A stretch of 62,751 nt of DNA from a virus. Each line of letters opens with the position of its first letter. Position 1 is the first letter of the stretch. The notes below the pieces were generated by a model. That model did not search any database and was not told the DNA's origin. It saw nothing but the letters and a program-made list of their open reading frames with translations. Location of the stretch: positions 1 through 62,751 of the IMG/VR virus record IMGVR_UViG_3300019776_000051. The stretch is one strand, 5' to 3'. This document shows positions 1 to 62,751 of the stretch, in pieces. Both the position numbers and the translations under genes were made by a program.

Positions 1-87
1 AGTTTTGTATCTGCGGTCTTCAGCTTCAGAAGCACGGTAACGAACGTGTAAGAAAGGACGCTTAGCGTTCTTGCCCATAATTTGGTC
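1..87. repeat. Terminal direct repeat, left copy
   Basis: These 87 bases are identical to the last 87 bases of the window (62665-62751). The capsid gene continues in frame across the join, so the repeat shows that the contig closes into a circle or a circular permutation. An exact 87-bp overlap is more typical of a de Bruijn graph assembler k-mer than of a physical phage terminus, but a short terminal redundancy cannot be excluded. Confidence 0.95.
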
Positions 88-1293
88 GTACACTGAAGTA
101 GAACCTGCAGGAACCATCAAACCTGTGATAGTACCGGTTGCAGTTGCAGCAGTAGTATTTAAGCCACCACGCATTGTTGGGTCGTTTAAGTATTTCCAAT
201 CAGACTTGTAGAAGTCATAACCTCTACGGAATCCTGTGAAACCTAAGTTCAACGCCATATCAACATCGTTGTCGAAAAGACCGAATGAAGCTGATTGAGC
301 AACACCACCTGAAGTGTAGCCGTTCAATGTAGCTAACATATTGTCAATATCGAAGCTCAATCCACGATTTACGAATACAACGTTCTCTTCGATAGCACCT
401 TGCTTATCTAAACGAGAAACGATTGAATCCCAATCAGAAAGAGTTGTTGGAGTACCACCACCCCAAACGTTACCACGGCTGTTTACTACGTAGAAGATAC
501 CTTCAGAACCAATGTATCCTGCAGTTGCAGCACCTGAAGAAGATGCAGCAGGAACTGCTTCAATCATTGAAGTCTCTAAGTAATCTTCAAAACGTAAACG
601 AGTCTCGTGCTCTGATTTCAAATACCACAAGTAACCTGTAGCACCGTTCTCAGTAGTCACTTCAACCCAACCGATTTGAGCCATATCAGAACCGTTAACC
701 GCATACTTATCTTTGATGATAATAGGGTTGTTGCTGTAGATGTCATCTTCAGATTCTAATGAACCAACCATTCCGTTAGTTCCTTTTTTGAACTCAGAAC
801 CATAAATGAATACAGTACATTGAGTAGAAACTGCGAATGCTTGACCTGCAGTCTCATAGTAAGCTACTGTGAAAGTAGTTGCTGAAGGAACTGCTGTTAC
901 GATAGCCTTGTTGTAAACACCTGAAGTGTTATTTTGAATCATCAAAGTTTGTCCAACACGGATAGCGATGTAAGTCACGCCTGAATCAGCTACAGTGAAA
1001 GTTGCGGTTGCCGCACCTGCTGCTGCTGCTGAAGTACAGTTTGTGTACTTAATGTGTAAACGTCCTTGCTCAGCCCATTTGATTTGGTCAGAGTTAGACG
1101 GCATCTCTGCTCCTACCATACGTAAGAAAGATGCGATTGTTCTATTACCATAACGCTCAAATTCTTTCTCGTATGTATCAGGAAGATACTGATTCAAGAA
1201 GTTGAAGTTGGTAATGTAGTTTGTCTGCAAAGCCACCTGCTCAGCACTTGGCTGTAATTGGTAGGTAGGGTTGCTTAAAAGTGCATTTGCCAT
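1..1293 (-). CDS. Major capsid protein, N-terminal 431 codons (continues across the join at 62539-62751)
   Basis: This is probably the major capsid protein. The gene starts at 1293 (MANALLSNPTYQLQ) behind an A/T-rich leader and runs off the left edge. It continues in the same frame at the right end, giving a joined product of about 472 residues. Position fits: it lies directly after portal and scaffold and before the ring and nozzle genes, the usual place for the capsid gene in crAss-like and related podoviruses. Residues roughly 88-170 form a beta-rich segment (VGQTLMIQNNTSGVYNK) resembling a module in the 163-aa and 338-aa proteins. The HK97 fold itself cannot be proved by eye, so the call rests on length, order and composition. 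Confidence 0.8.
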   Translation of the reverse strand, partial: MANALLSNPTYQLQPSAEQVALQTNYITNFNFLNQYLPDTYEKEFERYGNRTIASFLRMVGAEMPSNSDQIKWAEQGRLHIKYTNCTSAAAAGAATATFTVADSGVTYIAIRVGQTLMIQNNTSGVYNKAIVTAVPSATTFTVAYYETAGQAFAVSTQCTVFIYGSEFKKGTNGMVGSLESEDDIYSNNPIIIKDKYAVNGSDMAQIGWVEVTTENGATGYLWYLKSEHETRLRFEDYLETSMIEAVPAASSSGAATAGYIGSEGIFYVVNSRGNVWGGGTPTTLSDWDSIVSRLDKQGAIEENVVFVNRGLSFDIDNMLATLNGYTSGGVAQSASFGLFDNDVDMALNLGFTGFRRGYDFYKSDWKYLNDPTMRGGLNTTAATATGTITGLMVPAGSTSVYDQIMGKNAKRPFLHVRYRASEAEDRRYKT

Positions 1294-1313
1294 TTTTTTT
1301 AAGTTTTAATTTT

Positions 1314-2438
1314 TTATACTCGTTTTATACTGCGGATTTTCAGGTTTCTTCCTGAATCAGGGTTTACCGCCTTCACCTGCATCCCTCCTGTCGTAGCTCC
1401 CACTTCAGGTGCCCTACGCTCTGACATATTGATGTTCTTGATTTTACGAGTAACATCGTCAGTTGCATCAGCCATCCCTTGTTCATAAAAGAACTTAGCG
1501 AACTTGTCAGGATTCATTGCTATAGCCAAAGACCTATGATAACCTGCTGCGTCTTTCATCAAACCTTGCTCATCCAAAAACTTACTAATAAAGTTTTGTG
1601 GCGTTGCTTGGTTCTTTTTCAACTCATTGGCGTCTCCCGGAGCAAACGTGAACTTCTTGTCATTAACATTGAACTCAAAACCTTTGAACTCTCCGCTAAA
1701 AACTTCGTTCGTCTTTTGGTCAAACCATTGACGCTTACGATTGTTCTCCTCTTCAATTGTCTTTGCCTGTTGGGTATATTGCTTATAGCTTTCGTATATC
1801 TCTTTCTCTGCATCGGGGATAAATGCCGTACTTGACTCAAGGGGCATTTTGTATTTCTCCTTCTGAGAATTGAAATATTTCTTGGCTTCAGCAAGAACTT
1901 TCTTTTTTGCGATTTTTGCTTTCTTAACGGTTGACTCATCATCCAACTCCTCGTCAAATCTGTAGTCATCCATCAAAGCCTCGATGTCATCACTATCGAG
2001 ACCCTCCTGCGTAGCAGTCAGGTATTCTTTAAGAAGTTGGTCAGGATTCATTGCATCAAAGTCTTTCTTTAACTTAAGAAAGTCTTCAAAACCACGCCCC
2101 GTCTCCTTCTTGTATTTCATATAAGCAGCTACATCTTCAGGTAATGGTTCAGCGTCATTACGCTCAGCAACCAAGTCATCTAAAGAGTTAATCTGCTTGT
2201 TATATCTTTTACCAATATATGAAAGAACGTCTTCGTCTTTTAGCTCAACCTCGTTTGCTGCTGCCGCACCTGCATTGTCATCAGTTCCTGAATCACCTGC
2301 TCCTGCGTTATCATCGGCTGCTGCCCCTTGGTCATCTCCTTGATTTAACGATTGCTCGTGTTTCTCAAGTAATTCTTTTTCAACTTCTTGAACACTCTTA
2401 GGTTCAATAACGTCTAATGCTCTAACTTTTAATTCCAT
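1314..2438 (-). CDS. Capsid scaffolding protein
   Basis: This 374-aa, highly acidic protein sits between portal and major capsid gene, the standard location of a scaffold. Residues about 30-62 are a low-complexity Asp/Ala/Gly stretch with repeated DDNAGAG units. The middle (about 100-210) is charged and helix-prone, and the last 35 residues turn basic (LKIRSIKRV). An acidic helical body with a basic C-terminal tail that could contact the shell is typical of phage scaffolds. No protease motif is visible. The start at 2438 follows the leader AAATCAAATCAAATG and a promoter-like box at 2459-2466. Confidence 0.7.
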   Translation of the reverse strand: MELKVRALDVIEPKSVQEVEKELLEKHEQSLNQGDDQGAAADDNAGAGDSGTDDNAGAAAANEVELKDEDVLSYIGKRYNKQINSLDDLVAERNDAEPLPEDVAAYMKYKKETGRGFEDFLKLKKDFDAMNPDQLLKEYLTATQEGLDSDDIEALMDDYRFDEELDDESTVKKAKIAKKKVLAEAKKYFNSQKEKYKMPLESSTAFIPDAEKEIYESYKQYTQQAKTIEEENNRKRQWFDQKTNEVFSGEFKGFEFNVNDKKFTFAPGDANELKKNQATPQNFISKFLDEQGLMKDAAGYHRSLAIAMNPDKFAKFFYEQGMADATDDVTRKIKNINMSERRAPEVGATTGGMQVKAVNPDSGRNLKIRSIKRV

Positions 2439-2458
2439 TTGATTTGATTTAATTTATA

Positions 2459-2466
2459 CAAACTTA
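2459..2466 (-). promoter_or_regulatory. Candidate Bacteroidota -7 box before the scaffold gene
   Basis: On the minus strand this reads TAAGTTTG, matching the Bacteroidota TAnnTTTG element, about 20 nt before the scaffold start. I see no convincing -33 TTG at 19-23 nt spacing, so this is a weak candidate for extra expression of scaffold and capsid. Confidence 0.4.
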
Positions 2467-2485
2467 TACAAAAATTTTGACATTT

Positions 2486-4921
2486 TTAACGAGGCTCAAA
2501 TTCAGCTAAGTCAAATCCATCCAAGCTATCCTCATTTGACTCAAAACTCATAGGAGGCAAATTGTTCTTTCTTTGATTAATCAACTTAGATTGCTCGGTG
2601 TTTTGCTGACTAATTCTTTTTGCTTTTGCATCCTCTTTCATCTGCTCTCTTGCATTCAAGTCGCTAACCTCCATACCACGAAGCTGAAGATTATAGTTGA
2701 ACTCTTCACGCATTAACTGAGATTTAAGTACAGCTTCATTGTTTGACTTCTGAATATCAAAAGCCACCTCCGCTTGTTTAATCTGCATTTTAGCACGAGC
2801 CTCCAACTCAATCTTCTGCATAGCAGTATCGGCTGCCAACTGCTGAGCTTGCAATTGCTGCTGAGCAATCATTGCCTGCTTCTGCATTGCCATCTTCTCC
2901 TCACGCTCTTGAGTCTTAATACGCTTCATCTTCAATAATTGGTTCGCAAGTTTAATGTTGCGAATCTCACGGATGTCAATAGCGTCCTCAAGATTAATGT
3001 CACCTTTAGATAATGCCATTTGGATATTAGCTTCAAGCTGTGCTTTTTGCTCTTCATCAGGTGAAACCTCAATGAAAATACCAAAGTCATAAATGTAAAG
3101 CTCCTTAATGTCGTTTAATATAGATACGTTGTACTTTCCAATTTGGTTTGCAAACTCTTCTTTAAAGTCAGAGTATTGCAAAATATCAGCAACTCTATAC
3201 GTTAAAGCCTCCGCTAATGTACGATAAATGTACAATGAACTTTCAAGGATATGTCTTGTAGCTGTATTAGAGTTTAATGCCGCTAATTTCTGTAGACCAA
3301 CTAAAGAGTTAGGGTCAGGATTAGAACCATCTCTTGCTTCGTTAAGACCGGTCACAGACCTAATCATATCGATGTAGTGGTTCATATTTGTAATAAGCAT
3401 CTGTGTTTTAGCTGCACCTGAGTTAGATGTCAACTGAGTAATAGGCACTCTTGCATTATTAAAGTCACCATCTTGAGTAAAGCTACGTCCAATTACACTA
3501 CCTGTTTGGAAGTATAATCTTAAAGCATCCTCAGGATTGTATGCGTTACCTGTACCTAAGTCAATTTCATTCAAGCCATCGGCATCAATGAATACACCAT
3601 CAGGTACAGTACGAGCAATAACTTGTTGTAGTTTTAAGTGCGTGATTTGAATCAAGTCAGCGAATGGTATCATTCTGCGACATAATGATTCAATAGCTCC
3701 CTTGTACATACGAGGAGCACAAGCAACATAGTTTGGCATTGCGTGCTGAGATGCTGACTTAGGACGAACCATATTCTCAGACATTCTCCATTGTAATAGG
3801 ATATTTGTTCCCATTACCATAATACCTTCATACCAAACGTCAATAGTTTTTTCTATCTTCTCAAAGTTGCCTTCCTCCATCATTTCAGTTGGAGGGTTAA
3901 ACGTCTCGTCTTTCTCAATCACACGAGAACCACCACCTTCAAGTCTTTTCTTTTTATAAACGACTTTCTTTGTAGTCTTGTAGTTGAAATACATCAACGT
4001 GCAAGTGTCTCTATAAAACATATCGTTTTGATAGAACTGTGCTACGTTGTAATAATCGTACCACGCTTGGCTATATTGAGTAATTTCTTGTAAGTCTTCT
4101 TTCGTTAATGATTGGTCAATCTTCATAAGCTCCGTTAAAGGAACTGTCTTAATCTCTCCCCAATAAAAAACATCTTTGAAGAATGGGTCTTCTGTATAGC
4201 TGTAAACTATATTAGCAGGGTCTACGTATGAAATCTTAACACCTGTTCCTTGTAAGAACTCGTGCTTTGCTACACCAATACCAATAACCGTTTGGTCGTA
4301 GTCTAATCTTTTACGAATATCTTGATAATGATTCTCATCAAAAATAGTATTGATTGCTTCTTCTTCTGCAATCTCAATAGCAGGCTTATAATTAAGCTGC
4401 ATATATAATGATAATTCTTCGTCTGTTTCAGGAAGCTCATCAGGCTCCATCATAAATGTATCTACGCCTGTCTTCTCTTTAATAGTCATCAAAATATCTT
4501 TTGACACCATCTGAGCTTCAATCATATCCTGATACTTACTTCTCTTTGCTTGAGACATTGCATCTTGTGAATATGCTTTAACCTTAAATAGTCTATCAGA
4601 CATTCCGTTTACAACAATGTCAATAAATTTAGGAAGAATAGGAACGGGAGTCCAATCAAGATTTAAGTAAGACAAATCACCATCAATAGCCAATTCGTTT
4701 TTGTATTTACCAATTGGTTGCTCACCTCTTGCATATAACCTTAGTCTGCGGAAATCTTGCCATTGACCATAGTATCTACAATTGTTGCCATCCTTTCTAA
4801 ACCATTCGTATTGAATAGCCTGACCAACTTGCAACCCAAATGCATCAGATGCTTTTTCAGCATCAGTTGCTAACTGACTTGGGAATGAGGCGGTGTTTAT
4901 GTTGATTGTTACATTTTTCAT
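2486..4921 (-). CDS. Portal protein
   Basis: This 811-aa protein is the likely portal, the dodecameric ring through which DNA is packaged and ejected. It follows the large terminase (ATGA overlap at 4918-4921) and precedes the scaffold. Its size suits podovirus portals with long C-terminal helical domains. Residues about 640-790 are a long Gln/Lys/Glu-rich helical region (many KQA, QQQLQAQQL segments), consistent with a barrel or coiled coil. The first 80 residues include FRKDGNNCRYYGQWQDFRRL, and the central region is the mixed alpha/beta portal core. The assignment rests on order, length and architecture. Confidence 0.8.
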   Translation of the reverse strand: MKNVTININTASFPSQLATDAEKASDAFGLQVGQAIQYEWFRKDGNNCRYYGQWQDFRRLRLYARGEQPIGKYKNELAIDGDLSYLNLDWTPVPILPKFIDIVVNGMSDRLFKVKAYSQDAMSQAKRSKYQDMIEAQMVSKDILMTIKEKTGVDTFMMEPDELPETDEELSLYMQLNYKPAIEIAEEEAINTIFDENHYQDIRKRLDYDQTVIGIGVAKHEFLQGTGVKISYVDPANIVYSYTEDPFFKDVFYWGEIKTVPLTELMKIDQSLTKEDLQEITQYSQAWYDYYNVAQFYQNDMFYRDTCTLMYFNYKTTKKVVYKKKRLEGGGSRVIEKDETFNPPTEMMEEGNFEKIEKTIDVWYEGIMVMGTNILLQWRMSENMVRPKSASQHAMPNYVACAPRMYKGAIESLCRRMIPFADLIQITHLKLQQVIARTVPDGVFIDADGLNEIDLGTGNAYNPEDALRLYFQTGSVIGRSFTQDGDFNNARVPITQLTSNSGAAKTQMLITNMNHYIDMIRSVTGLNEARDGSNPDPNSLVGLQKLAALNSNTATRHILESSLYIYRTLAEALTYRVADILQYSDFKEEFANQIGKYNVSILNDIKELYIYDFGIFIEVSPDEEQKAQLEANIQMALSKGDINLEDAIDIREIRNIKLANQLLKMKRIKTQEREEKMAMQKQAMIAQQQLQAQQLAADTAMQKIELEARAKMQIKQAEVAFDIQKSNNEAVLKSQLMREEFNYNLQLRGMEVSDLNAREQMKEDAKAKRISQQNTEQSKLINQRKNNLPPMSFESNEDSLDGFDLAEFEPR

Positions 4922-7167
4922 CTAATCAATTGACTTGTTGTTCCTTCGTTTTTATATTTAGCGAAGTTAATAATTAATTTCGATTCTTTTTTCTCCGGTA
5001 TGTATAGATGCTTCTGATTAGCCATAATGCATAATCCTGAACTGATAGAGGCGTCAAACTTAGTTCTGTCATTGATGTCAAACTTAGCCCAATCCTCAAG
5101 CGTTCTTGTAAATGGCATCGTGCCCATTTCTTCAGGGTCTCTATACTTTGCTTCCAAATCTAATCCAACATACTTCTCAATATAGGATTCAATAGCGGAG
5201 GCGTGTGCTTGCTTAACATCTTCAGATGAGTTTGGAATACCTCCTAACTCACGCTCAGTCTTCGTTAATTTAGCCAATTGCTTATCCGGTCTATTGATAG
5301 AGAATCCTCTGTATCCCCTATTTTTTATATGGTATAAAAGCCTTGGTTTATTATTCTCCACTAAGATAGGCATTCCGTAGAATATACAAGCCATTAGCAC
5401 CTCTTCAAAGAATATTTCTGCCGTTTGTGGACGAGCAATGTACTCCAAGAAAAATTGATTGGTAGGTGCGTCATCCATATGAAACTTAGTCATACCGTGA
5501 AGTGCTCCATTAGAACCACGTCCACCTACTACCGCTGATATGTCATAAGAGTCACAGCCGAATGAACCAAGATGGTCATTGCCGGGATACTTAATTCCGT
5601 TACGTATATGCACATTGTTTTGCATATGCTTAGGAGGTGCCCAACTTATCAGGAACCTTCCACGTGTATCAGGAGTCCATATCACCTCAGTATCTTTGAT
5701 GCCATCCTTCCACGAAAATGACCCACGAGTAAGGTAATGTTCCTTAATCATTGAGTCATTATAATCAATCTGCTGATATATCTTGGTTAAGTTGAACAAG
5801 GCTTGCTTGCTCTCATCACGGAATGCGTGAGACTCCGTTCTTGGGAACTGACGATAGAACTCGTTAAGTGCATCGGCATCACTCTTCAATGAGTCAACCT
5901 CTGCCTCCCAATAGTCAATGGCTCCATTGGTAATCCAATTACCATCTACACCTTTGATAGGATTTTCAGGTTTTCTGAATACAGGGAATCCGTGTATGTC
6001 AATAAAGCCTTCCATATTCCACTCCATAGGAATAAACAATGCGTATAGACCGCTCTTAGTTTGTCCGTTGGCGTTGCGGCTCTTTACATTAGACTGCTCG
6101 TAAATATCTTTGAAGTTCTGACCTCCTTTGCTTAACGCATTAGACGTAGAACCCATCATACATTTACCAATAATCTTGCTACCCAAACGCAAACACGTTT
6201 TGGTTACACGCCAATTCTCTTTGATGTTTACAGGCTTAACCCATTTACCACTCTCATCGTGAGCTAAGAACAATAGCTTCTCTCCATCATAAGAGTTATC
6301 TTCTGTATTCTTCCAATCTATTGTGGTATCAAGTCCGTCAATCTCATTGTCGTCAGACTCATACATATTCTTCTTGGTAATCTTGGATGCCGGTACTCTG
6401 AACGCAAGCTCAGTCTTTGGTTTATCCATACCATCCATTACAGGCTTGAAGAAGAATGGGAGACGGCTATTAATAGGAACAACCTTATCGGTGAACATTT
6501 TTTTAGCATCGGCACCCGTCTTAGACAAGATACCTATACGTGCGTCACGTGCAAGCGTACCTATGTTGACACACTCTGATGATGACATAAACGAGAATCC
6601 CGAACGTCTAATCTTTAAATAGACCATTCCAAATGACCTTGGGTCTGCCTTACAGGCTTCCCAAAAAATCCAATAAAGTCTATTGGCTTCACGAAAGTCA
6701 GGATAACCTACGTCAATACTTGACCACTGTAAGTACATATAATGCGAACCGGTAATGTAGGTTTTGACGCCATTGTTCATAAACCAAAAACCTTGCTCTC
6801 GATAATCAAACTCCTGCTCAATGTAATCTACCCAACGGTCTTTAAATTCTTTCGGCTTGTTGTTCCACTGAAATATGGATTGTATTTTGGCTAAGTCTTT
6901 TGGATACTCTTTTCGTTCCCAATATTGTTCAGCCTTTGATGAGTGTCTTTGAAGACACTTTTCAGGTGCAGCGGGTAAGGCAATCTTTAATCCTTCAATT
7001 TCATAAATCTCGCCTATCTGCCCTGTCTTTGAAATAATAATAACGTCATATTGGTCATTATAGCCATACAGCCATGACCTCACTCTATTTTTGTTAGAGA
7101 TGACCGCAGGTGGGATATAATCCTTCAGCACCTTACATAGACTATTGTTTTGACCTTCGTTCTGCAA
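4918..7167 (-). CDS. terL: Terminase large subunit (packaging ATPase and nuclease)
   Basis: This 749-aa protein is the DNA-packaging motor. A divergent Walker A-like segment RRSGFSF lies at about 187-193, a Walker B-like LLFLAHDE at 298-305, and a possible coupling motif MMGSTSN near 337-343. The C-terminal part holds an RNase H-like nuclease start (FGCDSYDISAV, Asp539). Non-classical RR-x-G-x-S P-loops are common in Bacteroidota phage terminases. The start overlaps the end of the upstream 95-aa gene by 26 nt. A copy of the 16-bp palindrome (6943-6958) lies inside the coding sequence and encodes CLQRHS. Confidence 0.88.
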   Translation of the reverse strand: MQNEGQNNSLCKVLKDYIPPAVISNKNRVRSWLYGYNDQYDVIIISKTGQIGEIYEIEGLKIALPAAPEKCLQRHSSKAEQYWERKEYPKDLAKIQSIFQWNNKPKEFKDRWVDYIEQEFDYREQGFWFMNNGVKTYITGSHYMYLQWSSIDVGYPDFREANRLYWIFWEACKADPRSFGMVYLKIRRSGFSFMSSSECVNIGTLARDARIGILSKTGADAKKMFTDKVVPINSRLPFFFKPVMDGMDKPKTELAFRVPASKITKKNMYESDDNEIDGLDTTIDWKNTEDNSYDGEKLLFLAHDESGKWVKPVNIKENWRVTKTCLRLGSKIIGKCMMGSTSNALSKGGQNFKDIYEQSNVKSRNANGQTKSGLYALFIPMEWNMEGFIDIHGFPVFRKPENPIKGVDGNWITNGAIDYWEAEVDSLKSDADALNEFYRQFPRTESHAFRDESKQALFNLTKIYQQIDYNDSMIKEHYLTRGSFSWKDGIKDTEVIWTPDTRGRFLISWAPPKHMQNNVHIRNGIKYPGNDHLGSFGCDSYDISAVVGGRGSNGALHGMTKFHMDDAPTNQFFLEYIARPQTAEIFFEEVLMACIFYGMPILVENNKPRLLYHIKNRGYRGFSINRPDKQLAKLTKTERELGGIPNSSEDVKQAHASAIESYIEKYVGLDLEAKYRDPEEMGTMPFTRTLEDWAKFDINDRTKFDASISSGLCIMANQKHLYIPEKKESKLIINFAKYKNEGTTSQLIR
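6943..6958. repeat. 16-bp palindrome copy 1, inside terL
   Basis: GTGTCTTTGAAGACAC, one of ten copies of GTGTCTTYRAAGACAC. This copy lies within the terminase coding sequence and is translated. Confidence 0.9.
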
Positions 7168-7429
7168 ATCCTTGTTTTGTATCTGTTTTACTTATTCCAC
7201 GTTCTGCGGAATCAATGTTTTCTTTTTCTGCCTCTATTCGGCTCAATATCTCAAACGCATCAAAGATGGCTAACTTCTTAGCTGCTGCTGCGTTCTTCAT
7301 TTTATCGGCAGACACATCAGTATCTGACTCGGTATCAATAATATCTTCTTCAGCCACCTTTACAAGATGATTGACAGCTTTATATCCGGCTTCAATAATT
7401 CTGAGCTTTATTTCTTTAGTGTCTCTCAT
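7142..7429 (-). CDS. Putative terminase small subunit
   Basis: This 95-aa protein is encoded immediately before terL, overlapping it, and shares its ATG region with the end of the dioxygenase gene. It is mostly helical: an N-terminal helix (KEIKLRIIEAGYKAVNHLV), an acidic linker, then a long helix (MKNAAAAKKLAIFDAFEIL). A short helical protein just upstream of TerL is the expected place and kind of small terminase. I see no diagnostic helix-turn-helix motif, so the function is positional inference. Confidence 0.5.
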   Translation of the reverse strand: MRDTKEIKLRIIEAGYKAVNHLVKVAEEDIIDTESDTDVSADKMKNAAAAKKLAIFDAFEILSRIEAEKENIDSAERGISKTDTKQGFAERRSKQ

Positions 7430-7902
7430 TACTTAGCTTTTAAAAATACTACCTGAACTAACCTTGCTGTAATTGCTTCTCCAAAGTTATCAAAAATATT
7501 CCTCGAGTGTGGAGCGTCTGAGTTAAACGCAATCATACGATTGAACTTAGAGTACATCGTAATCAGTGGCTTTTTTTCTTCATCGTAAATTGTTGTACCA
7601 TCATCCTCAGGAGCTTGCTCGTTTAGATAAAGCAAACAGGTAATGTCACCCATCATTTCATCAGTATGTACAAAATTTGGTTCTTTTTGGTTCAATGGAG
7701 ACTTCCTAATAAAGTTTAGTGCTACTTTGTAATCATTAAATAGTTCACAGCAGTATTTAGCAAACTCATCGTTAGCGTCTCTTGGCTGAATGTTCTTGAA
7801 CACGTACTCACCATCTGCCACGTCTTGAAACCCGTGCAAGTGTATATCTGATACATAAGATAATGGGTCTTTAATAATGTTGTCGAATGTAATTAGATTC
7901 AT
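7429..7902 (-). CDS. 2-oxoglutarate/Fe(II)-dependent dioxygenase (prolyl 4-hydroxylase-like)
   Basis: This 157-aa protein matches the 2OG-Fe(II) oxygenase superfamily. It shows an iron-binding H-x-D (His79, Asp81, in FVHTDEMMGD), a following strand CLLYLNEQ, a distal His132 (SDAPHSR), and a basic residue near 147 (ITARLVQ) that could bind 2-oxoglutarate. The spacing between these fits phage P4H-like enzymes. It lies between a double cpn10-like gene and the TerS candidate, with ATGA-type overlaps on both sides, so it is made with packaging proteins. Possible substrates are virion proteins or host proteins. The family is well supported and the substrate is unknown. Confidence 0.8.
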   Translation of the reverse strand: MNLITFDNIIKDPLSYVSDIHLHGFQDVADGEYVFKNIQPRDANDEFAKYCCELFNDYKVALNFIRKSPLNQKEPNFVHTDEMMGDITCLLYLNEQAPEDDGTTIYDEEKKPLITMYSKFNRMIAFNSDAPHSRNIFDNFGEAITARLVQVVFLKAK

Positions 7903-8462
7903 AATTTGATTGTTATTTGGTGGTCATACATCCTATATAACTTCTCATCATCTACCGTGAACTCGTATTCGCTATCAGGACTAAAGCATACCATATCTCC
8001 TGCCTTTATACCACGCTCAAGTAAGTACTCGTTAGGGTATTTCATTATACCCATTAGAGGTTCTTCTGAGAATGGCTTCTTGATATAGCTTTCAGTAGTA
8101 GGAATAGGCTTGACAAAACAAAATCTATCATAAGCGTTCCACGTGGAACCTTGTTTATACATAAAGAATTGCTCGGTCTCAATAAAGAATAGGTCATCTT
8201 TAAAGAATGACTTACCACTTTTTTGCCTACCACGCATATCATTATAGAACTTGAATACGTTATGGTGCACAAGTAAAGTGTCACCTTCTTTGATGGGTCC
8301 TTTGTACCCTAATGGAAGTTCAACGACTTCTGCAAATCGGTTAGAGAACTTGTGGTCCTCCTCAGAAGTACTGACAATAAAGTCAATTCCTCCTATCTCT
8401 TTGGTATTGTCGTATCTCTTTCCATTAACCGGCTTGGCTATGAAATAGAATGGAGACCTCAT
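7899..8462 (-). CDS. Double cpn10 (GroES-like) fold protein
   Basis: This 187-aa protein looks like two GroES-like halves in tandem. Residues about 4-75 (YFIAKPVNGKRY, EIGGIDF, AEVVELPLGYKGPIKEGDTL) follow the co-chaperonin pattern of a KP start, a GGI strand, a V-E-L strand and a P-x-K-x-GDTL turn. Residues about 110-187 repeat it (FCFVKPIPTTES, ERGIKAGDMVCFSPDSEYEF, ending YDHQITIKL). A separate single-domain GroES lies at 22060-22317. This copy is in the packaging operon, so it may assist capsid folding or have become a structural protein. It contains a perfect parS-like palindrome (8136-8149). Confidence 0.55.
   Translation of the reverse strand: MRSPFYFIAKPVNGKRYDNTKEIGGIDFIVSTSEEDHKFSNRFAEVVELPLGYKGPIKEGDTLLVHHNVFKFYNDMRGRQKSGKSFFKDDLFFIETEQFFMYKQGSTWNAYDRFCFVKPIPTTESYIKKPFSEEPLMGIMKYPNEYLLERGIKAGDMVCFSPDSEYEFTVDDEKLYRMYDHQITIKL
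8136..8149. promoter_or_regulatory. parS-like palindrome, copy 1
   Basis: GTTCCACGTGGAAC is a perfect 14-bp palindrome matching the chromosomal ParB-binding parS core known from several bacteria. This copy is inside the double cpn10 gene. A second identical copy is at 22594-22607. Confidence 0.55.
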
Positions 8463-8689
8463 TAGATATTGATATTATATTCAATTGAAATCGGGATGGT
8501 GGAGGTGAACTCTTTCCAAAGCACCACCTCCGCCTTCTCGTTTATAATGTAAATCTTGATAGATTGTTTCTCGACATCGAGCTTAATCAAGTGTATTTCA
8601 TTCGTATCATTCAATACCTTCTGACCTACAATGTAGTGCATTGCACCGCCTTTGTAATCCGGTCCTATTGATATTTTACGAATGTCCAT
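8462..8689 (-). CDS. Conserved small phage protein, unknown function
   Basis: The 75-aa product starts MDIRKISIGPDYKGGAMHYI. I chose the start at 8689 because it overlaps the stop of the upstream 132-aa gene (TAATG); a longer start about 16 codons upstream would bury it in that gene. It is a compact alternating-strand protein with no recognisable catalytic motif. It lies at the start of the cpn10-like/dioxygenase/terminase group and is translationally coupled to both neighbours, which suggests a packaging or head-assembly role. Confidence 0.65.
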   Translation of the reverse strand: MDIRKISIGPDYKGGAMHYIVGQKVLNDTNEIHLIKLDVEKQSIKIYIINEKAEVVLWKEFTSTIPISIEYNINI

Positions 8690-9087
8690 TATAACTCTTC
8701 TTCTTCCTCTTTGATAAATGTAATACCTGTCGTCCAATCTTCTAAGAATGTAAATGTCTCTAATCCATTTGTATTAATGACTTCTATAGGTTTAAACTCA
8801 AATTCTTTTTCGTTCAAAAACTCAATATCTTTTACTAATTTTTTTGCTCCTTCTTTAGTGAATTTGTATTCTCCTTTTTCATTCATAATAAGAACCCCTT
8901 TATCATCAGTGGCAGCATTATCTAAACGAAGTTCATCTCTTTGAGAATTATAAGATTCGTGATGAGTCTTAAACTTCTCATAAATTTTAAATAATTTTTT
9001 TTGAATTTTTGTTTCTTGACCACCAATAACATTGTTAATAGAATTAACTAAAATGTTAAGGTCTTTGTACTTTTTCTTGGTTTCCAT
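8689..9087 (-). CDS. Hypothetical protein with acidic C-terminal tail
   Basis: The 132-aa product is charged and mostly helical in its first 60 residues (KKYKDLNILVNSINNVIGG, then a Lys/Glu helix) and ends in KEEEEEL. I do not recognise the family. It is preceded by an A/T leader containing TTAAATAAAATTTAATCAAATG and directly precedes the 75-aa gene with a TAATG overlap. Position between fibre genes and packaging genes suggests a late function. Confidence 0.65.
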   Translation of the reverse strand: METKKKYKDLNILVNSINNVIGGQETKIQKKLFKIYEKFKTHHESYNSQRDELRLDNAATDDKGVLIMNEKGEYKFTKEGAKKLVKDIEFLNEKEFEFKPIEVINTNGLETFTFLEDWTTGITFIKEEEEEL

Positions 9088-9132
9088 TTGATTAAATTTT
9101 ATTTAATGTAAAAGTAATGAATAAATATTAGA

Positions 9133-9456
9133 CTATACAATAGTTTCTTCAGGATTTTTAGACTCAATTATAGGTTCAGGACTTGGAGGATTTGGGGGTA
9201 AAAAATCTCCTGTAATAGTAAGATTTAATTGTGATGCTACCCAATCCCAAGCATAGTTATCACTTTGCCATTGAGTATAAGCGTCTCCACTCATAACTAA
9301 AGTTCCATTAGCTAATGGTGTTTGGTATTCATCCAATAAGATATATGCAAAAGATGCACTACTATTTAATATTACACCTGTTGCGTAAGTATTTAAAATA
9401 GAAGCTACTAATACTTGACCATTAATCCAAATGTTTACGGGCTCGATTGTTTTCAT
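9133..9456 (-). CDS. Putative tail-fibre accessory protein
   Basis: This 107-aa protein (VNIWINGQVLVASILNTYAT) is beta-rich up to about residue 75 and then has a proline-rich tail (PPNPPSPEP). It contains a segment WQSDNYAWDWVASQLNL. It follows the long fibre and the 204-aa protein, the common place for small chaperone or tip proteins of the adsorption device. No catalytic motif is visible. Confidence 0.55.
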   Translation of the reverse strand: MKTIEPVNIWINGQVLVASILNTYATGVILNSSASFAYILLDEYQTPLANGTLVMSGDAYTQWQSDNYAWDWVASQLNLTITGDFLPPNPPSPEPIIESKNPEETIV

Positions 9457-9478
9457 TTTATTTTTTTTATATTATTAA

Positions 9479-10093
9479 TTACGGAAAAATTACAGGAATA
9501 GGTGAATAATTAACTAAATCTAAACTATAATAAATTCTTAGTGTTGAACCACTTCCAAATCCATCAAACTTATCTATATAAAAATATGGGGCACTACTTG
9601 GTGGAATAGTAATATAACTTGAAGAAATCAAATTAGTACCAAAACCTGTAATTGTTCCTGATACGGATATTGATACTATAGTGTTTAAATATACCGCTAA
9701 AACATCAACGTTTGAAGCAATAGAACCACCGCTTTGACCGCCACTATTAAATTGTATCTTAACATACACAGCAGATAGACTATTATTCCAAATGTACCCT
9801 GTAATTGTAGAATTTGGACCTGTTACAGGATAATTGGCTTGTCCATAAATGTAAATAGGCTCACTTGGAACCGAAGCAGTCAAATCTTGTTTAGCAACTA
9901 ATTGATTAGATGCTTTTGATGCATAGCCTCCATTTGAAGTATTAATATTTACATACGTATTAGCATCAGTTTTTGTAATACATTCATTTGAAGCAGGAAT
10001 ACTTGTCTTAGAAGTAAACACTCCTGTATTTACTGCGTCTTGCAAGTTGTTAAATGTAACCATCTGATTATTTGCTAATGTACTCCAAGGCAT
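9479..10093 (-). CDS. Putative tail-fibre or receptor-binding protein
   Basis: This 204-aa protein begins MPWSTLANNQMVTFNNLQDA and is rich in Ser, Thr, Asn, Gly and Tyr, as in phage fibre and receptor-binding domains. The N-terminal 75 residues (KTDANTYVNINTSNGGYASK) resemble attachment repeats, and the rest is predicted beta structure. It starts two bases after the stop of the 2174-aa fibre and is likely co-translated with it. Confidence 0.6.
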   Translation of the reverse strand: MPWSTLANNQMVTFNNLQDAVNTGVFTSKTSIPASNECITKTDANTYVNINTSNGGYASKASNQLVAKQDLTASVPSEPIYIYGQANYPVTGPNSTITGYIWNNSLSAVYVKIQFNSGGQSGGSIASNVDVLAVYLNTIVSISVSGTITGFGTNLISSSYITIPPSSAPYFYIDKFDGFGSGSTLRIYYSLDLVNYSPIPVIFP

Positions 10094-10094
10094 A

Positions 10095-13000
10095 TTAATT
10101 CAGATTTAATTGTGTTTCTAACTCAGATACTCTTTTCTTAAGTATAGTAATCTCATCCTCAATTACCGCAATCTTAGCAGTATGCACTTGAGTATAGGAA
10201 AGACTTAAAAACCCTGCATCATTTTTAGTAACTGCAGTTGATAGTATATCTTGAACATCTTGTGCAAAGTATCCAACCTCTTCTCTACCATCTTTTATAT
10301 ATAACTTAGGCTTTATATTTTGAATCCCAATTACTTTATAATCATCTTTAATGAGATTTTTTAATCTGCTATCTGATGATTCAAAGAAAGAAGTAGCTGT
10401 AACGGAACCATAAACAGTCACTGCTTGTTTAAATACTGTAGTATTTGAACCATAACTTACAGATGAATGTTGTGCAGTGGAATAATTCAAAGCAGTAAAT
10501 TCATTGCCATCTAGCCAACCACCATAGTTTGTTTGTATTGCATCTATATAAGCTACACTATATCCCGGAGCAGAATAAATATACAATGCCAAGTATTGTG
10601 TTCCATTGTAAGGCAATTGAACTAATGAAGTTTGGTATGCTTGGTAACTTGTTTGAACAAACGCAATTGCATTACCATATGATACAGTAAAATCAAATTG
10701 GTCGTGTACATCTATACCAATTCCATTTACCCTTTCCATTGTAATCTTTCCTCTGAATCCACAGTTTACAGTACTATTCCCAAATGTTGGATACTTACAT
10801 AATAAAATATATCTGTGTCTATAATCCTGACCATCTAACCCTATTGTTACAAATTTTGCTTGAGAACCACCATCATTACCTAATGTTGTTACCGGAGCAC
10901 CAACGTATAAATTTCCATAAACATATAATTTGCTATAAATATCAATAAATGTATTGCTCATATACATTCTTTCAACAGAACCTGTTCCAATTCTGATGAT
11001 GTTATTGTTCATATTTATATATGACTCATAACCTGTTGTAGACCCTGCTCTAAATCTTGATGTTGTTACATCTGCTCCACTTCCAAATATTGTATTGTAA
11101 GGATAAGATGCCCCATTATAATAAGAAGACCTAATCTCAGGTGCATTAACAATATTTGAAAATGTAGATTCACCTCCCGGATTTATATATAATGCCTTTG
11201 TTGTAGTAACTCCTGAACCATTAAATGCAGATACATATAAAGATAATCCTGCTGCTGCAGAACCATAAACAGAATCATATGATGCACCCATACCTACAGG
11301 GTAAACTAAACTATTCCATTTTTGAAATAAAAGTAATTGTGCCGCATCTCCTGCTGATACAGAGCCATAAACACTTATTTCATTACTTCCACTTGCATTA
11401 GAAATAGCTCCATTTGCAATTTGCAATGCACTACTTGGATTTGTTGCTTTTATCCCTACTTTTCCTGTATTTAATATTCTTACCCATTCTGTATTATTTG
11501 TACCTAAAACCAATGGACCATCAGCAAGATTACCAATAGCAAATACAGCACCACTAACAGGTTGACCTAATATCATTACTGAATTAGTACAACTATTACT
11601 AAATAACGTCTCAGGTCCATAAGTAGAGCCGTGAGCCCTCATATCAATTCTTGCATTGTTTTCAGTAACCTTTGTTACAATGCTAATCATTCTACTTGCT
11701 GCACCACCCGTACTTGTAAACTGTACAGTATTTGTAGAACCACTTGCGTTTACTACAAATGCATCTACACCGCTACCATTAATAGTTGAATTATTATTAG
11801 CTGTAATACTATTTTCAAAATTAACATTACCTGTAGAACGAATAACCTGAATAGGAGCTCCTAAATATGCTCCTGTATCTGAATATCTATAAAGAGTAAA
11901 ATTAGACCCTGCATTACTGCCTGTTTCCGTTCCCGCTGATTCTGTATCCCATCTTAAATATCCACTATTACCTTGTTGTCCTACCTTATAAAATAAAATT
12001 CCATAAAGAGAAACATAAGAACTTATAAGTCCTCCATTAGCATATATACTTCCTGCAAAAGTAGCTGTATTTGCTGCTCCATCTATTTTAAATAAATTAG
12101 TACCCTTACCGTTATATACAGTAAAATTTCTAAAATATGATGTGCCACTATTATATCCAACATAGTTTATTGCAACACCTGCATTATCTGATGCAGTAGC
12201 ATATTCTTCTAAAGCATCTCCTCTTAATATAGAATAGGCATTCTTAATGTATCCACTAAAAATAACATCGCTACCATATAATATAGGATAAATATCTACT
12301 CTACTATCATCCCATTGTAGTTGTACACTTTTAACACAATTACCATCTATAAAACCTAATGCACCACCTCTATTTGCATATCCCGACGCTGCTGAATTTG
12401 CTCTAAATCTAATTAATGGTCCATTAATACAATTTGCTGATTCAATAAACCAATCATTTGAATTATTCTTATTATATTGAATATTTCCGGTCATCTGACC
12501 ACCTGATAATGGAAGATAATTACCTAAAGCACTTGTTAATGCAAGTGTTCCTGTAGCTCCGGGTAAAGTATATGTATAAGTACCATTACTTAATGTAGAG
12601 CCCACTGTTACACTTCCCGCAAATACAACATTACCACTTGAATCCAAACTCATTTTTTGAGTTGCTGTACCACTTCCAAAACCAAATAATATTTTACCAT
12701 TATTTTGATTTCCCAAACACATATCTCCCGCTACTGCACCTTGGATATAATTATTGGCAGCTCCTGCCATTGCAATAAATCCATTTATTGTCGCACCTGT
12801 AACAGCGTTTGATAATCTTACCGATGGAGCTGTACCAACTAATTGCAATTGGTCATCAGTACCTCCTGTATTGATAGTAACTTTTGCAGTAAATGTTTTA
12901 AGTGCAGATATAGTTTGAACTGTGTCAGTTGTAACGTAATTCCCTGCTACTTGCTTATTGTTAAATGTGTTCCAATCAGTACTGCTTAAATATCCATTGC

Positions 13001-16000
13001 TTGATACACCTGCTTGTGTAATACTAATAACTCCCGTAGTATTATTATATTGAATAGGAGCGGTACCACTCAATGATGTAAGAGTGATAAACGAAGCACC
13101 ATTAGTAAGCTGATTAGTATTTGTTGGTATAGTAATAACACCTGTAGTGCTATTATAAGCTCCACTGCCTGCAGTAAATGATAATGCCGCACGTGCTCTA
13201 CTATTTAAGAAATATTGATTAGTAGCTCCTTCAGGAATATTGTCAGTGGTTAAACTAACAGCACCTGTCTGTCCGTTTACACTTACTACAGCGTCAGTAT
13301 TATCTACCTGCTGCCACGCTGTCCCATCAAATATAGCCCAATCCCCTACGAACCAATCTGTGATTCCATCAAGATTTGTATTACCTGCAACACTTACAAT
13401 GTAATAGTACCCTTTTGTTCCAACACCACTTGCTAATGAAGGAGTGTTAGTTGATGCATTCCAAGTCCCTTGATAAATCGAACCACCTACAAGACCGTTA
13501 ATTTGATTCTGCAACTTACCAAATGCAGTAAGCATTGTGTCAGTTGCTTGAACAGTTCCTCCTGTAATATTAATCCCTGTTAAAACTTTTGCTGTAACAG
13601 AGGCGTTGTTTAAAGTAACTGCAGCAGCACCCGGACCTGAAGCTGTAGCTTCTCCCGTAAGCGATGTAATATAGTTACCCGCTGCTTGTTTATTATTAAA
13701 AGTGGTCCAATCAGTTGAACTTAAATATCCATTCTGACTACCACTTGCTTGCTGAATTGTAATGTTTGGAGTCGAACCACCGCTTGATGCCAATGGACTA
13801 CTTGCCGTAACGCTACCTACTTTAGTATTGAATGTTGACCAATCTGCAGCACTTAGTGCTCCACGATTAGCAGCACTCGCTGTTGGTACATTTAATGTAA
13901 TAACAGGAGTTGTAGACCCATTCGCAACACTTGAGTTTAAATCAGTTCCACTTGTGCCTAATGTCAATGCAGCTACTGATGTAACTGTGCCAACATTCCA
14001 AGTTCTGTTTCCACTTAAATCGTAAGTTGTTCCATTAATAGTTAACTCAGTTGCAGCATTAGCCGGAGTATATCCTAAAATACCTGCGACTGTATTATTC
14101 TCATATCTTAATGTAGATGCGTTCCACCAAATACTTGCTTTGTCAGCAGGACTTGGAGCATACACATTATGTAATTCTCCAAGCTCATATCCTGTGTCAA
14201 CGGCTACATAAATCTTACCATTAACTGCGTGAGCATATGTTACATAACCAACAATAACTGCGTGATTAGGTGCTACCGGTCTAATATTTGTTAACTGACC
14301 CGGAGTCGTTGCAGATAAATAAACAACATCTCCATCAACCCAAGTTTCACCTTGAAGTGAACCTGTTGTATTGATTTGCTTTACTTCACCAAAGTTTGTA
14401 ATAAATCCTTCTTGGTTTACCAAGATAGTCTCAGTAACAATACCTAATACCTCTGTACTATTGTTCTCATTATTACCTTGAGCTAAGACAACAGCAAGAC
14501 GTTGCCCTTGGGCACCACCTTCTGCTACTTTTCTTATACGAACAACTTGATAGTTTGCTTCCATCAAGTCAATTCCTGACTTATTTACAACTCTTGTAAC
14601 GTTCTCTTCACCAATTTGAAGTGTAACATTGTTACCCATCAATCTTAAATCCATTGTGCCGTCAACAGAGTTCCACTGCATACGTCCAACTTGTAATGTG
14701 CCTGATGGCGTCAAGTCAGCTTGGAAGTATCCTGCAGATATTCCGTATTCGCCTAAGTCAACATTTGTTGTTGCTCCTGTATAAGGGACAAATCCTGTTA
14801 ATCCCGGGAATGTCTGAAGTGCACCTGTACCATCAATATATTGTAATGATGTACCTGCACCTGTAATTGCAATCGTACCATTTGAAGTCAATGGGCTATT
14901 TGCCACACTAAATGCTGATGGCATACTTACACCAACTGATGTAAGACCTGTGTCTAAGTCTGTCCAAGATGCAGTAATTGTATTACCATCTTGTTCGTTA
15001 AGCGTTAATGTCTTTGTTGTTGTTCCTGTAACTGCAGCACTTACAATACTTCTGTCATAAGCTGTATTCCAATTTCCTGAGTTATCAGTAATATATGTGA
15101 TGGTTCCGGCAGTAGATTTAACTAAGCCGGTTCCACCTAAGTAATTTTGTTTGTTGTTGAAGGTTGTCCAATCAGTAGCACTTAAGTATCCATCAACCGA
15201 TGTTGTTGCCTTAGGGATGCTAAATGCTCCTGTTAATGGATTATATGTTAAAGGTGCATTTGCACTTAATGAACCAAGTGTAATATATCCTGCTCCATTT
15301 AATATTTGACTATTGTCAGTAGGAATAGTGATAACACCTGAAACGTTGTTATAAGCACCACTTCCTGCTGCAAAACTAAGAGCACCTCTTGCTCTACTAT
15401 CTAAATAGTAAAGATTAGTTGTACCCTCAGGAATGTTGTCTGTTGTTAAACTAACTGCTCCTGTAAATCCGTTTACACTTACTACAGATTCAGTGTTGTC
15501 AACTTTTTGCCAAGTGCTTTCGCTAAATATAGCCCAATCACCCACTTGCCAATCAGTAATACCATTTAAGTTGGTAGTACCTGCTACGTTTACAATATAG
15601 TAGTTTCCTTGTACTCCTACACTACTCTGTAATGTTGGTACGTTTGTACTTGCATTCCAAGTTCCCTTGTATTGCACCCCGCCTACTAACGCATTGATTT
15701 GACTTTGGGTCTTACCAAACGCTGTCAATATGCTATCAGATGCATTAATTGTTCCGGCAGTTGGATTAAATCCTGTCAATACCTTTCCAATCACAGCAGC
15801 ATTACCTAAAGTAACACTTGCCGCTCCGGGACCACTTGCAGTCGCTTCACCTGTTAATGCAGTAATATAGTTTCCTGCATTTTGCTTACCATCAAAAGTA
15901 ATCCAATCAGAAGATGACAAATATCCGTTTTGAGTATTTGTTGCTTTCTGAATGCTAATTACATTTGTTGCAGGATTTAAAAATAATGGAGAAGTCGCTG

Positions 16001-16619
16001 TATATACAGGCAAGCTCACCCATTCAACCCCTGTTCCTGTACTTGATAAAACCTGACCAACGCCACCAACTGCAGCATTACCATCAGTGATAGTACCATC
16101 GAGAGTAATATTGGTATTGATAGTTGCAGTATCTGTATCAACATCTAATGCTTCAAGACCTGCATCTAATATAATTCCTGTAGTTGAGGTATTACCTACC
16201 TCTAAAACTTGTTGTAAGTTAGGTGTGAAGATTGGAGGAAGTGTAACCCAAGCTACGCCATCTTCTGTACTTGTAAGTACTTGTCCTTCTGTACCTGCTG
16301 AATCTTCTGAATCAAATACACTACCTACTATGTGAGTCTCCTCATTTAAGTAGGTAATGTATAGATTAGCAGTATCTGTAACGTCAAGATTTGTAGTAGT
16401 AATAGTGCCGAATAGATTGATGTCTTGAGTTGCTGTATTCCCATAATCTAATACTCCTTGCAAATTGTTTGCAGGAATAACAGGTAGAAATAAGTCCAAT
16501 AACTCCTGTAACGTAAAGTTATACGTTGCATCTTCTATTTCTCCTCCAACACTTGTACCAATTAGCTTATCGGCTAATTTAGGTACAGGGACTACTTCGT
16601 ATGTACTAATCTTTGACAT
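10095..16619 (-). CDS. Long tail fibre with C-terminal S74 intramolecular chaperone
   Basis: This 2174-aa protein is the main adsorption fibre. The N-terminus (MSKISTYEVVPVPKLADKLI) resembles the adjacent 88-aa protein and is probably the tail-attachment domain. Residues about 230-1240 hold repeated units ending in variants of YLSSTDWTTFNNKQ (five seen), including a duplicated block of about 260 residues. The C-terminus is a peptidase S74 endosialidase-type chaperone: SDSRLK near 2081, then GYFAQDVQD and a terminal coiled coil (IAVIEDEITILKKRVSELE). Such domains trimerise fibres and usually cut themselves off. Codon content is A/T-rich like its neighbours. Confidence 0.9.
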   Translation of the reverse strand: MSKISTYEVVPVPKLADKLIGTSVGGEIEDATYNFTLQELLDLFLPVIPANNLQGVLDYGNTATQDINLFGTITTTNLDVTDTANLYITYLNEETHIVGSVFDSEDSAGTEGQVLTSTEDGVAWVTLPPIFTPNLQQVLEVGNTSTTGIILDAGLEALDVDTDTATINTNITLDGTITDGNAAVGGVGQVLSSTGTGVEWVSLPVYTATSPLFLNPATNVISIQKATNTQNGYLSSSDWITFDGKQNAGNYITALTGEATASGPGAASVTLGNAAVIGKVLTGFNPTAGTINASDSILTAFGKTQSQINALVGGVQYKGTWNASTNVPTLQSSVGVQGNYYIVNVAGTTNLNGITDWQVGDWAIFSESTWQKVDNTESVVSVNGFTGAVSLTTDNIPEGTTNLYYLDSRARGALSFAAGSGAYNNVSGVITIPTDNSQILNGAGYITLGSLSANAPLTYNPLTGAFSIPKATTSVDGYLSATDWTTFNNKQNYLGGTGLVKSTAGTITYITDNSGNWNTAYDRSIVSAAVTGTTTKTLTLNEQDGNTITASWTDLDTGLTSVGVSMPSAFSVANSPLTSNGTIAITGAGTSLQYIDGTGALQTFPGLTGFVPYTGATTNVDLGEYGISAGYFQADLTPSGTLQVGRMQWNSVDGTMDLRLMGNNVTLQIGEENVTRVVNKSGIDLMEANYQVVRIRKVAEGGAQGQRLAVVLAQGNNENNSTEVLGIVTETILVNQEGFITNFGEVKQINTTGSLQGETWVDGDVVYLSATTPGQLTNIRPVAPNHAVIVGYVTYAHAVNGKIYVAVDTGYELGELHNVYAPSPADKASIWWNASTLRYENNTVAGILGYTPANAATELTINGTTYDLSGNRTWNVGTVTSVAALTLGTSGTDLNSSVANGSTTPVITLNVPTASAANRGALSAADWSTFNTKVGSVTASSPLASSGGSTPNITIQQASGSQNGYLSSTDWTTFNNKQAAGNYITSLTGEATASGPGAAAVTLNNASVTAKVLTGINITGGTVQATDTMLTAFGKLQNQINGLVGGSIYQGTWNASTNTPSLASGVGTKGYYYIVSVAGNTNLDGITDWFVGDWAIFDGTAWQQVDNTDAVVSVNGQTGAVSLTTDNIPEGATNQYFLNSRARAALSFTAGSGAYNSTTGVITIPTNTNQLTNGASFITLTSLSGTAPIQYNNTTGVISITQAGVSSNGYLSSTDWNTFNNKQVAGNYVTTDTVQTISALKTFTAKVTINTGGTDDQLQLVGTAPSVRLSNAVTGATINGFIAMAGAANNYIQGAVAGDMCLGNQNNGKILFGFGSGTATQKMSLDSSGNVVFAGSVTVGSTLSNGTYTYTLPGATGTLALTSALGNYLPLSGGQMTGNIQYNKNNSNDWFIESANCINGPLIRFRANSAASGYANRGGALGFIDGNCVKSVQLQWDDSRVDIYPILYGSDVIFSGYIKNAYSILRGDALEEYATASDNAGVAINYVGYNSGTSYFRNFTVYNGKGTNLFKIDGAANTATFAGSIYANGGLISSYVSLYGILFYKVGQQGNSGYLRWDTESAGTETGSNAGSNFTLYRYSDTGAYLGAPIQVIRSTGNVNFENSITANNNSTINGSGVDAFVVNASGSTNTVQFTSTGGAASRMISIVTKVTENNARIDMRAHGSTYGPETLFSNSCTNSVMILGQPVSGAVFAIGNLADGPLVLGTNNTEWVRILNTGKVGIKATNPSSALQIANGAISNASGSNEISVYGSVSAGDAAQLLLFQKWNSLVYPVGMGASYDSVYGSAAAGLSLYVSAFNGSGVTTTKALYINPGGESTFSNIVNAPEIRSSYYNGASYPYNTIFGSGADVTTSRFRAGSTTGYESYINMNNNIIRIGTGSVERMYMSNTFIDIYSKLYVYGNLYVGAPVTTLGNDGGSQAKFVTIGLDGQDYRHRYILLCKYPTFGNSTVNCGFRGKITMERVNGIGIDVHDQFDFTVSYGNAIAFVQTSYQAYQTSLVQLPYNGTQYLALYIYSAPGYSVAYIDAIQTNYGGWLDGNEFTALNYSTAQHSSVSYGSNTTVFKQAVTVYGSVTATSFFESSDSRLKNLIKDDYKVIGIQNIKPKLYIKDGREEVGYFAQDVQDILSTAVTKNDAGFLSLSYTQVHTAKIAVIEDEITILKKRVSELETQLNLN
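12950..13730 (-). repeat. Intragenic fibre duplication, copy B
   Basis: This segment of the fibre gene is homologous to 15150-15930. Shared protein signatures include GEATASGPGAA, QGTWNAST, DWAIF, VSVNGxTGAVSLTTDN and SRARxALSF. Limits are approximate. Confidence 0.75.
15150..15930 (-). repeat. Intragenic fibre duplication, copy A
   Basis: This is the partner of 12950-13730, about 2.2 kb away in the same gene and same orientation. The copies differ at many codons, so the duplication is old or under diversifying selection. Confidence 0.75.
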
Positions 16620-16633
16620 CCGCTATAATATTT

Positions 16634-16900
16634 TTAATGTACTATCTTCAAATCATCTCCTGTTCTGTAGATTTGACCCACAGTTAATCCCGCTGCTACT
16701 GCTGAAGCATTATCAGCATAAGCAGGAACGTTGTTAATTACAATAGCGGGAGCATTAAAGTTTTGCTGAAACAAAGCTAATAACTCAGCTAAAGTAAAAT
16801 TATAGGTCGCATTTACAGGCGTACCCCCAATCTTAGTACCAACAAGTTTGTCATTTAATATTGGTAGTGCATTAATTGGATATGAACTAATCTTTGCCAT
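16634..16900 (-). CDS. Small paralogue of the fibre N-terminal attachment domain
   Basis: The 88-aa product starts MAKISSYPINALPILNDKLV and shares the pattern K-I-S-x-Y, L-x-DKL-x-GT-x-x-GG, ATYNFTLxELLxLF with the first 50 residues of the 2174-aa fibre 15 bp downstream. It therefore looks like a free-standing copy of the virion-attachment domain with a different short C-terminal half (YADNASAVAAGL, IYRTGDDLKI). It could be an alternative fibre base, a connector subunit, or the remains of a second fibre. Confidence 0.7.
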   Translation of the reverse strand: MAKISSYPINALPILNDKLVGTKIGGTPVNATYNFTLAELLALFQQNFNAPAIVINNVPAYADNASAVAAGLTVGQIYRTGDDLKIVH

Positions 16901-16901
16901 T

Positions 16902-17243
16902 TTATACTAATGTTAAAAGGTACAATGTCTCATTTATAAGACCAATCATTTCGTCCATAATGTTTTGCAAGTCTGATGCATAGTTATCTCTTTCAGCTTC
17001 AATAGTTGCTTGCATACCCTTTAAATGAGTAACTGCATCTTGCTTTTTAGATTCAGGGATAACAATATCAAGACGACCACTACGACCAAACAACTTCTCA
17101 GTAAATGAGTCAGTCAAGTCTAAGATACCATCATAATAAGCATTAAGTGCCTTATGCTCTGCAAAAGACCTTGTATCCAAATGAGTCAAGTGCATCATAT
17201 CTCTTGACTGAAAAAGGAGTCCTAAGAATTTGTTAGGTGCCAT
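16902..17243 (-). CDS. Helical protein with ferritin/Dps-like pattern
   Basis: This 113-aa, mostly helical protein has a His/Asp/Glu pattern (MMHLTHLDTRSFAEHKALNA, then YYDGILDLTDSFTEKLFG) reminiscent of ferritin-like four-helix proteins such as Dps. The rest is two further helices (HLKGMQATIEAERDNYASDL, DEMIGLINETLYLLTLV). Small helical proteins of this kind are often seen near the lysis genes in Bacteroidota phages. The metal site is not certain, so function is open. Confidence 0.55.
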   Translation of the reverse strand: MAPNKFLGLLFQSRDMMHLTHLDTRSFAEHKALNAYYDGILDLTDSFTEKLFGRSGRLDIVIPESKKQDAVTHLKGMQATIEAERDNYASDLQNIMDEMIGLINETLYLLTLV

Positions 17244-17246
17244 AGT

Positions 17247-17486
17247 TTATTTTTTTTCTTTGTGAGTTACTTCGCCTGTCTGTGTATTAATCACAGCATC
17301 AGCTCCGTACTTCTCAATTAATACTTTTTCGTTGTTTGAAAAAGCATCCATTACCTTCTCAGCTTGAGAGATAAGTGACTGCTTTTTTAATTCAAGGTCT
17401 CCAAGAGCAATCTTAATCTTAGTGAACTCTTGTGTTCCTGTCTTAATGAAATCTAATTCTTCTGCTGTTAATGTCTGATTTGCCAT
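17247..17486 (-). CDS. Small coiled-coil protein, unknown function
   Basis: The 79-aa product starts at MANQTLTAEELDFIK. I chose 17486 because it directly follows the AAACTCAAATCAAATG leader and a TATATTTG box at 17508-17515; a longer upstream start would lie within the spanin gene. Residues 12-60 form a continuous amphipathic helix, followed by a short hairpin (INTQTGEVTHKEKK). No family recognised. Confidence 0.6.
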   Translation of the reverse strand: MANQTLTAEELDFIKTGTQEFTKIKIALGDLELKKQSLISQAEKVMDAFSNNEKVLIEKYGADAVINTQTGEVTHKEKK

Positions 17487-17507
17487 TTGATTTGAGTTTA
17501 ATTTATA

Positions 17508-17515
17508 CAAATATA
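17508..17515 (-). promoter_or_regulatory. Candidate -7 box before the fibre operon
   Basis: Minus strand reads TATATTTG, an exact TAnnTTTG match, 22 nt before the 79-aa gene start. No clear -33 element is seen. It may drive the fibre genes separately from the lysis genes. Confidence 0.5.
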
Positions 17516-17529
17516 GTAAATAAAAATTA

Positions 17530-17985
17530 TCATTTTCTTCCGAATCTCCATATAAGCCATAGGGCAATTGGTATCAATAAAAGCCACAAATAGAATAGGT
17601 AGTTTGCTTTCTTGTCAACCTTTTTGTCGAATGTCTTCTCCTTAACCTCTCTTTTTACAGAAAGCTGTTTATCGGTGGATTGAGTCACAACTATTTTAGA
17701 CGAATCCACAAGGTGTCTTCGTGCTTTCTTTACTTTTACTTTAGCATTAAAGTACTTGGTTGTGCCAATGATTATAGGCTTGGATGTGTCGATAGGAGTT
17801 ACCTCAACTTCTTCAGTACTATCGGTAATGACAATAGCGTTCTGCTGAATGCTCACGCTATCTTTCTTTTCAACAGATACGCTGTCTGTGTAAGTCTGTG
17901 TTTGGGTTTTAGTTACAGCCACCTTCCTTGCTGCACAACTGAATAGAAGGGGAATAACTAATGCCAATGCAAGGTATTTCCCCAT
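17530..17985 (-). CDS. Putative unimolecular spanin (u-spanin) lipoprotein
   Basis: This 151-aa protein starts with a lipoprotein signal peptide (ALVIPLLFSC, lipobox Cys about 17) and ends with a transmembrane helix (YLFYLWLLLIPIALWLIW) followed by a short basic tail. In between lies a charged, strand- and helix-prone periplasmic region. A protein anchored in the outer membrane by lipid at one end and in the inner membrane by a C-terminal helix is the signature of u-spanins, which fuse the two membranes at the end of lysis. It directly follows the endolysin and holin genes. Confidence 0.72.
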   Translation of the reverse strand: MGKYLALALVIPLLFSCAARKVAVTKTQTQTYTDSVSVEKKDSVSIQQNAIVITDSTEEVEVTPIDTSKPIIIGTTKYFNAKVKVKKARRHLVDSSKIVVTQSTDKQLSVKREVKEKTFDKKVDKKANYLFYLWLLLIPIALWLIWRFGRK

Positions 17986-17990
17986 AGGTA

Positions 17991-18497
17991 TTAGATTAAT
18001 ACAAAGCCGTTCTTGTCAACTTTGTCGGTTTTATGTAATGTTTGCAAATCTACAATAGACTTGCCAAATGTTTTCTGAAAATGAGGAGCATCTACGAACT
18101 TCCAATCTCCTCCCCACTCGTAACCATATCTCTTGAAGATAGCCACAATCTCTTGCCAATCAGCTTTCTTGTCACCATCAAAGTCAGTCTTGCTATCCCA
18201 ACTTGCTGTCTCAAAGCTGCTATTGCCATCTTTGTCTACAAGCAATGCGATGTCAATCGCTAATCCATAGTTATGGTATGACTGACCGCCTTTAGCATTT
18301 GTAACCTTAGACCCTTTCTTGGTTCTTCCTTGAGCGTACAATGCGTCCTGCTCGGCAAATGTTCTATGTGTGTGAGTAAATCTACAGATAGCTTTCCCTG
18401 TCAATGCCTTGCAAATCTCGTCATATAACAAGACTGCCTCATCTCGTAGTTTTGGATGAAGCAGTTTGATTCTATCTAAAGTAACTTGGTCTTTCAT
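17991..18497 (-). CDS. Endolysin, M15-family L-Ala-D-Glu-type peptidase
   Basis: This 168-aa protein cleaves peptidoglycan stem peptides. The zinc site of M15 (LAS) peptidases is visible: His75 in SYHNYGLAIDI, Asp82, and His139 in DAPHFQ. The layout matches T5-type endolysins, with the typical AQGRTKKGSKVTNAKGGQS stretch. There is no signal peptide, so it needs the adjacent holin. It overlaps the holin stop and is followed by the u-spanin candidate, giving a complete lysis cassette. Confidence 0.9.
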   Translation of the reverse strand: MKDQVTLDRIKLLHPKLRDEAVLLYDEICKALTGKAICRFTHTHRTFAEQDALYAQGRTKKGSKVTNAKGGQSYHNYGLAIDIALLVDKDGNSSFETASWDSKTDFDGDKKADWQEIVAIFKRYGYEWGGDWKFVDAPHFQKTFGKSIVDLQTLHKTDKVDKNGFVLI

Positions 18498-18925
18498 TTA
18501 ATATCGTTAATGTCCGTTTTTATCTCTTTTGCTCTGTTCAATAAGTTCTTAAGCATCTTCCATATGTCAATCTTAAAACTCTCCTCGATGTTCTCTTTAA
18601 TAGACACGAGTTCTATGAACATAAGCAAGATAGCACATATCTTGGTAAACATAAAATCAAATCCGAATGCGTGCTTCACGAACTCATTCAAAAGAAACTT
18701 ATCCATCAAGAACAAAAACAACACACATACTTCATATAATAACATCTTACTTACGATGTTGGATAATTTTCTACTTCTCACACTCTTCCACCCGTTTAAC
18801 TTGATTGACTTAAAGATTCCCGTAAATGTGTCAAGCATTATTGCTGACGCCACAGCTATTAATAGCCCGTGAATGGGAGCAAATAGAAGAAGTATAGATG
18901 CTATTAGGTATTGTATATATTTCAT
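18494..18925 (-). CDS. Holin
   Basis: This 143-aa membrane protein has hydrophobic segments at about 5-35 (QYLIASILLLFAPIHGLLIA), 62-78 (LLYEVCVLFLFLMDKFLL) and 92-110 (FTKICAILLMFIELVSI), with a charged helical C-terminus. The FTGIFKSIKLNGWKSVRS loop between the first two resembles the phage holin family found in Bacteroides and Firmicutes phages. It overlaps a small basic gene upstream (ATGA) and the endolysin downstream. Confidence 0.75.
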   Translation of the reverse strand: MKYIQYLIASILLLFAPIHGLLIAVASAIMLDTFTGIFKSIKLNGWKSVRSRKLSNIVSKMLLYEVCVLFLFLMDKFLLNEFVKHAFGFDFMFTKICAILLMFIELVSIKENIEESFKIDIWKMLKNLLNRAKEIKTDINDIK

Positions 18926-19053
18926 CGTCCTTGACCTCTGTACGGCTTTTTATAAAGTTTACTATTCTTGTTACTGCTCGTTTGGTTTTTTGCAGCTACA
19001 CCTCTTTTCTTAGGCTTCTTGATATAAGAACTGCCGCTTGTTGCTTTTGCCAT
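18922..19053 (-). CDS. Small basic protein (43 aa)
   Basis: Short gene: MAKATSGSSYIKKPKKRG..., ending KPYRGQGR. It is rich in Lys, Arg and Ser with no acidic residues and overlaps the holin start by four bases (ATGA). The start follows an A/T leader. Such proteins form a run here (18922-21555) and may bind nucleic acid. Confidence 0.6.
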   Translation of the reverse strand: MAKATSGSSYIKKPKKRGVAAKNQTSSNKNSKLYKKPYRGQGR

Positions 19054-19064
19054 AGCTTTTTATT

Positions 19065-19556
19065 TTACCAAAGTGCGTTAATAAGTGTTGCTGTTGTGCC
19101 GCTACCTGAGCCGTGCACCTTTACTACCTGAACAGGTAATACTGTACCTACAGGAACTGCAGTGAATGTAACCACATCTTGACCAATGGTTGTAACTTTT
19201 ACGTTACCTGCACCGCCAACATATAAGAAACATCCCGGATTGCCGTTTGATGTCTGAGGGCTTGCTGCATATACCACATATGCTTTAGCAGTTGCAGTGA
19301 AGATGTCAGCATTTAACAACAATTGTGTTTGACTAACTACTGAAATCACTGTTGCTGCAGTACCATCAGTTGTATTGTACACAATGTCACCTGTCTTTAC
19401 ATTCTTTGTATTGAATGTAGCAGCAGAGTCTACAAGAGCCGCTACAGCCACTGATGTATTTGTTCCACTTGCACTTGGTGCAGGGTATGGCACGTTTGCA
19501 TTATCACTTGGGATAACCGCTAATGCTCTTGAAAATGTTGTTTTAAAAACTGACAT
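19065..19556 (-). CDS. Putative virion (head auxiliary) protein with shared beta module
   Basis: This 163-aa protein is Ala/Val/Thr-rich and predicted all-beta. Residues about 31-100 (TNTSVAVAALVDSAATF, KTGDIVYNTTDGTAATV, AKAYVVYAAS) match a module in the 338-aa ring protein and more weakly in the capsid protein. The C-terminal 60 residues form another beta domain (GNVKVTTIGQDVVTFTAV). It could be a capsid decoration protein. It is separated from the main head genes, which is common for auxiliary proteins. Confidence 0.6.
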   Translation of the reverse strand: MSVFKTTFSRALAVIPSDNANVPYPAPSASGTNTSVAVAALVDSAATFNTKNVKTGDIVYNTTDGTAATVISVVSQTQLLLNADIFTATAKAYVVYAASPQTSNGNPGCFLYVGGAGNVKVTTIGQDVVTFTAVPVGTVLPVQVVKVHGSGSGTTATLINALW

Positions 19557-19561
19557 ATTTT

Positions 19562-19735
19562 TTATTTTTTATCTTGATAAGGAAATGCTCTGTTTAATGC
19601 GTCTCTGCGTTTGTTGCATCCACAATCTTTACCTGTTGCTTTAGATACAGTCTCTACCACCTTCTTGATGCCGGTAGCTGTTGTGAACTTCTCAATAGTG
19701 TCGCCAAGACCTTTACTTTTTTGTTGATTTTGCAT
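19562..19735 (-). CDS. Small conserved CxC protein (57 aa)
   Basis: Short gene encoding MQNQQKSKGLGDTIEKFTTA..., with KDCGCNKRRDALNRAFPY near the C-terminus. An amphipathic helix (DTIEKFTTATGIKKVVETVS) is followed by the CGC-KRR motif. The start sits behind the AAAATCAAATCAAATG leader. The upstream 45-aa gene overlaps it by 23 bases. Function unknown. Confidence 0.6.
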   Translation of the reverse strand: MQNQQKSKGLGDTIEKFTTATGIKKVVETVSKATGKDCGCNKRRDALNRAFPYQDKK

Positions 19736-19850
19736 TTGATTTGATTTTATTTTTAGAAAGATTACTTACGTTACCTTTAAGAAACTTCATAGCTCCATCT
19801 AAAGATTTTTTAGATTCGTACTTTGCTGCTTTTTTGATTACCTGCTTCAT
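19713..19850 (-). CDS. Small lysine-rich protein (45 aa)
   Basis: Short gene: MKQVIKKAAKYESKKSLDGA..., ending KSNAKSTKK, with about a third Lys. It overlaps the next gene in another frame, so its C-terminus is encoded by that gene's leader and first codons. It is one base from the stop of the upstream basic protein gene. Function unknown. Confidence 0.5.
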   Translation of the reverse strand: MKQVIKKAAKYESKKSLDGAMKFLKGNVSNLSKNKIKSNAKSTKK

Positions 19851-19851
19851 A

Positions 19852-20013
19852 CTATTTCTTTTTTCCTTTGTTAGCTTTGGCTGCTAATTTAGTAAAAACA
19901 TTGGCACCATATTTATTACGACCAATGGTAGCTGCGATAGCGTTAGCTGATTTCTCACTAACACCTTGTTTCTTTTGAATCTTTTCGCTTAGTTGTTTAA
20001 ACTTGCTCATCAT
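19852..20013 (-). CDS. Small basic protein (53 aa)
   Basis: Product MMSKFKQLSEKIQKKQGVSE..., ending KANKGKKK. A start here (or one codon later) is preferred over an upstream one that would overlap the 111-aa gene. The pattern SEKIQKKQGVSEKSANAIAA with a GRNKYG turn resembles a small helix-turn-helix-like basic domain common in phages of this kind. Candidate nucleic-acid binding protein. Confidence 0.6.
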   Translation of the reverse strand: MMSKFKQLSEKIQKKQGVSEKSANAIAATIGRNKYGANVFTKLAAKANKGKKK

Positions 20014-20020
20014 ATTAGTT

Positions 20021-20356
20021 TTAAATATTTGAAACTCTTCTACCCATACCAACTCTTGATTTCTCAGCTTTCTTAGCGGCAAGTTTAGAAGGACTTATTT
20101 CCGACTTTGTTTTTGGTGTCTTTGAAGACACTCTTGTTGTTGGTCTGCAATATTCATTGCTACCACCTGCACCACAGGCTTTACCTGTTTTTGTATCCTG
20201 CCACTTTTCTCTCTCCCACCTTTTTAAACTACTACCTGCCTCAGTCTTTCTCACAACACCTGAACTCTTGCGACACTTAGCTATTGCTTGTGATGCACGA
20301 GCAGATGGGAACACATCATACGATGCTTTGACTTTTTTGTAACAGGCGTCTTTCAT
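20021..20356 (-). CDS. DUF5872-like basic protein
   Basis: This 111-aa protein has the pattern of a domain I associate with DUF5872: MKDACYKKVKASYDVFPSAR, then a KCRKSSG motif, and a second half KWQDTKTGKACG...CRPTTRVSSKTPKTKSE. It is Lys/Arg-rich with four to five Cys, so a zinc-stabilised DNA-binding fold is possible. The domain occurs in aquatic phages and large DNA viruses, with no established function known to me. A copy of the 16-bp palindrome lies in the coding sequence. Confidence 0.7.
   Translation of the reverse strand: MKDACYKKVKASYDVFPSARASQAIAKCRKSSGVVRKTEAGSSLKRWEREKWQDTKTGKACGAGGSNEYCRPTTRVSSKTPKTKSEISPSKLAAKKAEKSRVGMGRRVSNI
20116..20131. repeat. 16-bp palindrome copy 2, inside the DUF5872-like gene
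   Basis: GTGTCTTTGAAGACAC on the plus strand. It is translated here as part of RVSSKTP. Confidence 0.9.
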
Positions 20357-20646
20357 TAGTATTTTCCTCTGCGACCTTTTGGATTAGCAGTGGTTGAACC
20401 TCCGGGACCTGCCCATAAGTTCTTACACGCCCAATACCTTGGAGTCAATTTATCTGTAGCTGTATCGCAACTATGTCTTGCTTTAAAACTTTTACGAGCA
20501 GCGGCAGAATAATTATTGCCATAGCCCTTTGCTCCAAAGTGGAGGAGTTTCTCCTCCCCATTGGAACAGGCTTTTACCATCCTCTTCTTCCCGGGTCTAT
20601 CCGATGGAACAGGACGATTACATTTCATATTTGACTTATTCGCCAT
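20356..20646 (-). CDS. Small basic Cys-containing protein
   Basis: This 96-aa protein reads MANKSNMKCNRPVPSDRPGK, then ACSNGEEKLLHFGAKGYGNN, KSFKARHSCD and RYWACKNLWAGPGG. The spaced Cys/His residues and basic charge suggest a small metal-stabilised nucleic-acid binding domain. Related proteins recur beside DUF5872-like genes in aquatic phages. It overlaps the start of the 111-aa gene by one base. Confidence 0.65.
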   Translation of the reverse strand: MANKSNMKCNRPVPSDRPGKKRMVKACSNGEEKLLHFGAKGYGNNYSAAARKSFKARHSCDTATDKLTPRYWACKNLWAGPGGSTTANPKGRRGKY

Positions 20647-20651
20647 AATGA

Positions 20652-20819
20652 TTAGTTTCTGAATGCACGTGTTTTGTGACCCGGATATTCTTCAACTTTC
20701 TTTGGCTTTGGTAACTCGTATGCGTCTTTAGGAGCAACAGCTTCTTCGACTTGAGCTACAATCTCTTCAGTTAACTCAACATCTTGCTGAATTACTTCTT
20801 CGTGTTTTGACTTTGCCAT
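20652..20819 (-). CDS. Small acidic/helical protein (55 aa)
   Basis: Short gene encoding MAKSKHEEVIQQDVELTEEI..., ending EYPGHKTRAFRN. Unlike its neighbours it is acidic in the middle and basic only at the C-terminus. It could partner one of the basic proteins. Function unknown. Confidence 0.55.
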   Translation of the reverse strand: MAKSKHEEVIQQDVELTEEIVAQVEEAVAPKDAYELPKPKKVEEYPGHKTRAFRN

Positions 20820-20825
20820 AATGGT

Positions 20826-21011
20826 TTACTTTGCTTTTTTAACTAATTTTTTAGCTACGCCTGCAGCTTTAACTGCAACCTTAGCACCTTTAGAAGGAAC
20901 GCCTTTAGACATTGCTAATGGCTTTGCTTGTAATGCTCCTTTGATTGACGGACCACCGCCTGAAGGATTCTTCATTCTTGAAGATGCAGGTAAATTTGGA
21001 GTTGATTTCAT
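20826..21011 (-). CDS. Small Lys/Ala-rich protein (61 aa)
   Basis: Product starts MKSTPNLPASSRMKNPSGGG and ends KVAVKAAGVAKKLVKKAK. The C-terminal half is a histone H1-like Lys/Ala/Pro tail. Such tails bind DNA non-specifically, so a role in condensing phage or host DNA is possible but not shown. Confidence 0.6.
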   Translation of the reverse strand: MKSTPNLPASSRMKNPSGGGPSIKGALQAKPLAMSKGVPSKGAKVAVKAAGVAKKLVKKAK

Positions 21012-21036
21012 CTTGTTTTTTTTTAGAATTTATTAT

Positions 21037-21327
21037 TTATTTTTTACGACCATAAACATTTACCATAGCAACGCTATCTAAGTACTTATATCCTTTCTCA
21101 GGATTAGCTTTCTCAGCAGCGTCATATGCTTTGTTATATTTTTTTGCAAAAGATGATTGCTCACGAGCACTCTCTCTTGAAAGTTTATTACTTAAACGTT
21201 GTTCTTGTCTCGCACCACGTGCAAGGTTTGATGCAGAACGATTATCTTCACGAATACCTTCGCTTGTTGTAGCAGCACAAGATTTACCCGGTGCACATTT
21301 TGGATTTCCTAATTGTTTAGTTGCCAT
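21037..21327 (-). CDS. Small charged helical protein (96 aa)
   Basis: Product MATKQLGNPKCAPGKSCAAT..., with a long Arg/Glu/Ser helix (ARGARQEQRLSNKLSRESAR) and a C-terminal segment KYLDSVAMVNVYGRKK. It belongs to the run of small, late, minus-strand genes between the lysis cassette and the divergent promoter. No family recognised. Confidence 0.6.
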   Translation of the reverse strand: MATKQLGNPKCAPGKSCAATTSEGIREDNRSASNLARGARQEQRLSNKLSRESAREQSSFAKKYNKAYDAAEKANPEKGYKYLDSVAMVNVYGRKK

Positions 21328-21330
21328 CGT

Positions 21331-21555
21331 TTACTTTTTAAATTGATTACCTAAAGAAGAATTTAAAGTTTGCAATCCTGATATTCTGCTCGCAGCAGAC
21401 ACACGTCTATCTCTATTCTTAGCCATTCTATCTTTAAGTCTCTCTTTACCTTCTTGAATGGACTTTATTCTTTGTGCTTGCTCGTTCTTAAATGTTATGG
21501 CATCTAAGGATTCTCTTAGCGTTTTTTCAGACTCTTGTTTTTTACCCTTTGCCAT
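21331..21555 (-). CDS. Small basic coiled-coil protein (74 aa), first gene of the basic cluster
   Basis: Product MAKGKKQESEKTLRESLDAI..., with a continuous basic helix through KSIQEGKERLKDRMAKNRDR. It is the promoter-proximal gene of the small basic protein operon and is driven by a TACATTTG box at 21579-21586, divergent from the winged-helix regulator. Function unknown. Confidence 0.6.
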   Translation of the reverse strand: MAKGKKQESEKTLRESLDAITFKNEQAQRIKSIQEGKERLKDRMAKNRDRRVSAASRISGLQTLNSSLGNQFKK

Positions 21556-21565
21556 AATAAATTTA

Positions 21566-21573
21566 TAACTTTG
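21566..21573 (+). promoter_or_regulatory. Promoter -7 box for the winged-helix regulator
   Basis: TAACTTTG matches TAnnTTTG and lies 28 nt before the ATG at 21602. It is five bases from a divergent box on the other strand, so the two promoters probably compete or share an operator. Confidence 0.6.
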
Positions 21574-21578
21574 CTTTA

Positions 21579-21586
21579 CAAATGTA
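21579..21586 (-). promoter_or_regulatory. Promoter -7 box for the small basic protein operon
   Basis: Minus strand reads TACATTTG, with a TTG 22 nt upstream (21609-21611) inside the start of the regulator gene. It lies about 24 nt before the start at 21555. Confidence 0.6.
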
Positions 21587-21601
21587 ATAAAATTTAATTA
21601 A

Positions 21602-22063
21602 ATGAAAACAACACCAAAAGACTACCTAAAATTTTGGAGAGTCATCAGGTATTACTACAAGGCAAAGTTCCAATTAAGCCAAGCTGACCTCGACATAATC
21701 TTGTTTCTTTACTCAGAAGGGTACTTTGGGAAGGAGAAGTTTGACGAGTTTGCAGAACTCGTAAGTTGGGAAGTGGGAAGGTTTAAAAGACTGCACAAAG
21801 AAGGTTGGATTGAAACCTTCAGAAGACGTGGACCTAATGGCAGGGCACTTTACCAACTCAGCTACAAGGCAACTCGTCTTGTGCTTGACATCTACAGGAA
21901 ACTAAATGGGGAAGAAATCCCGACAAGTATTTCTGCAAACCCTATGTTCTTGAAGAATGTCTCCTACAACGATAAGGTTTACAGAAATATGATTATCGAG
22001 ATGAATGCTTATCAAAAAGCCAATAAGTACAGAAAGCCTGCACCTGAATCTACCGAAGACTAA
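21602..22063 (+). CDS. Winged-helix transcriptional regulator
   Basis: This 153-aa protein is the only plus-strand gene in the late block. Residues 25-110 fit a MarR-like winged helix: SQADLDIILFLYSEGYFGK, a recognition region (SWEVGRFKRLHKEGWIETF) and a wing (RRRGPNGRALYQLSYKATRL). The C-terminal 40 residues are helical. It is divergent from the small basic gene operon, with adjacent promoters, so it may regulate both. Its stop overlaps the end of the convergent groES gene. Confidence 0.7.
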   Translation: MKTTPKDYLKFWRVIRYYYKAKFQLSQADLDIILFLYSEGYFGKEKFDEFAELVSWEVGRFKRLHKEGWIETFRRRGPNGRALYQLSYKATRLVLDIYRKLNGEEIPTSISANPMFLKNVSYNDKVYRNMIIEMNAYQKANKYRKPAPESTED

Positions 22064-22317
22064 ATCACAACCACCACGTCTCTCTCAGAGATGATGGTGT
22101 ACTGCGTATCATCTATCAGCATCGTGAAGCTGTGAGCCTTGTCATAGTAAAGCTCATCGCCTTCGTCAATGACACTCACATCAGTGCCGGGTGCTATCAC
22201 CATCGCTCGCTTGTAGCGTAGCTGATTGGTATCCTCACCCGACAATATCAAGCCACTCTCAGTGGTTACTGTCTCTTGTACATCTTTGACTACAATGTAT
22301 TTGCCTATTGGTTTCAT
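22060..22317 (-). CDS. groES: Co-chaperonin GroES
   Basis: This 85-aa protein caps the GroEL ring. It shows the cpn10 pattern: MKPIGKYIVVKDVQE at the start, a mobile-loop region TTESGLILSGED, the strand KRAMVIAPGTD, GDELYYDKAHSF and a C-terminal ISERDVVVVI. It is slightly short of the usual 95-97 residues. It lies at the end of the groEL-tad2-groES run on the minus strand, a reversed and interrupted order compared with bacterial groES-groEL. The stop is shared with the convergent regulator gene. Confidence 0.88.
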   Translation of the reverse strand: MKPIGKYIVVKDVQETVTTESGLILSGEDTNQLRYKRAMVIAPGTDVSVIDEGDELYYDKAHSFTMLIDDTQYTIISERDVVVVI

Positions 22318-22320
22318 ATT

Positions 22321-22572
22321 CTAATCGTTTAATACTATTACCCAATCTTCAGCAAGCATATCAGTTTGAGATGCCAACCAAGGAACTCTACTTTTAGGAG
22401 CGTCAGGGTTTTCTGTTTGTAATCCTGTTGTGTCGATGAAGATATAAGGATGTGTCATCTTGCTGTGTTCGTCAGGAACTTGCAGCTCAATAAAAATTCC
22501 TTTACCATTCCATCCCTTGCGAGCAACCTTTGCTCCAAGTTTTAAATCTTCTAATGCTTGTCCAAAATTCAT
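22321..22572 (-). CDS. DUF2829 protein, Tad2-like (anti-Thoeris candidate)
   Basis: The 83-aa product starts MNFGQALEDLKLGAKVARKG and ends WLASQTDMLAEDWVIVLND. RKGWNGKG near residue 19 and the closing WxAS-x-x-DMLAxDW motif are diagnostic of DUF2829. Members of this family include Tad2 from phage SPO1, which sequesters the cyclic-ADPR-type signal of Thoeris immunity. The start at 22572 is preferred because a longer start would run into groEL. It is three bases from groES. That this copy blocks Thoeris is inference; the family call is strong. Confidence 0.8.
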   Translation of the reverse strand: MNFGQALEDLKLGAKVARKGWNGKGIFIELQVPDEHSKMTHPYIFIDTTGLQTENPDAPKSRVPWLASQTDMLAEDWVIVLND

Positions 22573-22593
22573 AAAATTCAATTTAATTGTGAT

Positions 22594-22607
22594 GTTCCAC
22601 GTGGAAC
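22594..22607. promoter_or_regulatory. parS-like palindrome, copy 2
   Basis: GTTCCACGTGGAAC lies in the short gap between groEL and the Tad2-like gene. It is identical to 8136-8149. A perfect 14-bp palindrome twice in 62 kb is unlikely by chance. Confidence 0.6.
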
Positions 22608-22609
22608 GT

Positions 22610-24229
22610 TTATTGTTGTTGCTCGTATGTACGAGCCATTGTGATAATTGCATTGGTACTTAGGATGGTTGTAGCTACGCTGACTGCGTTTTGCAACGCT
22701 GACCTTGTAACTTTCAACGGGTCAATAACACCCATCGCCACCAAGTCACCCATCTCACCTGTCTTCAGGTTGTATCCGTGACCAACAGGAGTGCTATCCT
22801 TGTACACATCGCTTGGTTTCAACCCTGCGTTAGCCAAAATTTGTTGGAATGGAGCCATTAAAGCATCTCTTAAAATGCGTAATGCAGCGTCATACTCCTT
22901 ACTTGCCTCAGCATTTGTAAACAAATCTGCTGACTCATCAAGCAATGCCTTTCCGGCACCCGGTAAAATTCCTTCCTCAAGTGCGGAACGAACAGCACAC
23001 ACAGCGTCATCAACCCTGTCGTACAACTCTTTCTGCTCAAGGTCAGTCTGACCACCCACAAATATCACACCTATGCCACCTGTAAGTGAGGCAATACGCT
23101 CCAATAAGAAGTCTTTGTCCCCTTTCTTAGTAGCTTCTTTGTGTGCATCCCACAATTGCTTAACTCTCTCTTCAACTTTTGTCTCGTCAGCTTTAGCTGC
23201 ACTGCGAATAATGACAGTCTTGTCCTTGCTCACAATAACTTTTGCTGCGTGACCTAAGTCTCCGTAGTTGATATGGCTCAAATCGTCACCCGTCTTCTCA
23301 CTATAGTAAGTCGCTCCTACACTAATCGCAATATCTTGCATCAACTCGTGCTGCTTGTAGCCAAAGTTTGGCGGAGGTACAGCTACCACTTTCAAATTTC
23401 CCTTAACTGAGTTAGCTGCAAGCGTGTTCACCACATTGGTATTACACGGAGAAATAATCAACAGCTTCTTGCCCTCAGAAATAATTGGTTTCAACACGTT
23501 CTCAATCTGAAGAATGTTCGCTATCTCCATATCGCACACCAATACCATCACGTCCTCAAACACACACTCGTCTTTCTTGGCATCGTTGATAAACATCGGA
23601 CTCAAATATCCTCTGTCAAACTTCAAACCCTTAGTCGTCTCAGCATATGTCTCACTTGTTTGGCTTCTTTCCACAGTTACAATACCGGTCTTGCCCACAT
23701 CCTTATACACCTCAGCAATAATGCGACCAATCTCTCTGTCATTGTTGGCACTGATAGCAGCTACGTCAAGTAGCATACTGCTACTGACCTTTTTGGCTTT
23801 ACGTCTTAACTTGTCCACCACCTTGTTGCTTATGTCCACCATATGTCTTAGCACCTCAGTCCTGTTCATATCCTCTTTGATATGCTCAAGTCCACCAAGC
23901 ACCAATCCTTCGGTCAACACAATCGCTGTTGTTGTACCATCACCGGCAGCGGTAGCTGTCTTGTCTGCCGCCTCCTTCATCATCTTAACCGCAAGGTTCT
24001 CACTTGGGTCAATCAGGTCAATTGACTTGGCAACTGTTACACCATCCTTAGTAACTGTGATGCCGTGTGTGTGATGTGGACTCTCAATGAGTACAGTGTT
24101 ACCACTTGGTCCAAGTGTTGACTTAACAGCCTTGGACATCTTAACTACACCGCTGATTAATTTCTTCCTGCCGTCCGAACCGAACTGCAAATCCTTGGGT
24201 GAGTACCCAATTCCTGATGTTTCTACCAT
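22610..24229 (-). CDS. groEL: Chaperonin GroEL
   Basis: This 539-aa protein is a full-length group I chaperonin. The ATP-binding motif GDGTTTA is at 96-102 (Asp97, equivalent to E. coli Asp87), and Asp408 in RVDDAVCAVRSALEEG corresponds to the hydrolysis residue Asp398. Other family signatures include TLGPSGNTV, FDRGYLSPMFIND and DPLKVTRSALQ. It lacks the Gly-Gly-Met tail and ends RTYEQQQ. The start at 24229 (MVETSGIGYS) is chosen because an in-frame upstream ATG coincides with the -7 box at 24257-24264. Long insertions or losses are not seen, so it is probably active. Confidence 0.95.
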   Translation of the reverse strand: MVETSGIGYSPKDLQFGSDGRKKLISGVVKMSKAVKSTLGPSGNTVLIESPHHTHGITVTKDGVTVAKSIDLIDPSENLAVKMMKEAADKTATAAGDGTTTAIVLTEGLVLGGLEHIKEDMNRTEVLRHMVDISNKVVDKLRRKAKKVSSSMLLDVAAISANNDREIGRIIAEVYKDVGKTGIVTVERSQTSETYAETTKGLKFDRGYLSPMFINDAKKDECVFEDVMVLVCDMEIANILQIENVLKPIISEGKKLLIISPCNTNVVNTLAANSVKGNLKVVAVPPPNFGYKQHELMQDIAISVGATYYSEKTGDDLSHINYGDLGHAAKVIVSKDKTVIIRSAAKADETKVEERVKQLWDAHKEATKKGDKDFLLERIASLTGGIGVIFVGGQTDLEQKELYDRVDDAVCAVRSALEEGILPGAGKALLDESADLFTNAEASKEYDAALRILRDALMAPFQQILANAGLKPSDVYKDSTPVGHGYNLKTGEMGDLVAMGVIDPLKVTRSALQNAVSVATTILSTNAIITMARTYEQQQ

Positions 24230-24256
24230 TTGATTATAATTTAATTTACTGATGTA

Positions 24257-24264
24257 CAAATATA
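24257..24264 (-). promoter_or_regulatory. Promoter -7 box for groEL-tad2-groES
   Basis: Minus strand reads TATATTTG, 27 nt before the groEL start. No good -33 TTG is seen at the usual spacing. The box decides the choice of start codon for groEL. Confidence 0.55.
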
Positions 24265-24346
24265 GTCAACCTATGGTATATTAACCACGATTATTGAAAT
24301 ATTTATTATCCCATAAGTAGATATTGCCCGGTAGGGCACAAGGTTT

Positions 24347-24662
24347 ATGTCAAGTTTTGCCGGGATAATGTCAAATTATGTCGGTTTTATTTATGGCTAT
24401 CACAAGTCGACATTGGCTTAAACGCAATGCTGTAAAGGATTTGATACATCAATCAGCATCTAAATGCTGATAATGCAGAAATTTTTCCCCTATTCTTTAT
24501 ATATATTTCCCTCCTTTTATATATTTTTTTCCCATTAGAATTTCTCTTTAAAATCGACATTTTCGACATTAAAGAAATAAAGTATTAATAATCAATAAAT
24601 TAGAAAAATAAAATCGACATAAAAACGACATAAAACAAAGACAAAAATGTCAAAGTCGACAT
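24347..24662. other. Iteron region 1: ten YGACAT sites in a gene-free stretch
   Basis: Gene-free region upstream of groEL. CGACAT or TGACAT occurs at 24347, 24368, 24378, 24408, 24555, 24564, 24615, 24626, 24647 and 24657, on both strands. Two are spaced pairs: 24555/24564 (9-bp step) and 24615/24626 (11-bp step). A pyrimidine-rich, A/T-rich stretch lies at 24484-24545. The same pair layout recurs at 34389-34537. Likely a replication origin or operator array. Confidence 0.65.
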
Positions 24663-24670
24663 AAAAAGAA

Positions 24671-24697
24671 AGAGGACTCAAGATTGAGCCCTCCTCT
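24671..24697 (-). terminator. Rho-independent terminator after the 81-aa gene
   Basis: Read on the minus strand, an AGAGGA..TCCTCT stem with a CTCA/TGAG upper stem and a small bulge is followed by TTCTTTTTATG. It lies 27 nt after the stop at 24724 and before the iteron region. Confidence 0.65.
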
Positions 24698-24723
24698 AAC
24701 TAACCATTAACCTCAAAATAAAC

Positions 24724-24969
24724 CTAACCTTCCATCATCTCTGACTTGATGTTACCTAAGAACACAGCCTCTGACATCATCTGAATTTTTTCGGAACGCT
24801 TAACTACTTTCTTCATATCAGCAGCTTGACGAATACCCGTAACACCATCAGGTCTGTTATTAATCTCCATACCTCCATTGACAGTCAAACCAAAGTTAGC
24901 CCCTCTCTGTTGGTATATGCTGTTTGACAAGTCTTTCTTGTAAACAGAATTTCCAAATTTTAATTTCAT
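24724..24969 (-). CDS. Hypothetical protein (81 aa)
   Basis: Product starts MKLKFGNSVYKKDLSNSIYQ; it contains NFGLTVNGGMEINNRPDGVT and a basic helix ADMKKVVKRSEKIQMMSEAV. I do not recognise it. It is an isolated minus-strand gene at the boundary between the early plus operon and the late minus operon, with its own terminator. A near-consensus TATCTTTA lies upstream of its start. A boundary position often suits regulators, but no helix-turn-helix is evident. Confidence 0.6.
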   Translation of the reverse strand: MKLKFGNSVYKKDLSNSIYQQRGANFGLTVNGGMEINNRPDGVTGIRQAADMKKVVKRSEKIQMMSEAVFLGNIKSEMMEG

Positions 24970-25166
24970 AAAAAACGTTTTTTAAGTGAAGTAATATTAC
25001 AGGGTAAAGATAATAAATTTTGAGATACCCGGAGTGTTTGGGCTATAGGGGCGTTTGACGCAAGGAGCCGGCTACCGAAAACGACTTTTTTTTTGAGGGG
25101 TGGGGGTACGAATTAGCCTCCGCCCTGTAGACTTTTTAGCTTTTTGCCCTGCCTGTGTATGCATAA

Positions 25167-25194
25167 GGACGGCTCAAGTATCAATGAGCCGTCC
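25167..25194. other. Perfect 10-bp stem-loop in the early control region
   Basis: GGACGGCTCA and TGAGCCGTCC pair fully around an 8-nt loop. There is no U-tract on either side, so it is not a simple terminator. It may be part of an untranslated RNA. Confidence 0.55.
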
Positions 25195-25293
25195 CTCCTG
25201 CCTCCGTTCTTCGTTCTTCCTGCCTCCGCTCCTTGCTTTATCCTGCCATTGCCCTGCATCGTTACGCTACAGGCTAACATCAAGCCCTTTGTA

Positions 25294-25309
25294 GTGTCTT
25301 CGAAGACAC
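25294..25309. repeat. 16-bp palindrome copy 3
   Basis: GTGTCTTCGAAGACAC, the only fully symmetrical copy, in the early control region 145 bp before the promoter. Confidence 0.9.
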
Positions 25310-25453
25310 AAAAAGAGAGAAAAGGGACAAAGAGAGACGCCTTAGCCCCTGCCTACCCATATTCAAGTCTAAACATTGTATGCCCTTTGTTCATTACTAA
25401 ACGCCTGACAGCAAAGAATTTTCAGCCTGAAATAAAAAAAAGTTTAAAAAAGT

Positions 25454-25484
25454 TTTGGTAGTATGGAGTAATAGACTAAATTTG
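25454..25484 (+). promoter_or_regulatory. Early operon promoter
   Basis: TTTG (25454-25457), 19 nt, then TAAATTTG (25477-25484), an excellent match to the Bacteroidota -33/-7 consensus. It lies 39 nt before the first early gene and probably starts the whole plus-strand transcript carrying the ribozymes. Confidence 0.75.
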
Positions 25485-25523
25485 AACCATCAAACAACAA
25501 TTAATAATCAAAATTTAAACACA

Positions 25524-26165
25524 ATGAGCAATTTACTATCAATCGAAAGTAGCTTTCTGAACCTGCCACAGGTCAAGACAGCGTTGAATTTGAGCGAAAT
25601 TCGTTCGGTTCAAAGAACCATTACAAACGCTAAGAAGAAAAAGTTCGAGCAAACGTTACAGCTAAGCAAGTTAGTGACAGCGGCTGTAGAGTGGTTTCAA
25701 TCTGAGGAGGGGCAACGTGTATGCTCTGAGGAGGGTATCAGTTGGAGCAATGAGGAGATAGGACAGAAAGTTTTTGGATGGCAAAAATCGTTTTTCTACA
25801 AAGTGGTGAAAGCCGGAAAGCTACAGGCTGAGGTTATCGAGACTTTCAAAACAAAGTGCGATGAGGCTGAGGCACAAGGTCAAGAGCCTAACCGCTCACT
25901 TGAGGGCTTACTTAAGTTCGCTAAGCAAGTGGAGACAGGTAACACAGCAAGTGGAGAAGGTGAGAGCGAGATGGGTGACCCTGAGACTACAGGTGAGGCT
26001 CAAGTTGAAACACGTGTTGAAACCATTTTAACTTTCACTTACAAGAGCGAAGGCGGTAACGTTTCAGTTCGTATCGATGCAAACGGAGTGGTGAAAACCA
26101 CAAACAGCGATGAACAAATTCGTGAGGCTATCGCTGTGTTAAATTTCAGTTTACAAAATCGTTAA
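25524..26165 (+). CDS. Hypothetical early protein (213 aa), first gene of the early operon
   Basis: The start at 25524 (MSNLLSIESSFLNLPQVKTA) lies 39 nt after the promoter; an upstream in-frame start would overlap the promoter itself. Residues 10-125 are helical with a basic stretch (TNAKKKKFEQTLQL) and a segment SNEEIGQKVFGWQKSFFYKV that could be a helix-turn-helix. A low-complexity Glu/Gly linker (about 138-165) precedes a small beta domain (ILTFTYKSEGGNVSVRIDAN). Position and layout suggest an immediate-early DNA-binding regulator. No family is recognised. Confidence 0.75.
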   Translation: MSNLLSIESSFLNLPQVKTALNLSEIRSVQRTITNAKKKKFEQTLQLSKLVTAAVEWFQSEEGQRVCSEEGISWSNEEIGQKVFGWQKSFFYKVVKAGKLQAEVIETFKTKCDEAEAQGQEPNRSLEGLLKFAKQVETGNTASGEGESEMGDPETTGEAQVETRVETILTFTYKSEGGNVSVRIDANGVVKTTNSDEQIREAIAVLNFSLQNR

Positions 26166-26183
26166 TCCATAAAATCTACTACA

Positions 26184-27047
26184 ATGCAAACAGGCATCAT
26201 TTACACAACCACAGGTCAAAGAGAAAGAGGTGAGGTTTCAAGCTACCACAGGAAACCACAGCCCCTGTTTTTGAACAAGACTAAGCACGCTGTAGACGTA
26301 GCAGGTCTTAAAAAAGCCGAACAAAGAACCGCTATCAAATTCGAGGGCGGTGACTATGAGGCTAAGTTTACAATAGGCTTCGAGGTCGAGAAAAATCAGC
26401 TAAGCCGTAACGCTGTGAAAGAGTACGAACTTTTTTGTGGCTTCGAGCGTGACGGGTCTTGTGGCTATGAGGCTGTCACTCACGTACTACCATTGCTACC
26501 GGCAGGTAAGTGGCGTACAAAGGTTTTTGACCTTATGCACAAGGCTGAGAAGATTATCGATGACAGATATAGCCCCTCAGACAGACGCTGTGGCGGTCAT
26601 ATCACCATTGCGGCTGATGGCTTCACAGGTGAGCAATTGAGAGCAGCCGTTCGTAAAAATGCAGGTATCGTTTACGCCCTGTTTCGCAATAGACTTGAGA
26701 ACAGGTATTGCAACGCCAACAACAGGATGCAGGATATTTCAGGTGACAGGTATCAGGTGAGCCTTGCAAAGGGCAATTGCCTTGAGTTTAGACTACCATC
26801 ACGCTTCGAGTCAGTGAAACAAATGATGAGAAGATATGAGCTGTTTTACGAACTTGTAAACTACAGCATCAACAAGCCTAATGGGTCACACGAGGCGTTT
26901 CTTAAGACCATCACGCCTATCGTTATCTCAATGTACAACGGAGACACTGATAAGGCTAATGAGGTTCTGAGACTTGCTAAGCTATTCAGAGCCTACATCC
27001 TGAAAGGTGAGATACATCAAGACATCCTGAGGTACTTGAGCCGATAA
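26184..27047 (+). CDS. Amidoligase (ATP-dependent COOH-NH2 ligase family)
   Basis: This 287-aa protein matches the phage/bacterial 'amidoligase_2' type of the glutamine-synthetase-like superfamily. Motifs: GFEVE (65-69), ERDGSCGYEAV (88-98), CGGHI (136-140) and LEFRLPSRF (200-208); their order and acidic/basic residues fit the Mg-ATP site. Such enzymes join amino or peptide groups by amide bonds. A class II amidotransferase/GGCT fusion is encoded 1.6 kb downstream in the same operon, a pairing previously noted for this family by comparative genomics. The substrate is unknown. Its transcript ends at palindrome copy 4 and ribozyme 1. Confidence 0.75.
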   Translation: MQTGIIYTTTGQRERGEVSSYHRKPQPLFLNKTKHAVDVAGLKKAEQRTAIKFEGGDYEAKFTIGFEVEKNQLSRNAVKEYELFCGFERDGSCGYEAVTHVLPLLPAGKWRTKVFDLMHKAEKIIDDRYSPSDRRCGGHITIAADGFTGEQLRAAVRKNAGIVYALFRNRLENRYCNANNRMQDISGDRYQVSLAKGNCLEFRLPSRFESVKQMMRRYELFYELVNYSINKPNGSHEAFLKTITPIVISMYNGDTDKANEVLRLAKLFRAYILKGEIHQDILRYLSR

Positions 27048-27059
27048 AATATGAGGGGA

Positions 27060-27075
27060 GTGTCTTCAAAGACAC
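27060..27075. repeat. 16-bp palindrome copy 4, before ribozyme 1
   Basis: GTGTCTTCAAAGACAC, extended by flanks to a 22-bp palindrome (GGAGTGTC...GACACTCC). It starts 13 nt after the amidoligase stop and ends three bases before ribozyme 1. Confidence 0.92.
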
Positions 27076-27078
27076 TCC

Positions 27079-27130
27079 GCTGTCGGGGGATGAGTTGTCC
27101 TCCCTGATGAGTCCCAAAGGACGAAACAGC
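27079..27130 (+). ncRNA. Hammerhead ribozyme 1 (type III)
   Basis: All core elements are present. Stem III GCTGT (27079-27083) pairs with ACAGC (27126-27130). The cleavage nucleotide is C27084 (GTC). Stem I is GGGGGA/TCCTCC with loop TGAGTTG. CTGATGA is at 27104-27110, stem II is GTCC/GGAC with loop CAAA, and GAA is at 27123-27125. The open end is stem III. Self-cleavage would leave the 3' end of the amidoligase mRNA at the palindrome hairpin and give the next gene a 90-nt 5' leader. Confidence 0.93.
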
Positions 27131-27174
27131 AATTTAAACCGGAGGTTTGAAACGCCTCCACAACCACAATCAAT

Positions 27175-27369
27175 ATGAAAAAATCAGTAATCACAAAAAT
27201 CGCAATCCTGTTTAGTGCAGGGCTATTCGGGTCAATGACGGCAATCTATTCAATCTATGATATGGACGTGCCGATGGGTATTACCATCCCGATGCTAATC
27301 GTGTCAATCCTTTTAGTCGCTGTGTCTATGCAGTGGCTTGAGAAGGAGTTAAAGAAAATCATTAAGTAA
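27175..27369 (+). CDS. Small membrane protein with two transmembrane helices
   Basis: This 64-aa protein has a basic start, helix one (IAILFSAGLFGSMTAIYSIY), a short loop, helix two (TIPMLIVSILLVAVSMQWL) and a basic tail (EKELKKIIK). It is the first gene after ribozyme 1. Its leader holds a GGAGG/CCTCC hairpin at 27141-27159. Possible roles include superinfection exclusion or an envelope function. Confidence 0.7.
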   Translation: MKKSVITKIAILFSAGLFGSMTAIYSIYDMDVPMGITIPMLIVSILLVAVSMQWLEKELKKIIK

Positions 27370-27388
27370 TCCTTAAAATCAATTGACA

Positions 27389-27967
27389 ATGAGACAGATA
27401 ACAAGAGACATCGTGAACGCTTTTCAGAACAGCCGTTCACTTACAATTGGCAACAGCCGTACAAATGGCGAGAGCCTGTGGCTATTCGGTAACAAGATAG
27501 CTGAAATCAGAAGGGATGGGCTATGGATAACAAATGCGGGATGGGATAGCAAGACCACAAAGGAAAGGCTCAATGGTTTATCAGGGGTCAACATCGTACA
27601 ACGCAGGGGCGTTTGGTTATTGAATGACAGGGTGTGGGATGGTAGATGGGTGAACGTGGATGCGTGGAATGATGGCATCACCTATGTGAATGATGAATCG
27701 CCACGTGAGGAGAATGAGCAGGAGTTTGACGTGACAAGTGAATGGACTAATGAGGGCTACAGCCGACCTGTGTATTCAATCTACCATACGTTGGTGGAGA
27801 ATGACCTTGTACAGGTGGAGCAGGTGCTAAGTGAGGCAGGGATACCATCACGCAGGATGGAATCAGATACTGAAGGTGTGTATAGACCAAACTATTTTAT
27901 AGTCGTGCGTCCTGAGAACGTGGTTCGTGCGAGTTCAGTATTGTGCGAGAACTATTCATTGGTTTAA
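27389..27967 (+). CDS. Hypothetical early protein with DUF2007-like C-terminal domain
   Basis: This 192-aa protein starts MRQITRDIVNAFQNSRSLTI. Residues 1-90 (SLWLFGNKIAEIRRDGLWIT, then WLLNDRVWDGRWVNVDAW) look like a small beta domain seen beside phage amidoligases. Residues about 125-190 (YSIYHTLVENDLVQVEQVLSEAGIPSRRM, PNYFIVVRPENVVRASSVL) fit the ferredoxin-like DUF2007 signal-transducing fold. A Glu-rich linker joins them. Its stop is ten bases before palindrome copy 5 and ribozyme 2. Confidence 0.65.
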   Translation: MRQITRDIVNAFQNSRSLTIGNSRTNGESLWLFGNKIAEIRRDGLWITNAGWDSKTTKERLNGLSGVNIVQRRGVWLLNDRVWDGRWVNVDAWNDGITYVNDESPREENEQEFDVTSEWTNEGYSRPVYSIYHTLVENDLVQVEQVLSEAGIPSRRMESDTEGVYRPNYFIVVRPENVVRASSVLCENYSLV

Positions 27968-27976
27968 CAAGTGGGG

Positions 27977-27992
27977 GTGTCTTCAAAGACAC
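27977..27992. repeat. 16-bp palindrome copy 5, before ribozyme 2
   Basis: GTGTCTTCAAAGACAC, directly abutting stem III of ribozyme 2 with no spacer. Confidence 0.92.
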
Positions 27993-28044
27993 TCCGTCCC
28001 TGAGTGTGTTGCTCAGGCTGATGAGTCCGAAAGGACGAAACGGA
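27993..28044 (+). ncRNA. Hammerhead ribozyme 2 (type III)
   Basis: Stem III TCCGT (27993-27997) pairs with ACGGA (28040-28044). Cleavage follows C27998. Stem I is CCTGAG/CTCAGG with loop TGTGTTG. CTGATGA is at 28018-28024, stem II GTCC/GGAC has loop GAAA, and GAA is at 28037-28039. It lies between the 192-aa gene and the next start, 67 nt downstream of the cut. Confidence 0.95.
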
Positions 28045-28065
28045 AACCACTTAAATCAAATTCAA

Positions 28066-28260
28066 ATGACTCAAGAACAAATGACAATTGAGAGACAGCG
28101 TAATGAAACTATTCAGGACGTAATCGACAGGCTACTCTACCTACCGGCAGATAAGTTGGCAGAGTACAAGCACTACCTTGACGTGCTCGTATCAGTTTAC
28201 CCGATTGATATGGAAATCAAAGACGGAATCAGAATCTATCACGTATCAAAAAGAAAGTAG
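28066..28260 (+). CDS. Hypothetical small helical protein (64 aa)
   Basis: The start at 28066 (MTQEQMTIERQRNETIQDVI) follows ribozyme 2 and an AAATCAAATTCAAATG leader. A longer in-frame start would place the ribozyme inside the coding sequence and is rejected. The first 40 residues are helical (IDRLLYLPADKLAEYKHYLD), followed by strands. Its stop overlaps the next ATG region by one base. Confidence 0.6.
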   Translation: MTQEQMTIERQRNETIQDVIDRLLYLPADKLAEYKHYLDVLVSVYPIDMEIKDGIRIYHVSKRK

Positions 28261-28261
28261 T

Positions 28262-28387
28262 ATGAAAGTTCTATCAGTAATCTTAATCGTATCGTTTCTT
28301 ACCTCTTGCAGTGTTGAGTATAAAATTGCTCACTACAAAAGACCGAACAGGAAGCAAACCTGTATCGTAGGAAGGAGACCATTCTAA
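28262..28387 (+). CDS. Small lipoprotein (41 aa)
   Basis: Product MKVLSVILIVSFLTSCSVEY..., with a signal peptide and lipobox LTSC (Cys16). The mature peptide is only about 26 residues and strongly basic (RPNRKQTCIVGRRPF). Tiny phage lipoproteins often block superinfection by acting at the outer membrane. That role is inferred. Confidence 0.65.
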   Translation: MKVLSVILIVSFLTSCSVEYKIAHYKRPNRKQTCIVGRRPF

Positions 28388-28399
28388 AATCAAATCAAT

Positions 28400-28561
28400 A
28401 TGGAAAGTCAACACTATTTCAAAGTTTATTACGGACAAGTATGCGTATGGTCAGTAGTCGCCCACACAAAGTGGGAGGCTATTGACAAGGCGTACTACAA
28501 ATTCATTGGGGACAGACCCCATTTAGAGCGTACAAAATTCAAGGCAAAGAAAGTTTATTAG
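28400..28561 (+). CDS. Hypothetical protein (53 aa)
   Basis: Short gene: MESQHYFKVYYGQVCVWSVV, then HTKWEAIDKAYYKFIGDRPH and a basic end. Start preceded by AAAATCAAATCAAT. Predicted strand-helix pattern; no family recognised. Confidence 0.55.
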   Translation: MESQHYFKVYYGQVCVWSVVAHTKWEAIDKAYYKFIGDRPHLERTKFKAKKVY

Positions 28562-28569
28562 AAAATAAA

Positions 28570-28601
28570 TTTGGAGATGTCTAAATTATGTCTTATCTTT
28601 G
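28570..28601 (+). promoter_or_regulatory. Internal promoter before the amidotransferase fusion
   Basis: TTTG (28570-28573), 20 nt, TATCTTTG (28594-28601): strong Bacteroidota-type promoter. It lies 66 nt before the ATG at 28668 and gives the fusion and ribozymes 3 and 4 a second source of transcript. Confidence 0.75.
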
Positions 28602-28667
28602 TTCAAATCAAGTTCAATAATCGGGTTCTATGTCTCTTTAGGCATTGCCCATAAATCAAATCTTACT

Positions 28668-29771
28668 ATGTGTGTAATCATTATCAAGCAGAAAGGGAAG
28701 CACGTCCCTCAGGAGGTTGCAAAGACCTCAGCACGAATCAATCCTCACGGATTGGGAATCATTTGGCTCGACACGTTCGAGGTTACCTATCACAAATCAG
28801 CAGAGTACAAGGTACTCGATACAAAAAGACCATTCATTGCTCACTTTAGATATGCGACCATTGGTGCTATCAACAAAGAGAACACGCATCCATTCAGATG
28901 TGGTAGCAACAAGCAAGAGTGGTTAATGATGAACGGAACGATTAGAAGTCTTGGCAATGTCAAGAAGAGTGACTCAAAGGTATTGGCTGAGAATCTTGGA
29001 GAGATACCACGTCACAAGTGGAAGAAAGAGTTGGAGCAGTATGAGTGCAGGTTCGTTACGATTAACACGCACAGCAGAACGTATCAGATTTATAACAAAG
29101 AGTTGTGGGTTCAGAAGGATGGCGTGTGGTACAGCAAAGACAACGTCCTTGAGGATACATTGGTTGCGGTGTATGGCACGTTGAAGAAAGGGTACAGCAA
29201 TTATAATCACTATTTGACAAGCTCGAAGTATGTGGGTAGTGGGGAGACCAAAGACAAATATCCATTGGTCATTAGCGGGTTGCCGTACTTGATTGAGAAG
29301 AAGGGAGTGGGTCACAATGTGGAGGTGGATGTGTTCAAAGTTAGTAGCTCAGTGCTCAGTGCATTGGACAGGTTAGAGGGGCATCCGAATTGGTACAGGC
29401 GTAAGCAGATTGACATTCAGATGAAAGGTAAGGTGCTTACCTGTTGGATTTATTTTAATCTAAGAGAGCACGAGAAAGGTCACGAGTTGCACAAGACGTA
29501 CACTCAGTTACCTAACAGAGCGAAGTGGTATGAGGAGGAGGATGAACGTGAGAGTGAGGCGTCATTCAGTAGATATACTGAACGTCAATTGAACTTGCTC
29601 GATATATTCGAGGATGAAGATTGTGAAGATTGTGGTTTTGATATAGTAAATGAGAAGCCCATTTGTGTAGATTGTTTTCACGACTTGGAACACGATGGCT
29701 TTGCGAACTACCATTGTTGTGGTTGCGATGGTTGGTTTGCTGAGGATGAGGTACTGCGATTTAGACCTTAA
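28668..29771 (+). CDS. Class II glutamine amidotransferase - GGCT fusion with zinc ribbon
   Basis: This 367-aa protein starts MCVIIIKQKG, so Cys2 becomes the N-terminal nucleophile of an Ntn hydrolase after Met removal. HFRYATIG (59-66) and LMMNGTI (86-92) are class II glutaminase motifs. Residues about 165-270 are a gamma-glutamylcyclotransferase (AIG2-like) domain: YGTLKKG (169-175), LDRLEGHPNWYRR (233-245). The C-terminus has CxxC pairs at 319/322 and 333/336 and a further CCxC, probably zinc-binding. An upstream in-frame start is rejected because the Cys must be residue two. It likely works with the amidoligase in amide or peptide metabolism. Confidence 0.85.
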   Translation: MCVIIIKQKGKHVPQEVAKTSARINPHGLGIIWLDTFEVTYHKSAEYKVLDTKRPFIAHFRYATIGAINKENTHPFRCGSNKQEWLMMNGTIRSLGNVKKSDSKVLAENLGEIPRHKWKKELEQYECRFVTINTHSRTYQIYNKELWVQKDGVWYSKDNVLEDTLVAVYGTLKKGYSNYNHYLTSSKYVGSGETKDKYPLVISGLPYLIEKKGVGHNVEVDVFKVSSSVLSALDRLEGHPNWYRRKQIDIQMKGKVLTCWIYFNLREHEKGHELHKTYTQLPNRAKWYEEEDERESEASFSRYTERQLNLLDIFEDEDCEDCGFDIVNEKPICVDCFHDLEHDGFANYHCCGCDGWFAEDEVLRFRP

Positions 29772-29787
29772 CCTCAGTAGTAGGGTG

Positions 29788-29803
29788 GTGTCTTCAAAGA
29801 CAC
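29788..29803. repeat. 16-bp palindrome copy 6, before ribozyme 3
   Basis: GTGTCTTCAAAGACAC, 16 nt after the fusion-gene stop and five bases before ribozyme 3. Confidence 0.92.
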
Positions 29804-29808
29804 TGCCC

Positions 29809-29859
29809 TCCGTCTCAGGATGTGTGTCCTGACTGATGAGCTCGAGAGAGCGAAACGGA
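29809..29859 (+). ncRNA. Hammerhead ribozyme 3 (type III)
   Basis: Stem III TCCGT (29809-29813) pairs with ACGGA (29855-29859). Cleavage follows C29814. Stem I is TCAGGA/TCCTGA with loop TGTGTG. CTGATGA is at 29833-29839, stem II GCTC/GAGC has loop GAGA, and GAA is at 29852-29854. Stem I and II sequences differ from ribozymes 1 and 2 while pairing is kept, which is covariation support. Confidence 0.96.
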
Positions 29860-29879
29860 AACCATCAATCAAAATCATT

Positions 29880-30197
29880 ATGAAAAAAGAAATCAATTTC
29901 AATCACGATGCGAAGACAATTACAGAAGCATTGGGTGTCACAGAGGATGTGAACAGAAAGTCAAAGGATGCCATCATTGACTTTATGACTGACTCAAGAA
30001 GTAGCACGAGTGTGTTGGCTGAGTATATCCATAAGTCTATGGAGTATGAGACTATCTTAATGTTGGCTACGCATCAAATCCAAAAGAAGATGGAAGATGC
30101 ATTCGGAGGTGAGGAGCTTAAGGATGCATTGAAAACATTGGCGTCTATACTTGGGCGTCCTGAGGTAAAAGAAGACGACAAGGCAAGTTTGAATTAA
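29880..30197 (+). CDS. Hypothetical helical protein (105 aa)
   Basis: The start at 29880 (MKKEINFNHDAKTITEALGV) lies 65 nt after the ribozyme 3 cut. An earlier in-frame ATG falls inside the ribozyme and is rejected. The protein is almost all helical (TSVLAEYIHKSMEYETILML, EELKDALKTLASILG) with an acidic tail. No family recognised. Confidence 0.65.
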   Translation: MKKEINFNHDAKTITEALGVTEDVNRKSKDAIIDFMTDSRSSTSVLAEYIHKSMEYETILMLATHQIQKKMEDAFGGEELKDALKTLASILGRPEVKEDDKASLN

Positions 30198-30202
30198 GCA
30201 AG

Positions 30203-30219
30203 GGCAGGGAATCCCTGCC
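30203..30219 (+). other. Hairpin before ribozyme 4
   Basis: GGCAGGG-AAT-CCCTGCC, a perfect 7-bp stem. It replaces the 16-bp palindrome at this site and shares its last two bases with stem III of ribozyme 4, so the two helices compete at the boundary. Confidence 0.85.
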
Positions 30220-30266
30220 GTCCACAGATGTGTGTCTGTGCTGATGAGTTCAAAAGAACGAAACGG
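30218..30266 (+). ncRNA. Hammerhead ribozyme 4 (type III)
   Basis: Stem III CCGT (30218-30221) pairs with ACGG (30263-30266). Cleavage follows C30222. Stem I is CACAGA/TCTGTG with loop TGTGTG. CTGATGA is at 30241-30247, stem II GTTC/GAAC has loop AAAA, and GAA is at 30260-30262. All three stems differ in sequence from the other copies. Confidence 0.95.
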
Positions 30267-30288
30267 AAACCACTTAACTTAAATGTCT

Positions 30289-30432
30289 ATGAATTATTTT
30301 ATCTTAGTCCTGAGTTGTTTTGTGAGTGCAATGGCAGGATGTTTTATCGGAGCGTATGTAACTTACAAATCAATGAAGATAATCGTGAGACGTAAGGTCG
30401 CACACATTTTAAAAAGTCAAAACCACAAATGA
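30289..30432 (+). CDS. Small single-pass membrane protein (47 aa)
   Basis: Product MNYFILVLSCFVSAMAGCFI..., one hydrophobic helix then a basic tail (SMKIIVRRKVAHILKSQNHK). An ATG six bases earlier (30283) is possible. I prefer 30289 because it gives the 66-nt distance from the ribozyme cut seen after ribozymes 2 and 3 (67 and 65 nt). Confidence 0.6.
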   Translation: MNYFILVLSCFVSAMAGCFIGAYVTYKSMKIIVRRKVAHILKSQNHK

Positions 30433-30433
30433 G

Positions 30434-30661
30434 ATGAACATTTTCAAAATCAAAATTTCAGATTGGGATGAGTTTAATTTTATCCTTGCCACTCAATTGA
30501 GTGAGAAGCAAATCCGTTCTGTCATTCAGCCTATGGTTGATGAGAGTAGAGAAGAGGACTTTGTTTTTACGCCTGACGACTATGTAAATGTGCTCAAGGA
30601 TGCATATCCTAAAGCAGTTATTTTAACCGATAATTCAGACACAGATGAAATCATATTTTAA
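30434..30661 (+). CDS. Hypothetical acidic protein (75 aa)
   Basis: Product MNIFKIKISDWDEFNFILAT, a helix (LSEKQIRSVIQPMVDESREE) and an acidic end (DNSDTDEIIF). It starts one base after the previous stop and overlaps the next gene. Acidic and small, it could be a protein inhibitor or partner. No family recognised. Confidence 0.6.
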   Translation: MNIFKIKISDWDEFNFILATQLSEKQIRSVIQPMVDESREEDFVFTPDDYVNVLKDAYPKAVILTDNSDTDEIIF

Positions 30662-30824
30662 AATAGCGAAAGGGTTTGTGTACTTAATTGCTGAGTTGGT
30701 ATGGTTCTTAGTTGTATCCATCCCGTTGGCGTTTACCTTACTCTTCTTTGTTGAGTTAGTATCTATAATCAAATCAATCTATAATCAAATCAAATCAGTA
30801 TGTCAAAGAATCACTACGAGATGA
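30645..30824 (+). CDS. Small membrane protein (59 aa)
   Basis: Product MKSYFKIAKGFVYLIAELVW..., with one or two hydrophobic helices (FLVVSIPLAFTLLFFVELVSI) and a basic C-terminus. It overlaps the 75-aa gene by 17 bases and the next gene by 25 bases, so its C-terminal codons are also the AATCAAATC leader of the next gene. Confidence 0.5.
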   Translation: MKSYFKIAKGFVYLIAELVWFLVVSIPLAFTLLFFVELVSIIKSIYNQIKSVCQRITTR

Positions 30825-31114
30825 GTGCGGTAGCCTCCGCCAATCTTGAAATCGACTACCTACGAGGTCAGTTAAATGAGGCAAATGCAAAGTTAAAAGA
30901 CGAGAAGGTTGCACGTGAGTTGCTCAGAAAGAAGGGTTACTACGTTGACAATCTTTGGTGTATAGGAGACGTTATAGAAAACTATGACTGCACTCCGGAG
31001 CAGGCTCAGAGGGTGCTTGAGATGGCACTAACGAATGACGCTACTATGGAGCAAGTATGGTGGGCAATTGACGATGCCGCTGACTCATTAGAAATCAAAT
31101 CAAATCAAAATTAA
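30800..31114 (+). CDS. Hypothetical protein (104 aa)
   Basis: Product MSKNHYEMSAVASANLEIDY, a coiled-coil stretch to residue 45, then YYVDNLWCIGDVIENYDCTPEQAQRVLE. The second half looks like a small phage helical domain often seen in early regions of Bacteroidota phages. It ends KSNQN, encoded by the next gene's leader repeat. Function unknown. Confidence 0.65.
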   Translation: MSKNHYEMSAVASANLEIDYLRGQLNEANAKLKDEKVARELLRKKGYYVDNLWCIGDVIENYDCTPEQAQRVLEMALTNDATMEQVWWAIDDAADSLEIKSNQN

Positions 31115-31115
31115 T

Positions 31116-31511
31116 ATGCAAATCAAATTAAATCAGAACGTAAGCAGAGAAGTCTTGGAAGACATTTTTGTAACAGCATTAGAAGGCGGTAGTAACTATT
31201 GGTACTACTTGCCTCACGAATCAGTATTAGCAATCCGGGGTGCGGTTCCTAAATCGGAAGACCCATACCTAAGCACAGCAATCCTCAAAGCAATCTTAGA
31301 CCACGATGTAAAGGTCAGCATCAATGATGCGGAAGATGAGACTGAGGTGGTTGGCGTAATCACAAAGAGTTTAATTGAGCCACGCTTACAGCTATTAATG
31401 GACAGCCCACACAGATGGGCGTTGGAAAGACATTTGGAGGAGAATGGCGATGCCGACTCCGCAGATGTGGTGTTCCAATACTTGGCAATGGGGGAGGTAG
31501 TTTATGGATAA
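31116..31511 (+). CDS. Hypothetical protein (131 aa)
   Basis: Product MQIKLNQNVSREVLEDIFVT, then ALEGGSNYWYYLPHESVLAI and a C-terminal DADSADVVFQYLAMGEVVYG. The pattern of an N-terminal 'ALEGGSNYW' motif and a C-terminal acidic helix is common in phage early proteins, but no activity is known to me. Confidence 0.65.
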   Translation: MQIKLNQNVSREVLEDIFVTALEGGSNYWYYLPHESVLAIRGAVPKSEDPYLSTAILKAILDHDVKVSINDAEDETEVVGVITKSLIEPRLQLLMDSPHRWALERHLEENGDADSADVVFQYLAMGEVVYG

Positions 31512-31527
31512 TCTTAAACCAAATGAA

Positions 31528-31728
31528 ATGGAAAATAATCAAGAAACATTTATCGACAGACTGAAGAAACTGCAAGAGCAGGCATCAGTTTTAATTCAGG
31601 AGTTGGAAGCGAATCCAAACTTTCCTGAGGGACACGTAATAACAAAAGAGTCTTGGGACAATGCAGATAAAATCATCCACGATGGTTTTGTGTATGTAAA
31701 GTACAGCGACCTATTGTTTTATAAATAA
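31528..31728 (+). CDS. Hypothetical small protein (66 aa)
   Basis: The start at 31528 (MENNQETFIDRLKKLQEQAS) follows a TTAAACCAAATGAAATG leader; an ATG at 31504 overlaps the preceding gene and is less likely. N-terminal helix (ASVLIQELEANPN) then strands (GFVYVKYSDLLFYK). No family recognised. Confidence 0.55.
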   Translation: MENNQETFIDRLKKLQEQASVLIQELEANPNFPEGHVITKESWDNADKIIHDGFVYVKYSDLLFYK

Positions 31729-31743
31729 ATTATACTATCTTTG
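31714..31743 (+). promoter_or_regulatory. Internal promoter before the recombination genes
   Basis: TTG (31714-31716), 19 nt, TATCTTTG (31736-31743). It lies 54 nt before the ATG at 31797 and could raise expression of the downstream DnaA-like, annealing and nuclease genes. Confidence 0.7.
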
Positions 31744-31765
31744 TACAGAATTTAATCAAATTAAC

Positions 31766-31781
31766 GGGAGCTTCGGCTCCC
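31766..31781 (+). other. cUUCGg tetraloop hairpin in the leader
   Basis: GGGAGC-TTCG-GCTCCC is a perfect 6-bp stem with an extra-stable UUCG loop, placed between the promoter and the ATG at 31797. With no U-tract it is not a terminator; a 5' stabiliser is more likely. Confidence 0.75.
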
Positions 31782-31796
31782 ATAAACTTTAATCAA

Positions 31797-32024
31797 ATGG
31801 AAAATTTAGAAAGTTTTAGTAGCACAGGCAGGTTCACAAGTAGACAAGCATACCTTGAGAAAAATCCGGATGCAATCCTCCACGAGAAGTGCACAGACGT
31901 TGTTATGTATATCGGTGGACATATAATTGAGGTGTTGGAATCAGGAGAGTTTATGGTGGACGAAGAGTTCAAAAGTCGTTCACTTGATGAGGCAGAGACG
32001 CAATTGTATTTAAAAAAATATTAA
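31797..32024 (+). CDS. Hypothetical protein (75 aa)
   Basis: Product MENLESFSSTGRFTSRQAYL, then DVVMYIGGHIIEVLESGEFM. First gene after the promoter at 31714-31743 and the UUCG hairpin. Compact strand-rich protein of unknown function. Confidence 0.65.
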   Translation: MENLESFSSTGRFTSRQAYLEKNPDAILHEKCTDVVMYIGGHIIEVLESGEFMVDEEFKSRSLDEAETQLYLKKY

Positions 32025-32056
32025 CAAATAAATGAACGATGTATGAACATATTCAC

Positions 32057-32064
32057 TATATTTG
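32057..32064 (+). promoter_or_regulatory. Candidate -7 box before the first DnaA-like gene
   Basis: TATATTTG, 21 nt before the ATG at 32086. No clear -33 TTG is present. The box argues against an in-frame start at 32062, inside it. Confidence 0.5.
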
Positions 32065-32085
32065 TTTTCAAATCAATTAGAAGTT

Positions 32086-32388
32086 ATGAAGCACGATGTA
32101 TTTAATCAGTATGTAGAAAGGGTTGCTGACTTGTTCAGCATCAGTAAGGAGGAGATATTCTCCAAATCAAAGAAGAGAGAGTTAGTAGATGCACGTCACT
32201 TGGTATATTACTTATGTGCTAAGAGACCAATGCAAATCACATACATTCAAAAGTATATGAACGAAGCAGGCTACGACATTAAGCACTCTTCAATCATCCA
32301 CGGAATATCTGTTGTTGAACAGAAGATAGCAGAAGACAAGGACTATGCGTCTATTGTTAAGGATGTGGACAGAGCAGTTTTTATTTAA
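32086..32388 (+). CDS. Stand-alone DnaA domain IV-like DNA-binding protein 1
   Basis: This 100-aa protein resembles the C-terminal DNA-binding domain of DnaA: VADLFSISKEEIFSKSKKRE, VDARHLVYYLCAKR, and IKHSSIIHGISVVEQKI, the counterpart of the (D)HSTV signature helix. The ATPase domain is missing. Such domains in phages probably recruit host replication factors or bind phage origins. A second copy is at 40619-41131. The paired CGACAT sites are candidate targets, though they are not DnaA boxes. Confidence 0.75.
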   Translation: MKHDVFNQYVERVADLFSISKEEIFSKSKKRELVDARHLVYYLCAKRPMQITYIQKYMNEAGYDIKHSSIIHGISVVEQKIAEDKDYASIVKDVDRAVFI

Positions 32389-32415
32389 TCAAATCAATCA
32401 ATCAAATCAAATCAA

Positions 32416-33060
32416 ATGGAGAAGAAAAAATCAGTCTTTGAAAGACTATCCGCAATCAATGTGAACGACCACGTTGAGAAGAAAGACAATCTTACTTACT
32501 TGTCTTGGGCTTGGGCTTGGACGGCTACTAAAACAGAATGCCCTGATGCCACTTACAAAATTTTAGAGACAGAGTATGATGAGGCTCTTGGGTTTATGTG
32601 TCACACTACTGTTACCATCGAAGGAGAAACCTTAGAGATGTGGTTGCCGGTTATGGATGGCAAGAACAAGTCAATGAAGAAAACTGAGTATAGCTATAGC
32701 ACACGCTTTGGCGACAAGAAGGTTGAGGCTGCGACTACGTTCGACATTAACAAAACCATTATGCGTTGCTTGGTGAAGAACTTAGCGATGTTTGGATTAG
32801 GAATTTATATCTATGCAGGCGAAGACTTACCTGAGGCTGAGTCAGTAGCTAAAGCAGAAGCTCCTAAGAAGACTGCACCTGCGGTTGGCGATAGCTTAAT
32901 TGAACTTAAGAAAGGCACTGAGAATTGGGATGCTGTTGTGAAGTACGTGACAGCTAACAAGAAGAATGGTGTCGAGAAAATCGGTGCTCAATTGGTACGC
33001 AAGTACAAGATTAGCCCCGCTATTAAGAAAGAAATCGCTAACCTAATAAACGCAGAGTAA
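32416..33060 (+). CDS. Single-strand annealing protein, DUF1071 (Sak3-like)
   Basis: This 214-aa protein starts with the DUF1071 pattern DNLTYLSWAWAWTATKTECP, followed by the ETLEMWLPVMDGKNKSM motif and INKTIMRCLVKNLAMFGLGI. Members anneal complementary single strands in phage recombination. It overlaps the exonuclease gene start by one base (TAATG), the usual annealase-exonuclease pair. The C-terminal 60 residues are a helical, basic extension. Confidence 0.85.
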   Translation: MEKKKSVFERLSAINVNDHVEKKDNLTYLSWAWAWTATKTECPDATYKILETEYDEALGFMCHTTVTIEGETLEMWLPVMDGKNKSMKKTEYSYSTRFGDKKVEAATTFDINKTIMRCLVKNLAMFGLGIYIYAGEDLPEAESVAKAEAPKKTAPAVGDSLIELKKGTENWDAVVKYVTANKKNGVEKIGAQLVRKYKISPAIKKEIANLINAE

Positions 33061-33794
33061 TGAACGAGATAATAGAGAAACTACGTGACGATAACGAGTA
33101 CTACAATGGATTAGGCAAGAGTTACCTATCCAATTCAGACATAGGTGTATTGCTTAACAATCCTCAGGACTTTGGCAAGACACGTGAGGATAACAAAGCC
33201 TTTATGGATGGCAGATACTTTCACCAATTAATCTTGGAGCCTGAGAAGGCTAAGGAGATGCCGGCTGTTGATGTGAGCACACGTACTACCAAAGAGTACA
33301 AAGCATTTTGCGAAGCAAATAACCTGCCGTTCTGTATGTTGAAGAAAGAGCAGGACGAGATTCAAAACTTGGTAAGCATTATCAATGGGAACATTGCGTT
33401 CTATGATGAGATTTACAAAGCAGGTAATCAGTATGAGACTCCGGCAATCGGAGAGATTCAGGGAATGATGTGGAAAGGGAAGGCTGATATTGTTACGGAC
33501 AATGCAGTGATTGACCTTAAGACCACAAGTGATATTCATAAGTTCAAGTATTCAGCTAAGTCGTATAACTACGATAGTCAGTGCTACATTTATCAAGAGT
33601 TGTTTGGTAAGCCATTAGTATTCTATGTGATTGACAAAGGCACCGGAGTTCTCGGTATCTTTAGACCAACAGAAGACTTTGTTAAGGGTGGTGAAATCAA
33701 AGTTGGTAAAGCGATTGAAGTATATAACAAGTACTTTAGTTCTAATCCATCAGATGACATTGTGAACTACTACATTGACGAGTACTTGTTATAA
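33060..33794 (+). CDS. PD-(D/E)XK exonuclease (RecE/YqaJ-like)
   Basis: This 244-aa protein has the catalytic core GKADIVTDNAVIDLKTTSD (Asp, Asp, Lys) and the downstream Y-x-x-Q motif (YNYDSQCYIYQ), as in phage 5'-3' exonucleases. Residues 20-60 include SYLSNSDIGVLLNNPQDF and a MDGRYFHQLIL helix typical of the family. With the DUF1071 protein it forms a recombination pair for replication and genome concatemers. Confidence 0.85.
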   Translation: MNEIIEKLRDDNEYYNGLGKSYLSNSDIGVLLNNPQDFGKTREDNKAFMDGRYFHQLILEPEKAKEMPAVDVSTRTTKEYKAFCEANNLPFCMLKKEQDEIQNLVSIINGNIAFYDEIYKAGNQYETPAIGEIQGMMWKGKADIVTDNAVIDLKTTSDIHKFKYSAKSYNYDSQCYIYQELFGKPLVFYVIDKGTGVLGIFRPTEDFVKGGEIKVGKAIEVYNKYFSSNPSDDIVNYYIDEYLL

Positions 33795-33815
33795 TATTTT
33801 GCTCCCCCCAAGCAA

Positions 33816-33831
33816 GTGTCTTCAAAGACAC
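33816..33831. repeat. 16-bp palindrome copy 7, before the tRNA-like element
   Basis: GTGTCTTCAAAGACAC, 21 nt after the exonuclease stop and four bases before the tRNA-like acceptor stem. It has the same position relative to an RNA processing element as copies 4-6. Confidence 0.92.
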
Positions 33832-33835
33832 TAAG

Positions 33836-33926
33836 AGTCAGGTCGCTTAAGAGATGCATAAGTAAGTGCATACGGGTAAAGCGTAGGGATACTATGATGC
33901 AGGTTCGACTCCTGTCCTGACTCCCA
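33836..33926 (+). tRNA. tRNA-like element (non-canonical, 91 nt with encoded CCA)
   Basis: Acceptor AGTCAGG/CCTGACT (7 bp), discriminator C, encoded CCA, and a perfect T arm (GCAGG-TTCGACT-CCTGT, B box GGTTCGACTCC). The 56 nt in between is class-II length but lacks a normal D loop and a U33 anticodon loop. Two alternative folds are possible: a TACG/CGTA stem with loop GGTAAAG (would give anticodon TAA), or nested CGCTT/AAGCG and ATGCA/TGCAT helices. An additional G at -1 faces the discriminator C. It may be a decayed tRNA or a tRNA mimic processed by RNase P. Confidence 0.5.
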
Positions 33927-33979
33927 CTAATCATTAGCTTAGCCTCAGAGGTTGATGGTTAGTTCAAATAGACTGAGGC
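33927..33979 (+). ncRNA. H-type pseudoknot ahead of the SSB-like gene
   Basis: CTAATCAT (33927-33934) pairs with ATGGTTAG (33955-33962; one G-U), and GCCTCAG (33942-33948) pairs with CTGAGGC (33973-33979). The order stem1-stem2-stem1'-stem2' is a classic H-type pseudoknot of 8 and 7 bp with loops of 7, 6 and 10 nt. It follows the tRNA-like CCA directly and ends 20 nt before the ATG, so it could control translation of the SSB-like protein. Confidence 0.65.
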
Positions 33980-33999
33980 AATAAATAAATTTAAGAACA

Positions 34000-34314
34000 A
34001 TGGCACAAGACGAAAAAATCTTTGCAGACGGATTCTCATTTAAGAGAAACGAGAAGGCTCCTGACTTTGTAGTCGGACGATTATCAATGAAGGCAGATGA
34101 AGCCGTGGCTTTCATCCGTCAACACGAGAAAGGTGGATGGGTAAACCTAAACATTAAGACTGCACGCAGCGGCAATCATTATGTTGAGTTGGATACCTAC
34201 GAACCAACACAAGGCGGTGGTATGAAACCACAATCAGAGAAGCCTGCTACTCCGAAACAAAAAGCACCTGAACCTGAGGTTGCTGATGAAGAAGATGGCG
34301 ACCTCCCATTTTAG
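34000..34314 (+). CDS. Single-stranded DNA-binding protein-like
   Basis: This 104-aa protein has a small beta-rich body (FSFKRNEKAPDFVVGRLSMK, GGWVNLNIKTARSGNHYVEL) and a Pro/Lys/Gln linker leading to an acidic tip EEDGDLPF, like the DDDIPF tip of SSB that docks partner proteins. It lies just ahead of the prim-pol/helicase and after the recombination pair. Its leader carries the tRNA-like element and pseudoknot. A strong terminator follows. Confidence 0.7.
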   Translation: MAQDEKIFADGFSFKRNEKAPDFVVGRLSMKADEAVAFIRQHEKGGWVNLNIKTARSGNHYVELDTYEPTQGGGMKPQSEKPATPKQKAPEPEVADEEDGDLPF

Positions 34315-34341
34315 AATTGACACCCATTAGAAACAAAAATT

Positions 34342-34368
34342 GGGGGAGTGAAAACTTCCCCTTTTTTT
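34342..34368 (+). terminator. Rho-independent terminator after the SSB-like gene
   Basis: GGGGGAGT and ACTTCCCC form an 8-bp stem (one G-U) with a GAAA tetraloop, followed by seven T. It separates the early/recombination transcript from the replication genes. Confidence 0.9.
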
Positions 34369-34388
34369 ACCTCCTATGCGTGACGAAA

Positions 34389-34537
34389 ATGTCAATGTGT
34401 TTCCCCTATATTTCTATATGTGTATTTTCTATTCTTCTTATTTTTTTAAATTATAATCTGAATAAAAAATCGACATTATTGACATTGGTTCTAATAATCA
34501 GATAGTTAGCTAAAATAAACCGACATAAAACCGACAT
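34389..34537. other. Iteron region 2: paired YGACAT sites before the prim-pol/helicase gene
   Basis: Sites at 34389 (reverse), 34471/34480 (9-bp step) and 34521/34532 (11-bp step), the last ending three bases before the ATG at 34541. A pyrimidine-rich TTTCCCCTATATTTCTAT stretch precedes them. Layout and spacing copy iteron region 1 (24347-24662). Likely replication origin or autoregulatory operator for the replicative protein. Confidence 0.7.
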
Positions 34538-34540
34538 ACA

Positions 34541-36964
34541 ATGGCACATAACGTGACGATATTCCAAAATATTAGAGATACTGACACTCCGTTCTTCCGT
34601 GATGTACACGTAATCCTTGATAGGATTAAGGAAGGAGCAGGTGCTACTAAAGATTTGGTAAAGAAGATACGCTTAGAGAAGCGTAAGCCTGAGAGACAGG
34701 AACTAAAGAAGCAGTTGCCTGCAATATGTTTTAGTGGAACATTCAATAAAAGAACTGACGCCTCACTTATAGAGCACTCAGGATTGATATGCTTGGACTT
34801 CGATGGATACACTAAGCAGAAAGAATTGTTGCAGGACAAAGAGAACCTGTCAAAGAATAAGTATGTATTCTCTGTGTTCATTTCACCTTCGGGGAATGGG
34901 CTGAAAGTTTTGGTTAAGATACCGGCAGATGCAGAGAACCATACAATGTACTTCAATTCATTAGAAAAGTACTTTGCTTCCCCTTATTTCGATAAGACGA
35001 GCAAGAACCTCAGCCGAGTGTGTTACGAGTCCTATGACCCTCTAATTGCGATTAATGAGAATAGTAGCATTTGGGATGTGATTGAGGAACCTGAGTACAC
35101 TGAGGTAAGCAAGACAAGGGACAAAGCTACCATACCAATTACGGATGAGAATAAGATTGTGGAGATACTTGTCAAGTGGTGGGAGAAAAAGTATCCTATG
35201 CACGAGGGTCAACGTAATCAGAACGCATACGTTCTTGCGATGGCGTTCAATGACTTTGGCATTAACAAGAGCCTTGCATCCTACGTGCTTAATCAGTTTG
35301 CATCAGATGACTTTACGCTTAGGGAGATTGGAACGACTATCGACTCAGCGTACAGACATACTGCGAACTTCGGAACTAAGTACTACGAAGATGAAGAGCG
35401 TATCAATACCATCAAAGCAAAGTTAAGACGTGGTGTATCAAAAAAAGAGATTCGCATCCAACTGCAGGACTCCAATTTGGACAGCGATACTATCGAGTCT
35501 GTACTAAATAAGGTTGAGGAAGAGAATGCGATGCAGACATTTTGGGACAGGAACGACAGGGGAGTCATCAAGGTTGTGCACGTACAGTTCAAACAGTTCT
35601 TAGAAGATAACGGATTCTACAAGTACTGCCCTGAGGGTGGGAAGAATTATATATTTGTAAAGGTTACCAATAATTTGATTGACCACACGAGTGAGAAAGA
35701 GATTAAGGACTTCGTGCTTACGCACCTATTGGAGTTAGATGACATTGGCGTGTACAATTACTTCGCTGATAACACACGATTCTTCAAAGAAGAGTTCTTG
35801 TCACTGCTTTCAACGATTGAGATTTACTTCATTGCTGATAGCAAAGACTCATCGTATTTGTACTACAAGAATTGTGCGATTAAGATTAGCAAGGATGGTG
35901 TAACAACGCTCGACTACTTGGACTTGGGAGGATACGTGTGGAAAGACCACGTGATAGACAGGAACTTTAATCTGTGCAGCGTAACTGACAAGTGTGACTT
36001 CAAAAAGTTTGTGAGTAATATCAATGGCGGTGACCCGAGCAGAGTGAAGGCGATGGAGAGCACGATTGGATTCTTACTTCACGGATATAAGAACCTGAGC
36101 TTTTGCCCGGCTGTGATTTTGAACGATGAGGTTATTAGTGATAATCCTGAGGGTGGAACAGGTAAGGGTCTGTTGATGAGTGCTCTGAGTAAGATGAAAA
36201 AGTTAGTTGTGATTGATGGTAAGTCATTTGCTTTCGAGCGTAGCTTCGCTTATCAGTTGGTGTCAGCAGACACTCAGATACTTTGCTTCGATGACGTGAG
36301 AAAGCATTTTGACTTCGAGAGATTGTTCTCAGTAGTTACTGAGGGTCTAACACTCGAGAAGAAAAACAAGGACGCCATCAAGATACCATTCAGCAGGTCT
36401 CCGAAGATTGCCATTACTACGAACTATGCCATCAAAGGTGCAGGTAATTCATTCGCAAGAAGAAAGTGGGAGTTGGAGTTGCATCAGTATTATACCAAGG
36501 AGTTTACTCCGCTTGACGAGTTTGGTAAGTTGATGTTCGGAGATTGGAACGATGATGATTGGTGCGAGTTCGATAACTATATGATTCTGTGCTTGACCAA
36601 TTACTTGAAGACAGGACTTGTGAAGAGTAAGTTTGTGAACCTTAAGATTCGTCAGTTATCAGCAGAGACTTGTCACGAGTTCATCGAGTGGTGTGGTCTT
36701 GTAGATACGCATCATAACAGAGAGGTGATGTTGCAACCCGATATTAGACTTTATAAAAACGAGTTGTATTCTAACTTCATTGATGAGTATCCTGACTATG
36801 GACCGAGGGGTAGAATGAGTGTGAGCCGAACCAAGTTCTACAAATGGCTTATCGCCTACGGTATTTACAAAGAAGGAGTAATGCCACAAGAAGACAGAGA
36901 CCAACAAGGCAGATGGATTATTATTAGAAGCAAACCTGAGGGGCTTGAAGAAGCTCCTTTTTAA
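34541..36964 (+). CDS. Primase-polymerase / SF3 helicase replication protein
   Basis: This 807-aa protein has two enzyme parts. Residues 1-190 resemble the BT4734/VirE N-terminal domain, a prim-pol-like fold with LICLDFDGYTK (catalytic DFD at 86-88) and SPSGNGLKVLVKI. A helical linker follows (YPMHEGQRNQNAYVLAMAFN). Residues about 500-690 are an SF3-type helicase: Walker A PEGGTGKGLL (about 538-547), Walker B ILCFDDV (about 584-590), sensor IAITTNY (about 624-630). It would prime and unwind DNA at the adjacent iteron region. No phage DNA polymerase was found, so host polymerase is probably recruited. Confidence 0.88.
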   Translation: MAHNVTIFQNIRDTDTPFFRDVHVILDRIKEGAGATKDLVKKIRLEKRKPERQELKKQLPAICFSGTFNKRTDASLIEHSGLICLDFDGYTKQKELLQDKENLSKNKYVFSVFISPSGNGLKVLVKIPADAENHTMYFNSLEKYFASPYFDKTSKNLSRVCYESYDPLIAINENSSIWDVIEEPEYTEVSKTRDKATIPITDENKIVEILVKWWEKKYPMHEGQRNQNAYVLAMAFNDFGINKSLASYVLNQFASDDFTLREIGTTIDSAYRHTANFGTKYYEDEERINTIKAKLRRGVSKKEIRIQLQDSNLDSDTIESVLNKVEEENAMQTFWDRNDRGVIKVVHVQFKQFLEDNGFYKYCPEGGKNYIFVKVTNNLIDHTSEKEIKDFVLTHLLELDDIGVYNYFADNTRFFKEEFLSLLSTIEIYFIADSKDSSYLYYKNCAIKISKDGVTTLDYLDLGGYVWKDHVIDRNFNLCSVTDKCDFKKFVSNINGGDPSRVKAMESTIGFLLHGYKNLSFCPAVILNDEVISDNPEGGTGKGLLMSALSKMKKLVVIDGKSFAFERSFAYQLVSADTQILCFDDVRKHFDFERLFSVVTEGLTLEKKNKDAIKIPFSRSPKIAITTNYAIKGAGNSFARRKWELELHQYYTKEFTPLDEFGKLMFGDWNDDDWCEFDNYMILCLTNYLKTGLVKSKFVNLKIRQLSAETCHEFIEWCGLVDTHHNREVMLQPDIRLYKNELYSNFIDEYPDYGPRGRMSVSRTKFYKWLIAYGIYKEGVMPQEDRDQQGRWIIIRSKPEGLEEAPF

Positions 36965-36975
36965 AATCAAATCAA

Positions 36976-37260
36976 ATGAAAATACACAGATTAAAAACAT
37001 TAGCTCCTTATTGGGATAGAGTTTATACAGGAGAAAAAACTTTTGAGATTAGAAAGAACGATAGAGATTTCCAAGTAGGAGATGTTCTTGAATTGGAAAG
37101 AATTGAAACAGAAAAAGTGCCAATAAATTCTTTTGTTCCAAATGCAATTCTTAAAGCAGATGTGAAATATGTTTTATGCGGGGGGCAATATGGTTTAGAA
37201 ATAGGATATTGTATTATGGCTATTCAATTAAGAGATGAATATAAAATGTACCAACAATGA
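36976..37260 (+). CDS. ASCH/DUF3850 RNA-binding domain protein
   Basis: This 94-aa protein matches DUF3850 (PUA/ASCH-like): KIHRLKTLAPYWDRVYTGEKTFEIRKNDRDFQVGDVLEL, then YVLCGGQYGLEIGYCIMAIQ. The EIRKNDR motif and the glycine-rich end are typical. These domains bind RNA or nucleotides, and some are nucleases. Its third positions are more A/T-rich than its neighbours, suggesting separate acquisition. It overlaps the next ATG (ATGA). Confidence 0.82.
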   Translation: MKIHRLKTLAPYWDRVYTGEKTFEIRKNDRDFQVGDVLELERIETEKVPINSFVPNAILKADVKYVLCGGQYGLEIGYCIMAIQLRDEYKMYQQ

Positions 37261-37592
37261 CACAAGAACAAATGATACACGTGGGGATGATTAATTCATT
37301 CAATGTAATTACAGAACGCAATACGTTCGATGAGATTGCTATGTCGGAGATGAGCTTGTTTGCTCACGTGCCTGACCAAGAGGTGCCACTTGAGTTGATT
37401 CAACTTATGATGGACTACTTCAAATCTTTTGAGATGTTTGAGTATTGTGCAGACCTAATGGAGTACATAGCACTTAACTTCAATGATGATGGCACACGTA
37501 TCATTGATGGATGTGAATGTCCTCAGCCTGTGATTACAGAATACAGCAAGACAATGTATTGTGGCACTTGTAATAAACGATTAAGAAAATGA
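37257..37592 (+). CDS. Hypothetical protein with C-terminal zinc motif
   Basis: This 111-aa protein is helical to residue 80 (MSEMSLFAHVPDQEVPLELI, MEYIALNF) and ends with a four-Cys pattern (CECPQP...MYCGTCNKRL) that could bind zinc. It is coupled by overlaps to DUF3850 and the SF2 helicase, so it may be a helicase accessory factor. Confidence 0.65.
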   Translation: MTQEQMIHVGMINSFNVITERNTFDEIAMSEMSLFAHVPDQEVPLELIQLMMDYFKSFEMFEYCADLMEYIALNFNDDGTRIIDGCECPQPVITEYSKTMYCGTCNKRLRK

Positions 37593-39040
37593 TTGAAAGA
37601 CTACCGGCATACAGCAACAAATCAATGTGGGAATACTGCGAGATTCTTAAACGTGTAGTCACTCAGTACAAAGAGGTAAAGGTTGGAAGGGGGAAGCAGA
37701 TAGAGATAATCAAAGTACCTAAATACAATACGGAGCAACACGTGATAGATAAGATTGTCAGCAGTTGTGAACACTATAAAAATTTATACGAGATGGAGGA
37801 CAAGCAAGGATTTAATTATAGGGACTATCAGATTGACATTATCGAGAAAGGTCAGCAGATACTTTCAAAGCATCGCTTTCTTTATTTGGCAATGGAGGTT
37901 CGTACCGGAAAGACCTTGACAAGTCTTGGCATAGCTGAGCGTGTGCACGCAAAGAACGTTCTGTTTATTACAAAGAAGAAAGCACTGAGCACTATATCAG
38001 ATGACTACTCAATGCTGAGCCCATCATATTATATGCAGGTCATTAACTACGAAAGCCTCCACACCGTAATGGATGAGCAGAGATGGGACTTGATTATTTG
38101 TGATGAGGCACACGGGATGGGAGCATTCCCTAAACCAAGTGGACGAGCGGAGTTGGTAGCTGAGGTGATTAGAAAGTGCAGACCAATGGTGATATTACTT
38201 AGCGGAACACCAACACCTGAGTCGTACTCACAGATGTATCATCAGGTCTATGCGATACCTAACAACCCATTCAAAGAGTTTAAGAACTTTTATCGTTTCT
38301 GTGACAAGTATGTCAACGTAAAGCAACGCAAGATTAACGGACTCTTTGTGAAGGATTATAGTGGTGGACTTGAAACCATACTCAAGGAGATGGAACCATA
38401 CACCATTAACTACACGCAGCAGGAAGCAGGCTTTATGGCTGAGACCAAGGAAGAAATACTTGAGGTGGAGATGAAGCCTATGACTTATGCGATGATAAAA
38501 AAATTAAAGAAGGATTTGGTGATAGAAGGGAAAGAAGAAATAATTTTGGCAGACACTCCGGTTAAGTTGATGATGAAGGTGCATCAGTTGTGTAGCGGCA
38601 CGATTAAATTTGAGAGCGGCAATAGTATGATACTTGACTTGAGCAAGGCTGAGTTTATCAAAGAGCAGTTTGAGGGATGCAAAATTGGAATCTTCTACAA
38701 GTTTAAGGAAGAATACAACGCACTCAAGCAGGTATTTGGTGACGAGTTAACCTCTGAGTTAAGTGTCTTTGAAGACACCCATAAAAACATAGCATTGCAG
38801 ATTGTAAGTGGACGAGAGGGAATCAGCCTTAGACAGGCTGAGTATTTGGTTTATTACAACATTGACTTCAGTGCTACGAGTTATTGGCAGAGCAAAGACC
38901 GGATGACTACCAAAGATAGATTGGAGAACCAAGTGTATTGGGTATTTGCCAAGTGTGGAATCGAACACGACATTTATAAAGCTGTCACAAAAAAGAAAGA
39001 CTATACAGTTAACCATTTTAAGAAAGACTTTTATGAATAG
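37589..39040 (+). CDS. SF2 (SNF2-like) DNA helicase
   Basis: This 483-aa protein shows motif I MEVRTGKT (about 100-108), motif II CDEAHG (about 171), motif III LLSGTPTPE (about 203) and a C-terminal lobe with VSGREGISLRQAEYLVYYNID and YWQSKDRMTTKDR in place of the usual QxxGRxxR. Likely a replication or recombination helicase. A 16-bp palindrome copy is inside the gene (38763-38778), encoding SVFEDT. Confidence 0.85.
   Translation: MIERLPAYSNKSMWEYCEILKRVVTQYKEVKVGRGKQIEIIKVPKYNTEQHVIDKIVSSCEHYKNLYEMEDKQGFNYRDYQIDIIEKGQQILSKHRFLYLAMEVRTGKTLTSLGIAERVHAKNVLFITKKKALSTISDDYSMLSPSYYMQVINYESLHTVMDEQRWDLIICDEAHGMGAFPKPSGRAELVAEVIRKCRPMVILLSGTPTPESYSQMYHQVYAIPNNPFKEFKNFYRFCDKYVNVKQRKINGLFVKDYSGGLETILKEMEPYTINYTQQEAGFMAETKEEILEVEMKPMTYAMIKKLKKDLVIEGKEEIILADTPVKLMMKVHQLCSGTIKFESGNSMILDLSKAEFIKEQFEGCKIGIFYKFKEEYNALKQVFGDELTSELSVFEDTHKNIALQIVSGREGISLRQAEYLVYYNIDFSATSYWQSKDRMTTKDRLENQVYWVFAKCGIEHDIYKAVTKKKDYTVNHFKKDFYE
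38763..38778. repeat. 16-bp palindrome copy 8, inside the SF2 helicase gene
   Basis: GTGTCTTTGAAGACAC, translated as part of SVFEDTHK. The reading frame relative to the palindrome differs from copies 1 and 2. Confidence 0.9.
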
Positions 39041-39548
39041 CATAACTAAACTTCACTCGGGTCACATAGAATTGGCTGTAGCAATGCTATTGAATTACAG
39101 GGTATATACTATTGTGCCTAATGTAAGCCACGGATTAGGACTTAGGCACGAATGCGATATGTTGGCATTAGATAAGAATGGGCGATTTACTGAAATAGAA
39201 ATAAAAGTTAGTGCATCAGACCTGAAAGCAGATTTTAAAAAAGGACACGGACATCGATGCGATTTCATAAGCAGACTCATATACGCTATGCCAATTGAAT
39301 TGTGTGAAAAATATAAAGACTTAATACCTCAGGAATGCGGAATAATTGCTATTGAATTAAGTTATCCATCTTGGCTAAATGGCAGGGCAAAGATAGAAGC
39401 TCGCCATTATAGATTAGTTAAGCACGACAAGAAGAAATCTATGCCGAGCGAAAAAGTAAAAATGGAATTTATGAGATTGGGATGTATGAGGATATGGAGC
39501 CTTAAGGCTCATAACAATAAAAAATTAATCAAATCAAATCAAAATTAA
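39033..39548 (+). CDS. PD-(D/E)XK nuclease-like protein (MmcB/VRR-NUC type)
   Basis: The 171-aa product starts at 39033 (MNSITKLHSGHIELAVAMLL), overlapping the helicase end; an earlier start would extend far into that gene. The core RHECDMLALDKNGRFTEIEIKVSASDL has the Asp and Glu-x-Lys of PD-(D/E)XK enzymes. It probably cleaves branched or damaged DNA. The sequence is A/T-rich. The C-terminus ends KSNQN, encoded by the next gene's leader repeat. Confidence 0.72.
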   Translation: MNSITKLHSGHIELAVAMLLNYRVYTIVPNVSHGLGLRHECDMLALDKNGRFTEIEIKVSASDLKADFKKGHGHRCDFISRLIYAMPIELCEKYKDLIPQECGIIAIELSYPSWLNGRAKIEARHYRLVKHDKKKSMPSEKVKMEFMRLGCMRIWSLKAHNNKKLIKSNQN

Positions 39549-39549
39549 T

Positions 39550-39873
39550 ATGGAACAAAGAGTAATCACACAAGTAAAGATTTATTACTTAGTAATGAAT
39601 CCAATGACAGATAGAACAGAAGCATCTAAGATTGTAGTAATGTCTGAAGACAGAGATAGATTAATCAGATACTATACTGATAATTTAGTGCCGTATTACA
39701 ATGATGGCAATTGGAGCAAGACCTTCCGAAAGGACACCCCATTAGAGTGGTATAACCCATTGAATAGTCTTGAAGAAAATAAAGTAAACCATTGGGGGCA
39801 CGGACTAAAGTCAGAATGGGTTGACGAGTCAGCATATTTTAATGAAGTAAAAAACAAATATTTTTTCGTATGA
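39550..39873 (+). CDS. Hypothetical protein (107 aa)
   Basis: Product MEQRVITQVKIYYLVMNPMT, then SEDRDRLIRYYTDNLVPYYN and a C-terminal ESAYFNEVKNKYFFV. Strand-helix pattern, rich in Tyr and Asn. It overlaps the next gene (ATGA). No family recognised. Confidence 0.62.
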   Translation: MEQRVITQVKIYYLVMNPMTDRTEASKIVVMSEDRDRLIRYYTDNLVPYYNDGNWSKTFRKDTPLEWYNPLNSLEENKVNHWGHGLKSEWVDESAYFNEVKNKYFFV

Positions 39874-40178
39874 TTAAGTGCATATGCGTAGACGATAAGA
39901 ATCGTCCAAGTAAAGTGCCTCCACATAAGTGGGTTAAGGAGGGACAAGAGTACACCGTGATATTTACATTGGTGGTTCTCCCACAGAAAACTTTAGCTGT
40001 TCAGTTGGATGAGATTGACCTTGATGAAAGTTGTATGCCATACTCTTTCTTCTTAGCCAATAGGTTTGCTTTCAGTAAAGAAGACATAGGCAAGTTGGTT
40101 GACTTTATTGAAGAGTGTACGCACGTAAACCTTTCTATTAAAGAGTTAATGAAGCAGACACAAACGATAGAGCAATGA
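39870..40178 (+). CDS. Hypothetical phage early protein (102 aa)
   Basis: Product MIKCICVDDKNRPSKVPPHK, then WVKEGQEYTVI and a C-terminal FFLANRFAFSKEDIGKLVDF. The MIKCxxVDDxNRPxxxPxxKWxKxGxxY pattern recurs in Bacteroidota phages, but its role is unknown. Coupled by ATGA overlaps to both neighbours. Confidence 0.66.
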   Translation: MIKCICVDDKNRPSKVPPHKWVKEGQEYTVIFTLVVLPQKTLAVQLDEIDLDESCMPYSFFLANRFAFSKEDIGKLVDFIEECTHVNLSIKELMKQTQTIEQ

Positions 40179-40369
40179 TACTGCAGTTGAATCCAATGAT
40201 ACCCATCAAGAGATTGTCAGATGGAATGGAAGGTTATGCTTTCTTAGTCATAGACTATAGCCAAGAGCACGACCTTCTATTTACCTGTGCAATGGATGAC
40301 GGGGAGATATGGACGCTGAACAATAAGGAGATACGATTTTGTAAAAACATATCATTGGATAGAAAATGA
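40175..40369 (+). CDS. Hypothetical small beta protein (64 aa)
   Basis: Product MILQLNPMIPIKRLSDGMEG, then FLVIDYSQEHDLLFTCAMDD and a C-terminal NNKEIRFCKN. Probably an all-beta SH3-like domain. It overlaps both neighbours. Function unknown. Confidence 0.62.
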   Translation: MILQLNPMIPIKRLSDGMEGYAFLVIDYSQEHDLLFTCAMDDGEIWTLNNKEIRFCKNISLDRK

Positions 40370-40653
40370 AAGAGCAACAAGTACAAGCCAAGAAAATAAA
40401 AGAGTTGGAGGCTCAAGGATACTACGTGATTAAACTTACGATGACAAATAAGAATGGGATACCTGACTTGCTTGCCATACCACGTGACAGTGACGTAGTA
40501 TTTATTGAGGTCAAAGCAACCAACGGTAAGCTATCTAAACTGCAAGAGTATAGATTGAAAGAACTTCAAAACCACGGAGTGAAGGTGGAAGTATTCAGAG
40601 AACCTAAAACAGAAACAGATGCAAGACCGAAAAGAAATAGACGAGTTGATTGA
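40366..40653 (+). CDS. VRR-NUC domain nuclease
   Basis: This 95-aa protein has the VRR-NUC core: YYVIKLTMTNKNGIPDLLAI and VVFIEVKATNGKLSKLQEYR, giving the PDL...EVK active site and a Q motif. These proteins cut Holliday junctions or other branched DNA. The basic tail (DARPKRNRRVD) overlaps the next gene. Confidence 0.85.
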   Translation: MKEQQVQAKKIKELEAQGYYVIKLTMTNKNGIPDLLAIPRDSDVVFIEVKATNGKLSKLQEYRLKELQNHGVKVEVFREPKTETDARPKRNRRVD

Positions 40654-41131
40654 TATTATCAAGAATGTTATGGGGGTGGATATAACTAAGAAAACAAATG
40701 AACGTGCATATGTAGATGGTCGATTTATCTTTGCAAAAATACTAACTGACAGAGGGTATGGCATAAGCTATTTAGGTAGGCATATTAAAAAACACCACTC
40801 AAGTATCATTCATTACAGGGATTCAGCCAATGATTTATTGGAAACTAATGAATTATTTGCTGAGAAATACTTTATTTGTAAGGACAAGTTTATGTCTGAT
40901 AAGGGGGATTTAGTCCAAATATCAAACAAGGAGCAGTTGCTTAATCAAATAGATGCATTAATTTTGGATAGGAACACGCTATTAGCAGAGGTTCAAAAGC
41001 ATAGAAGACTGAGAAATATAATCGAGTTCATAGACAGTCGGACACCAAGGGGTAAAGAGTCTTTCGTGCTTAGACAAATTAACTTAATGTTTAACGGACT
41101 AACCGACTATGGACAAGAACTTGAATGGTGA
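40619..41131 (+). CDS. DnaA domain IV-like DNA-binding protein 2
   Basis: Residues 10-65 of this 170-aa protein (IIKNVMGVDITKKTNERAYV, DGRFIFAKILTDRGYGISYLG, KHHSSIIHYRD) repeat the DnaA domain IV plan of the 32086 gene, with an HHSSIIHY signature. The remaining 100 residues are coiled coil and helices (LLNQIDALILDRNTLLAEVQ), possibly for dimerisation. It starts inside the VRR-NUC gene. Confidence 0.72.
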   Translation: MQDRKEIDELIDIIKNVMGVDITKKTNERAYVDGRFIFAKILTDRGYGISYLGRHIKKHHSSIIHYRDSANDLLETNELFAEKYFICKDKFMSDKGDLVQISNKEQLLNQIDALILDRNTLLAEVQKHRRLRNIIEFIDSRTPRGKESFVLRQINLMFNGLTDYGQELEW

Positions 41132-41303
41132 GAACGCTCGGGCAGAGCGTATAGCCTTTAGAATTAATGAGCATCATTTGCTCTTAGCAAACATCTACGA
41201 AAACCTTGTGGACAGGGAATTTGTCCCCGCAGAAAAAGACATAAGGAATCTTATCGTAGACCTTCGATTAATATTAAAATCATTAGAAGACGATGACTTT
41301 TGA
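41109..41303 (+). CDS. Hypothetical small helical protein (64 aa)
   Basis: Product MDKNLNGENARAERIAFRIN, then HHLLLANIYENLVDREFVPA and LIVDLRLILKSLEDDDF. Helical with an acidic end. Overlaps both neighbours. No family recognised. Confidence 0.55.
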   Translation: MDKNLNGENARAERIAFRINEHHLLLANIYENLVDREFVPAEKDIRNLIVDLRLILKSLEDDDF

Positions 41304-41706
41304 AACAGAAGTGGACTTAATCAGAGAGAAGAAAGCAATTGAATTATTTGTTAGCATCTTCGGTGGTTCATACAAGAAACTCGACCCACACGACATTGAC
41401 TATAAAGTATTTGATAAGGATAAGAACCTTATCGCTTATGCAGAGGTGAAGGGTCGTATCAGAAATATGAAGACAGCATATCCGCTGCCGCTATCTGCAA
41501 AGAAATTAGTTAAGCTCATAGACAAACGCATAACGCCTGTACTTATATGGGCGTGTGACGATGGTATCATCTATGGTAAAGCCAACAAACTACAGGGAGA
41601 AATCAAATGGGGAGGTCGCCCTCCCCGTGATGGTTCTTTTAATGATGCTGAGATGATGGTCTATTACGATAAGCAAAAGGAACTCAAGTACGTCAGGTAT
41701 GTTTAA
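41293..41706 (+). CDS. PD-(D/E)XK nuclease-like protein, last early gene
   Basis: This 137-aa protein has DIDYKVFDKDKNLIAYAEVKGR, an Asp and Glu-x-Lys core of PD-(D/E)XK fold, in a small alpha/beta domain. It could be a Holliday junction or repair endonuclease. Its stop meets the stop of the convergent giant gene with no spacer, so transcripts from the two sides must overlap. Confidence 0.65.
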   Translation: MTFETEVDLIREKKAIELFVSIFGGSYKKLDPHDIDYKVFDKDKNLIAYAEVKGRIRNMKTAYPLPLSAKKLVKLIDKRITPVLIWACDDGIIYGKANKLQGEIKWGGRPPRDGSFNDAEMMVYYDKQKELKYVRYV

Positions 41707-44700
41707 TTACTGACCGAACTTATCAGACCCAAATCCATCTTTGCTTTTCTTTTTAGTTGTCCCTCCAAATCCTTCTGAGCCAAATCCTCCCTTGCTTTTC
41801 TTAGGCTTAGGAGTATATTGATACATCTCATCTTTCATTGCTCTCTCTAAGCTATCAGCCGACTTCTTAAGTGCTCTTTTTGCTTGTTGCTCATCGTAGT
41901 CAGGAGCATCGGGACCAAATGTTTTATTCCAAAGTTCAGGGTCATAGCGTTTCATATCTTCACTATTCTCATAACCTTGTAACTTCTCAGCCTTTGCCTT
42001 CTTCTTGTCGCCTGCATTTTTCTCTGCATTCTCAAGGTCTTTGTATATGTCTTTCATTACAGCCTTACGAACGTCTTTATATAATGGAACAAGACCTGCG
42101 TTACCTAATACTTCTAAAGGAATACGAACATTAAGTTCTTTCTTTCTTCTTTCTTTAGCTTCTTCTTTCTTCTTCTCAGGCTCTAATGCTTTTCTTACAA
42201 TGAAGTCAGCAGTCTTAAGTGATGGACCAAATGCTCCACCCATATTCAACAAGAAGTCAGATAAATCTCTTTGCTTTCCTTTTCTTTCAGGAGGAACGAT
42301 AGAGTATTGAATCGCATCTTTGTACGGGTCGTACTCTCCTTCTCTCAAGAAGTCAAGATAATTTTCATTAGCACGCTCCAATCCGTAGTTCACCATCATC
42401 TTAGTGGCATTACCAAAGTCTCTGCCAAATACCATTGATGTTAATGCAGAGGTAAGTGACTGACCAAGTTTTTGCAAGAATGATTTTTCAGTTTCTTCTT
42501 CGTCATCGTCAAAGAATAATCCCATAAGACCTGTGCCCAACATTTGAGTAAGCAATGAGTAAACCACCATACGTGTGGTAACACCGCCAAGCAATGCTGC
42601 TCCTTGCTTTTTTGTTAATGAGCCATTACCCATAGCTGCCATTATACCGGTACGTGCAGTCACGTATTCAAATATCAAGAAGCGTGTCATAAAGTTGTTG
42701 AAGTTATTGAACGCTCTAAGTGTAGCACTCTGATTAGGCTTAACAGTTCCTTTAAGGATTCCCATAAATGCGTTGTCAGTAGCACCTGTCATTACAGACC
42801 TTTCGTCTGCAAGAGTTTTAGCTTTCTCAATTGCTTCTTTATTGTCAGACATATACTTCTCATCATTCGCTGCAATCTTATCGAAGTCTACATCTTTACC
42901 TGCGACATTTTTAAATTCATTAGCGAATGAACCAAACCACATTGGTCTCATTATAATTTTATCCGGAGTAGAAATCAAAGCATCTGCAGATAACTCAACC
43001 AAGTTAGCGTACTTCTTTCCTGATAGATTATAAATCTGCTGAATCTTATTGGCTACAACATTCTTAGACTTACCTCCTTTGATACCACCTGCTTGTTGTA
43101 AGATTGATGTATCAATCAATTTACCTGCTAATGTATCTGTAGGGAATATTCTATTTGTTTGTTTGCTGTTTACATTCTCCATTACAAGAGGAGCATCAGT
43201 AGACATAATAACATCTCTATAATTGTATCCTGTTGTAAATGCTTTAGGGTCAGTGATAAGTGCAAAGCCAATGTTTGAACTTAACTCTGAAATAAATCTT
43301 CCGGTACCCGCAAGAATAGCACGGTAGCCCTGCTTGTTAATGTAATCAATTACATCGTCAGCAATTGACGTAGTAACATAAGAATTGGTAAGGAGATTCT
43401 CAATAGACTCCTCAAGAGCAACGTTGATAGCGTTGATAATATCTCTCTTTTCTTTAGGTATTCTTCCTTCATCTTCTAAATTAGCAACAGCTTGATTGAT
43501 TGTCTTACGTGCTGTACGAATTGGTTCAGTCAAGTTATAATCCATTAATACAAACTTAGCACCACGCTGAGCACTTGCGAATACATCGAAGTTCAATGGA
43601 GACACCTTACCTGTACGAGCAATCAAAGACTTAGCCTTTGTTGATGGTCTCATTGAGTCGTTATACTCAGTGATAAATGCACTGCCTGAAGTTAAGTCGT
43701 TAGGTTGATGCTCGTGTAATACGTTCAAGTGAACATAGTTGTTCAATGGATTAATCCTGTCGCCACGAATGATAGCTGCTGTGTACTCAGCCTTCTCTCT
43801 AAGTGACTCGTTAACACCACGAATATCATTGATGGCATCTTTCTCTGCCTGATTGAATGACTTGTATAACTTCTCGTTGTCAATGTTGCCATCAGCATCA
43901 GCATATGTATCAAGAATATCTTGTAACATCTGAGCGTCACGCTCTCCAAACTGAGACTTGCCGGCATCAATATGCTTGATGGTTGCTCTTAAGTAATCGC
44001 CTGCAGGATTTACTTGCTTGTTATCCTTATTTGAGTCATACTCAAGTTGAATCATATAGGTCATCATCTTAAACTTAGACATTAACGTTTTGTTTGGGTC
44101 AAGTTTAAATGACTTAGCAACTTTCTCTTCTGCCTTCTCTAAAATGTTTTGAACCTTCTTAAGTTCTGCACTGAACATTGCTTCTCCCTCGGCAGCCTTA
44201 TTAAATACTGCGTTGAATATATCCTTTGTTTTAAAGTCTCCAAATAGTTGGTCAACATTGAACAATGGGTTTCTTCTAATCATCTCAACGATAGCTCCCT
44301 TCTTTGTAACCAAAGACTTTAATCTTGAATAAATACCTGTGAACTTAGCAACCTTCGCATTCTTAATTGATGAGGTTAACACCTTTCCGTTGTTGATTGC
44401 GTTCATCTTCTCAACCATTAGTTGAGCATAGTGAGGCAAGTAGTTATTGTTAATGTTATCAATAACCTTAAGCAAGTTCTTTAACTCTGTATTGGTTAAT
44501 CCTTTAACCGCATCTGTCTTAATTAATCGAGCAATTTCTTTTGCTAAATCTCTTTCATCTTTGCTTGGTAATTCATTCCCGTCAACTTGAGATGCTTTAA
44601 CTACAGAAATCAATTCGTCTTTTTCTTGTTGAGCTTCTTCTTCTGTAAGCTCAGACTCTTCAACCTGAGGAGCGATGTCCTCTTTGTATTTACGCATTGT

Positions 44701-47700
44701 CTCAGCTTCCTTATCGTCAATCTCTTTCTCATCAAGCATCTTCTTCACAGACGCTGCGTAGTCTAACTTATCATCCTTGAATACTTTGTTCTCAGACTTG
44801 GCAAGTCTCTCTGCTAACTCATCTGATAATGACTGCTCTGTATCAACTGCATTCAAAATATCTTGAACTTCTTTTGTAACCTGAGCTTTATCATCAAGCG
44901 TAAGTACAGCTTGTCTTGCACCAAACATATCAACCAATTCTAAGTAACGTTCAAGATACTCGTTTGGAATAAGTGTTGGGTTCATCGAGAACAACCTTTG
45001 TAATGGACCAACTAAACCATCAGCTATACCAATTTTGGTAACGATATTCTTCTTGGCTGCTTTAAGTTTGCTCTTAGCTACGTCAATCTTGTTGGCATAT
45101 TCTGCGTTAGCAAATACCTTAGCCATATAGTCAACAAAGTTGGATACCGAAACCTCGTTAAGCATATTCACCTTACCAAATCGTGATACGATATTAGCTG
45201 CTTGAACTGCTGTAATCTTCCCGGTAGAAGCCATCTCTCTAATCTCTTTCGCTAAATCTTTAGCGGCATCTCTTGATAGGTCTCTGATTCTTTTGATGAC
45301 AAGCATCTTCTCCTCTCTCGAGATGTTTGTAATATCTTTTAATGAGCCAAGCACACGACCAATGGATACAGCACGCTTAGGTCCTGCTCCCATTTTGGTT
45401 CTTGCTTCACGCTCCATAATCTTTTTCTGTGAGTCATTGGAATTTTTGTACACCTCTGCATTACGAACCAATGTATCTACGTTAGATACAATCTTAGATT
45501 CAGCAATTCCTCTTTGCTTTTGACGAGCAATCATTGCATCAACCTTAGTCATAAGAGCGTCATACTCTCCTTGAATAGGAGCAATCTGAGAAACAGAGTT
45601 AATGCCATTGATAATGTCACGGCTGTTTACGTTGTTATCTTTAGCGACTCTCTTGATGGCTTCTTGCAATGCAACTCCCGCATCAACCAATGCTTTCACA
45701 GCTTGGATGATAGCTTTCATTACAGGAAGTGCAATGTTCACCCCAAGGTTTTCTTTCTCAAACTTCTCAATATCTTTAAGGGCTTGAGCAAGAGCACCTG
45801 ACGCCTTCTTTAAAGTCGTCTCATCATTAGGGTCTAATGCAAGTAATTCATCAAGTACGCCTTCAATATCTTCTGTAACCGCTTCAACTGTAGGCTCAAC
45901 TTTAGCTTTAGCCTTAGCTTTTTTAGCCTCCGCTTTAGCTTTATCTTTTGCCTTTTTCTTAGCAGCTTTATCAAATTCTTTCTTTTGGATTTTATTATAG
46001 CTATCAGCAATAGCTTTCTTAGCATCACCCAATGTTTCATAGCCATCCAAGTTAAGCTCACTTCCATCAACATCTTCTGCTGTGAAATAGAATATCTTAT
46101 CCTCGTCAGTTATCTTAGTGATAGTTCCTATTGGGTCTCCGTCAGGGTTTGTAGCTTCAATAGTAACAGATGAAAGATACGTGCTTGTTCTTCCGCTATC
46201 AGTTTCTCTCTCGTCTTCTTCATAGAACAAAGCATTATCTCTTGTAAAAGCCGGAGTCTTTACATCAGCTATTGTTATAGGCTCGAAGACTTCCTCTTCT
46301 TCTACAACAACTTCTTCCTCTACAGGGGCAGCAACTTCTTCTGCTACTACATCCCCCTTGTCATTGACATCAATTGCATAGAACTCTTCAGGAAGTAATC
46401 CAATCTTTTGGTCAGCAAAAGACATCTCTTCGTAAATCTTTTGTACCACATCCTGAGCTTCTTGCTCCTTGCCTTCGCTACGTAATTTACGTGCTTCGTC
46501 TCTAAGTGCTTCGATTCTGTCGTTAACACCTGAGAAGTTTACATATGAATTTTGACCACGAGTTTCAGTAGTCATAGCTTTACGTGCTTCAGGAGAGAAC
46601 ATACGTGCGTGTACATTCCAAGCATTCTCTTCTCCCTTAGGACCAAACGAGTTACCTAACTCAGCGTGTCCAAAGAAGTCGTGGATAGCACGGAACAAGT
46701 CATTAACGAGCATTGGTTGGTCGTTAACGTCTGTAAATTCTGTAGTTGCAAGTAATGGATTCTCTCTTCTTTGCTTATCAGTAATAGCCTTTTCTCCAAA
46801 TCCTGATTCAGTTGAGAATATTTTGATACGCTTATTGTTTCTCAAGTCATCAATCATCTCTTGAGAGTTAGCGTATGGCTCTTCGTTATTAATTTCTACA
46901 ACGTAGCCTGCGTCTAAGAACGCTTTGTATTGGTCTATTGTTTCTTTAGCCAATGCCGCATAAGCAGCTTTAACTTTAGGATTATTAGGGTTGTTCTTCA
47001 TCGCCTTAAATGCGTCAGCTATACGCTTAGCATTAGCTTCATCGAACTTTCTTGTGCCCTTATATTCAGGTCTTACTTTCTTGAAAACTCTTTTGTAATA
47101 TCTATCTGCAATTTCTGAAACTGCCTTGAGGGGCTCATTGAAGAGTCTGTTGCCTGAGGTTGGTTTCTTTGGTTCGACTCCTGCGTATTCTTCAGGGGTT
47201 GTTCCTTGGAACTCTGCATCCCTTTGGATTGACTGCTCAATGGTCGCACCGATACCTTCCCCACGCTGCTGTGGTCCGGTCCCTTGGCTCTTAATTCTTC
47301 TAATAATTTCTTTCCTCTTTCCTTTGTCGACATACCTTGATTCGGTTGGCTTGTATTGCTGTTGTTCATAATTTATATTATTTTCGTCTAATAGTTCTGC
47401 AAATCTACCCATTTTTTCTTGAAGTTGCTCATCTGCAAAGTCAAAAACATCAGTAAATGTAACAACACCATCAGTTTCATTAATGCTAAAATTAGATATG
47501 CCGGCTTGCTTAAGAGCCTTCATAGCACTGTCAACATTGTCTACTTTAAATCTATACTCATTGGCGTTATGTGTCTCGTCACCTTCGTTCACATACTTAG
47601 CAGCAATACTTGCTTCCTGAACCTCAGGTGCAATTGTTGCAGCCATTGCAGCAAACTCTTCAGCCTGCTCTAATGTGGCGTCATCAAAAGTAATTTGGTT

Positions 47701-49683
47701 GGAAATCTCAACGAAGTCATCTCCTTGCTCATTCTTAAAACCACCAATAACATCATCCACTTTCATACCTCCTAAACCAAGTTGCGTAGCAAGGTCGCCA
47801 AGACGTTGCTTGTATTCTTGGTAGGCAGGTGCCTGTCTAAGCTGTTCTGCTTCTTGTACAGTTTCTATTCTTGTATTAAAAAATGGAGCGACATTAACTC
47901 GTGTCTTTGAAGACACTACTTCTTGCGTGCCCTCAGGCGTGATGGTTTCTTCGGTCCCTGTGGTAGCGACTTGACGTCCTTGGTCTCCTTCGACCACTTG
48001 CTGCAATCCCATTTCGGGTTGTTCTGTGCGTAGCAAGCCTTCATCTGTTGCTTGTTCTTGAATGGCATCTTGTTCCGATTTTATAGTTTCTGTTACAGCT
48101 TCTTCTTGTAGCTGATTCTCTTGAATATTTTTAATCTGAGCACGAATGGCTGCAGCTTTATCTTTACCGGTTTGAGTTGTATTCCCTTCTAACTTTTTCA
48201 AGTCTTTCTCCAACTCAGTAATAGCATTAAGGCTTGGTTCGTTTAAGTCAGGGTTACCTTGCTTTACTTGCTCTTTAATAGAGTGCGTAACAATCTTGTC
48301 TTGTATTTTAAATTGACGACCCTCATAGTCATTCTTAATCTCAATCTTGGTTTTAGCCAAGTCAACAGGGTCCATCGTGTCAATTATCTCATCAACTTGC
48401 TGAGCAGAAACCTTCTCTCCATTAACACTGTAAGATGGCTTAGCTAATCTTGCTTGAATGGTAGAACGAATACCACCCGGCAATTCAGCAATACCTTCAA
48501 GTGCAATCTCTGATACATCCATCTCCTGACCAATAGCACCTCTTGCTGCAGCTTCTCCAAAAGAACCGGCAGCTCCTTCAATAGCAGCACCTGCACCTAT
48601 TGCTTTTGTTACTGCACTTTTACTAACCGCTCCGGTTGCTGACTTAGCAGCAGACTTTCCAATAATTTTTGCACCAACACCCGATGCAAGTTTTCCTGTA
48701 AATGCATCAACGGTACCAATAATAGCTCCTCTTGCGATGGCTCTATTTCTTATGTTATTTAATTTTTCAGGGTTCTCAAGGATAGCTTTTACATTATCCT
48801 TTGTCATTTCTTTCCCCTTTAATTCTTCTTGAAGTAACTCTCCAAATGTGGTACCCATCTCAACCACACTGCTTGCTAAACCAAATGCATAAGGAACAGA
48901 AGCAAGTGCTCCTGCTGCAGCTCCCGGTATTGCTCCAACTCCTCCTGCTAATGCACCTGTACCTGCACCATACGCAGTACCTGTACCAACGGCTGCTGCA
49001 CCTGCTGTTAATGCATCAGTGTTTGTAGCCATTGTAGTTAATGAACTTGTAATAAGTTCAGGGATAACTGTTGGATTTTTAGCAAGTCCTTTAATTACTC
49101 CCCAAAAACCTTTCCCCTCACTTTCATAAGTATTTTGATAGTCCTGCATTTCTTTGCTTGGACCTATAGCTTGAGCTTGTTTATTTGCAGTAATGAACTT
49201 TTGAACTTGGTCCATTGTAGGCTTTGTGCCTTGTAATAATAACTTGTCAGCTTCTTCTGCAGACTTAGCTCGTCTGTATCCGGATGCAACACCACGTGCC
49301 ATATCATCCACGAAATCACCTATACCAATAGGCACAATATTATCAAGTCCCCTTAGTACATTACCAAAGGCACCCGTAAAATAATCTTCTTCTTCAACAA
49401 CTTCAGGCTTCTTTTGAGATGCCGATAAACCAACTGCCGAAGGCAATGCCGTATCGACTTTTTTTTTAGAAGGAGTTCCTACTGAAAACTCAGGGAACTT
49501 CGCAAACAATTCATCTTCTGTAGTGTATTTACCGCTATTAGAAGTTGCTACGAAATCCTTTAACACGTTAACGTCATATCCTTTTAACTCAGGAAACTTA
49601 GATAATAATGTCGCTTCGTCAGTATATTTACCGCTATTAGAAGTGGCTACAAAATCTTTTAACGCTTGTCTTAAATCCGGCAT
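41707..49683 (-). CDS. Giant virion/ejection protein (2658 aa)
   Basis: The N-terminus is two near-identical repeats (LKDFVATSNSGKYT). Residues about 200-420 are Ala/Gly-rich and membrane-like (GAGTGALAGGVGAIPGAAAG). Near residues 1000-1045 is a compact domain with HDFFGH and ETRGQNSYVN, conserved-looking but of unknown activity. Residues 1230-1900 are long Lys/Glu coiled coils (KKKAKDKAKAEAKKAKAKAK). The C-terminus has further hydrophobic and basic parts. It follows the tail genes, as do the DNA-ejection proteins of podoviruses. A 16-bp palindrome copy lies at 47901-47916. Confidence 0.75.
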   Translation of the reverse strand: MPDLRQALKDFVATSNSGKYTDEATLLSKFPELKGYDVNVLKDFVATSNSGKYTTEDELFAKFPEFSVGTPSKKKVDTALPSAVGLSASQKKPEVVEEEDYFTGAFGNVLRGLDNIVPIGIGDFVDDMARGVASGYRRAKSAEEADKLLLQGTKPTMDQVQKFITANKQAQAIGPSKEMQDYQNTYESEGKGFWGVIKGLAKNPTVIPELITSSLTTMATNTDALTAGAAAVGTGTAYGAGTGALAGGVGAIPGAAAGALASVPYAFGLASSVVEMGTTFGELLQEELKGKEMTKDNVKAILENPEKLNNIRNRAIARGAIIGTVDAFTGKLASGVGAKIIGKSAAKSATGAVSKSAVTKAIGAGAAIEGAAGSFGEAAARGAIGQEMDVSEIALEGIAELPGGIRSTIQARLAKPSYSVNGEKVSAQQVDEIIDTMDPVDLAKTKIEIKNDYEGRQFKIQDKIVTHSIKEQVKQGNPDLNEPSLNAITELEKDLKKLEGNTTQTGKDKAAAIRAQIKNIQENQLQEEAVTETIKSEQDAIQEQATDEGLLRTEQPEMGLQQVVEGDQGRQVATTGTEETITPEGTQEVVSSKTRVNVAPFFNTRIETVQEAEQLRQAPAYQEYKQRLGDLATQLGLGGMKVDDVIGGFKNEQGDDFVEISNQITFDDATLEQAEEFAAMAATIAPEVQEASIAAKYVNEGDETHNANEYRFKVDNVDSAMKALKQAGISNFSINETDGVVTFTDVFDFADEQLQEKMGRFAELLDENNINYEQQQYKPTESRYVDKGKRKEIIRRIKSQGTGPQQRGEGIGATIEQSIQRDAEFQGTTPEEYAGVEPKKPTSGNRLFNEPLKAVSEIADRYYKRVFKKVRPEYKGTRKFDEANAKRIADAFKAMKNNPNNPKVKAAYAALAKETIDQYKAFLDAGYVVEINNEEPYANSQEMIDDLRNNKRIKIFSTESGFGEKAITDKQRRENPLLATTEFTDVNDQPMLVNDLFRAIHDFFGHAELGNSFGPKGEENAWNVHARMFSPEARKAMTTETRGQNSYVNFSGVNDRIEALRDEARKLRSEGKEQEAQDVVQKIYEEMSFADQKIGLLPEEFYAIDVNDKGDVVAEEVAAPVEEEVVVEEEEVFEPITIADVKTPAFTRDNALFYEEDERETDSGRTSTYLSSVTIEATNPDGDPIGTITKITDEDKIFYFTAEDVDGSELNLDGYETLGDAKKAIADSYNKIQKKEFDKAAKKKAKDKAKAEAKKAKAKAKVEPTVEAVTEDIEGVLDELLALDPNDETTLKKASGALAQALKDIEKFEKENLGVNIALPVMKAIIQAVKALVDAGVALQEAIKRVAKDNNVNSRDIINGINSVSQIAPIQGEYDALMTKVDAMIARQKQRGIAESKIVSNVDTLVRNAEVYKNSNDSQKKIMEREARTKMGAGPKRAVSIGRVLGSLKDITNISREEKMLVIKRIRDLSRDAAKDLAKEIREMASTGKITAVQAANIVSRFGKVNMLNEVSVSNFVDYMAKVFANAEYANKIDVAKSKLKAAKKNIVTKIGIADGLVGPLQRLFSMNPTLIPNEYLERYLELVDMFGARQAVLTLDDKAQVTKEVQDILNAVDTEQSLSDELAERLAKSENKVFKDDKLDYAASVKKMLDEKEIDDKEAETMRKYKEDIAPQVEESELTEEEAQQEKDELISVVKASQVDGNELPSKDERDLAKEIARLIKTDAVKGLTNTELKNLLKVIDNINNNYLPHYAQLMVEKMNAINNGKVLTSSIKNAKVAKFTGIYSRLKSLVTKKGAIVEMIRRNPLFNVDQLFGDFKTKDIFNAVFNKAAEGEAMFSAELKKVQNILEKAEEKVAKSFKLDPNKTLMSKFKMMTYMIQLEYDSNKDNKQVNPAGDYLRATIKHIDAGKSQFGERDAQMLQDILDTYADADGNIDNEKLYKSFNQAEKDAINDIRGVNESLREKAEYTAAIIRGDRINPLNNYVHLNVLHEHQPNDLTSGSAFITEYNDSMRPSTKAKSLIARTGKVSPLNFDVFASAQRGAKFVLMDYNLTEPIRTARKTINQAVANLEDEGRIPKEKRDIINAINVALEESIENLLTNSYVTTSIADDVIDYINKQGYRAILAGTGRFISELSSNIGFALITDPKAFTTGYNYRDVIMSTDAPLVMENVNSKQTNRIFPTDTLAGKLIDTSILQQAGGIKGGKSKNVVANKIQQIYNLSGKKYANLVELSADALISTPDKIIMRPMWFGSFANEFKNVAGKDVDFDKIAANDEKYMSDNKEAIEKAKTLADERSVMTGATDNAFMGILKGTVKPNQSATLRAFNNFNNFMTRFLIFEYVTARTGIMAAMGNGSLTKKQGAALLGGVTTRMVVYSLLTQMLGTGLMGLFFDDDEEETEKSFLQKLGQSLTSALTSMVFGRDFGNATKMMVNYGLERANENYLDFLREGEYDPYKDAIQYSIVPPERKGKQRDLSDFLLNMGGAFGPSLKTADFIVRKALEPEKKKEEAKERRKKELNVRIPLEVLGNAGLVPLYKDVRKAVMKDIYKDLENAEKNAGDKKKAKAEKLQGYENSEDMKRYDPELWNKTFGPDAPDYDEQQAKRALKKSADSLERAMKDEMYQYTPKPKKSKGGFGSEGFGGTTKKKSKDGFGSDKFGQ
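47901..47916. repeat. 16-bp palindrome copy 9, inside the giant protein gene
   Basis: GTGTCTTTGAAGACAC, translated as part of EVVSSKTRV, the same SSKT frame as copy 2. Confidence 0.9.
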
Positions 49684-49703
49684 AATTATTTTTTTTACTT
49701 GTT

Positions 49704-51521
49704 CTATCTAACGTTTCCGCCTGTAACCGTTGGCTTCCCTTTTTGTGCACCAAATACATTCGCTGCTGCTTTTCTATCAAATCTTTTAATAATTAAATCC
49801 TCAATAGCTGCTGCATCATCTTTGTTATCAATGTTGAATGAACCAATGACCTTGCCTGTTGCGTCTGTTACATCAACCATATCATCTGTAAATCCATTTG
49901 TATAACCTCTGAAACTGAAGCCTAAGTTACGGAACTTATTTATTAAATTGTTCTGAGTTGCTTTAGGGTCATCAGGAACAATTAAGTTTTCTACTCCTGC
50001 TGCGATTTGAGCAACTTTAGGAGTATAATCTTCAGCTCCTTGAACACCTGCTCTACTTGACCTAACACCTGAGAAGTCAGTAATTGCTCCGTATGTTGTA
50101 CCGCCTCCACCTGCTTTCACAGCTTTTTGTCTGTCAACTACACCGTGCAATTCAACACCTTTACCTGCGAAGTCAAACAACGTAGAGCCTGCCATTGGAA
50201 TCTCTCTATTCTTTTTAGGGTCAGCATATGTTAATATCACTGTGCCCGGCTTAGTCTCTAAGTCGATACCAAGTAAACCTTGTGCTTGAGCATTTGGAGT
50301 ACCCAATAATATATCTGCAGCATCTCTTTTAGCCGCAGCAGTTTTACCTGTATATAATTGGTTCCAAGCACCCGCTGCTGCTTGCTCATCTTTAGCTTGC
50401 TGACCTGCAGCATATTGCCAAGCCTGAGCTTGAGGACCATAAGGAATAGTTCCTGTTACATCAATCTGACGCTTGTCATCTATCTTGCCTAACAATTGAG
50501 TTCTAACCCACTCACGTGCCTCTTTCTCTTGGTCTTTATAGTGAGCACCTGACTTGTCAATAATAGGCAATCCTGTGCTCGTATTAATTTTCAAAAGAAT
50601 CTTACTCTTGTCTTTTGCCGCTTCATCCTTGTCATATGTAAATGACTCTTGACTATACTTGCCTGTGTTCTGTGTAAGAACAGAAGATATGTTATAGTCA
50701 TTAGCAAAGTATGAATCAATCGTGCTATTAATTGCAGCATTAGCTTTATCAATTGAATCTTGGAACTCAGGATGCTTTTTAGCTTCTCCTTGCAATGCTC
50801 CAATGCCCAATAGTTTAGTCACCGTACCTGCTCCTGTTTTAGTAGCAGCTTGGTATATGTAATCCATACTCTCTCCTAAGTTCTTAACGGTATTATTCAT
50901 AGCCTCCTCTACTTTAAAAGCAGGGATGTCAGCTAATATCTTTCCTTTAATAACGTTAACCGGAGCTACATCGTTTGTCAATTCTAACACACCTGTAGTA
51001 GGATTTGGTCTCATTATACCAACGTTTACCACACCTGTTGTTGGGTCGATAACCGCTTTTGATTTTGAGAAATCAGCGAAGCCTTCAACTGAAGCCATAT
51101 TAGCTCCTGTTAAAGCCTGAAGTTCTCCGCTTTGGATACCCTCCATTTTCTTTTTGTAATTCTCTTGGTATAGTTTCTGTAAATCAAACAATGTGTTTGT
51201 TCCATCTACATAGTTCTGTCTTCTAAAAGTAAAGTCTTGCAGCTTCATTTGACCTGACTTCAATAGTCTATTGTCAATCATCTGCTGCTCCATCATTGAG
51301 TGGGCATAATCATTTGTAAACTTATTCGCATCTTGGAACTGACCTTGCGGTGCGTTCTCTAATGTTTGTTGAAACTCACGAGTCGCTTGGTCGATTGCAG
51401 CTTTCTTTTGCTCACGAATAGTGGTCTCTTGTTTGAGCATATCAGATATGCCTTTGCCTACCTCTGCCCAATTGACCTGACTATCTGCACTTCGCTCTGC
51501 GTATTTATAATATGTTGCCAT
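49704..51521 (-). CDS. Internal virion / ejection protein (605 aa)
   Basis: The start at 51521 (MATYYKYAERSADSQVNWAE) is preferred over a TTG one codon earlier. The protein is long, helical and Gln/Lys-rich, with EVGKGISDMLKQETTIREQK at the start and no enzymatic motif. It lies between the 272-aa internal protein and the giant protein, a three-gene set like the internal core proteins of T7-type podoviruses. Function by position. Confidence 0.65.
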   Translation of the reverse strand: MATYYKYAERSADSQVNWAEVGKGISDMLKQETTIREQKKAAIDQATREFQQTLENAPQGQFQDANKFTNDYAHSMMEQQMIDNRLLKSGQMKLQDFTFRRQNYVDGTNTLFDLQKLYQENYKKKMEGIQSGELQALTGANMASVEGFADFSKSKAVIDPTTGVVNVGIMRPNPTTGVLELTNDVAPVNVIKGKILADIPAFKVEEAMNNTVKNLGESMDYIYQAATKTGAGTVTKLLGIGALQGEAKKHPEFQDSIDKANAAINSTIDSYFANDYNISSVLTQNTGKYSQESFTYDKDEAAKDKSKILLKINTSTGLPIIDKSGAHYKDQEKEAREWVRTQLLGKIDDKRQIDVTGTIPYGPQAQAWQYAAGQQAKDEQAAAGAWNQLYTGKTAAAKRDAADILLGTPNAQAQGLLGIDLETKPGTVILTYADPKKNREIPMAGSTLFDFAGKGVELHGVVDRQKAVKAGGGGTTYGAITDFSGVRSSRAGVQGAEDYTPKVAQIAAGVENLIVPDDPKATQNNLINKFRNLGFSFRGYTNGFTDDMVDVTDATGKVIGSFNIDNKDDAAAIEDLIIKRFDRKAAANVFGAQKGKPTVTGGNVR

Positions 51522-51544
51522 CAACTGAATGTTTTATTTTACTA

Positions 51545-52363
51545 CTAAAAAAGTTTTTTATAGGTCGATGGTTGGAAAGGATTGAAGCCATACATATTAA
51601 GACCTTGTTGTCTTAAGTTTCTTAGAGCATCTCCGCTTTGTTTCCCCATAAAATCTTGGTATTGGTATCTGTTCATAGAACCAACTTTGCTAAAGTCAGT
51701 GCCGCCAACTGTTCCTAAACCTGCTACCTTTTGCTGAATCTGTTCAGGCGTCATACCTTGTCTTTCACCCATACTCTCAATTCTTCCTAATTGACGAGCA
51801 CCTGCACTCTTCTCATACAACGGAGCCATACTTGCAAGCTGACCTGCCATACTTGTAACACCTTCAAATCCTTGTTGAGTAGCTTGAGCACCTAACTCAG
51901 CCGCATTTGCTGCAGCTAACTGAGCACCTGCTACCTCTTCTAAATCTAACTGCACCCCAACATCTCTAAGACGTCCTTCTTCTTGTGCACTTAATCTTTC
52001 AAGACCGGCTAACTCTTGACCCATTGCAGTTCTAATTCCTGCTTGACCTTCTTGTTGTGCCATTTGAATACGACCTGCTGTAGCAGCCGCACCTCTTTCG
52101 CTTTCAACACCTGCTTGAATAGCTTGAGCTCCTTGAGAAAGCAACGCTTCTCTTTCTAACTCATATGGTTCTTTCTGTATAGATAACTTGTCATAGACAT
52201 TAACTTCAAGTTTTTTTCTTGCCTCTTGCATAGCTTCTGCAGCATCACGTTCAGCTTGACGCTGAGCTTGCTTCTGCTTACCTGCTTGAACAAAAGACAT
52301 AGTTGTGGATGCTGCTGTTGCGGCTAAACCAACTCCTGCTGCGATTGTAGTAAATGCTGCCAT
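51545..52363 (-). CDS. Internal virion protein (T7 gp14-like layout)
   Basis: This 272-aa protein starts with an Ala/Gly hydrophobic helix (IAAGVGLAATAASTTMSFVQ) and continues as a Gln/Ala/Glu coiled coil (KQAQRQAERDAAEAMQEARK). The helix-plus-coiled-coil layout matches internal virion proteins that form an ejection channel in the outer membrane. The C-terminal 60 residues are a short globular part (GGTDFSKVGSMNRYQYQDFM). Confidence 0.7.
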   Translation of the reverse strand: MAAFTTIAAGVGLAATAASTTMSFVQAGKQKQAQRQAERDAAEAMQEARKKLEVNVYDKLSIQKEPYELEREALLSQGAQAIQAGVESERGAAATAGRIQMAQQEGQAGIRTAMGQELAGLERLSAQEEGRLRDVGVQLDLEEVAGAQLAAANAAELGAQATQQGFEGVTSMAGQLASMAPLYEKSAGARQLGRIESMGERQGMTPEQIQQKVAGLGTVGGTDFSKVGSMNRYQYQDFMGKQSGDALRNLRQQGLNMYGFNPFQPSTYKKLF

Positions 52364-52364
52364 A

Positions 52365-52775
52365 TTATAATACTTTTATCATTTCTCCTGTATATGAATC
52401 GCCCTTGATATATCCAAGGTCTTCGTACATTCCTATAAGGCTTTCGTTTTTAATTAATGCGTAACTATATTTACTTCCCGATTTCTTGCAAATCTCTGTC
52501 AACGCTGACACCAATAACTTAATGGCGTCTTTTCTTTGTGGCTTCTTGGTATATTCCTTGTTCGATATTATCCAATCTACCCAAGCTACTTTGGAATTTG
52601 TGATGTACATAAATCCTGCACATACAGGAGTTTCTTCATCATAAATAATTATACCGCCCTTACCATCATTAGGTAGGAAGTCTCTTTGAGGAGGCGTCCA
52701 ACCCCACTGCTTCCACCATCCTACGAGAATATCATCGTAGTCAGTTTCGTTCAGTTCTCGTATAATTAATTCCAT
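52365..52775 (-). CDS. GNAT-family acetyltransferase in the tail operon
   Basis: This 136-aa protein has the GNAT pattern: IIRELNETDYDDILVGWWKQ, GGIIIYDEETPVCAGFMYI, VAWVDWIISNKEY and ALIKNESLIGMYEDLGY. The usual Q/R-x-x-G-x-G/A pyrophosphate loop is altered (KKPQRKDAIK), so acetyl-CoA binding may be weakened. T7-like phages encode a comparable small GNAT-like protein among internal virion genes. Probably a virion assembly protein or a modifier of virion or host proteins. Confidence 0.72.
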   Translation of the reverse strand: MELIIRELNETDYDDILVGWWKQWGWTPPQRDFLPNDGKGGIIIYDEETPVCAGFMYITNSKVAWVDWIISNKEYTKKPQRKDAIKLLVSALTEICKKSGSKYSYALIKNESLIGMYEDLGYIKGDSYTGEMIKVL

Positions 52776-52796
52776 AGTCTTACAAAGATATTAAAT

Positions 52797-53600
52797 TTAG
52801 GGAAAACTTTTCATAACCTCTGTCTGAACCACAAACAATTCAACCTTGTCTGTAGACGTGTTTTCTATATTAAATGTACAATAATGTCCTAACACTCCGT
52901 GCGATTCAGCTACAGAGTTTTTAATGTACAAGAAAAACGCATCTTGGATAGGTATTGGAGTCGTTCCCGGTATCGTTGTATCTATTGTCAATTGGTTTAC
53001 ACCATTAGGTAAATCTACTGTAATAGCTGTTACCTTGCCACATAATACCGGAGTAGTATATGGAGGTAGCGAATAATATAAAAGGTCACCAACACTGATA
53101 ATGTTGCCAATAGATATACCAATGGCAAACTTAACAACGTTGCCACCTGTTACCTGTGAACTTCTTCCTATACCATTCACACTTCTTAAGGCAAGTTCGC
53201 CAATCGCATTGTTTCTAATAAAGGCAAAGAATGCAGCCTCTTTCTTCTCAAACCAATTCGCTTGGATAAATCCTGAGTATTGCAGGTCAGTCTCTAATTC
53301 TACAGACCACTTAGCATCACCCTCCAAGTTAATGGTCTTGAATAGTTTGTTCTCAAGAGGTGCTGTATTAAATACACTCTGTAATGTTGATGGAGCATAG
53401 TCTCCCGAAGGATTTCCAATCTTAACCCACCAAGGGCTATAGAACGTATTACGACTTGCGTTAACATTGTGCCTATAAAGGTCTCCTCCCTTAAACGTAT
53501 AGAAATAGTTGTTCATCCCTATCATCCAATCGGGATAATAAGAATAGAAGGATACCCATCCTCCAACCATATCACTATACGATAATGTATAATTTGCCAT
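52797..53600 (-). CDS. Putative tail structural protein (267 aa)
   Basis: Product starts MANYTLSYSDMVGGWVSFYS and is rich in aromatics and beta strands (MIGMNNYFYTFKGGDLYRHN, DAKWSVELETDLQYSGFIQA). No catalytic motif. In the tail operon between the 423-aa protein and the GNAT. The first half resembles the head-proximal part of phage nozzle-type domains, so it may be part of the tail tip. Confidence 0.55.
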   Translation of the reverse strand: MANYTLSYSDMVGGWVSFYSYYPDWMIGMNNYFYTFKGGDLYRHNVNASRNTFYSPWWVKIGNPSGDYAPSTLQSVFNTAPLENKLFKTINLEGDAKWSVELETDLQYSGFIQANWFEKKEAAFFAFIRNNAIGELALRSVNGIGRSSQVTGGNVVKFAIGISIGNIISVGDLLYYSLPPYTTPVLCGKVTAITVDLPNGVNQLTIDTTIPGTTPIPIQDAFFLYIKNSVAESHGVLGHYCTFNIENTSTDKVELFVVQTEVMKSFP

Positions 53601-53611
53601 AGTTATTTATT

Positions 53612-54883
53612 TTACACACAAGCAGTATCGCAATTTGCAAATGTATTTAAAGTTAATGTTGTTCCTAAATCTCCACTCACCACAGTATATACAGCAGTAA
53701 ATAGGTTGGTTGAAGTTACCGCACAAGCTGCATCTGCAATGATACCTATACAATATGCATTGGCTGTATCGTTTACTCCTCCGCAATCATTTGCACTAAT
53801 CTCTACATTTATGGTATCACCTTCATATACAGTATAAGTTCCTGATGCTGTATTGCTTCTGCTTTCTACAATTGAACCATTAACATATAAATCCATATTA
53901 CCTGTTGCTCCACCTGATTCAGTAAAGCTCCAAGATAAAGTAGCTGACGTAGGAGTGCAATTGCCTATTGCTTCTACAACACCGCTTGCATTTACTTGAA
54001 ACCACTCATTGCCTCCTGTTATAGAACCTGATGCATAATAGAATCCTGCAGCCAATGGAGTAGAACCATAGGCATCTGCAAATACAAGGTCATACAACCC
54101 TACAGTCCCCGGAGTATTTGCTAATGATGCGTTATAATATGTCACTGTCTCACTCAATAAACAAGCTGCTGCTGATGACTCTGCTGCTACGCTTGAACTA
54201 AATCCTGTAAGCAATACAGGACAAGCTACAGACATTTGCCACGCTGTTCCCGAGCAAGGACCAACTACTTCAAAGTTTATAATTGATGGAGACGGAGTTG
54301 TCTTTGGAATAACCATCATTGTACTTCCCGGAGCAAGCGTTCCTAAAGATACATCTCCCGGTGCAACAGTTACACTTTGCGTTCCACCTGTAGCAACGAA
54401 CGCTGTGCCGTCATAGTTAAATACTGCTAAAGAAGGATATGTTGTACCTGATATACCACAATCCCCACTTGTTTGACCTATGTAAGTAAGAGCACCTGCA
54501 TTACTACTTTGATGCAATCCATCTATAGATGAAACCAATTTATTATATACAGTAGCACCAAGTGTACCTCTTATTCCATCAGGAACCCCATACGGGTCAA
54601 ATCTAACAATAACGGCACCCACATCAGCCACTGTACTTCCTGTGTCTAAATCAAGCAAATAAACGCCTTGAGAACCGCTTGCATTAATGGTAGCTCCACA
54701 AGGAGTTGCACAAGTCGGACAGGTTTGTTGTGGTAATAATACCCCTGACACCTGCTCTCTTACAATAACTCCATTAGAGTAGTATCCGTCAGCCGCAAGA
54801 GTAGTCAAATCCTCATCTGTGAATACGGCTGTTGCCGAGCCAAGAGAAGGAGCGTTTAAATAATATGATGCACTTGTTGCCAT
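53612..54883 (-). CDS. Putative tail or adsorption protein with Ig-like domains (423 aa)
   Basis: This Ser/Thr/Ala/Gly-rich protein (ASYYLNAPSLGSATAVFTDE) contains several Cys pairs (CPTCATPCG) and beta repeats such as TVYEGDTINVEISANDCGG. It follows the nozzle gene. Extracellular-type beta domains suggest exposure on the virion surface and possible glycan binding. No known fold is certain. Confidence 0.6.
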   Translation of the reverse strand: MATSASYYLNAPSLGSATAVFTDEDLTTLAADGYYSNGVIVREQVSGVLLPQQTCPTCATPCGATINASGSQGVYLLDLDTGSTVADVGAVIVRFDPYGVPDGIRGTLGATVYNKLVSSIDGLHQSSNAGALTYIGQTSGDCGISGTTYPSLAVFNYDGTAFVATGGTQSVTVAPGDVSLGTLAPGSTMMVIPKTTPSPSIINFEVVGPCSGTAWQMSVACPVLLTGFSSSVAAESSAAACLLSETVTYYNASLANTPGTVGLYDLVFADAYGSTPLAAGFYYASGSITGGNEWFQVNASGVVEAIGNCTPTSATLSWSFTESGGATGNMDLYVNGSIVESRSNTASGTYTVYEGDTINVEISANDCGGVNDTANAYCIGIIADAACAVTSTNLFTAVYTVVSGDLGTTLTLNTFANCDTACV

Positions 54884-54895
54884 TTATTCTTTATT

Positions 54896-57800
54896 TTAAG
54901 ATACACATATTGGTAGCATTGACCAAAATGATTGATGAGTTAATGATGTGTCTGATGTAGCAATTATTGTACCGCCTGAGTTTCTTAACTGAAGTGTAAA
55001 GTAAACCGGAGTAGCTGAACCACTTGGCTCGTAATACAATATCTGCCCTGTAGGTGGCGTTGAGTCAGTAATGGTAACTGTTGCCGAACTTGAAGGGAAT
55101 CCTGTAGCCACAGTGATGTAAGAACCTGCAGGAGCATTTGATGTATTGATGCCATATCTTACTGAACAAGCTGCATTATCATTACAATTGTTCTCTCTAC
55201 ATTGAGGAGCACCTAAAGATATTGATGCAGCAAAGCAGTTAGCTTGGCAATCCTCTAAAGTAGCATATGTACCGCTACCATCGCCCGGGTCTACACAAGT
55301 TCCACTCTCACAATTGTAAGACTCAACAGCAAGATTGCAATCACAACAAACATCGTCAATGCTTACATTAGAGTAGCATAAAGTTGTTGGTATAGACTCT
55401 CTTAAATCCCAAATAAAATACAAGTAATCTTGCAATGCAGGAACCGTAAAGTCTGCAAAGTTATTTGTTCCTCCTCCTTGATTAGGTGTAGCTGTTGTAG
55501 CCAATCCTAATAAAGTATTGATGTCAGATGTGTTGTTGCCGTATAATGTATCTGATGTGTAGTATTTAAACTTATCAGTTGCAGGATTAAACACAAATGT
55601 ATCAGTAGCAAATTGATTGCTAATTAAACTAACTGTGCTGCCTGTAGGAGGGAATGCTCCTGTTCCAACAGGTCCTGTTATTACATCATATTTAGATACA
55701 AGAGGTATTGCTGTACCTGATGCAAACGTTACAAAGCTCGATTGCAATGGAGACGTGTAAGCACCATCAACATATCTATATTGAGTATGAATGGTATCAC
55801 CTGAGTCGTAGTCATTAGTCAATACAATCTGAACGATTGTTAATTGAGCAGCTTGACAACAATCAGCAAGTACATTTAATACAATGTCTCCTGTATAGTT
55901 AATTGTAATTGACACAGTCTCTACTGATACGTTATTCTTGTCAAAGGTTAATACACCTCCCTCAGAAACCCATCCTGTGGTATCAGTTGTTCCATCGTAG
56001 TCAATTACTATTTCAAACTGACCACCTTCACTAATTGAAGTAACACTATAGTTTACATCCGTCAATCCAACTGAAGGACCTAAGTCTACACAATATTGTG
56101 TACTCTTGGTTTCTTCTGCTAATGTAGTCAATGTAAATGTTTGAGAGATACCACACTCAATACATTCAGGATTATAAGGTAAGTCTAACTCATTACTTGA
56201 AAGAACGTATTCATTCATATAAGGGTCAAAGCCACCAAGTTTCTGTGTATTAAATGAAGCATTAAACTCATCTCTAAACCAAGTTCTCATATTCATCTCA
56301 GAGATAACTTTTAATTGGTCTTGAGCGTAAGAGTCTCCTCTTAATTGAATAACAGCTCCACGCTTTACATCGGTAAAGTATCTATCATATCCCCACTGAA
56401 CATAACTCTCAGGATTAAAGCTGATGCCATACTTCTCAGTACGAGCAATCTGAGTACCTAATACTTGAGGCACAGATGCTACAACACCACCACCTGTAGA
56501 GTCAGAGATAAGATTCTTATCAGCTAATACATATGAAATCTTGTCCTCTTGAAGTAAAAGTATATCTGTTTGTCGACCATCCATTACGAATATTTCTCCG
56601 AATGATGGCTCACAAACCTTATAGTTAAGAAGACCTAAGTTAAATTCATTTAGCTTATTTACGTTTGACTCAGCACTATACACACCACTATATGTAATGT
56701 CCGCAAATCTATCTGCTGCCTTATAGTCTTGAGCTGAAACGCTTGTTACCCTGTTACCAAAGTTGAACGAGTTGCCTACTATAGAATCTCTAATCTTATA
56801 ACTCTCTGCTCCGTTTCCAAAAGCAAAGCAGTTAAAGAACTTTGTATCGATAATAGCAGGAGTACCTGTTGCGATATTTTGGTCTTGAATATTACCCAAG
56901 TGGTTACCATTTACAATAGGCAATGATAACTCGTTTTCAAAGAATACATCAGGTAATGCGTCAGATGGAAGAGTCTCAAATATGATTGTCTTATCTGAGC
57001 GGAACACAGTTATATTAACCTCAACACTTGATGCACGAGCATTAGGATACCCCACACCTGTACAAGGCAATGTTCCTGTTACCATCAATTGCAATTGATT
57101 GGTTGATGTATTTCTGTAAAACTTATAGTAGTTGATACATAAGTCTGTTGGTATATCTCCTGCAGTATTAGTAATGCCCGGTACAAACTCATTGTCAGGA
57201 ACACATTGTCCTGCTCCTGCGTATCTTGTTCCGTCATTTAAAAACTGCTCAACATCGTCCCCTACCCACCAATCATACATATTGTCATATGCGTTTGATG
57301 AAATAAGAGTCTTCTCTAAAGTATTTCTTCTTTCCTCACAAGCATCTCCAACTCCCCATCTTGCCTGCTTAATAGTCATCACAATACGACTACCTGCGGG
57401 TACGTCATAGTCAACCCACGCAGATGTAGCTGTATCATATCTATTCATTGGATAGTATAATATAGGATACGTGCCACCTCTTGGTGCAGTTTCTGTTACT
57501 TTACCCGGAGCTATAATTGCTAATTCATCCTGAACAATATTAAAGCTGTTCGGATTAATCTTAGCATATACCCCTGCAGGTATTGGTATCATCACAGTTG
57601 GGTCTAATGCACTTGGTATCTCCAAGAACCCTGATGCTTGAGATGACTTCTCAAGAATAGTTGCATACACACAAGATGTAGTTGCACCATTTGAGTCAGC
57701 CTTAACAATCAATCTATCTCCTGCCTCTACCTTACGTGCATTCTCACCCTCAAGCAAGAAGTACGCATTGTTTGTAATTGGGTCTTGGAAGAATATGCTA

Positions 57801-59740
57801 ACGTAAATCGTTTCATAATTCTCCTCGTCCGGCTTAATAACAAACTTATATCTTGTCGCCCAAGATGGAGGTAATTGTGTTGGTGGTATTACAACCTGAA
57901 TAGAGTTCTTAAAAGCAGATAATCCACAAGGGATATGCTCTGTATTATTAGGACTTACAAGAGCAGTTGTTGCTCTATTGAAGTCATCCATATACACAAT
58001 ACCAATCTCATAGTCACGATTGCTATGTAAACTCTGAGGGTTTGCAATTTCTTGGAAAGTAGCTTCAGCAAATGATACCGCATAGTACTCATAAAAAGTC
58101 TGAGTAGGAGTGCTTAAATTATTTACGTATCTCATTACAGGGAACTGCAATCCAATTACGCTACTACCCGGACTTGTTATAATACTTACCGGCTGACCAA
58201 CCGCACTAATACCACTGCCATTCTTAATGAATGCATCTAAGTTATTTGGTATAGCACAATTGAATGCATCTGTAAACGTTGTTCCGTTACAAGCATTGGC
58301 TACTGTTTGAATATTCGCAGCAGTACCTACTGCGTTTTGAAACTCTACGCTTGTTGCTAACTGATATACAGATGTATAATTAGTAGCTAAAAAGAACGCA
58401 AAGTTTAATCTAACATCATCTGTTGTTTCGGTAGGGAATGGAGTCTGACCGGTAAACTGAGAATGTGATATTGTCACATCTAAGTTTATTGCAGACCCTG
58501 CTACCAAGTTCTGTCCTGCTAAGTCAAATGTAACTACAGCATTCGCAATATTTACACTTCCATTAATTGAATAGTTGCCTGATTGAAGACCATCATCAAT
58601 ACTTGTGTTACCAATAGGAGTAGACACCAAGTTTGTCGTGTACTCAAATTTAACAGGAGCACCATATTGGTCTACTAAGTCATAGCCCTCTACATAGTTG
58701 CCATACATCAATCTATTGCCCATAATAGTCTGAGCTTTAGCAAATCGAGGCACGTTGTCGTACAATCTCAATAGCTCAGCTTCAGATAGGATGGTAAATA
58801 TCTTGCTGTTTGTAAACGTATATTGGTAGTCTGTATTATTTGCAAGACCTAAGTTAGCCTTGTCAAGTTTTTCAATAACCTTAATTATATTGCCATCTGC
58901 TTTCTTGAATAGCAAGTCTATACCAACTACAAGAGGTCCCCCTGTATTATAAGTAATAATTGCGGAGTTGCAGAAGTTAGTCATACCCTCATTCAAGAAA
59001 CTCTCAATGCTGAAGCTAAATGGATTAGGCACGAACGCAGGTTGAGACCACTGAGAAGTGGCACTATATTCTCCGTCAATGTATCTGTATCTATAAGCAA
59101 AGCAAATAAATCTTGTATTTAAAAAGTTCTCTTGACCATTGGTTACAATTGGCTGCACACCCGGTGATTGTACCGGTGGTTTCTTGATAACAAGTAATGA
59201 CTCTGCTGTAATTTGGTCTACGTTACTAATTGGATTAGGATAGTTCCTTTTGATGTTCATACATCTTGGAGCATTGTAATCATCAGTAAAGAAGAACAAA
59301 TCATTTAATATATCAATACCCGTAACTAAGTAGTTCGGGTTAAAATTCAATGTGGTATTAACACCACCACCATCGTCAATAGAGACAATGTGGTAAGTTA
59401 ATATGTTTGACGAAACATTAAAAGAAACAATAAGGTCAAGTTTACCTGTAGCACCTACAGGAAAATCAGGGTCGTGCACAAGCCAAAAGATAGTCTCAGT
59501 TGCACTATCTTGAAGTGCACCAATACATCTTGCCGCTGCACTAAGTGGGGTGCCATCAATATAAGCTAATGAAGTGAGGGGTAGATTCCCCTTTGTATTT
59601 TCAATTACTCCTACTTCTGAGTTCTCAGTGGAACCCATTCTAATATTCATAGCATCTACATACTCACCCTCAGGAAGTAATCGTTGGTCAACGACTTTAT
59701 TCATCCTGCCTGCTATAAAGTTTCTTGTAAAATTTGCCAT
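54896..59740 (-). CDS. Tail nozzle / stabilisation protein (1614 aa)
   Basis: The N-terminus NFIAGRMNKVVDQRLLPEGEYVDAMNIRMG, followed by GVIENTKGNL, fits the family of podovirus nozzle and stabilisation proteins (P22 gp10-like, T7 gp12-like), here much enlarged as in crAss-like muzzle proteins. A long beta-rich middle follows. The last 250 residues are Cys-rich (CCDCNLAVESYNCESGTC) and probably surface domains. It is the main tail tube distal to the ring proteins. Confidence 0.75.
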   Translation of the reverse strand: MANFTRNFIAGRMNKVVDQRLLPEGEYVDAMNIRMGSTENSEVGVIENTKGNLPLTSLAYIDGTPLSAAARCIGALQDSATETIFWLVHDPDFPVGATGKLDLIVSFNVSSNILTYHIVSIDDGGGVNTTLNFNPNYLVTGIDILNDLFFFTDDYNAPRCMNIKRNYPNPISNVDQITAESLLVIKKPPVQSPGVQPIVTNGQENFLNTRFICFAYRYRYIDGEYSATSQWSQPAFVPNPFSFSIESFLNEGMTNFCNSAIITYNTGGPLVVGIDLLFKKADGNIIKVIEKLDKANLGLANNTDYQYTFTNSKIFTILSEAELLRLYDNVPRFAKAQTIMGNRLMYGNYVEGYDLVDQYGAPVKFEYTTNLVSTPIGNTSIDDGLQSGNYSINGSVNIANAVVTFDLAGQNLVAGSAINLDVTISHSQFTGQTPFPTETTDDVRLNFAFFLATNYTSVYQLATSVEFQNAVGTAANIQTVANACNGTTFTDAFNCAIPNNLDAFIKNGSGISAVGQPVSIITSPGSSVIGLQFPVMRYVNNLSTPTQTFYEYYAVSFAEATFQEIANPQSLHSNRDYEIGIVYMDDFNRATTALVSPNNTEHIPCGLSAFKNSIQVVIPPTQLPPSWATRYKFVIKPDEENYETIYVSIFFQDPITNNAYFLLEGENARKVEAGDRLIVKADSNGATTSCVYATILEKSSQASGFLEIPSALDPTVMIPIPAGVYAKINPNSFNIVQDELAIIAPGKVTETAPRGGTYPILYYPMNRYDTATSAWVDYDVPAGSRIVMTIKQARWGVGDACEERRNTLEKTLISSNAYDNMYDWWVGDDVEQFLNDGTRYAGAGQCVPDNEFVPGITNTAGDIPTDLCINYYKFYRNTSTNQLQLMVTGTLPCTGVGYPNARASSVEVNITVFRSDKTIIFETLPSDALPDVFFENELSLPIVNGNHLGNIQDQNIATGTPAIIDTKFFNCFAFGNGAESYKIRDSIVGNSFNFGNRVTSVSAQDYKAADRFADITYSGVYSAESNVNKLNEFNLGLLNYKVCEPSFGEIFVMDGRQTDILLLQEDKISYVLADKNLISDSTGGGVVASVPQVLGTQIARTEKYGISFNPESYVQWGYDRYFTDVKRGAVIQLRGDSYAQDQLKVISEMNMRTWFRDEFNASFNTQKLGGFDPYMNEYVLSSNELDLPYNPECIECGISQTFTLTTLAEETKSTQYCVDLGPSVGLTDVNYSVTSISEGGQFEIVIDYDGTTDTTGWVSEGGVLTFDKNNVSVETVSITINYTGDIVLNVLADCCQAAQLTIVQIVLTNDYDSGDTIHTQYRYVDGAYTSPLQSSFVTFASGTAIPLVSKYDVITGPVGTGAFPPTGSTVSLISNQFATDTFVFNPATDKFKYYTSDTLYGNNTSDINTLLGLATTATPNQGGGTNNFADFTVPALQDYLYFIWDLRESIPTTLCYSNVSIDDVCCDCNLAVESYNCESGTCVDPGDGSGTYATLEDCQANCFAASISLGAPQCRENNCNDNAACSVRYGINTSNAPAGSYITVATGFPSSSATVTITDSTPPTGQILYYEPSGSATPVYFTLQLRNSGGTIIATSDTSLTHQSFWSMLPICVS

Positions 59741-59741
59741 T

Positions 59742-60665
59742 TTATTTTATTTGCTTGTCCATACCTCTTAAGTTCATTAAGAGTCTGCCGGGATGAATAT
59801 TGCTAATTCTAATCTTTGCGTTTCTCAACAATGCACTCTTCTCTTTACGAGCACGAGCAATGATGTATTCTTGCACGCCTAATTTAGAACTTAAAATGTC
59901 ATATTGAATAGAAGCATAGATATATTTCTCAAACAACTTGTTTACAGTAATCAAAGAGTTATCTCCCTGCTCCATACCATCAGAAACGTACTCAAGAATA
60001 CAAGACAATCCTGACATAGACGAATCAAAGTTAATGACTCCTGCTTTTCTATCCACATTAAATGTAGGATTAAAATTAGCTGTCTCTGTATTCAATCCAT
60101 AAGCAGTTCCAATGTTTGCTTCAAAGTACCACATACCATCATAGTTCCAACCCAACTGACCATTGAACTGATTGCCTTGGTTTAAGTAGATACTCTTCTT
60201 AGTCTTGGTCAATCTATCAAAGTCAATGTTTGAATATTGAGGGCTCAATGCATTACCTTCTTGGTCAAATAAGATACGACCTGTGTTATCTTGCAAGTAC
60301 GCCTTAGATGAAAGTGTTTGAATATTTTCAGTCAATGGTCTTAACCAACCATCCTTATACAAAGAAACCCTTACCCAATTGACATAGTCAGAAGGTAAAA
60401 TGAATCTTAACATATCAGGCACAGTCAACTCCAATACTTTAATTTCCTTAAATGCATCGTAGTTTAATTCCTGAATAGCACGCTTGGCGTGGAACAATAC
60501 TTTGAAACGCTCCTCATTGTTGACCAATGAGTGGTTGCCTGAATACATCAATAAGAAGTTGTTTACAATGTCTTCTAAACTTACATATTGATAAGAGCCC
60601 CAATTTTTATCTTCAGGTACAACACCTCCATTTTCATAATATTGATACTGTGATATATATGCCAT
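59742..60665 (-). CDS. Tail adaptor / ring protein (307 aa)
   Basis: Residues 30-110 (FLLMYSGNHSLVNNEERFKV, HAKRAIQELNYDAFKEIKVL, LPSDYVNWVRVSLYK) match the helix-then-beta plan of gp11/gp4-like adaptor proteins and crAss-type ring proteins that join portal and nozzle. It lies directly before the nozzle gene. Confidence 0.75.
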   Translation of the reverse strand: MAYISQYQYYENGGVVPEDKNWGSYQYVSLEDIVNNFLLMYSGNHSLVNNEERFKVLFHAKRAIQELNYDAFKEIKVLELTVPDMLRFILPSDYVNWVRVSLYKDGWLRPLTENIQTLSSKAYLQDNTGRILFDQEGNALSPQYSNIDFDRLTKTKKSIYLNQGNQFNGQLGWNYDGMWYFEANIGTAYGLNTETANFNPTFNVDRKAGVINFDSSMSGLSCILEYVSDGMEQGDNSLITVNKLFEKYIYASIQYDILSSKLGVQEYIIARARKEKSALLRNAKIRISNIHPGRLLMNLRGMDKQIK

Positions 60666-60676
60666 ATCTTAAAATT

Positions 60677-61630
60677 TTATTGTTGCATACTGAATGTAGG
60701 CTGTTCGTGTTGTTGTTGTTGCATACCGAATTGAGTAACTTCAATCTCACGAATAGACATACCTGCGTATTCAAGTATCTTAGTCACTAATTTATATTCA
60801 TCTTCAGCCGGTAATTCAAAGTCTTGATAATCAGATTGTGATTGGTCAAATATTGGTTCACCATTTGCCAAAGTAATATAGGTCCATTTTGGTACTTTAG
60901 GGTATCTAAAATAGGTTGCCTGAACTTGCCCCTTGTTACTTATCGTTGTAGGGTAGAAAGTCAATTCTTCGCCTTGTAATCCATATACAGGGAACTCAAT
61001 TGTAGGCTTAGTCAAATTTGAATTAACTAATAACCCAAGTTTATTATTAATTACTTTCTCTGCCTGAACTATTTTAGAAGAAGAAAAAATTGCATAAGCG
61101 TTAGCTGCTGCTAAAAATATATTTGAATCCAATTGGATTGCTGTATTGCTAAGAACTAATGTAACCGTTGAAACCAATCCTGTAGTAATGTTGGTAACCA
61201 CATCGCCTGCTGAAAGACCATCAGCTAAGAATGTTGCAGTACTATCAACCAACTGCCCACTTACAACTGCGGTATTTGTACCTGTCTTAAGAACAACAGG
61301 CTTGCATTTGACATCTAATAACATATAAGTCGCATAACCCGTTGTCGTAGGACTTGGCATTGAAAACTTATTAGCAGAAATCTTTGAAAGATAATCAGTG
61401 CGTAAGAAGTACTCTAACACCTCCGCAATAGGTTGTTCTATATCAGCGTAATCGACACCCGATGTACGAGCATTCTCAGCATTTATAACCTTGTTATAGT
61501 TGCTGAAGTACTCCTCGTAAATCTCCATCTGTGAATTAGCTGCAAACAGATTGAAATCAGAAGGAGATAGGTATCCGTAGTTGTTCTTATTCAACACAGA
61601 TAATACCGCATTTCTTACTGAATTTATCAT
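60677..61630 (-). CDS. Ring/adaptor protein with inserted beta module (317 aa)
   Basis: The start at 61630 (MINSVRNAVLSVLNKNNYGY) lies 15 nt after a -7 box at 61645-61652; an upstream in-frame ATG falls inside the preceding terminator. Residues 1-100 are a helical adaptor domain (FNLFAANSQMEIYEEYFSNY). Residues about 115-183 are the beta module shared with the 163-aa protein (TNTAVVSGQLVDSTATF, SAGDVVTNITTGLVSTV, ANAYAIFSSS). Probably the portal-proximal ring. Confidence 0.7.
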   Translation of the reverse strand: MINSVRNAVLSVLNKNNYGYLSPSDFNLFAANSQMEIYEEYFSNYNKVINAENARTSGVDYADIEQPIAEVLEYFLRTDYLSKISANKFSMPSPTTTGYATYMLLDVKCKPVVLKTGTNTAVVSGQLVDSTATFLADGLSAGDVVTNITTGLVSTVTLVLSNTAIQLDSNIFLAAANAYAIFSSSKIVQAEKVINNKLGLLVNSNLTKPTIEFPVYGLQGEELTFYPTTISNKGQVQATYFRYPKVPKWTYITLANGEPIFDQSQSDYQDFELPAEDEYKLVTKILEYAGMSIREIEVTQFGMQQQQHEQPTFSMQQ

Positions 61631-61644
61631 TAGTTCTTTTTTTA

Positions 61645-61652
61645 CAAATATA
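61645..61652 (-). promoter_or_regulatory. Promoter for the tail operon, embedded in a terminator
   Basis: Minus strand reads TATATTTG, with a TTG 19 nt upstream (61672-61674) that lies in the loop of the preceding terminator hairpin. Terminator and promoter thus overlap, separating 247-aa gene and tail transcripts. Confidence 0.65.
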
Positions 61653-61654
61653 CA

Positions 61655-61689
61655 TAAAAAAAAAGAGGGCACAACAAGTGCCCTTCTTT
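61655..61689 (-). terminator. Rho-independent terminator after the 247-aa gene
   Basis: On the minus strand, GGGCAC and GTGCCC form the stem (loop TTGTT, extended by flanking AAG/CTT pairs), followed by TCTTTTTTTTT. It lies 28 nt after the stop at 61718. Confidence 0.9.
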
Positions 61690-61717
61690 CCAATCATCAA
61701 TCAATAATCAACATCTA

Positions 61718-62461
61718 TTATCCTAAAACGGCTTCTAACATCTTTAAGGAATCGATGCCCTCATCGCTCTGTAAGTAGTGGGCTACCATCTCATATGGGT
61801 CCTCTCCAAACGGAACAGACAACATCTTTTTCTTATTGGTAGCGGTATTAAACCACACCTCCTTGTCGCCATTTCTCAATATCAATAACTTGTTCTCAAA
61901 GAATAAACGAACCTTAGCTTGGAACTTTAATTCAGGGTCGTTCAATATGTTCAAGAACTCTTTAGGGTCTCTTTTAGCAAACACCAAAATGTCACGCTTT
62001 AACTCAGCAGTAGACACGGTGGATGGGTCTTTGCCAAACATCACTCTTGTTAGAGTTTCAATTTGGTCAAGTGATAACTGACGTGCTTCAATTAAAGCCT
62101 CAACTTCTAAGTTTAAGTCTTCTACCTCAGCAGCAGCATCTTTTTCTTTATCTACCTCAGCAAATATTGTCCCATTCAATGGGTGGTAGTGTAAGAACTC
62201 TTGTAATACAGGGTTGTTTTTTGGAACTCTTAAGAAGCCATCTTCAAAAATAATTGGCTCAATAATAAAGTTTCCGTCTTGCTCGTCCTCAAATGGGGAC
62301 TTTTGATTCGTGCAATATCTAAGAGCACGATTAACATTGTTCTTCTCGTCAAACCACATTAGTGGGAATCGAGGGTGATTTCTTGACGCTAACGTATAAG
62401 ATAGCGGGTTTCCTATTTTTAACTTGTAGACCTTGTCTACAGGTGTTGCAGCTTTTGCCAT
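61718..62461 (-). CDS. Head-to-tail region protein of unknown function (247 aa)
   Basis: Product starts MAKAATPVDKVYKLKIGNPL, then PRFPLMWFDEKNNVNRALRY, an acidic coiled coil (DKEKDAAAEVEDLNLEVEAL) and a helical end (FAKRDPKEFLNILND). It is the first gene after the major capsid gene and is bounded by terminators on both sides. It may be a head-completion or capsid-associated protein. The leader contains AAATCAAATTAAATC. Confidence 0.65.
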   Translation of the reverse strand: MAKAATPVDKVYKLKIGNPLSYTLASRNHPRFPLMWFDEKNNVNRALRYCTNQKSPFEDEQDGNFIIEPIIFEDGFLRVPKNNPVLQEFLHYHPLNGTIFAEVDKEKDAAAEVEDLNLEVEALIEARQLSLDQIETLTRVMFGKDPSTVSTAELKRDILVFAKRDPKEFLNILNDPELKFQAKVRLFFENKLLILRNGDKEVWFNTATNKKKMLSVPFGEDPYEMVAHYLQSDEGIDSLKMLEAVLG

Positions 62462-62486
62462 TTTGTATTTGATTTAATTTGATTTT

Positions 62487-62519
62487 AAAAAAAGGAGAGT
62501 GTCTTTGAAGACACCCTCC
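62487..62519 (-). terminator. Rho-independent terminator after the capsid gene, built on the palindrome
   Basis: On the minus strand the palindrome GTGTCTTCAAAGACAC is extended by GGAG/CTCC pairs (one C-A mismatch) and followed by seven T. It lies 20 nt after the capsid stop. Confidence 0.85.
62499..62514. repeat. 16-bp palindrome copy 10, stem of the capsid terminator
   Basis: GTGTCTTTGAAGACAC on the plus strand. This is the only copy that clearly has a terminator context. Confidence 0.92.
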
Positions 62520-62538
62520 CTGAAATTTTCTTCCTTTA

Positions 62539-62751
62539 TTAACCGTAACGGAATAATACGAAGTTGTTAGCACCCAAGGTACATACGCAACGCTCAGAAA
62601 GGAAGTTAACTTCCATTGCATCCAAGTCGCTTGTAGCAGCACCACCGGCAGAACCTGTAATCCAAGTTTTGTATCTGCGGTCTTCAGCTTCAGAAGCACG
62701 GTAACGAACGTGTAAGAAAGGACGCTTAGCGTTCTTGCCCATAATTTGGTC
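62539..62751 (-). CDS. Major capsid protein, C-terminal end (continues from 1-1293)
   Basis: This segment encodes the C-terminus of the capsid protein, ending NNFVLFRYG. Positions 62665-62751 duplicate 1-87, and the reading frame is the same on both sides of the join (78 equals 62742 in frame). The unique C-terminal part is 62539-62664, 41 codons plus stop. It is followed on the minus strand by the palindrome terminator. Confidence 0.85.
   Translation of the reverse strand, partial: DQIMGKNAKRPFLHVRYRASEAEDRRYKTWITGSAGGAATSDLDAMEVNFLSERCVCTLGANNFVLFRYG
62665..62751. repeat. Terminal direct repeat, right copy
   Basis: Exact copy of 1-87. Removing one copy gives a 62,664-bp circular unit. Confidence 0.95.

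Follow-up and report, generated by a model that had tools for sequence, protein, structure and literature searches.

Hairpin-hammerhead cassettes at gene borders of a Bacteroidota phage may form terminator-like mRNA 3' ends without stopping transcription

The role of hammerhead ribozymes in prokaryotes was called an open question in a 2017 review (PMC6155905). The window, a 62,751-nt stretch of a Bacteroidota phage (IMG/VR record IMGVR_UViG_3300019776_000051), carries four complete type III hammerheads within about 3.2 kb. They lie at 27079..27131, 27993..28045, 29809..29860 and 30217..30268 of the plus strand, with predicted cleavage after C27084, C27998, C29814 and C30222, respectively. As the preliminary description had stated, all four are located between successive early genes on the coding strand, and loop I reads TGAGTTG in copy 1, TGTGTTG in copy 2 and TGTGTG in copies 3 and 4. 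Every copy contains the core C3 U4 G5 A6 N7 G8 A9 / G12 A13 A14, the pair A15.1-U16.1 and a position 17 other than G. Stem III is open, and the covarying stems I and II are capped, as expected for type III. The pattern CTGATGAGN{6,24}CGAAAC matched the window four times, compared to 0.01 matches expected from dinucleotide shuffles.

Scoring with the Rfam type III model, which had been proposed as a check, gave a divided result. Copy 1 exceeded the curated gathering cut-off of RF00008 (Hammerhead_3; 49.2 versus 48.5 bits), while copies 2, 3 and 4 remained below it (44.7, 43.9 and 29.4 bits). The window copies share with RF00008 the three-stem type III fold, the CUGANGA...GAAA core and the GUC cleavage site, but their loop and stem lengths are lineage-specific. 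A lineage model, R1, had included the window copies and the first descriptor had required the core; hence a core-independent search was carried out, followed by a held-out covariance model, R2, built without the window and its two nearest relatives (L010 and L011). R2 scored copies 1 to 4 at 66.6, 68.5, 70.6 and 70.8 bits (E about 1e-16 to 7e-18), and the next match in the window reached 9.3 bits, which bears out the four cores reported initially. No match to RAGATH-1 (RF03152), a family of hammerhead variants that likewise occurs in phage-like gene neighbourhoods, was found in the window; the related cultured phage elemoA has one weak match. A phage megablast search returned no matches.

Homologous phage loci were then surveyed with the covariance model. 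It recovered 153 copies, spread over 75 of the 81 loci and without exception on the coding strand, with a gap in the scores between 46 and 18.7 bits. Some genomes contain several hammerheads and many a single one. Across 126 distinct homologous hammerheads, counted over related and hence not independent sequences, the core positions are invariant or conserved in 125 of 126, and position 17 is C in 76, A in 45, U in 5 and G in none. In this set 96.5% of stem positions are paired (72.4% after shuffling) and the covariation score is 0.711 (shuffled 0.238); over all such calculations the values span 96.5-98% for pairing and 0.71-0.73 for covariation (shuffled 0.23-0.24). The earlier reading of the differing but paired stems of the window copies as covariation thus holds true. 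Gene borders are orthologous as well: 66 of 147 hammerheads follow one same gene, and 35 follow another. Judged from sequence and structure, the four window hammerheads are probably active, and the intact conserved core supports the idea that a polycistronic transcript would be cut by them.

Whether the four copies share one transcript is a separate matter. The upstream neighbour of copy 1 encodes a 287-aa protein (26184..27047, plus strand) without a Pfam family, whose resemblance to an annotated phage amidoligase is very weak (20% identity). Copy 2 follows a 194-aa gene (27383..27967, plus strand) assigned to phrog_554 / PF23790. Copy 3 follows a 367-aa gene (28668..29771, plus strand) that combines a class-II glutamine amidotransferase-like N-terminus with a gamma-glutamyl cyclotransferase domain (PF06094, E=1.4e-23), and a 105-aa gene with no assigned function (29880..30197, plus strand) lies between copies 3 and 4. 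The preliminary description placed all copies in one operon. That cannot be taken as given, since between copies 2 and 3 there is a promoter-like sequence of the Bacteroidetes type, TTTG...TATCTTTG (28570..28601, plus strand). It is a consensus match only, and single matches to the relaxed pattern are weak since shuffled sequence contains 19 on average.

A serial array at gene borders had further been considered undescribed, but such arrays are on record. Perreault et al. (2011) reported prophages in which several hammerheads flank one gene or a short block of genes (A. tumefaciens ardA, C. scindens, A. caulinodans). They showed that polycistronic RNAs of ~2 kb are cleaved in vitro and that one triple arrangement is cleaved in E. 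coli, and suggested that gene-length mRNAs arise by such processing (PMC3088659). With four copies on one strand, the window belongs to the same class of gene-flanking phage clusters (at least two hammerheads on one strand flanking genes); it differs from the published cases in its host and in comprising four type III copies. In the text of PMC3088659 consulted, a hairpin-hammerhead cassette, its spacing to stop and start codons and an interchange with terminators are not described. The clusters as such are therefore known, while the hairpin coupling and the terminator interchange appear to be undescribed.

Each of the four ribozymes sits at, or overlaps, the base of a strong hairpin, and the geometry of this cassette is fixed. 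Hairpin 1 (GGAGTGTCTTCAAAGACACTCC, 27057..27078, plus strand) starts about 9 nt past the stop codon at 27047 and is flush with stem III. Hairpin 2 (GGGGTGTCTTCAAAGACACTCC, 27974..27995, plus strand) starts 6 nt past the stop codon at 27967 and overlaps stem III by 3 nt. Hairpin 3 (AGGGTGGTGTCTTCAAAGACACTGCCCT, 29782..29809, plus strand) lies 10 nt past the stop codon at 29771, and hairpin 4 (GGCAGGGAATCCCTGCC, 30203..30219, plus strand) 5 nt past the stop codon at 30197, with a 2-nt overlap with stem III. In each cassette a stable hairpin begins about 6 nt after the stop codon, a type III hammerhead adjoins or overlaps its base, and a brief A-rich leader runs to the next ATG. Hairpins start 5-8 nt after the stop codon (interquartile range), stop and cleavage site are a median of 39.5 nt apart, and the ATG mostly follows 65-73 nt after cleavage. 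In the window this last distance is 91 nt for copy 1 (ATG 27175), 68 nt for copy 2 (ATG 28066), 66 nt for copy 3 (ATG 29880) and 61 or 67 nt for copy 4 (ATG 30283/30289). RNA folding predicts that copies 1 and 3 can adopt the active fold with the hairpin in place, and in copy 3 this fold is the one of minimum free energy. For copies 2 and 4, folding without tertiary contacts favours, by 5.3 and 6.6 kcal/mol respectively, a structure whose hairpin blocks stem III, so these copies may cut slowly or conditionally. The preliminary description contained neither the hairpin 5' of every ribozyme nor the fixed geometry, the terminator interchange or the genome-wide palindrome described below.

The coupling extends beyond this locus. 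A strong hairpin 5' of the ribozyme was found in 92% of sequence clusters of this lineage, 65% of those of other phages and 46% of those of bacterial genomes, where only matches with real hammerhead stems were kept and chance pattern matches left out. The gap between hairpin and stem III peaks at 0, and a flush hairpin of this kind is also present in unrelated phages and prophages. Hairpins occur at 97% of hammerhead borders versus 30% of other co-directional borders, and many of those at non-hammerhead borders are T-run terminators. Chance was rejected as a source of the hairpins: strong ones appeared in 1.5-3% of shuffles, and the sequence before hammerheads folds at -17.8 kcal/mol, compared to an average of -5.1 kcal/mol for random genomic 40-mers. 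About a third of other-phage hammerheads lack a strong hairpin, and the one hammerhead of the cultured Elemovirus elemoA, a phage of Flavobacterium sp. BAL314, has no hairpin, indicating that it is not obligatory.

Intrinsic (Rho-independent) terminators, too, have a stable GC-rich hairpin immediately behind a stop codon, and within this phage group the core sequence of the two is often identical. Unlike in a terminator, no U-tract directly follows the window hairpins; GCUGUC, GUC, CCGUC and GUC come next, and then the ribozyme. The window hairpins are therefore not terminators, and with the hammerhead standing in for the missing U-tract, transcription should continue. Relatives exchange the two elements. 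At the border after the GGCT gene, a hairpin is present in 34 of 35 loci with a hammerhead, and 10 loci without one have a hairpin and T-run instead (e.g. L046, L054, L055 and L049). In the stretch examined of the relative MW202828, hairpins follow stop codons and no hammerhead is present.

We consider it likely (roughly 65%) that the ribozyme of this cassette gives the mRNA a terminator-like 3' end while transcription continues. Each hammerhead would cut the early mRNA during or after transcription. The upstream piece would close with the hairpin, about 3-6 further nt and a 2',3'-cyclic phosphate; such an end would resemble one made by a terminator and give 3' exonucleases little access. At the start of the downstream piece, a 5'-OH would sit in the opening base pair of stem I, and decay that depends on the 5' end should be slowed as a result. 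Since the polymerase would not stop, neighbouring genes would be transcribed together and yet end up as separate, gene-sized mRNAs. Cleavage in the cell, inferred from the intact and conserved core, and an effect on expression are predictions, and the protection of the ends is argued from general knowledge of RNA decay. A comparable device is the RiboJ-type insulator, engineered from the sTRSV hammerhead, which trims upstream RNA in the 5' leader, leaves a structured 5'-OH end and has its hairpin downstream of the hammerhead. The window hammerheads would likewise trim upstream RNA from a leader and leave such an end, but their hairpin is placed upstream and would form part of the preceding mRNA's 3' end.

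The position of the hairpin also suits a translation-coupled switch, in which a terminating ribosome melts a hairpin that competes with stem III, so that cutting follows upstream translation. Hairpin starts about 5-8 nt past the stop are within the reach of such a ribosome, 26 of 78 lineage cassettes overlap stem III by at least 2 nt, overlapping hairpins begin nearer to the stop (median 5 versus 7.5 nt, p=8e-6), and copies 2 and 4 are hairpin-blocked in the predicted fold. The majority of cassettes are flush, however, where the active fold tolerates the hairpin as in copies 1 and 3, and the nearness of longer or overlapping hairpins to the stop may have trivial reasons; we regard the switch as unlikely. 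Somewhat less probable still is that the hammerheads simply cut and the hairpin is the by-product of an operator-like DNA repeat that came to lie beside them by positional chance. Indeed, the core of hairpins 1-3 is a palindrome, GTGTCTTYRAAGACAC, which the window contains 10 times, also inside coding genes, and hairpin cores are often palindromes that are particular to one genome and recur throughout it. Yet at hammerheads the stem reaches beyond the palindrome through compensated G/C-rich pairs, hammerhead 4 and many relatives have other hairpins (UUCG and GAAA loops), and the flush hairpin recurs in unrelated phages and prophages. As DNA or as RNA, GTGTCTTCAAAGACAC is a candidate binding site for a 153-aa winged-helix-like protein (21602-22063).

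Release of a gene between two hammerheads as a circular or excised RNA, with its ends re-ligated by a hybrid hammerhead or a ligase, is very improbable. Hammerheads 2, 3 and 4 share the stem III CCGU/ACGG, so their ends could pair across copies, but stem III of adjacent copies is compatible in 70% of cases and that of random copies from different genomes in 71%, giving no sign of selection for cross-pairing. On these grounds circular or spliced RNA was rejected. The single hammerhead of many genomes also argues against it, and Perreault et al. sought such products and found none (PMC3088659). Multiple copies per genome would fit inactive relics or mobile elements. This reading is hardly credible and was rejected: the core is invariant though the stems have diverged, the strand is fixed and the borders are orthologous.

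With a fixed cassette that alternates with intrinsic terminators at one and the same border, the question of hammerhead function receives a concrete, testable answer, 3'-end formation without termination. The model also makes a prediction as to which of the two cut ends is the important one. Hairpin plus ribozyme are natural parts to separate genes in an operon. More tentatively, and at slightly under even odds, phages may widely use a 3'-end hairpin followed by a hammerhead as a non-terminating 'terminator' in which the ribozyme replaces the U-tract and the polymerase runs on. If true, this two-part module would be a general answer to the role of phage hammerheads.

The 62,751 nt of the phage record carry an identical 88-nt terminal sequence at both ends, so the genome is probably complete. 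By terminase and primase its kin are Bacteroidota phages with Flavobacterium, Cellulophaga, Maribacter, Tenacibaculum and others as hosts. The preliminary description of four type III hammerheads on the plus strand (copies 1-4; predicted cleavage after C27084, C27998, C29814 and C30222) was borne out by all sequence tests, namely the core pattern count and covariance model scores. The core pattern was found four times in the window (0.01 expected). With the Rfam type III model the copies scored 49.2, 44.7, 43.9 and 29.4 bits, copy 1 lying above the curated cut-off and the other three below. A lineage covariance model built from 39 relatives, which included neither the window nor its two closest relatives, gave 66.6-70.8 bits (next-best match 9.3).

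Conservation was analyzed in 81 loci, comprising the window and 80 related viral contigs retrieved with the GATase/GGCT protein encoded upstream of copy 3 (28668-29771, +). The lineage model identified 153 hammerheads in 75 of these loci, every one on the coding strand and scoring at least 46 bits; the next score was 18.7 bits. Among 47 relatives with whole records, 40 had type III family matches, with 1-4 copies apiece. In 126 distinct copies the catalytic nucleotides were invariant or conserved in 125, position 17 was C, A or U and never G, and stems I-III covaried (96.5% paired). The stem covariation score was 0.711, compared to 0.238 for shuffled and at most 0.119 for slid alignments. Judged from sequence, an invariant core with covarying stems is the pattern left by selection for self-cleavage. 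About 41 hammerheads had a U.U or A.A mismatch instead of the usual G10.1-C11.1 pair, the remaining core being kept; they are mostly found at the copy 3 position, often with A at position 17 (L016:6222-6274, L027:6150-6202, L041:6099-6150 and about 38 more).

The preliminary description took the serial array at gene borders to be undescribed. This claim fails, because a 2011 paper (PMC3088659) already reported gene-flanking hammerhead clusters in prophages, demonstrated that they cleave both in vitro and in E. coli, and put forward a processing hypothesis. A 2017 review lists the role of prokaryotic hammerheads as an open question (PMC6155905). Within the open-access literature, the scope of our search, no paper was found on an upstream hairpin, a fixed cassette or an interchange with terminators. 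That the array lies in one operon is unproven, since a Bacteroidetes-type promoter-like sequence, though a weak pattern, is located between copies 2 and 3 (28570-28601). Further weak patterns of this type were seen at 25453 and 31712.

A strong hairpin lies directly 5' of all four hammerheads in the window. The 40 nt ahead of the cleavage site had a mean folding energy of -17.8 kcal/mol (95 distinct copies, 92 of the window's lineage), compared to -8.1 for dinucleotide shuffles and -5.1 kcal/mol for random genomic 40-mers. Strong upstream hairpins were present in 36/39 sequence clusters of the lineage, 46/71 of other phages and 6/13 of bacterial genomes (shuffled controls 3.1%, 3.1% and 1.5%, respectively); as "other phage" means only that no protein similarity to the window was detectable in the fetched stretch, some may be distant kin of the lineage. 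Across these sequence clusters the distance between hairpin and stem III peaks at zero, the two being flush. The hairpins are diverse, with 76 distinct sequences, all pair types and UUCAAA, UUCG, GAAA and other loops, indicating that structure rather than sequence is conserved. In the cultured Flavobacterium phage Elemovirus elemoA (MT497017), a hammerhead at 19084-19137 (-; RF00008, 36.3 bits) had no strong hairpin upstream; this phage also has a weak RAGATH-1-like match at 17291-17371 (-).

The cassette has a regular geometry. The hairpin starts 5-8 nt past the stop codon (interquartile range), the cleavage site follows the stop codon at a median of 39.5 nt (37, 31, 43 and 25 nt for copies 1-4), and the next ATG is in most cassettes 65-73 nt further on (91, 68, 66 and 61 or 67 nt). 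Copy 1 and several relatives with a spacing of ~90 nt have an additional small hairpin ahead of the ATG. In copies 1 and 3, hairpin and active ribozyme are predicted to co-fold (-34.3 versus an MFE of -35.1 for copy 1; -36.5, equal to the MFE, for copy 3). In copies 2 and 4, stem III and the hairpin have 2-3 nt in common, and the predicted MFE structure, calculated without the tertiary contacts that stabilise the active form, has a disrupted ribozyme and is favoured by 5.3 and 6.6 kcal/mol, respectively. These two ribozymes may be slower, or may be freed by the terminating ribosome; alternatively, the common bases may draw the upstream product off after cleavage.

Comparison of gene borders relates the hairpin to terminators. 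In 13 genomes a strong hairpin was found at 97% of hammerhead borders versus 30% of other co-directional borders. Many hairpins of the latter group belong to T-run terminators, and in some of these the core is identical. The border after the GATase/GGCT gene, whose product combines a class-II glutamine amidotransferase-like N-terminus with a gamma-glutamyl cyclotransferase domain, carries a hammerhead in 35 loci, 34 of them with the hairpin; of the loci lacking a hammerhead, 10 show a hairpin and T-run and 15 only a hairpin. For example, L046 reads GCGGGGGTGTCTTCAAAGACACTCCTGC-TTTTTTT and the window AGGGTGGTGTCTTCAAAGACACTGCCCT-CCGTC-hammerhead. MW202828, a relative with a 79% identical terminase, was examined over 18.9 kb; this stretch lacks hammerheads, but at the corresponding genes a hairpin follows the stop codon immediately. 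By these comparisons the hairpin is the element that is older or more common, and a U-tract or a hammerhead would each be a way of putting an RNA end behind it. Past the GGCT gene, L029, L030 and L031 have a tRNA-like sequence (ACACGGGGTGCAGAATGG...TTCGATTCCCTCCCCGTGTG) in place of the hammerhead of other relatives. A possible remote amidoligase lies upstream of the GGCT protein, the two falling within 26184-29771, and phage C75C1 has an annotated amidoligase close to its GGCT gene.

Hairpins 1-3 share the core GTGTCTTYRAAGACAC, a 16-nt near-palindrome present in 10 copies across the window, some inside coding genes (6943, 20116, 25294, 27060, 27977, 29788, 33816, 38763, 47901 and 62499). Most whole relatives examined have their own palindrome in 5-15 copies (GAGGGTTYRAACCCTC, GAGAGTTYRAACTCTC, TCCGTTATAACGGA, GTCTCTTYRAAGAGAC, GTGTCGTTAACGACAC), and some have that of the window in multiple copies. 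Sometimes the same gene position, e.g. in the terminase gene, is occupied with changed arms. The centre on the transcribed strand is mostly CA (75 CA versus 21 TG, at sites that are not independent). The palindromes resemble cognate sites of a putative DNA- or RNA-binding factor, with the specificity of the whole set changing together, and could be operator/stoperator-like or act as an RNA hairpin. A candidate binder is a 153-aa winged-helix-like protein (21602-22063, +), the only plus-strand gene amid leftward genes, which occurs in 12 of 14 genomes searched and is annotated "repressor protein" in MW202828. The window also encodes a Tad2-like (Thoeris anti-defence 2-like) domain protein (22321-22653, -; PF11195, E=1.8e-24) and a GroES (PF00166) and GroEL (phrog_5725) pair (22060-24259, -). 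Direct repeats of the CGACATAAAA type occur in two A/T-rich intergenic regions (24575-24646 and 34492-34541).

Each hammerhead would cut the early transcript. The upstream mRNA would then end in the hairpin followed by a short tail with a 2',3'-cyclic phosphate; its downstream counterpart would start with a 5'-OH on the base-paired stem I. From what is generally known of RNA decay, both new ends are expected to be protected from the common pathways of degradation.

Follow-up and report, generated by a model that had tools for sequence, protein, structure and literature searches.

In MALAT1/mascRNA, RNase P cuts at a tRNA-like element, and the upstream 3' end that results is structured and stabilised. 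In polycistronic mitochondrial transcripts excised tRNAs set both flanking mRNA ends. Plant mitochondrial t-elements are non-decoding tRNA-like structures at mRNA ends, which RNase P and RNase Z trim and which are modified, CCA-tailed and uncharged (PMC11658184, PMC8003010). In gut phages, HDV-like theta ribozymes located beside tRNAs process true suppressor tRNAs (PMC10879173). The mRNA of phage T4 gene 32 is cut by RNase E at -71 and harbours a pseudoknot from -67; gp32 binding is nucleated there and extends into an A/U-rich leader containing UUAAA/UAAA motifs (PMC3014915, PMC535899).

We analysed a virus record of 62,751 nt (IMG/VR IMGVR_UViG_3300019776_000051), in the following referred to as the window, and used relatives from IMG/VR for comparison. 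75 relatives were found via the gene downstream of the site of interest, which encodes an SSB-like protein. Counts of loci take in close relatives, and not all loci are independent events. The SSB-like gene is located among genes for a Sak annealing protein, a RecE-like exonuclease, a primase and a helicase. Relatives of the primase are chiefly found in phages of Flavobacterium and other Bacteroidota; the host group of this phage seems to be Bacteroidota. Features are summarised in Table 1. Behind the exonuclease gene the intergenic region consists of a C-loop hairpin, the palindrome, 4 nt, the tRNA-like element, the pseudoknot, 20 A/U-rich bases and the ATG. In our view the region 33816-33999 is likely to represent a tRNA-mimic junction for mRNA processing in a polycistronic phage transcript, with the leader pseudoknot as probable operator of the SSB-like gene. 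In relatives the C-loop hairpin keeps a loop of C5-6 with changed stems (e.g. GCATT-CCCCC-AATGC).

Table 1. Positions of the junction elements, neighbouring genes and hammerhead sites in the window.
Feature	Position	Strand	Remarks
PDDEXK (RecE/exonuclease VIII-like) gene, upstream of junction	33060..33794	+	PHROG 412 exonuclease VIII 1.5e-27; Pfam DUF3799
Small hairpin TTGCT-CCCCCCA-AGCAA, C-rich loop, directly past exonuclease stop codon	33799..33815	+	read from sequence
Palindrome/hairpin GTGTCTTCAAAGACAC	33816..33831	+	10 copies in window
Spacer TAAG, 4 nt, hairpin to tRNA-like 5' end	33832..33835	+
tRNA-like element with CCA	33836..33926	+	sequence, fold, covariation in relatives
Acceptor stem AGTCAGG / CCTGACT	33836-33842 / 33916-33922	+	perfect pairing; possible 8th pair G33835-C33923
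D arm GCTT / AAGC	33845-33848 / 33879-33882	+	GGGT in loop
Inserted hairpin within D arm, 21 nt	33853-33873	+
Relic arm replacing anticodon arm	33883-33895	+	4 bp, 5-nt loop
T arm GCAGG-TTCGACT-CCTGT	33899-33915	+	perfect
Discriminator; CCA	33923; 33924-33926	+
Predicted cuts: RNase P; RNase Z	33835^33836; about 33923^33924
H-type pseudoknot, leader of SSB-like gene	33926..33979	+	covariation
Pseudoknot stem 1	33926-33940/33949-33963	+	15 bp including G-U, or 8 outer + 7 inner
Pseudoknot stem 2	33942-33948/33973-33979	+	7 bp, ends 20 nt before ATG at 34000
A/U-rich unpaired linker AATAAATAAATTTAAGAACA, reads AAUAAAUAAAUUUAAG	33980..33999	+	UAAA/UUUAA motifs before ATG; A/U-rich in relatives too
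SSB-like gene, 104 aa, C-terminal tip DEEDGDLPF	34000..34314	+	acidic tail, gene neighbourhood
Palindrome-cored hairpin + type III hammerhead	27060..27132	+	Rfam RF00008 49.2 bits; predicted cleavage after 27084
Palindrome-cored hairpin + hammerhead	27977..28046	+	Rfam 44.7 bits, below gathering; predicted cleavage after 27998
Palindrome-cored hairpin + hammerhead	29788..29861	+	Rfam 43.9 bits; predicted cleavage after 29814
Different hairpin GGCAGGGAATCCCTGCC + fourth type III hammerhead	30203..30266	+	pattern search; predicted cleavage after 30222

The sequence-only reading had proposed a palindrome, a tRNA-like element and an H-type pseudoknot stacked before the SSB-like gene. All three are found in this order where it had placed them, but comparison with relatives reveals separable parts rather than one unit. 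The perfect acceptor stem, perfect T arm and encoded CCA of an element beginning 4 nt past the palindrome are likewise confirmed in the sequence. The middle, described as abnormal, turns out to be a D arm with an inserted hairpin followed by a 4-bp relic in place of the anticodon arm. A pseudoknot of 8+7 bp ending 20 nt before the ATG does exist; these figures however combine the outer half of stem 1 with stem 2, whereas the full stem 1 comprises 15 bp.

When 7 Watson-Crick acceptor pairs, a 5-bp T stem and TTCRANY are required, the element is the sole match in the window. The same acceptor/T-arm pattern gives 0 matches in 60 random windows of equal composition. ARAGORN does not find a tRNA at the element, and the Rfam tRNA model scores it with 13.6 bits versus a threshold of 29. 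Of the parts of a functional tRNA, the 7-bp acceptor, T arm and D arm are present, while a 5-bp anticodon stem with 7-nt loop and U33 is replaced by the relic. Taken alone, the tRNA-like part shows no unusual stability compared to shuffled sequences (z = -0.86); its support is comparative. For the leader as a whole, the minimum-energy fold reaches z = -2.75. Covariation was evaluated in 17 relatives using an alignment of the 5' acceptor strand joined to the 3' 24 nt, with the middle omitted. Here 98.5% of the acceptor and T-arm cells are paired, and both sides are changed in 8 of the 12 pairs.

An element is found at the SSB site, between the exonuclease and SSB-like genes, in about 30 of the 75 relatives. 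Acceptor stem, T arm and D arm are kept. The middle is hypervariable without a decoding anticodon arm, and differs in length and sequence even among close relatives. The 3' end is located at -75 to -80 in most relatives bearing an element at this site, here at about -77. D arm and acceptor of the relatives are Leu-like. Behind the acceptor most homologues read ACAA or ACAC, so that the encoded CCA is not conserved and probably incidental here. As in t-elements, a tRNA-like fold is found at an mRNA boundary, and the plant mitochondrial t-element is, by analogy, the nearest known functional analogue. Both are non-decoding, with cutting by RNase P/Z known for t-elements and predicted here. In contrast to t-elements, the present site belongs to a tailed phage, has a short-spaced hairpin ahead as well as a hypervariable insert and is interchangeable with hammerhead ribozymes. 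A tmRNA was rejected, as Rfam does not call one at this site. In one relative (L070:4381-4743) a tmRNA gene (Rfam 97.7 bits), flanked on either side by a tRNA-like element, directly precedes the SSB-like gene region.

The palindrome has 10 sites in the window versus about 0.75 pattern matches expected by chance. Eight of twelve relatives checked carry 9-13 copies per genome. For the 18 tRNA-like elements preceded by a palindrome at the SSB site, the gap from palindrome to tRNA-like 5' end is 4 nt in 15, 5 nt in two and 1 nt in one. For 60 tRNA-like elements on other viral contigs, a stem of at least 5 bp ending 4-5 nt upstream is seen 23 times, compared to 6.9 after shuffling the upstream sequence (about 3.3-fold); at the SSB site upstream stems peak at this distance too. 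Several relatives have before the pseudoknot the palindrome only, or neither palindrome nor tRNA-like element; hence the module is dispensable. The order is reversed in L269, where the palindrome lies behind the tRNA-like element in the approximately 110 nt that precede the SSB-like gene. An intrinsic terminator at the palindrome was rejected, as a U tract is absent behind it.

A further copy (38763-38778) is located within the helicase coding sequence, where it encodes S-V-F-E-D-T (in L003, for example, at +4923 from the SSB gene). Bearing relatives mostly use the codons GTC and GAC, others GTA or GTG; our first codon count comprised only sequences chosen for having the palindrome. Counted on sequences not chosen for the motif, it is missing from several relatives. 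Given a copy inside a gene, adjacency to the tRNA-like element cannot on its own be taken as evidence that a 3' end is formed. Additional copies of GTGTCTTCAAAGACAC lie on the minus strand in the minus-strand half of the genome (6943, 20116, 47901 and 62499), some of them in large ORFs. Judged from its copy number in most relatives together with the helicase copy, the palindrome must have a role beyond mRNA ends.

The hammerhead core CTGANGA...GAAA with three stems is absent at 33800-34000 and present at four other sites of the window; the one at 30203-30266 is missed by Rfam with E values up to 1. Across 26 hammerheads of the phage group the palindrome mostly forms the core of a longer hairpin, whose outer pairs vary between phages and include G-U. 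Predicted cleavage is 6-12 nt past the palindrome at these 26 sites. The tail from the end of the extended hairpin to the predicted cleavage, read off the sequences, is about 3-6 nt. With either type of element the upstream RNA would end as a hairpin with a tail of a few nt.

At the junction homologous to 29788-29861, other phages have a tRNA-like element. Behind the GATase-like gene (window 28599-29771) a hammerhead is found in 22 loci, and tRNA-like elements in L052 and L053; these have a different acceptor (CATCGGG/CCCGATG) and sit behind a terminator-like hairpin. Behind an ORF of 74-77 aa, L023 and L227 have a hammerhead, L058 and L284 tRNA-like elements following a GCTCG-GAAAGA-CGAGC-type hairpin. 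This interchange concerns a small number of lineages, and farther downstream the genes sometimes differ. A true hammerhead was not found at the SSB site; one apparent case is coding sequence. Hammerhead matches behind the exonuclease (L035) and behind Sak (L032) were discarded, being inside coding sequence.

The three structures, their near-constant spacing and the interchange at two junctions are borne out by comparison of the relatives' sequences, and it is the swap which argues most strongly that both element types do the same job. The proposal that the tRNA-like element is a protein-dependent version of the palindrome-hammerhead module is strongly supported on comparative grounds, by the swap as well as by the spacing of 4-5 nt and the similar geometry at hammerheads. 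Its wording should rather be 'host-enzyme-dependent', because bacterial RNase P is itself RNA-catalysed. Type III hammerheads (RF00008) share with the element the same palindrome upstream, a similar distance from hairpin to cut and the interchangeable junctions. They are however self-cleaving in cis, while the tRNA-like element would need host enzymes. Theta ribozymes are a further case of a phage ribozyme in tRNA processing; in contrast to these, an mRNA junction has either a tRNA mimic or a ribozyme here. A limited search of open-licence literature found no reports of tRNA mimics replacing hammerheads in phages.

Based on this analysis, we infer a two-step processing event. The element keeps those parts which are recognised by RNase P, RNase Z and similar enzymes, namely acceptor, T arm and D arm/elbow, without a usable anticodon arm. 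Host RNase P would cut at its 5' end; a cut one base earlier is possible as well, because G33835 can pair with C33923. The mRNA whose 3' end would form here is that of the exonuclease gene. It would terminate in the palindrome hairpin plus 4 nt, similar to the hairpin plus about 3-6 nt left by a hammerhead, and the hairpin would stabilise it. MALAT1/mascRNA differs in being eukaryotic and in having a triple helix where the phage site has a hairpin. A second cut behind the discriminator is predicted for RNase Z or another 3' processor. The next mRNA would then start at about -77, at the pseudoknot, which begins at -74. As in mitochondrial tRNA punctuation, the excised RNA is predicted to set both flanking mRNA ends, but here it is not a decoding tRNA.

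The pseudoknot is, from its covariation, certainly a conserved RNA structure. In 40 aligned leaders all 22 pairs show compensatory change (22/22), and stem 2 is paired to 100%. The covariation score is 0.585 versus 0.251 after shuffling, and the signal is lost on sliding the partners. The pseudoknot tracks the SSB-like gene at a nearly fixed distance in over 50 relatives, with about 19-24 nt to the ATG. It is also present in relatives without tRNA-like element and without palindrome, and hence belongs to the downstream gene.

An acidic C-terminal tail ending in PF is a hallmark of SSBs. The SSB-like protein carries such an acidic tip with the (I/L)PF ending of bacterial-type SSBs. Among its homologues 48 of 52 end in PF, mostly behind an acidic stretch, nearly all reading LPF, IPF or VPF. 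No family or PDB match was found in Pfam, PHROG and PDB. The AF2 models (pLDDT 53 and 61) are too poor to use, and Foldseek gave no match for the first of them. The acidic ...DLPF tail and the gene order are the two features which mark the 104-aa protein as a putative SSB.

As in gene 32, an H-type pseudoknot in the leader of an SSB-like gene is followed by an A/U-rich unstructured region. Pseudoknot and A/U-rich leader are probably a translational operator by which the SSB-like protein would repress its own synthesis. T4 and RB69 gene 32 resemble the site in the H-type pseudoknot at the 5' end of an SSB mRNA (here of a putative SSB) which is processed in T4 and predicted to be so here, in the A/U-rich leader with UAAA and in the position of the cut (about -71 compared to about -77 predicted here). 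Unlike gene 32, sequence and protein are unrelated and stem 1 is longer. Moreover tRNA mimicry is predicted instead of RNase E cleavage, and protein binding is presumed by analogy.

Related elements are found beyond this locus. Searching viral contigs with the 14-base pattern GTCAGGTGGCGGAA, at least 60 elements with distinct middles were extracted among the matches listed. Their 3' ends are near-invariant (ACAGGTTCGAATCCTGTCCTGACTACAA), whereby the acceptor part is partly fixed by the search pattern and the T arm is free; the middles range from 22 to 124 nt. Several elements with different middles occur in one virus (L100), and one class of middle, whose long helix and side hairpin show covariation, is found in seven viral contigs. 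ARAGORN calls a tRNA in 16 of the 60 elements compared to 17% with shuffled middles, in intron mode in 54 of 60 compared to 78%. The 16 calls are little above those for shuffled middles, and given both comparisons there is little sign of decoding in the family. An ordinary tRNA was rejected on these calls and on the missing anticodon arm, an intron-containing tRNA on the intron-mode calls with their inconsistent anticodons and introns. Contigs L087-L166 (e.g. L100, L136, L115) contain a large tRNA-Leu-like family in which the ends are near-invariant and the middles hypervariable; a virus has several members, and some family copies lie near real phage tRNA genes. The strict family pattern has no match in bacterial genome contigs, but being narrow it argues only weakly for a phage-only family. 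BLAST against annotated phages returned partial matches only, mostly to the 3' half and some at real tRNAs. MW202828, the only annotated near relative, lacks the tRNA-like element at this place, and no pseudoknot is recognisable there either.

The tRNA-like element could instead be a gene for a stable small RNA on a tRNA chassis, which RNase P/Z just release and whose variable insert acts as decoy, antisense or regulator. The near-invariance of the ends beyond structural need (ACAGGTTCGAATCCTGTCCTGACTACAA), the differing middles even between copies in one phage, the recurrent class with covarying helices and the copies near ordinary phage tRNA genes all speak for this. We nevertheless regard it as unlikely: the middles at the SSB site differ so widely in close relatives that no common cargo is seen, and hammerheads take its place at two junctions, which agrees with a function in cutting. 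The two roles are mutually compatible. Far less probable still is a decayed phage tRNA gene, now a functionless chance passenger between two genes. The Leu-like D arm and acceptor of relatives, the lost anticodon arm and real tRNA genes in related phages would agree with such an origin, but pairing in acceptor and T arm is kept by compensatory changes while the rest is randomised. Moreover the spacing to the hairpin is near-constant, and many non-decoding copies have the same intact ends.

With regard to the palindrome, a transcription terminator or a DNA-protein site would render its position before the tRNA-like element incidental to RNA processing. This appears somewhat unlikely. The copy number in most relatives checked, the helicase copy with mostly GTC and GAC codons and the palindrome at the SSB site of relatives without tRNA-like element favour it. 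On the other hand no U tract follows here, the hairpin at hammerheads is longer with varying extra pairs including G-U, as expected of RNA, and the distance to the tRNA-like 5' end hardly varies. A leader regulated by something besides the downstream protein, be it ribosome-binding control, RNA stability or a metabolite, is quite conceivable, if not what we favour; the lack of a family match for the protein suits it. However, the pseudoknot follows this one gene at its nearly fixed distance in relatives, and both the acidic SSB-like tail and the A/U-rich leader, as in T4 gene 32, point to the protein itself.

If the proposed mechanism of a tRNA-mimic junction is true, ribozyme and tRNA mimic are interchangeable parts for the same job in one junction set of one genome, and the long-open question of natural hammerhead function in phages becomes directly testable. 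The leader would then be a second viral example of an SSB-like gene controlled by a pseudoknot operator. A wider reading, which we put forward tentatively and consider doubtful, is that phages apparently infecting Bacteroidota may have a widespread family of RNAs, undescribed so far, that do not decode and are built on a tRNA-Leu-like chassis, whose ends are near-invariant and whose structured inserts are hypervariable. Host RNase P and RNase Z would set these RNAs free as stable small RNAs, and the same cut would punctuate phage mRNAs as an exchangeable alternative to hammerheads. tRNA finders miscall or miss this apparently large family of tRNA-like phage RNAs. In L110, L120, L126 and L131 the 5' end of the elements is closely preceded by the sequences TATATTTGC / TATCTTTG, which resemble the Bacteroidota -7 promoter box; based on this motif, some tRNA-like elements may have their own promoter.
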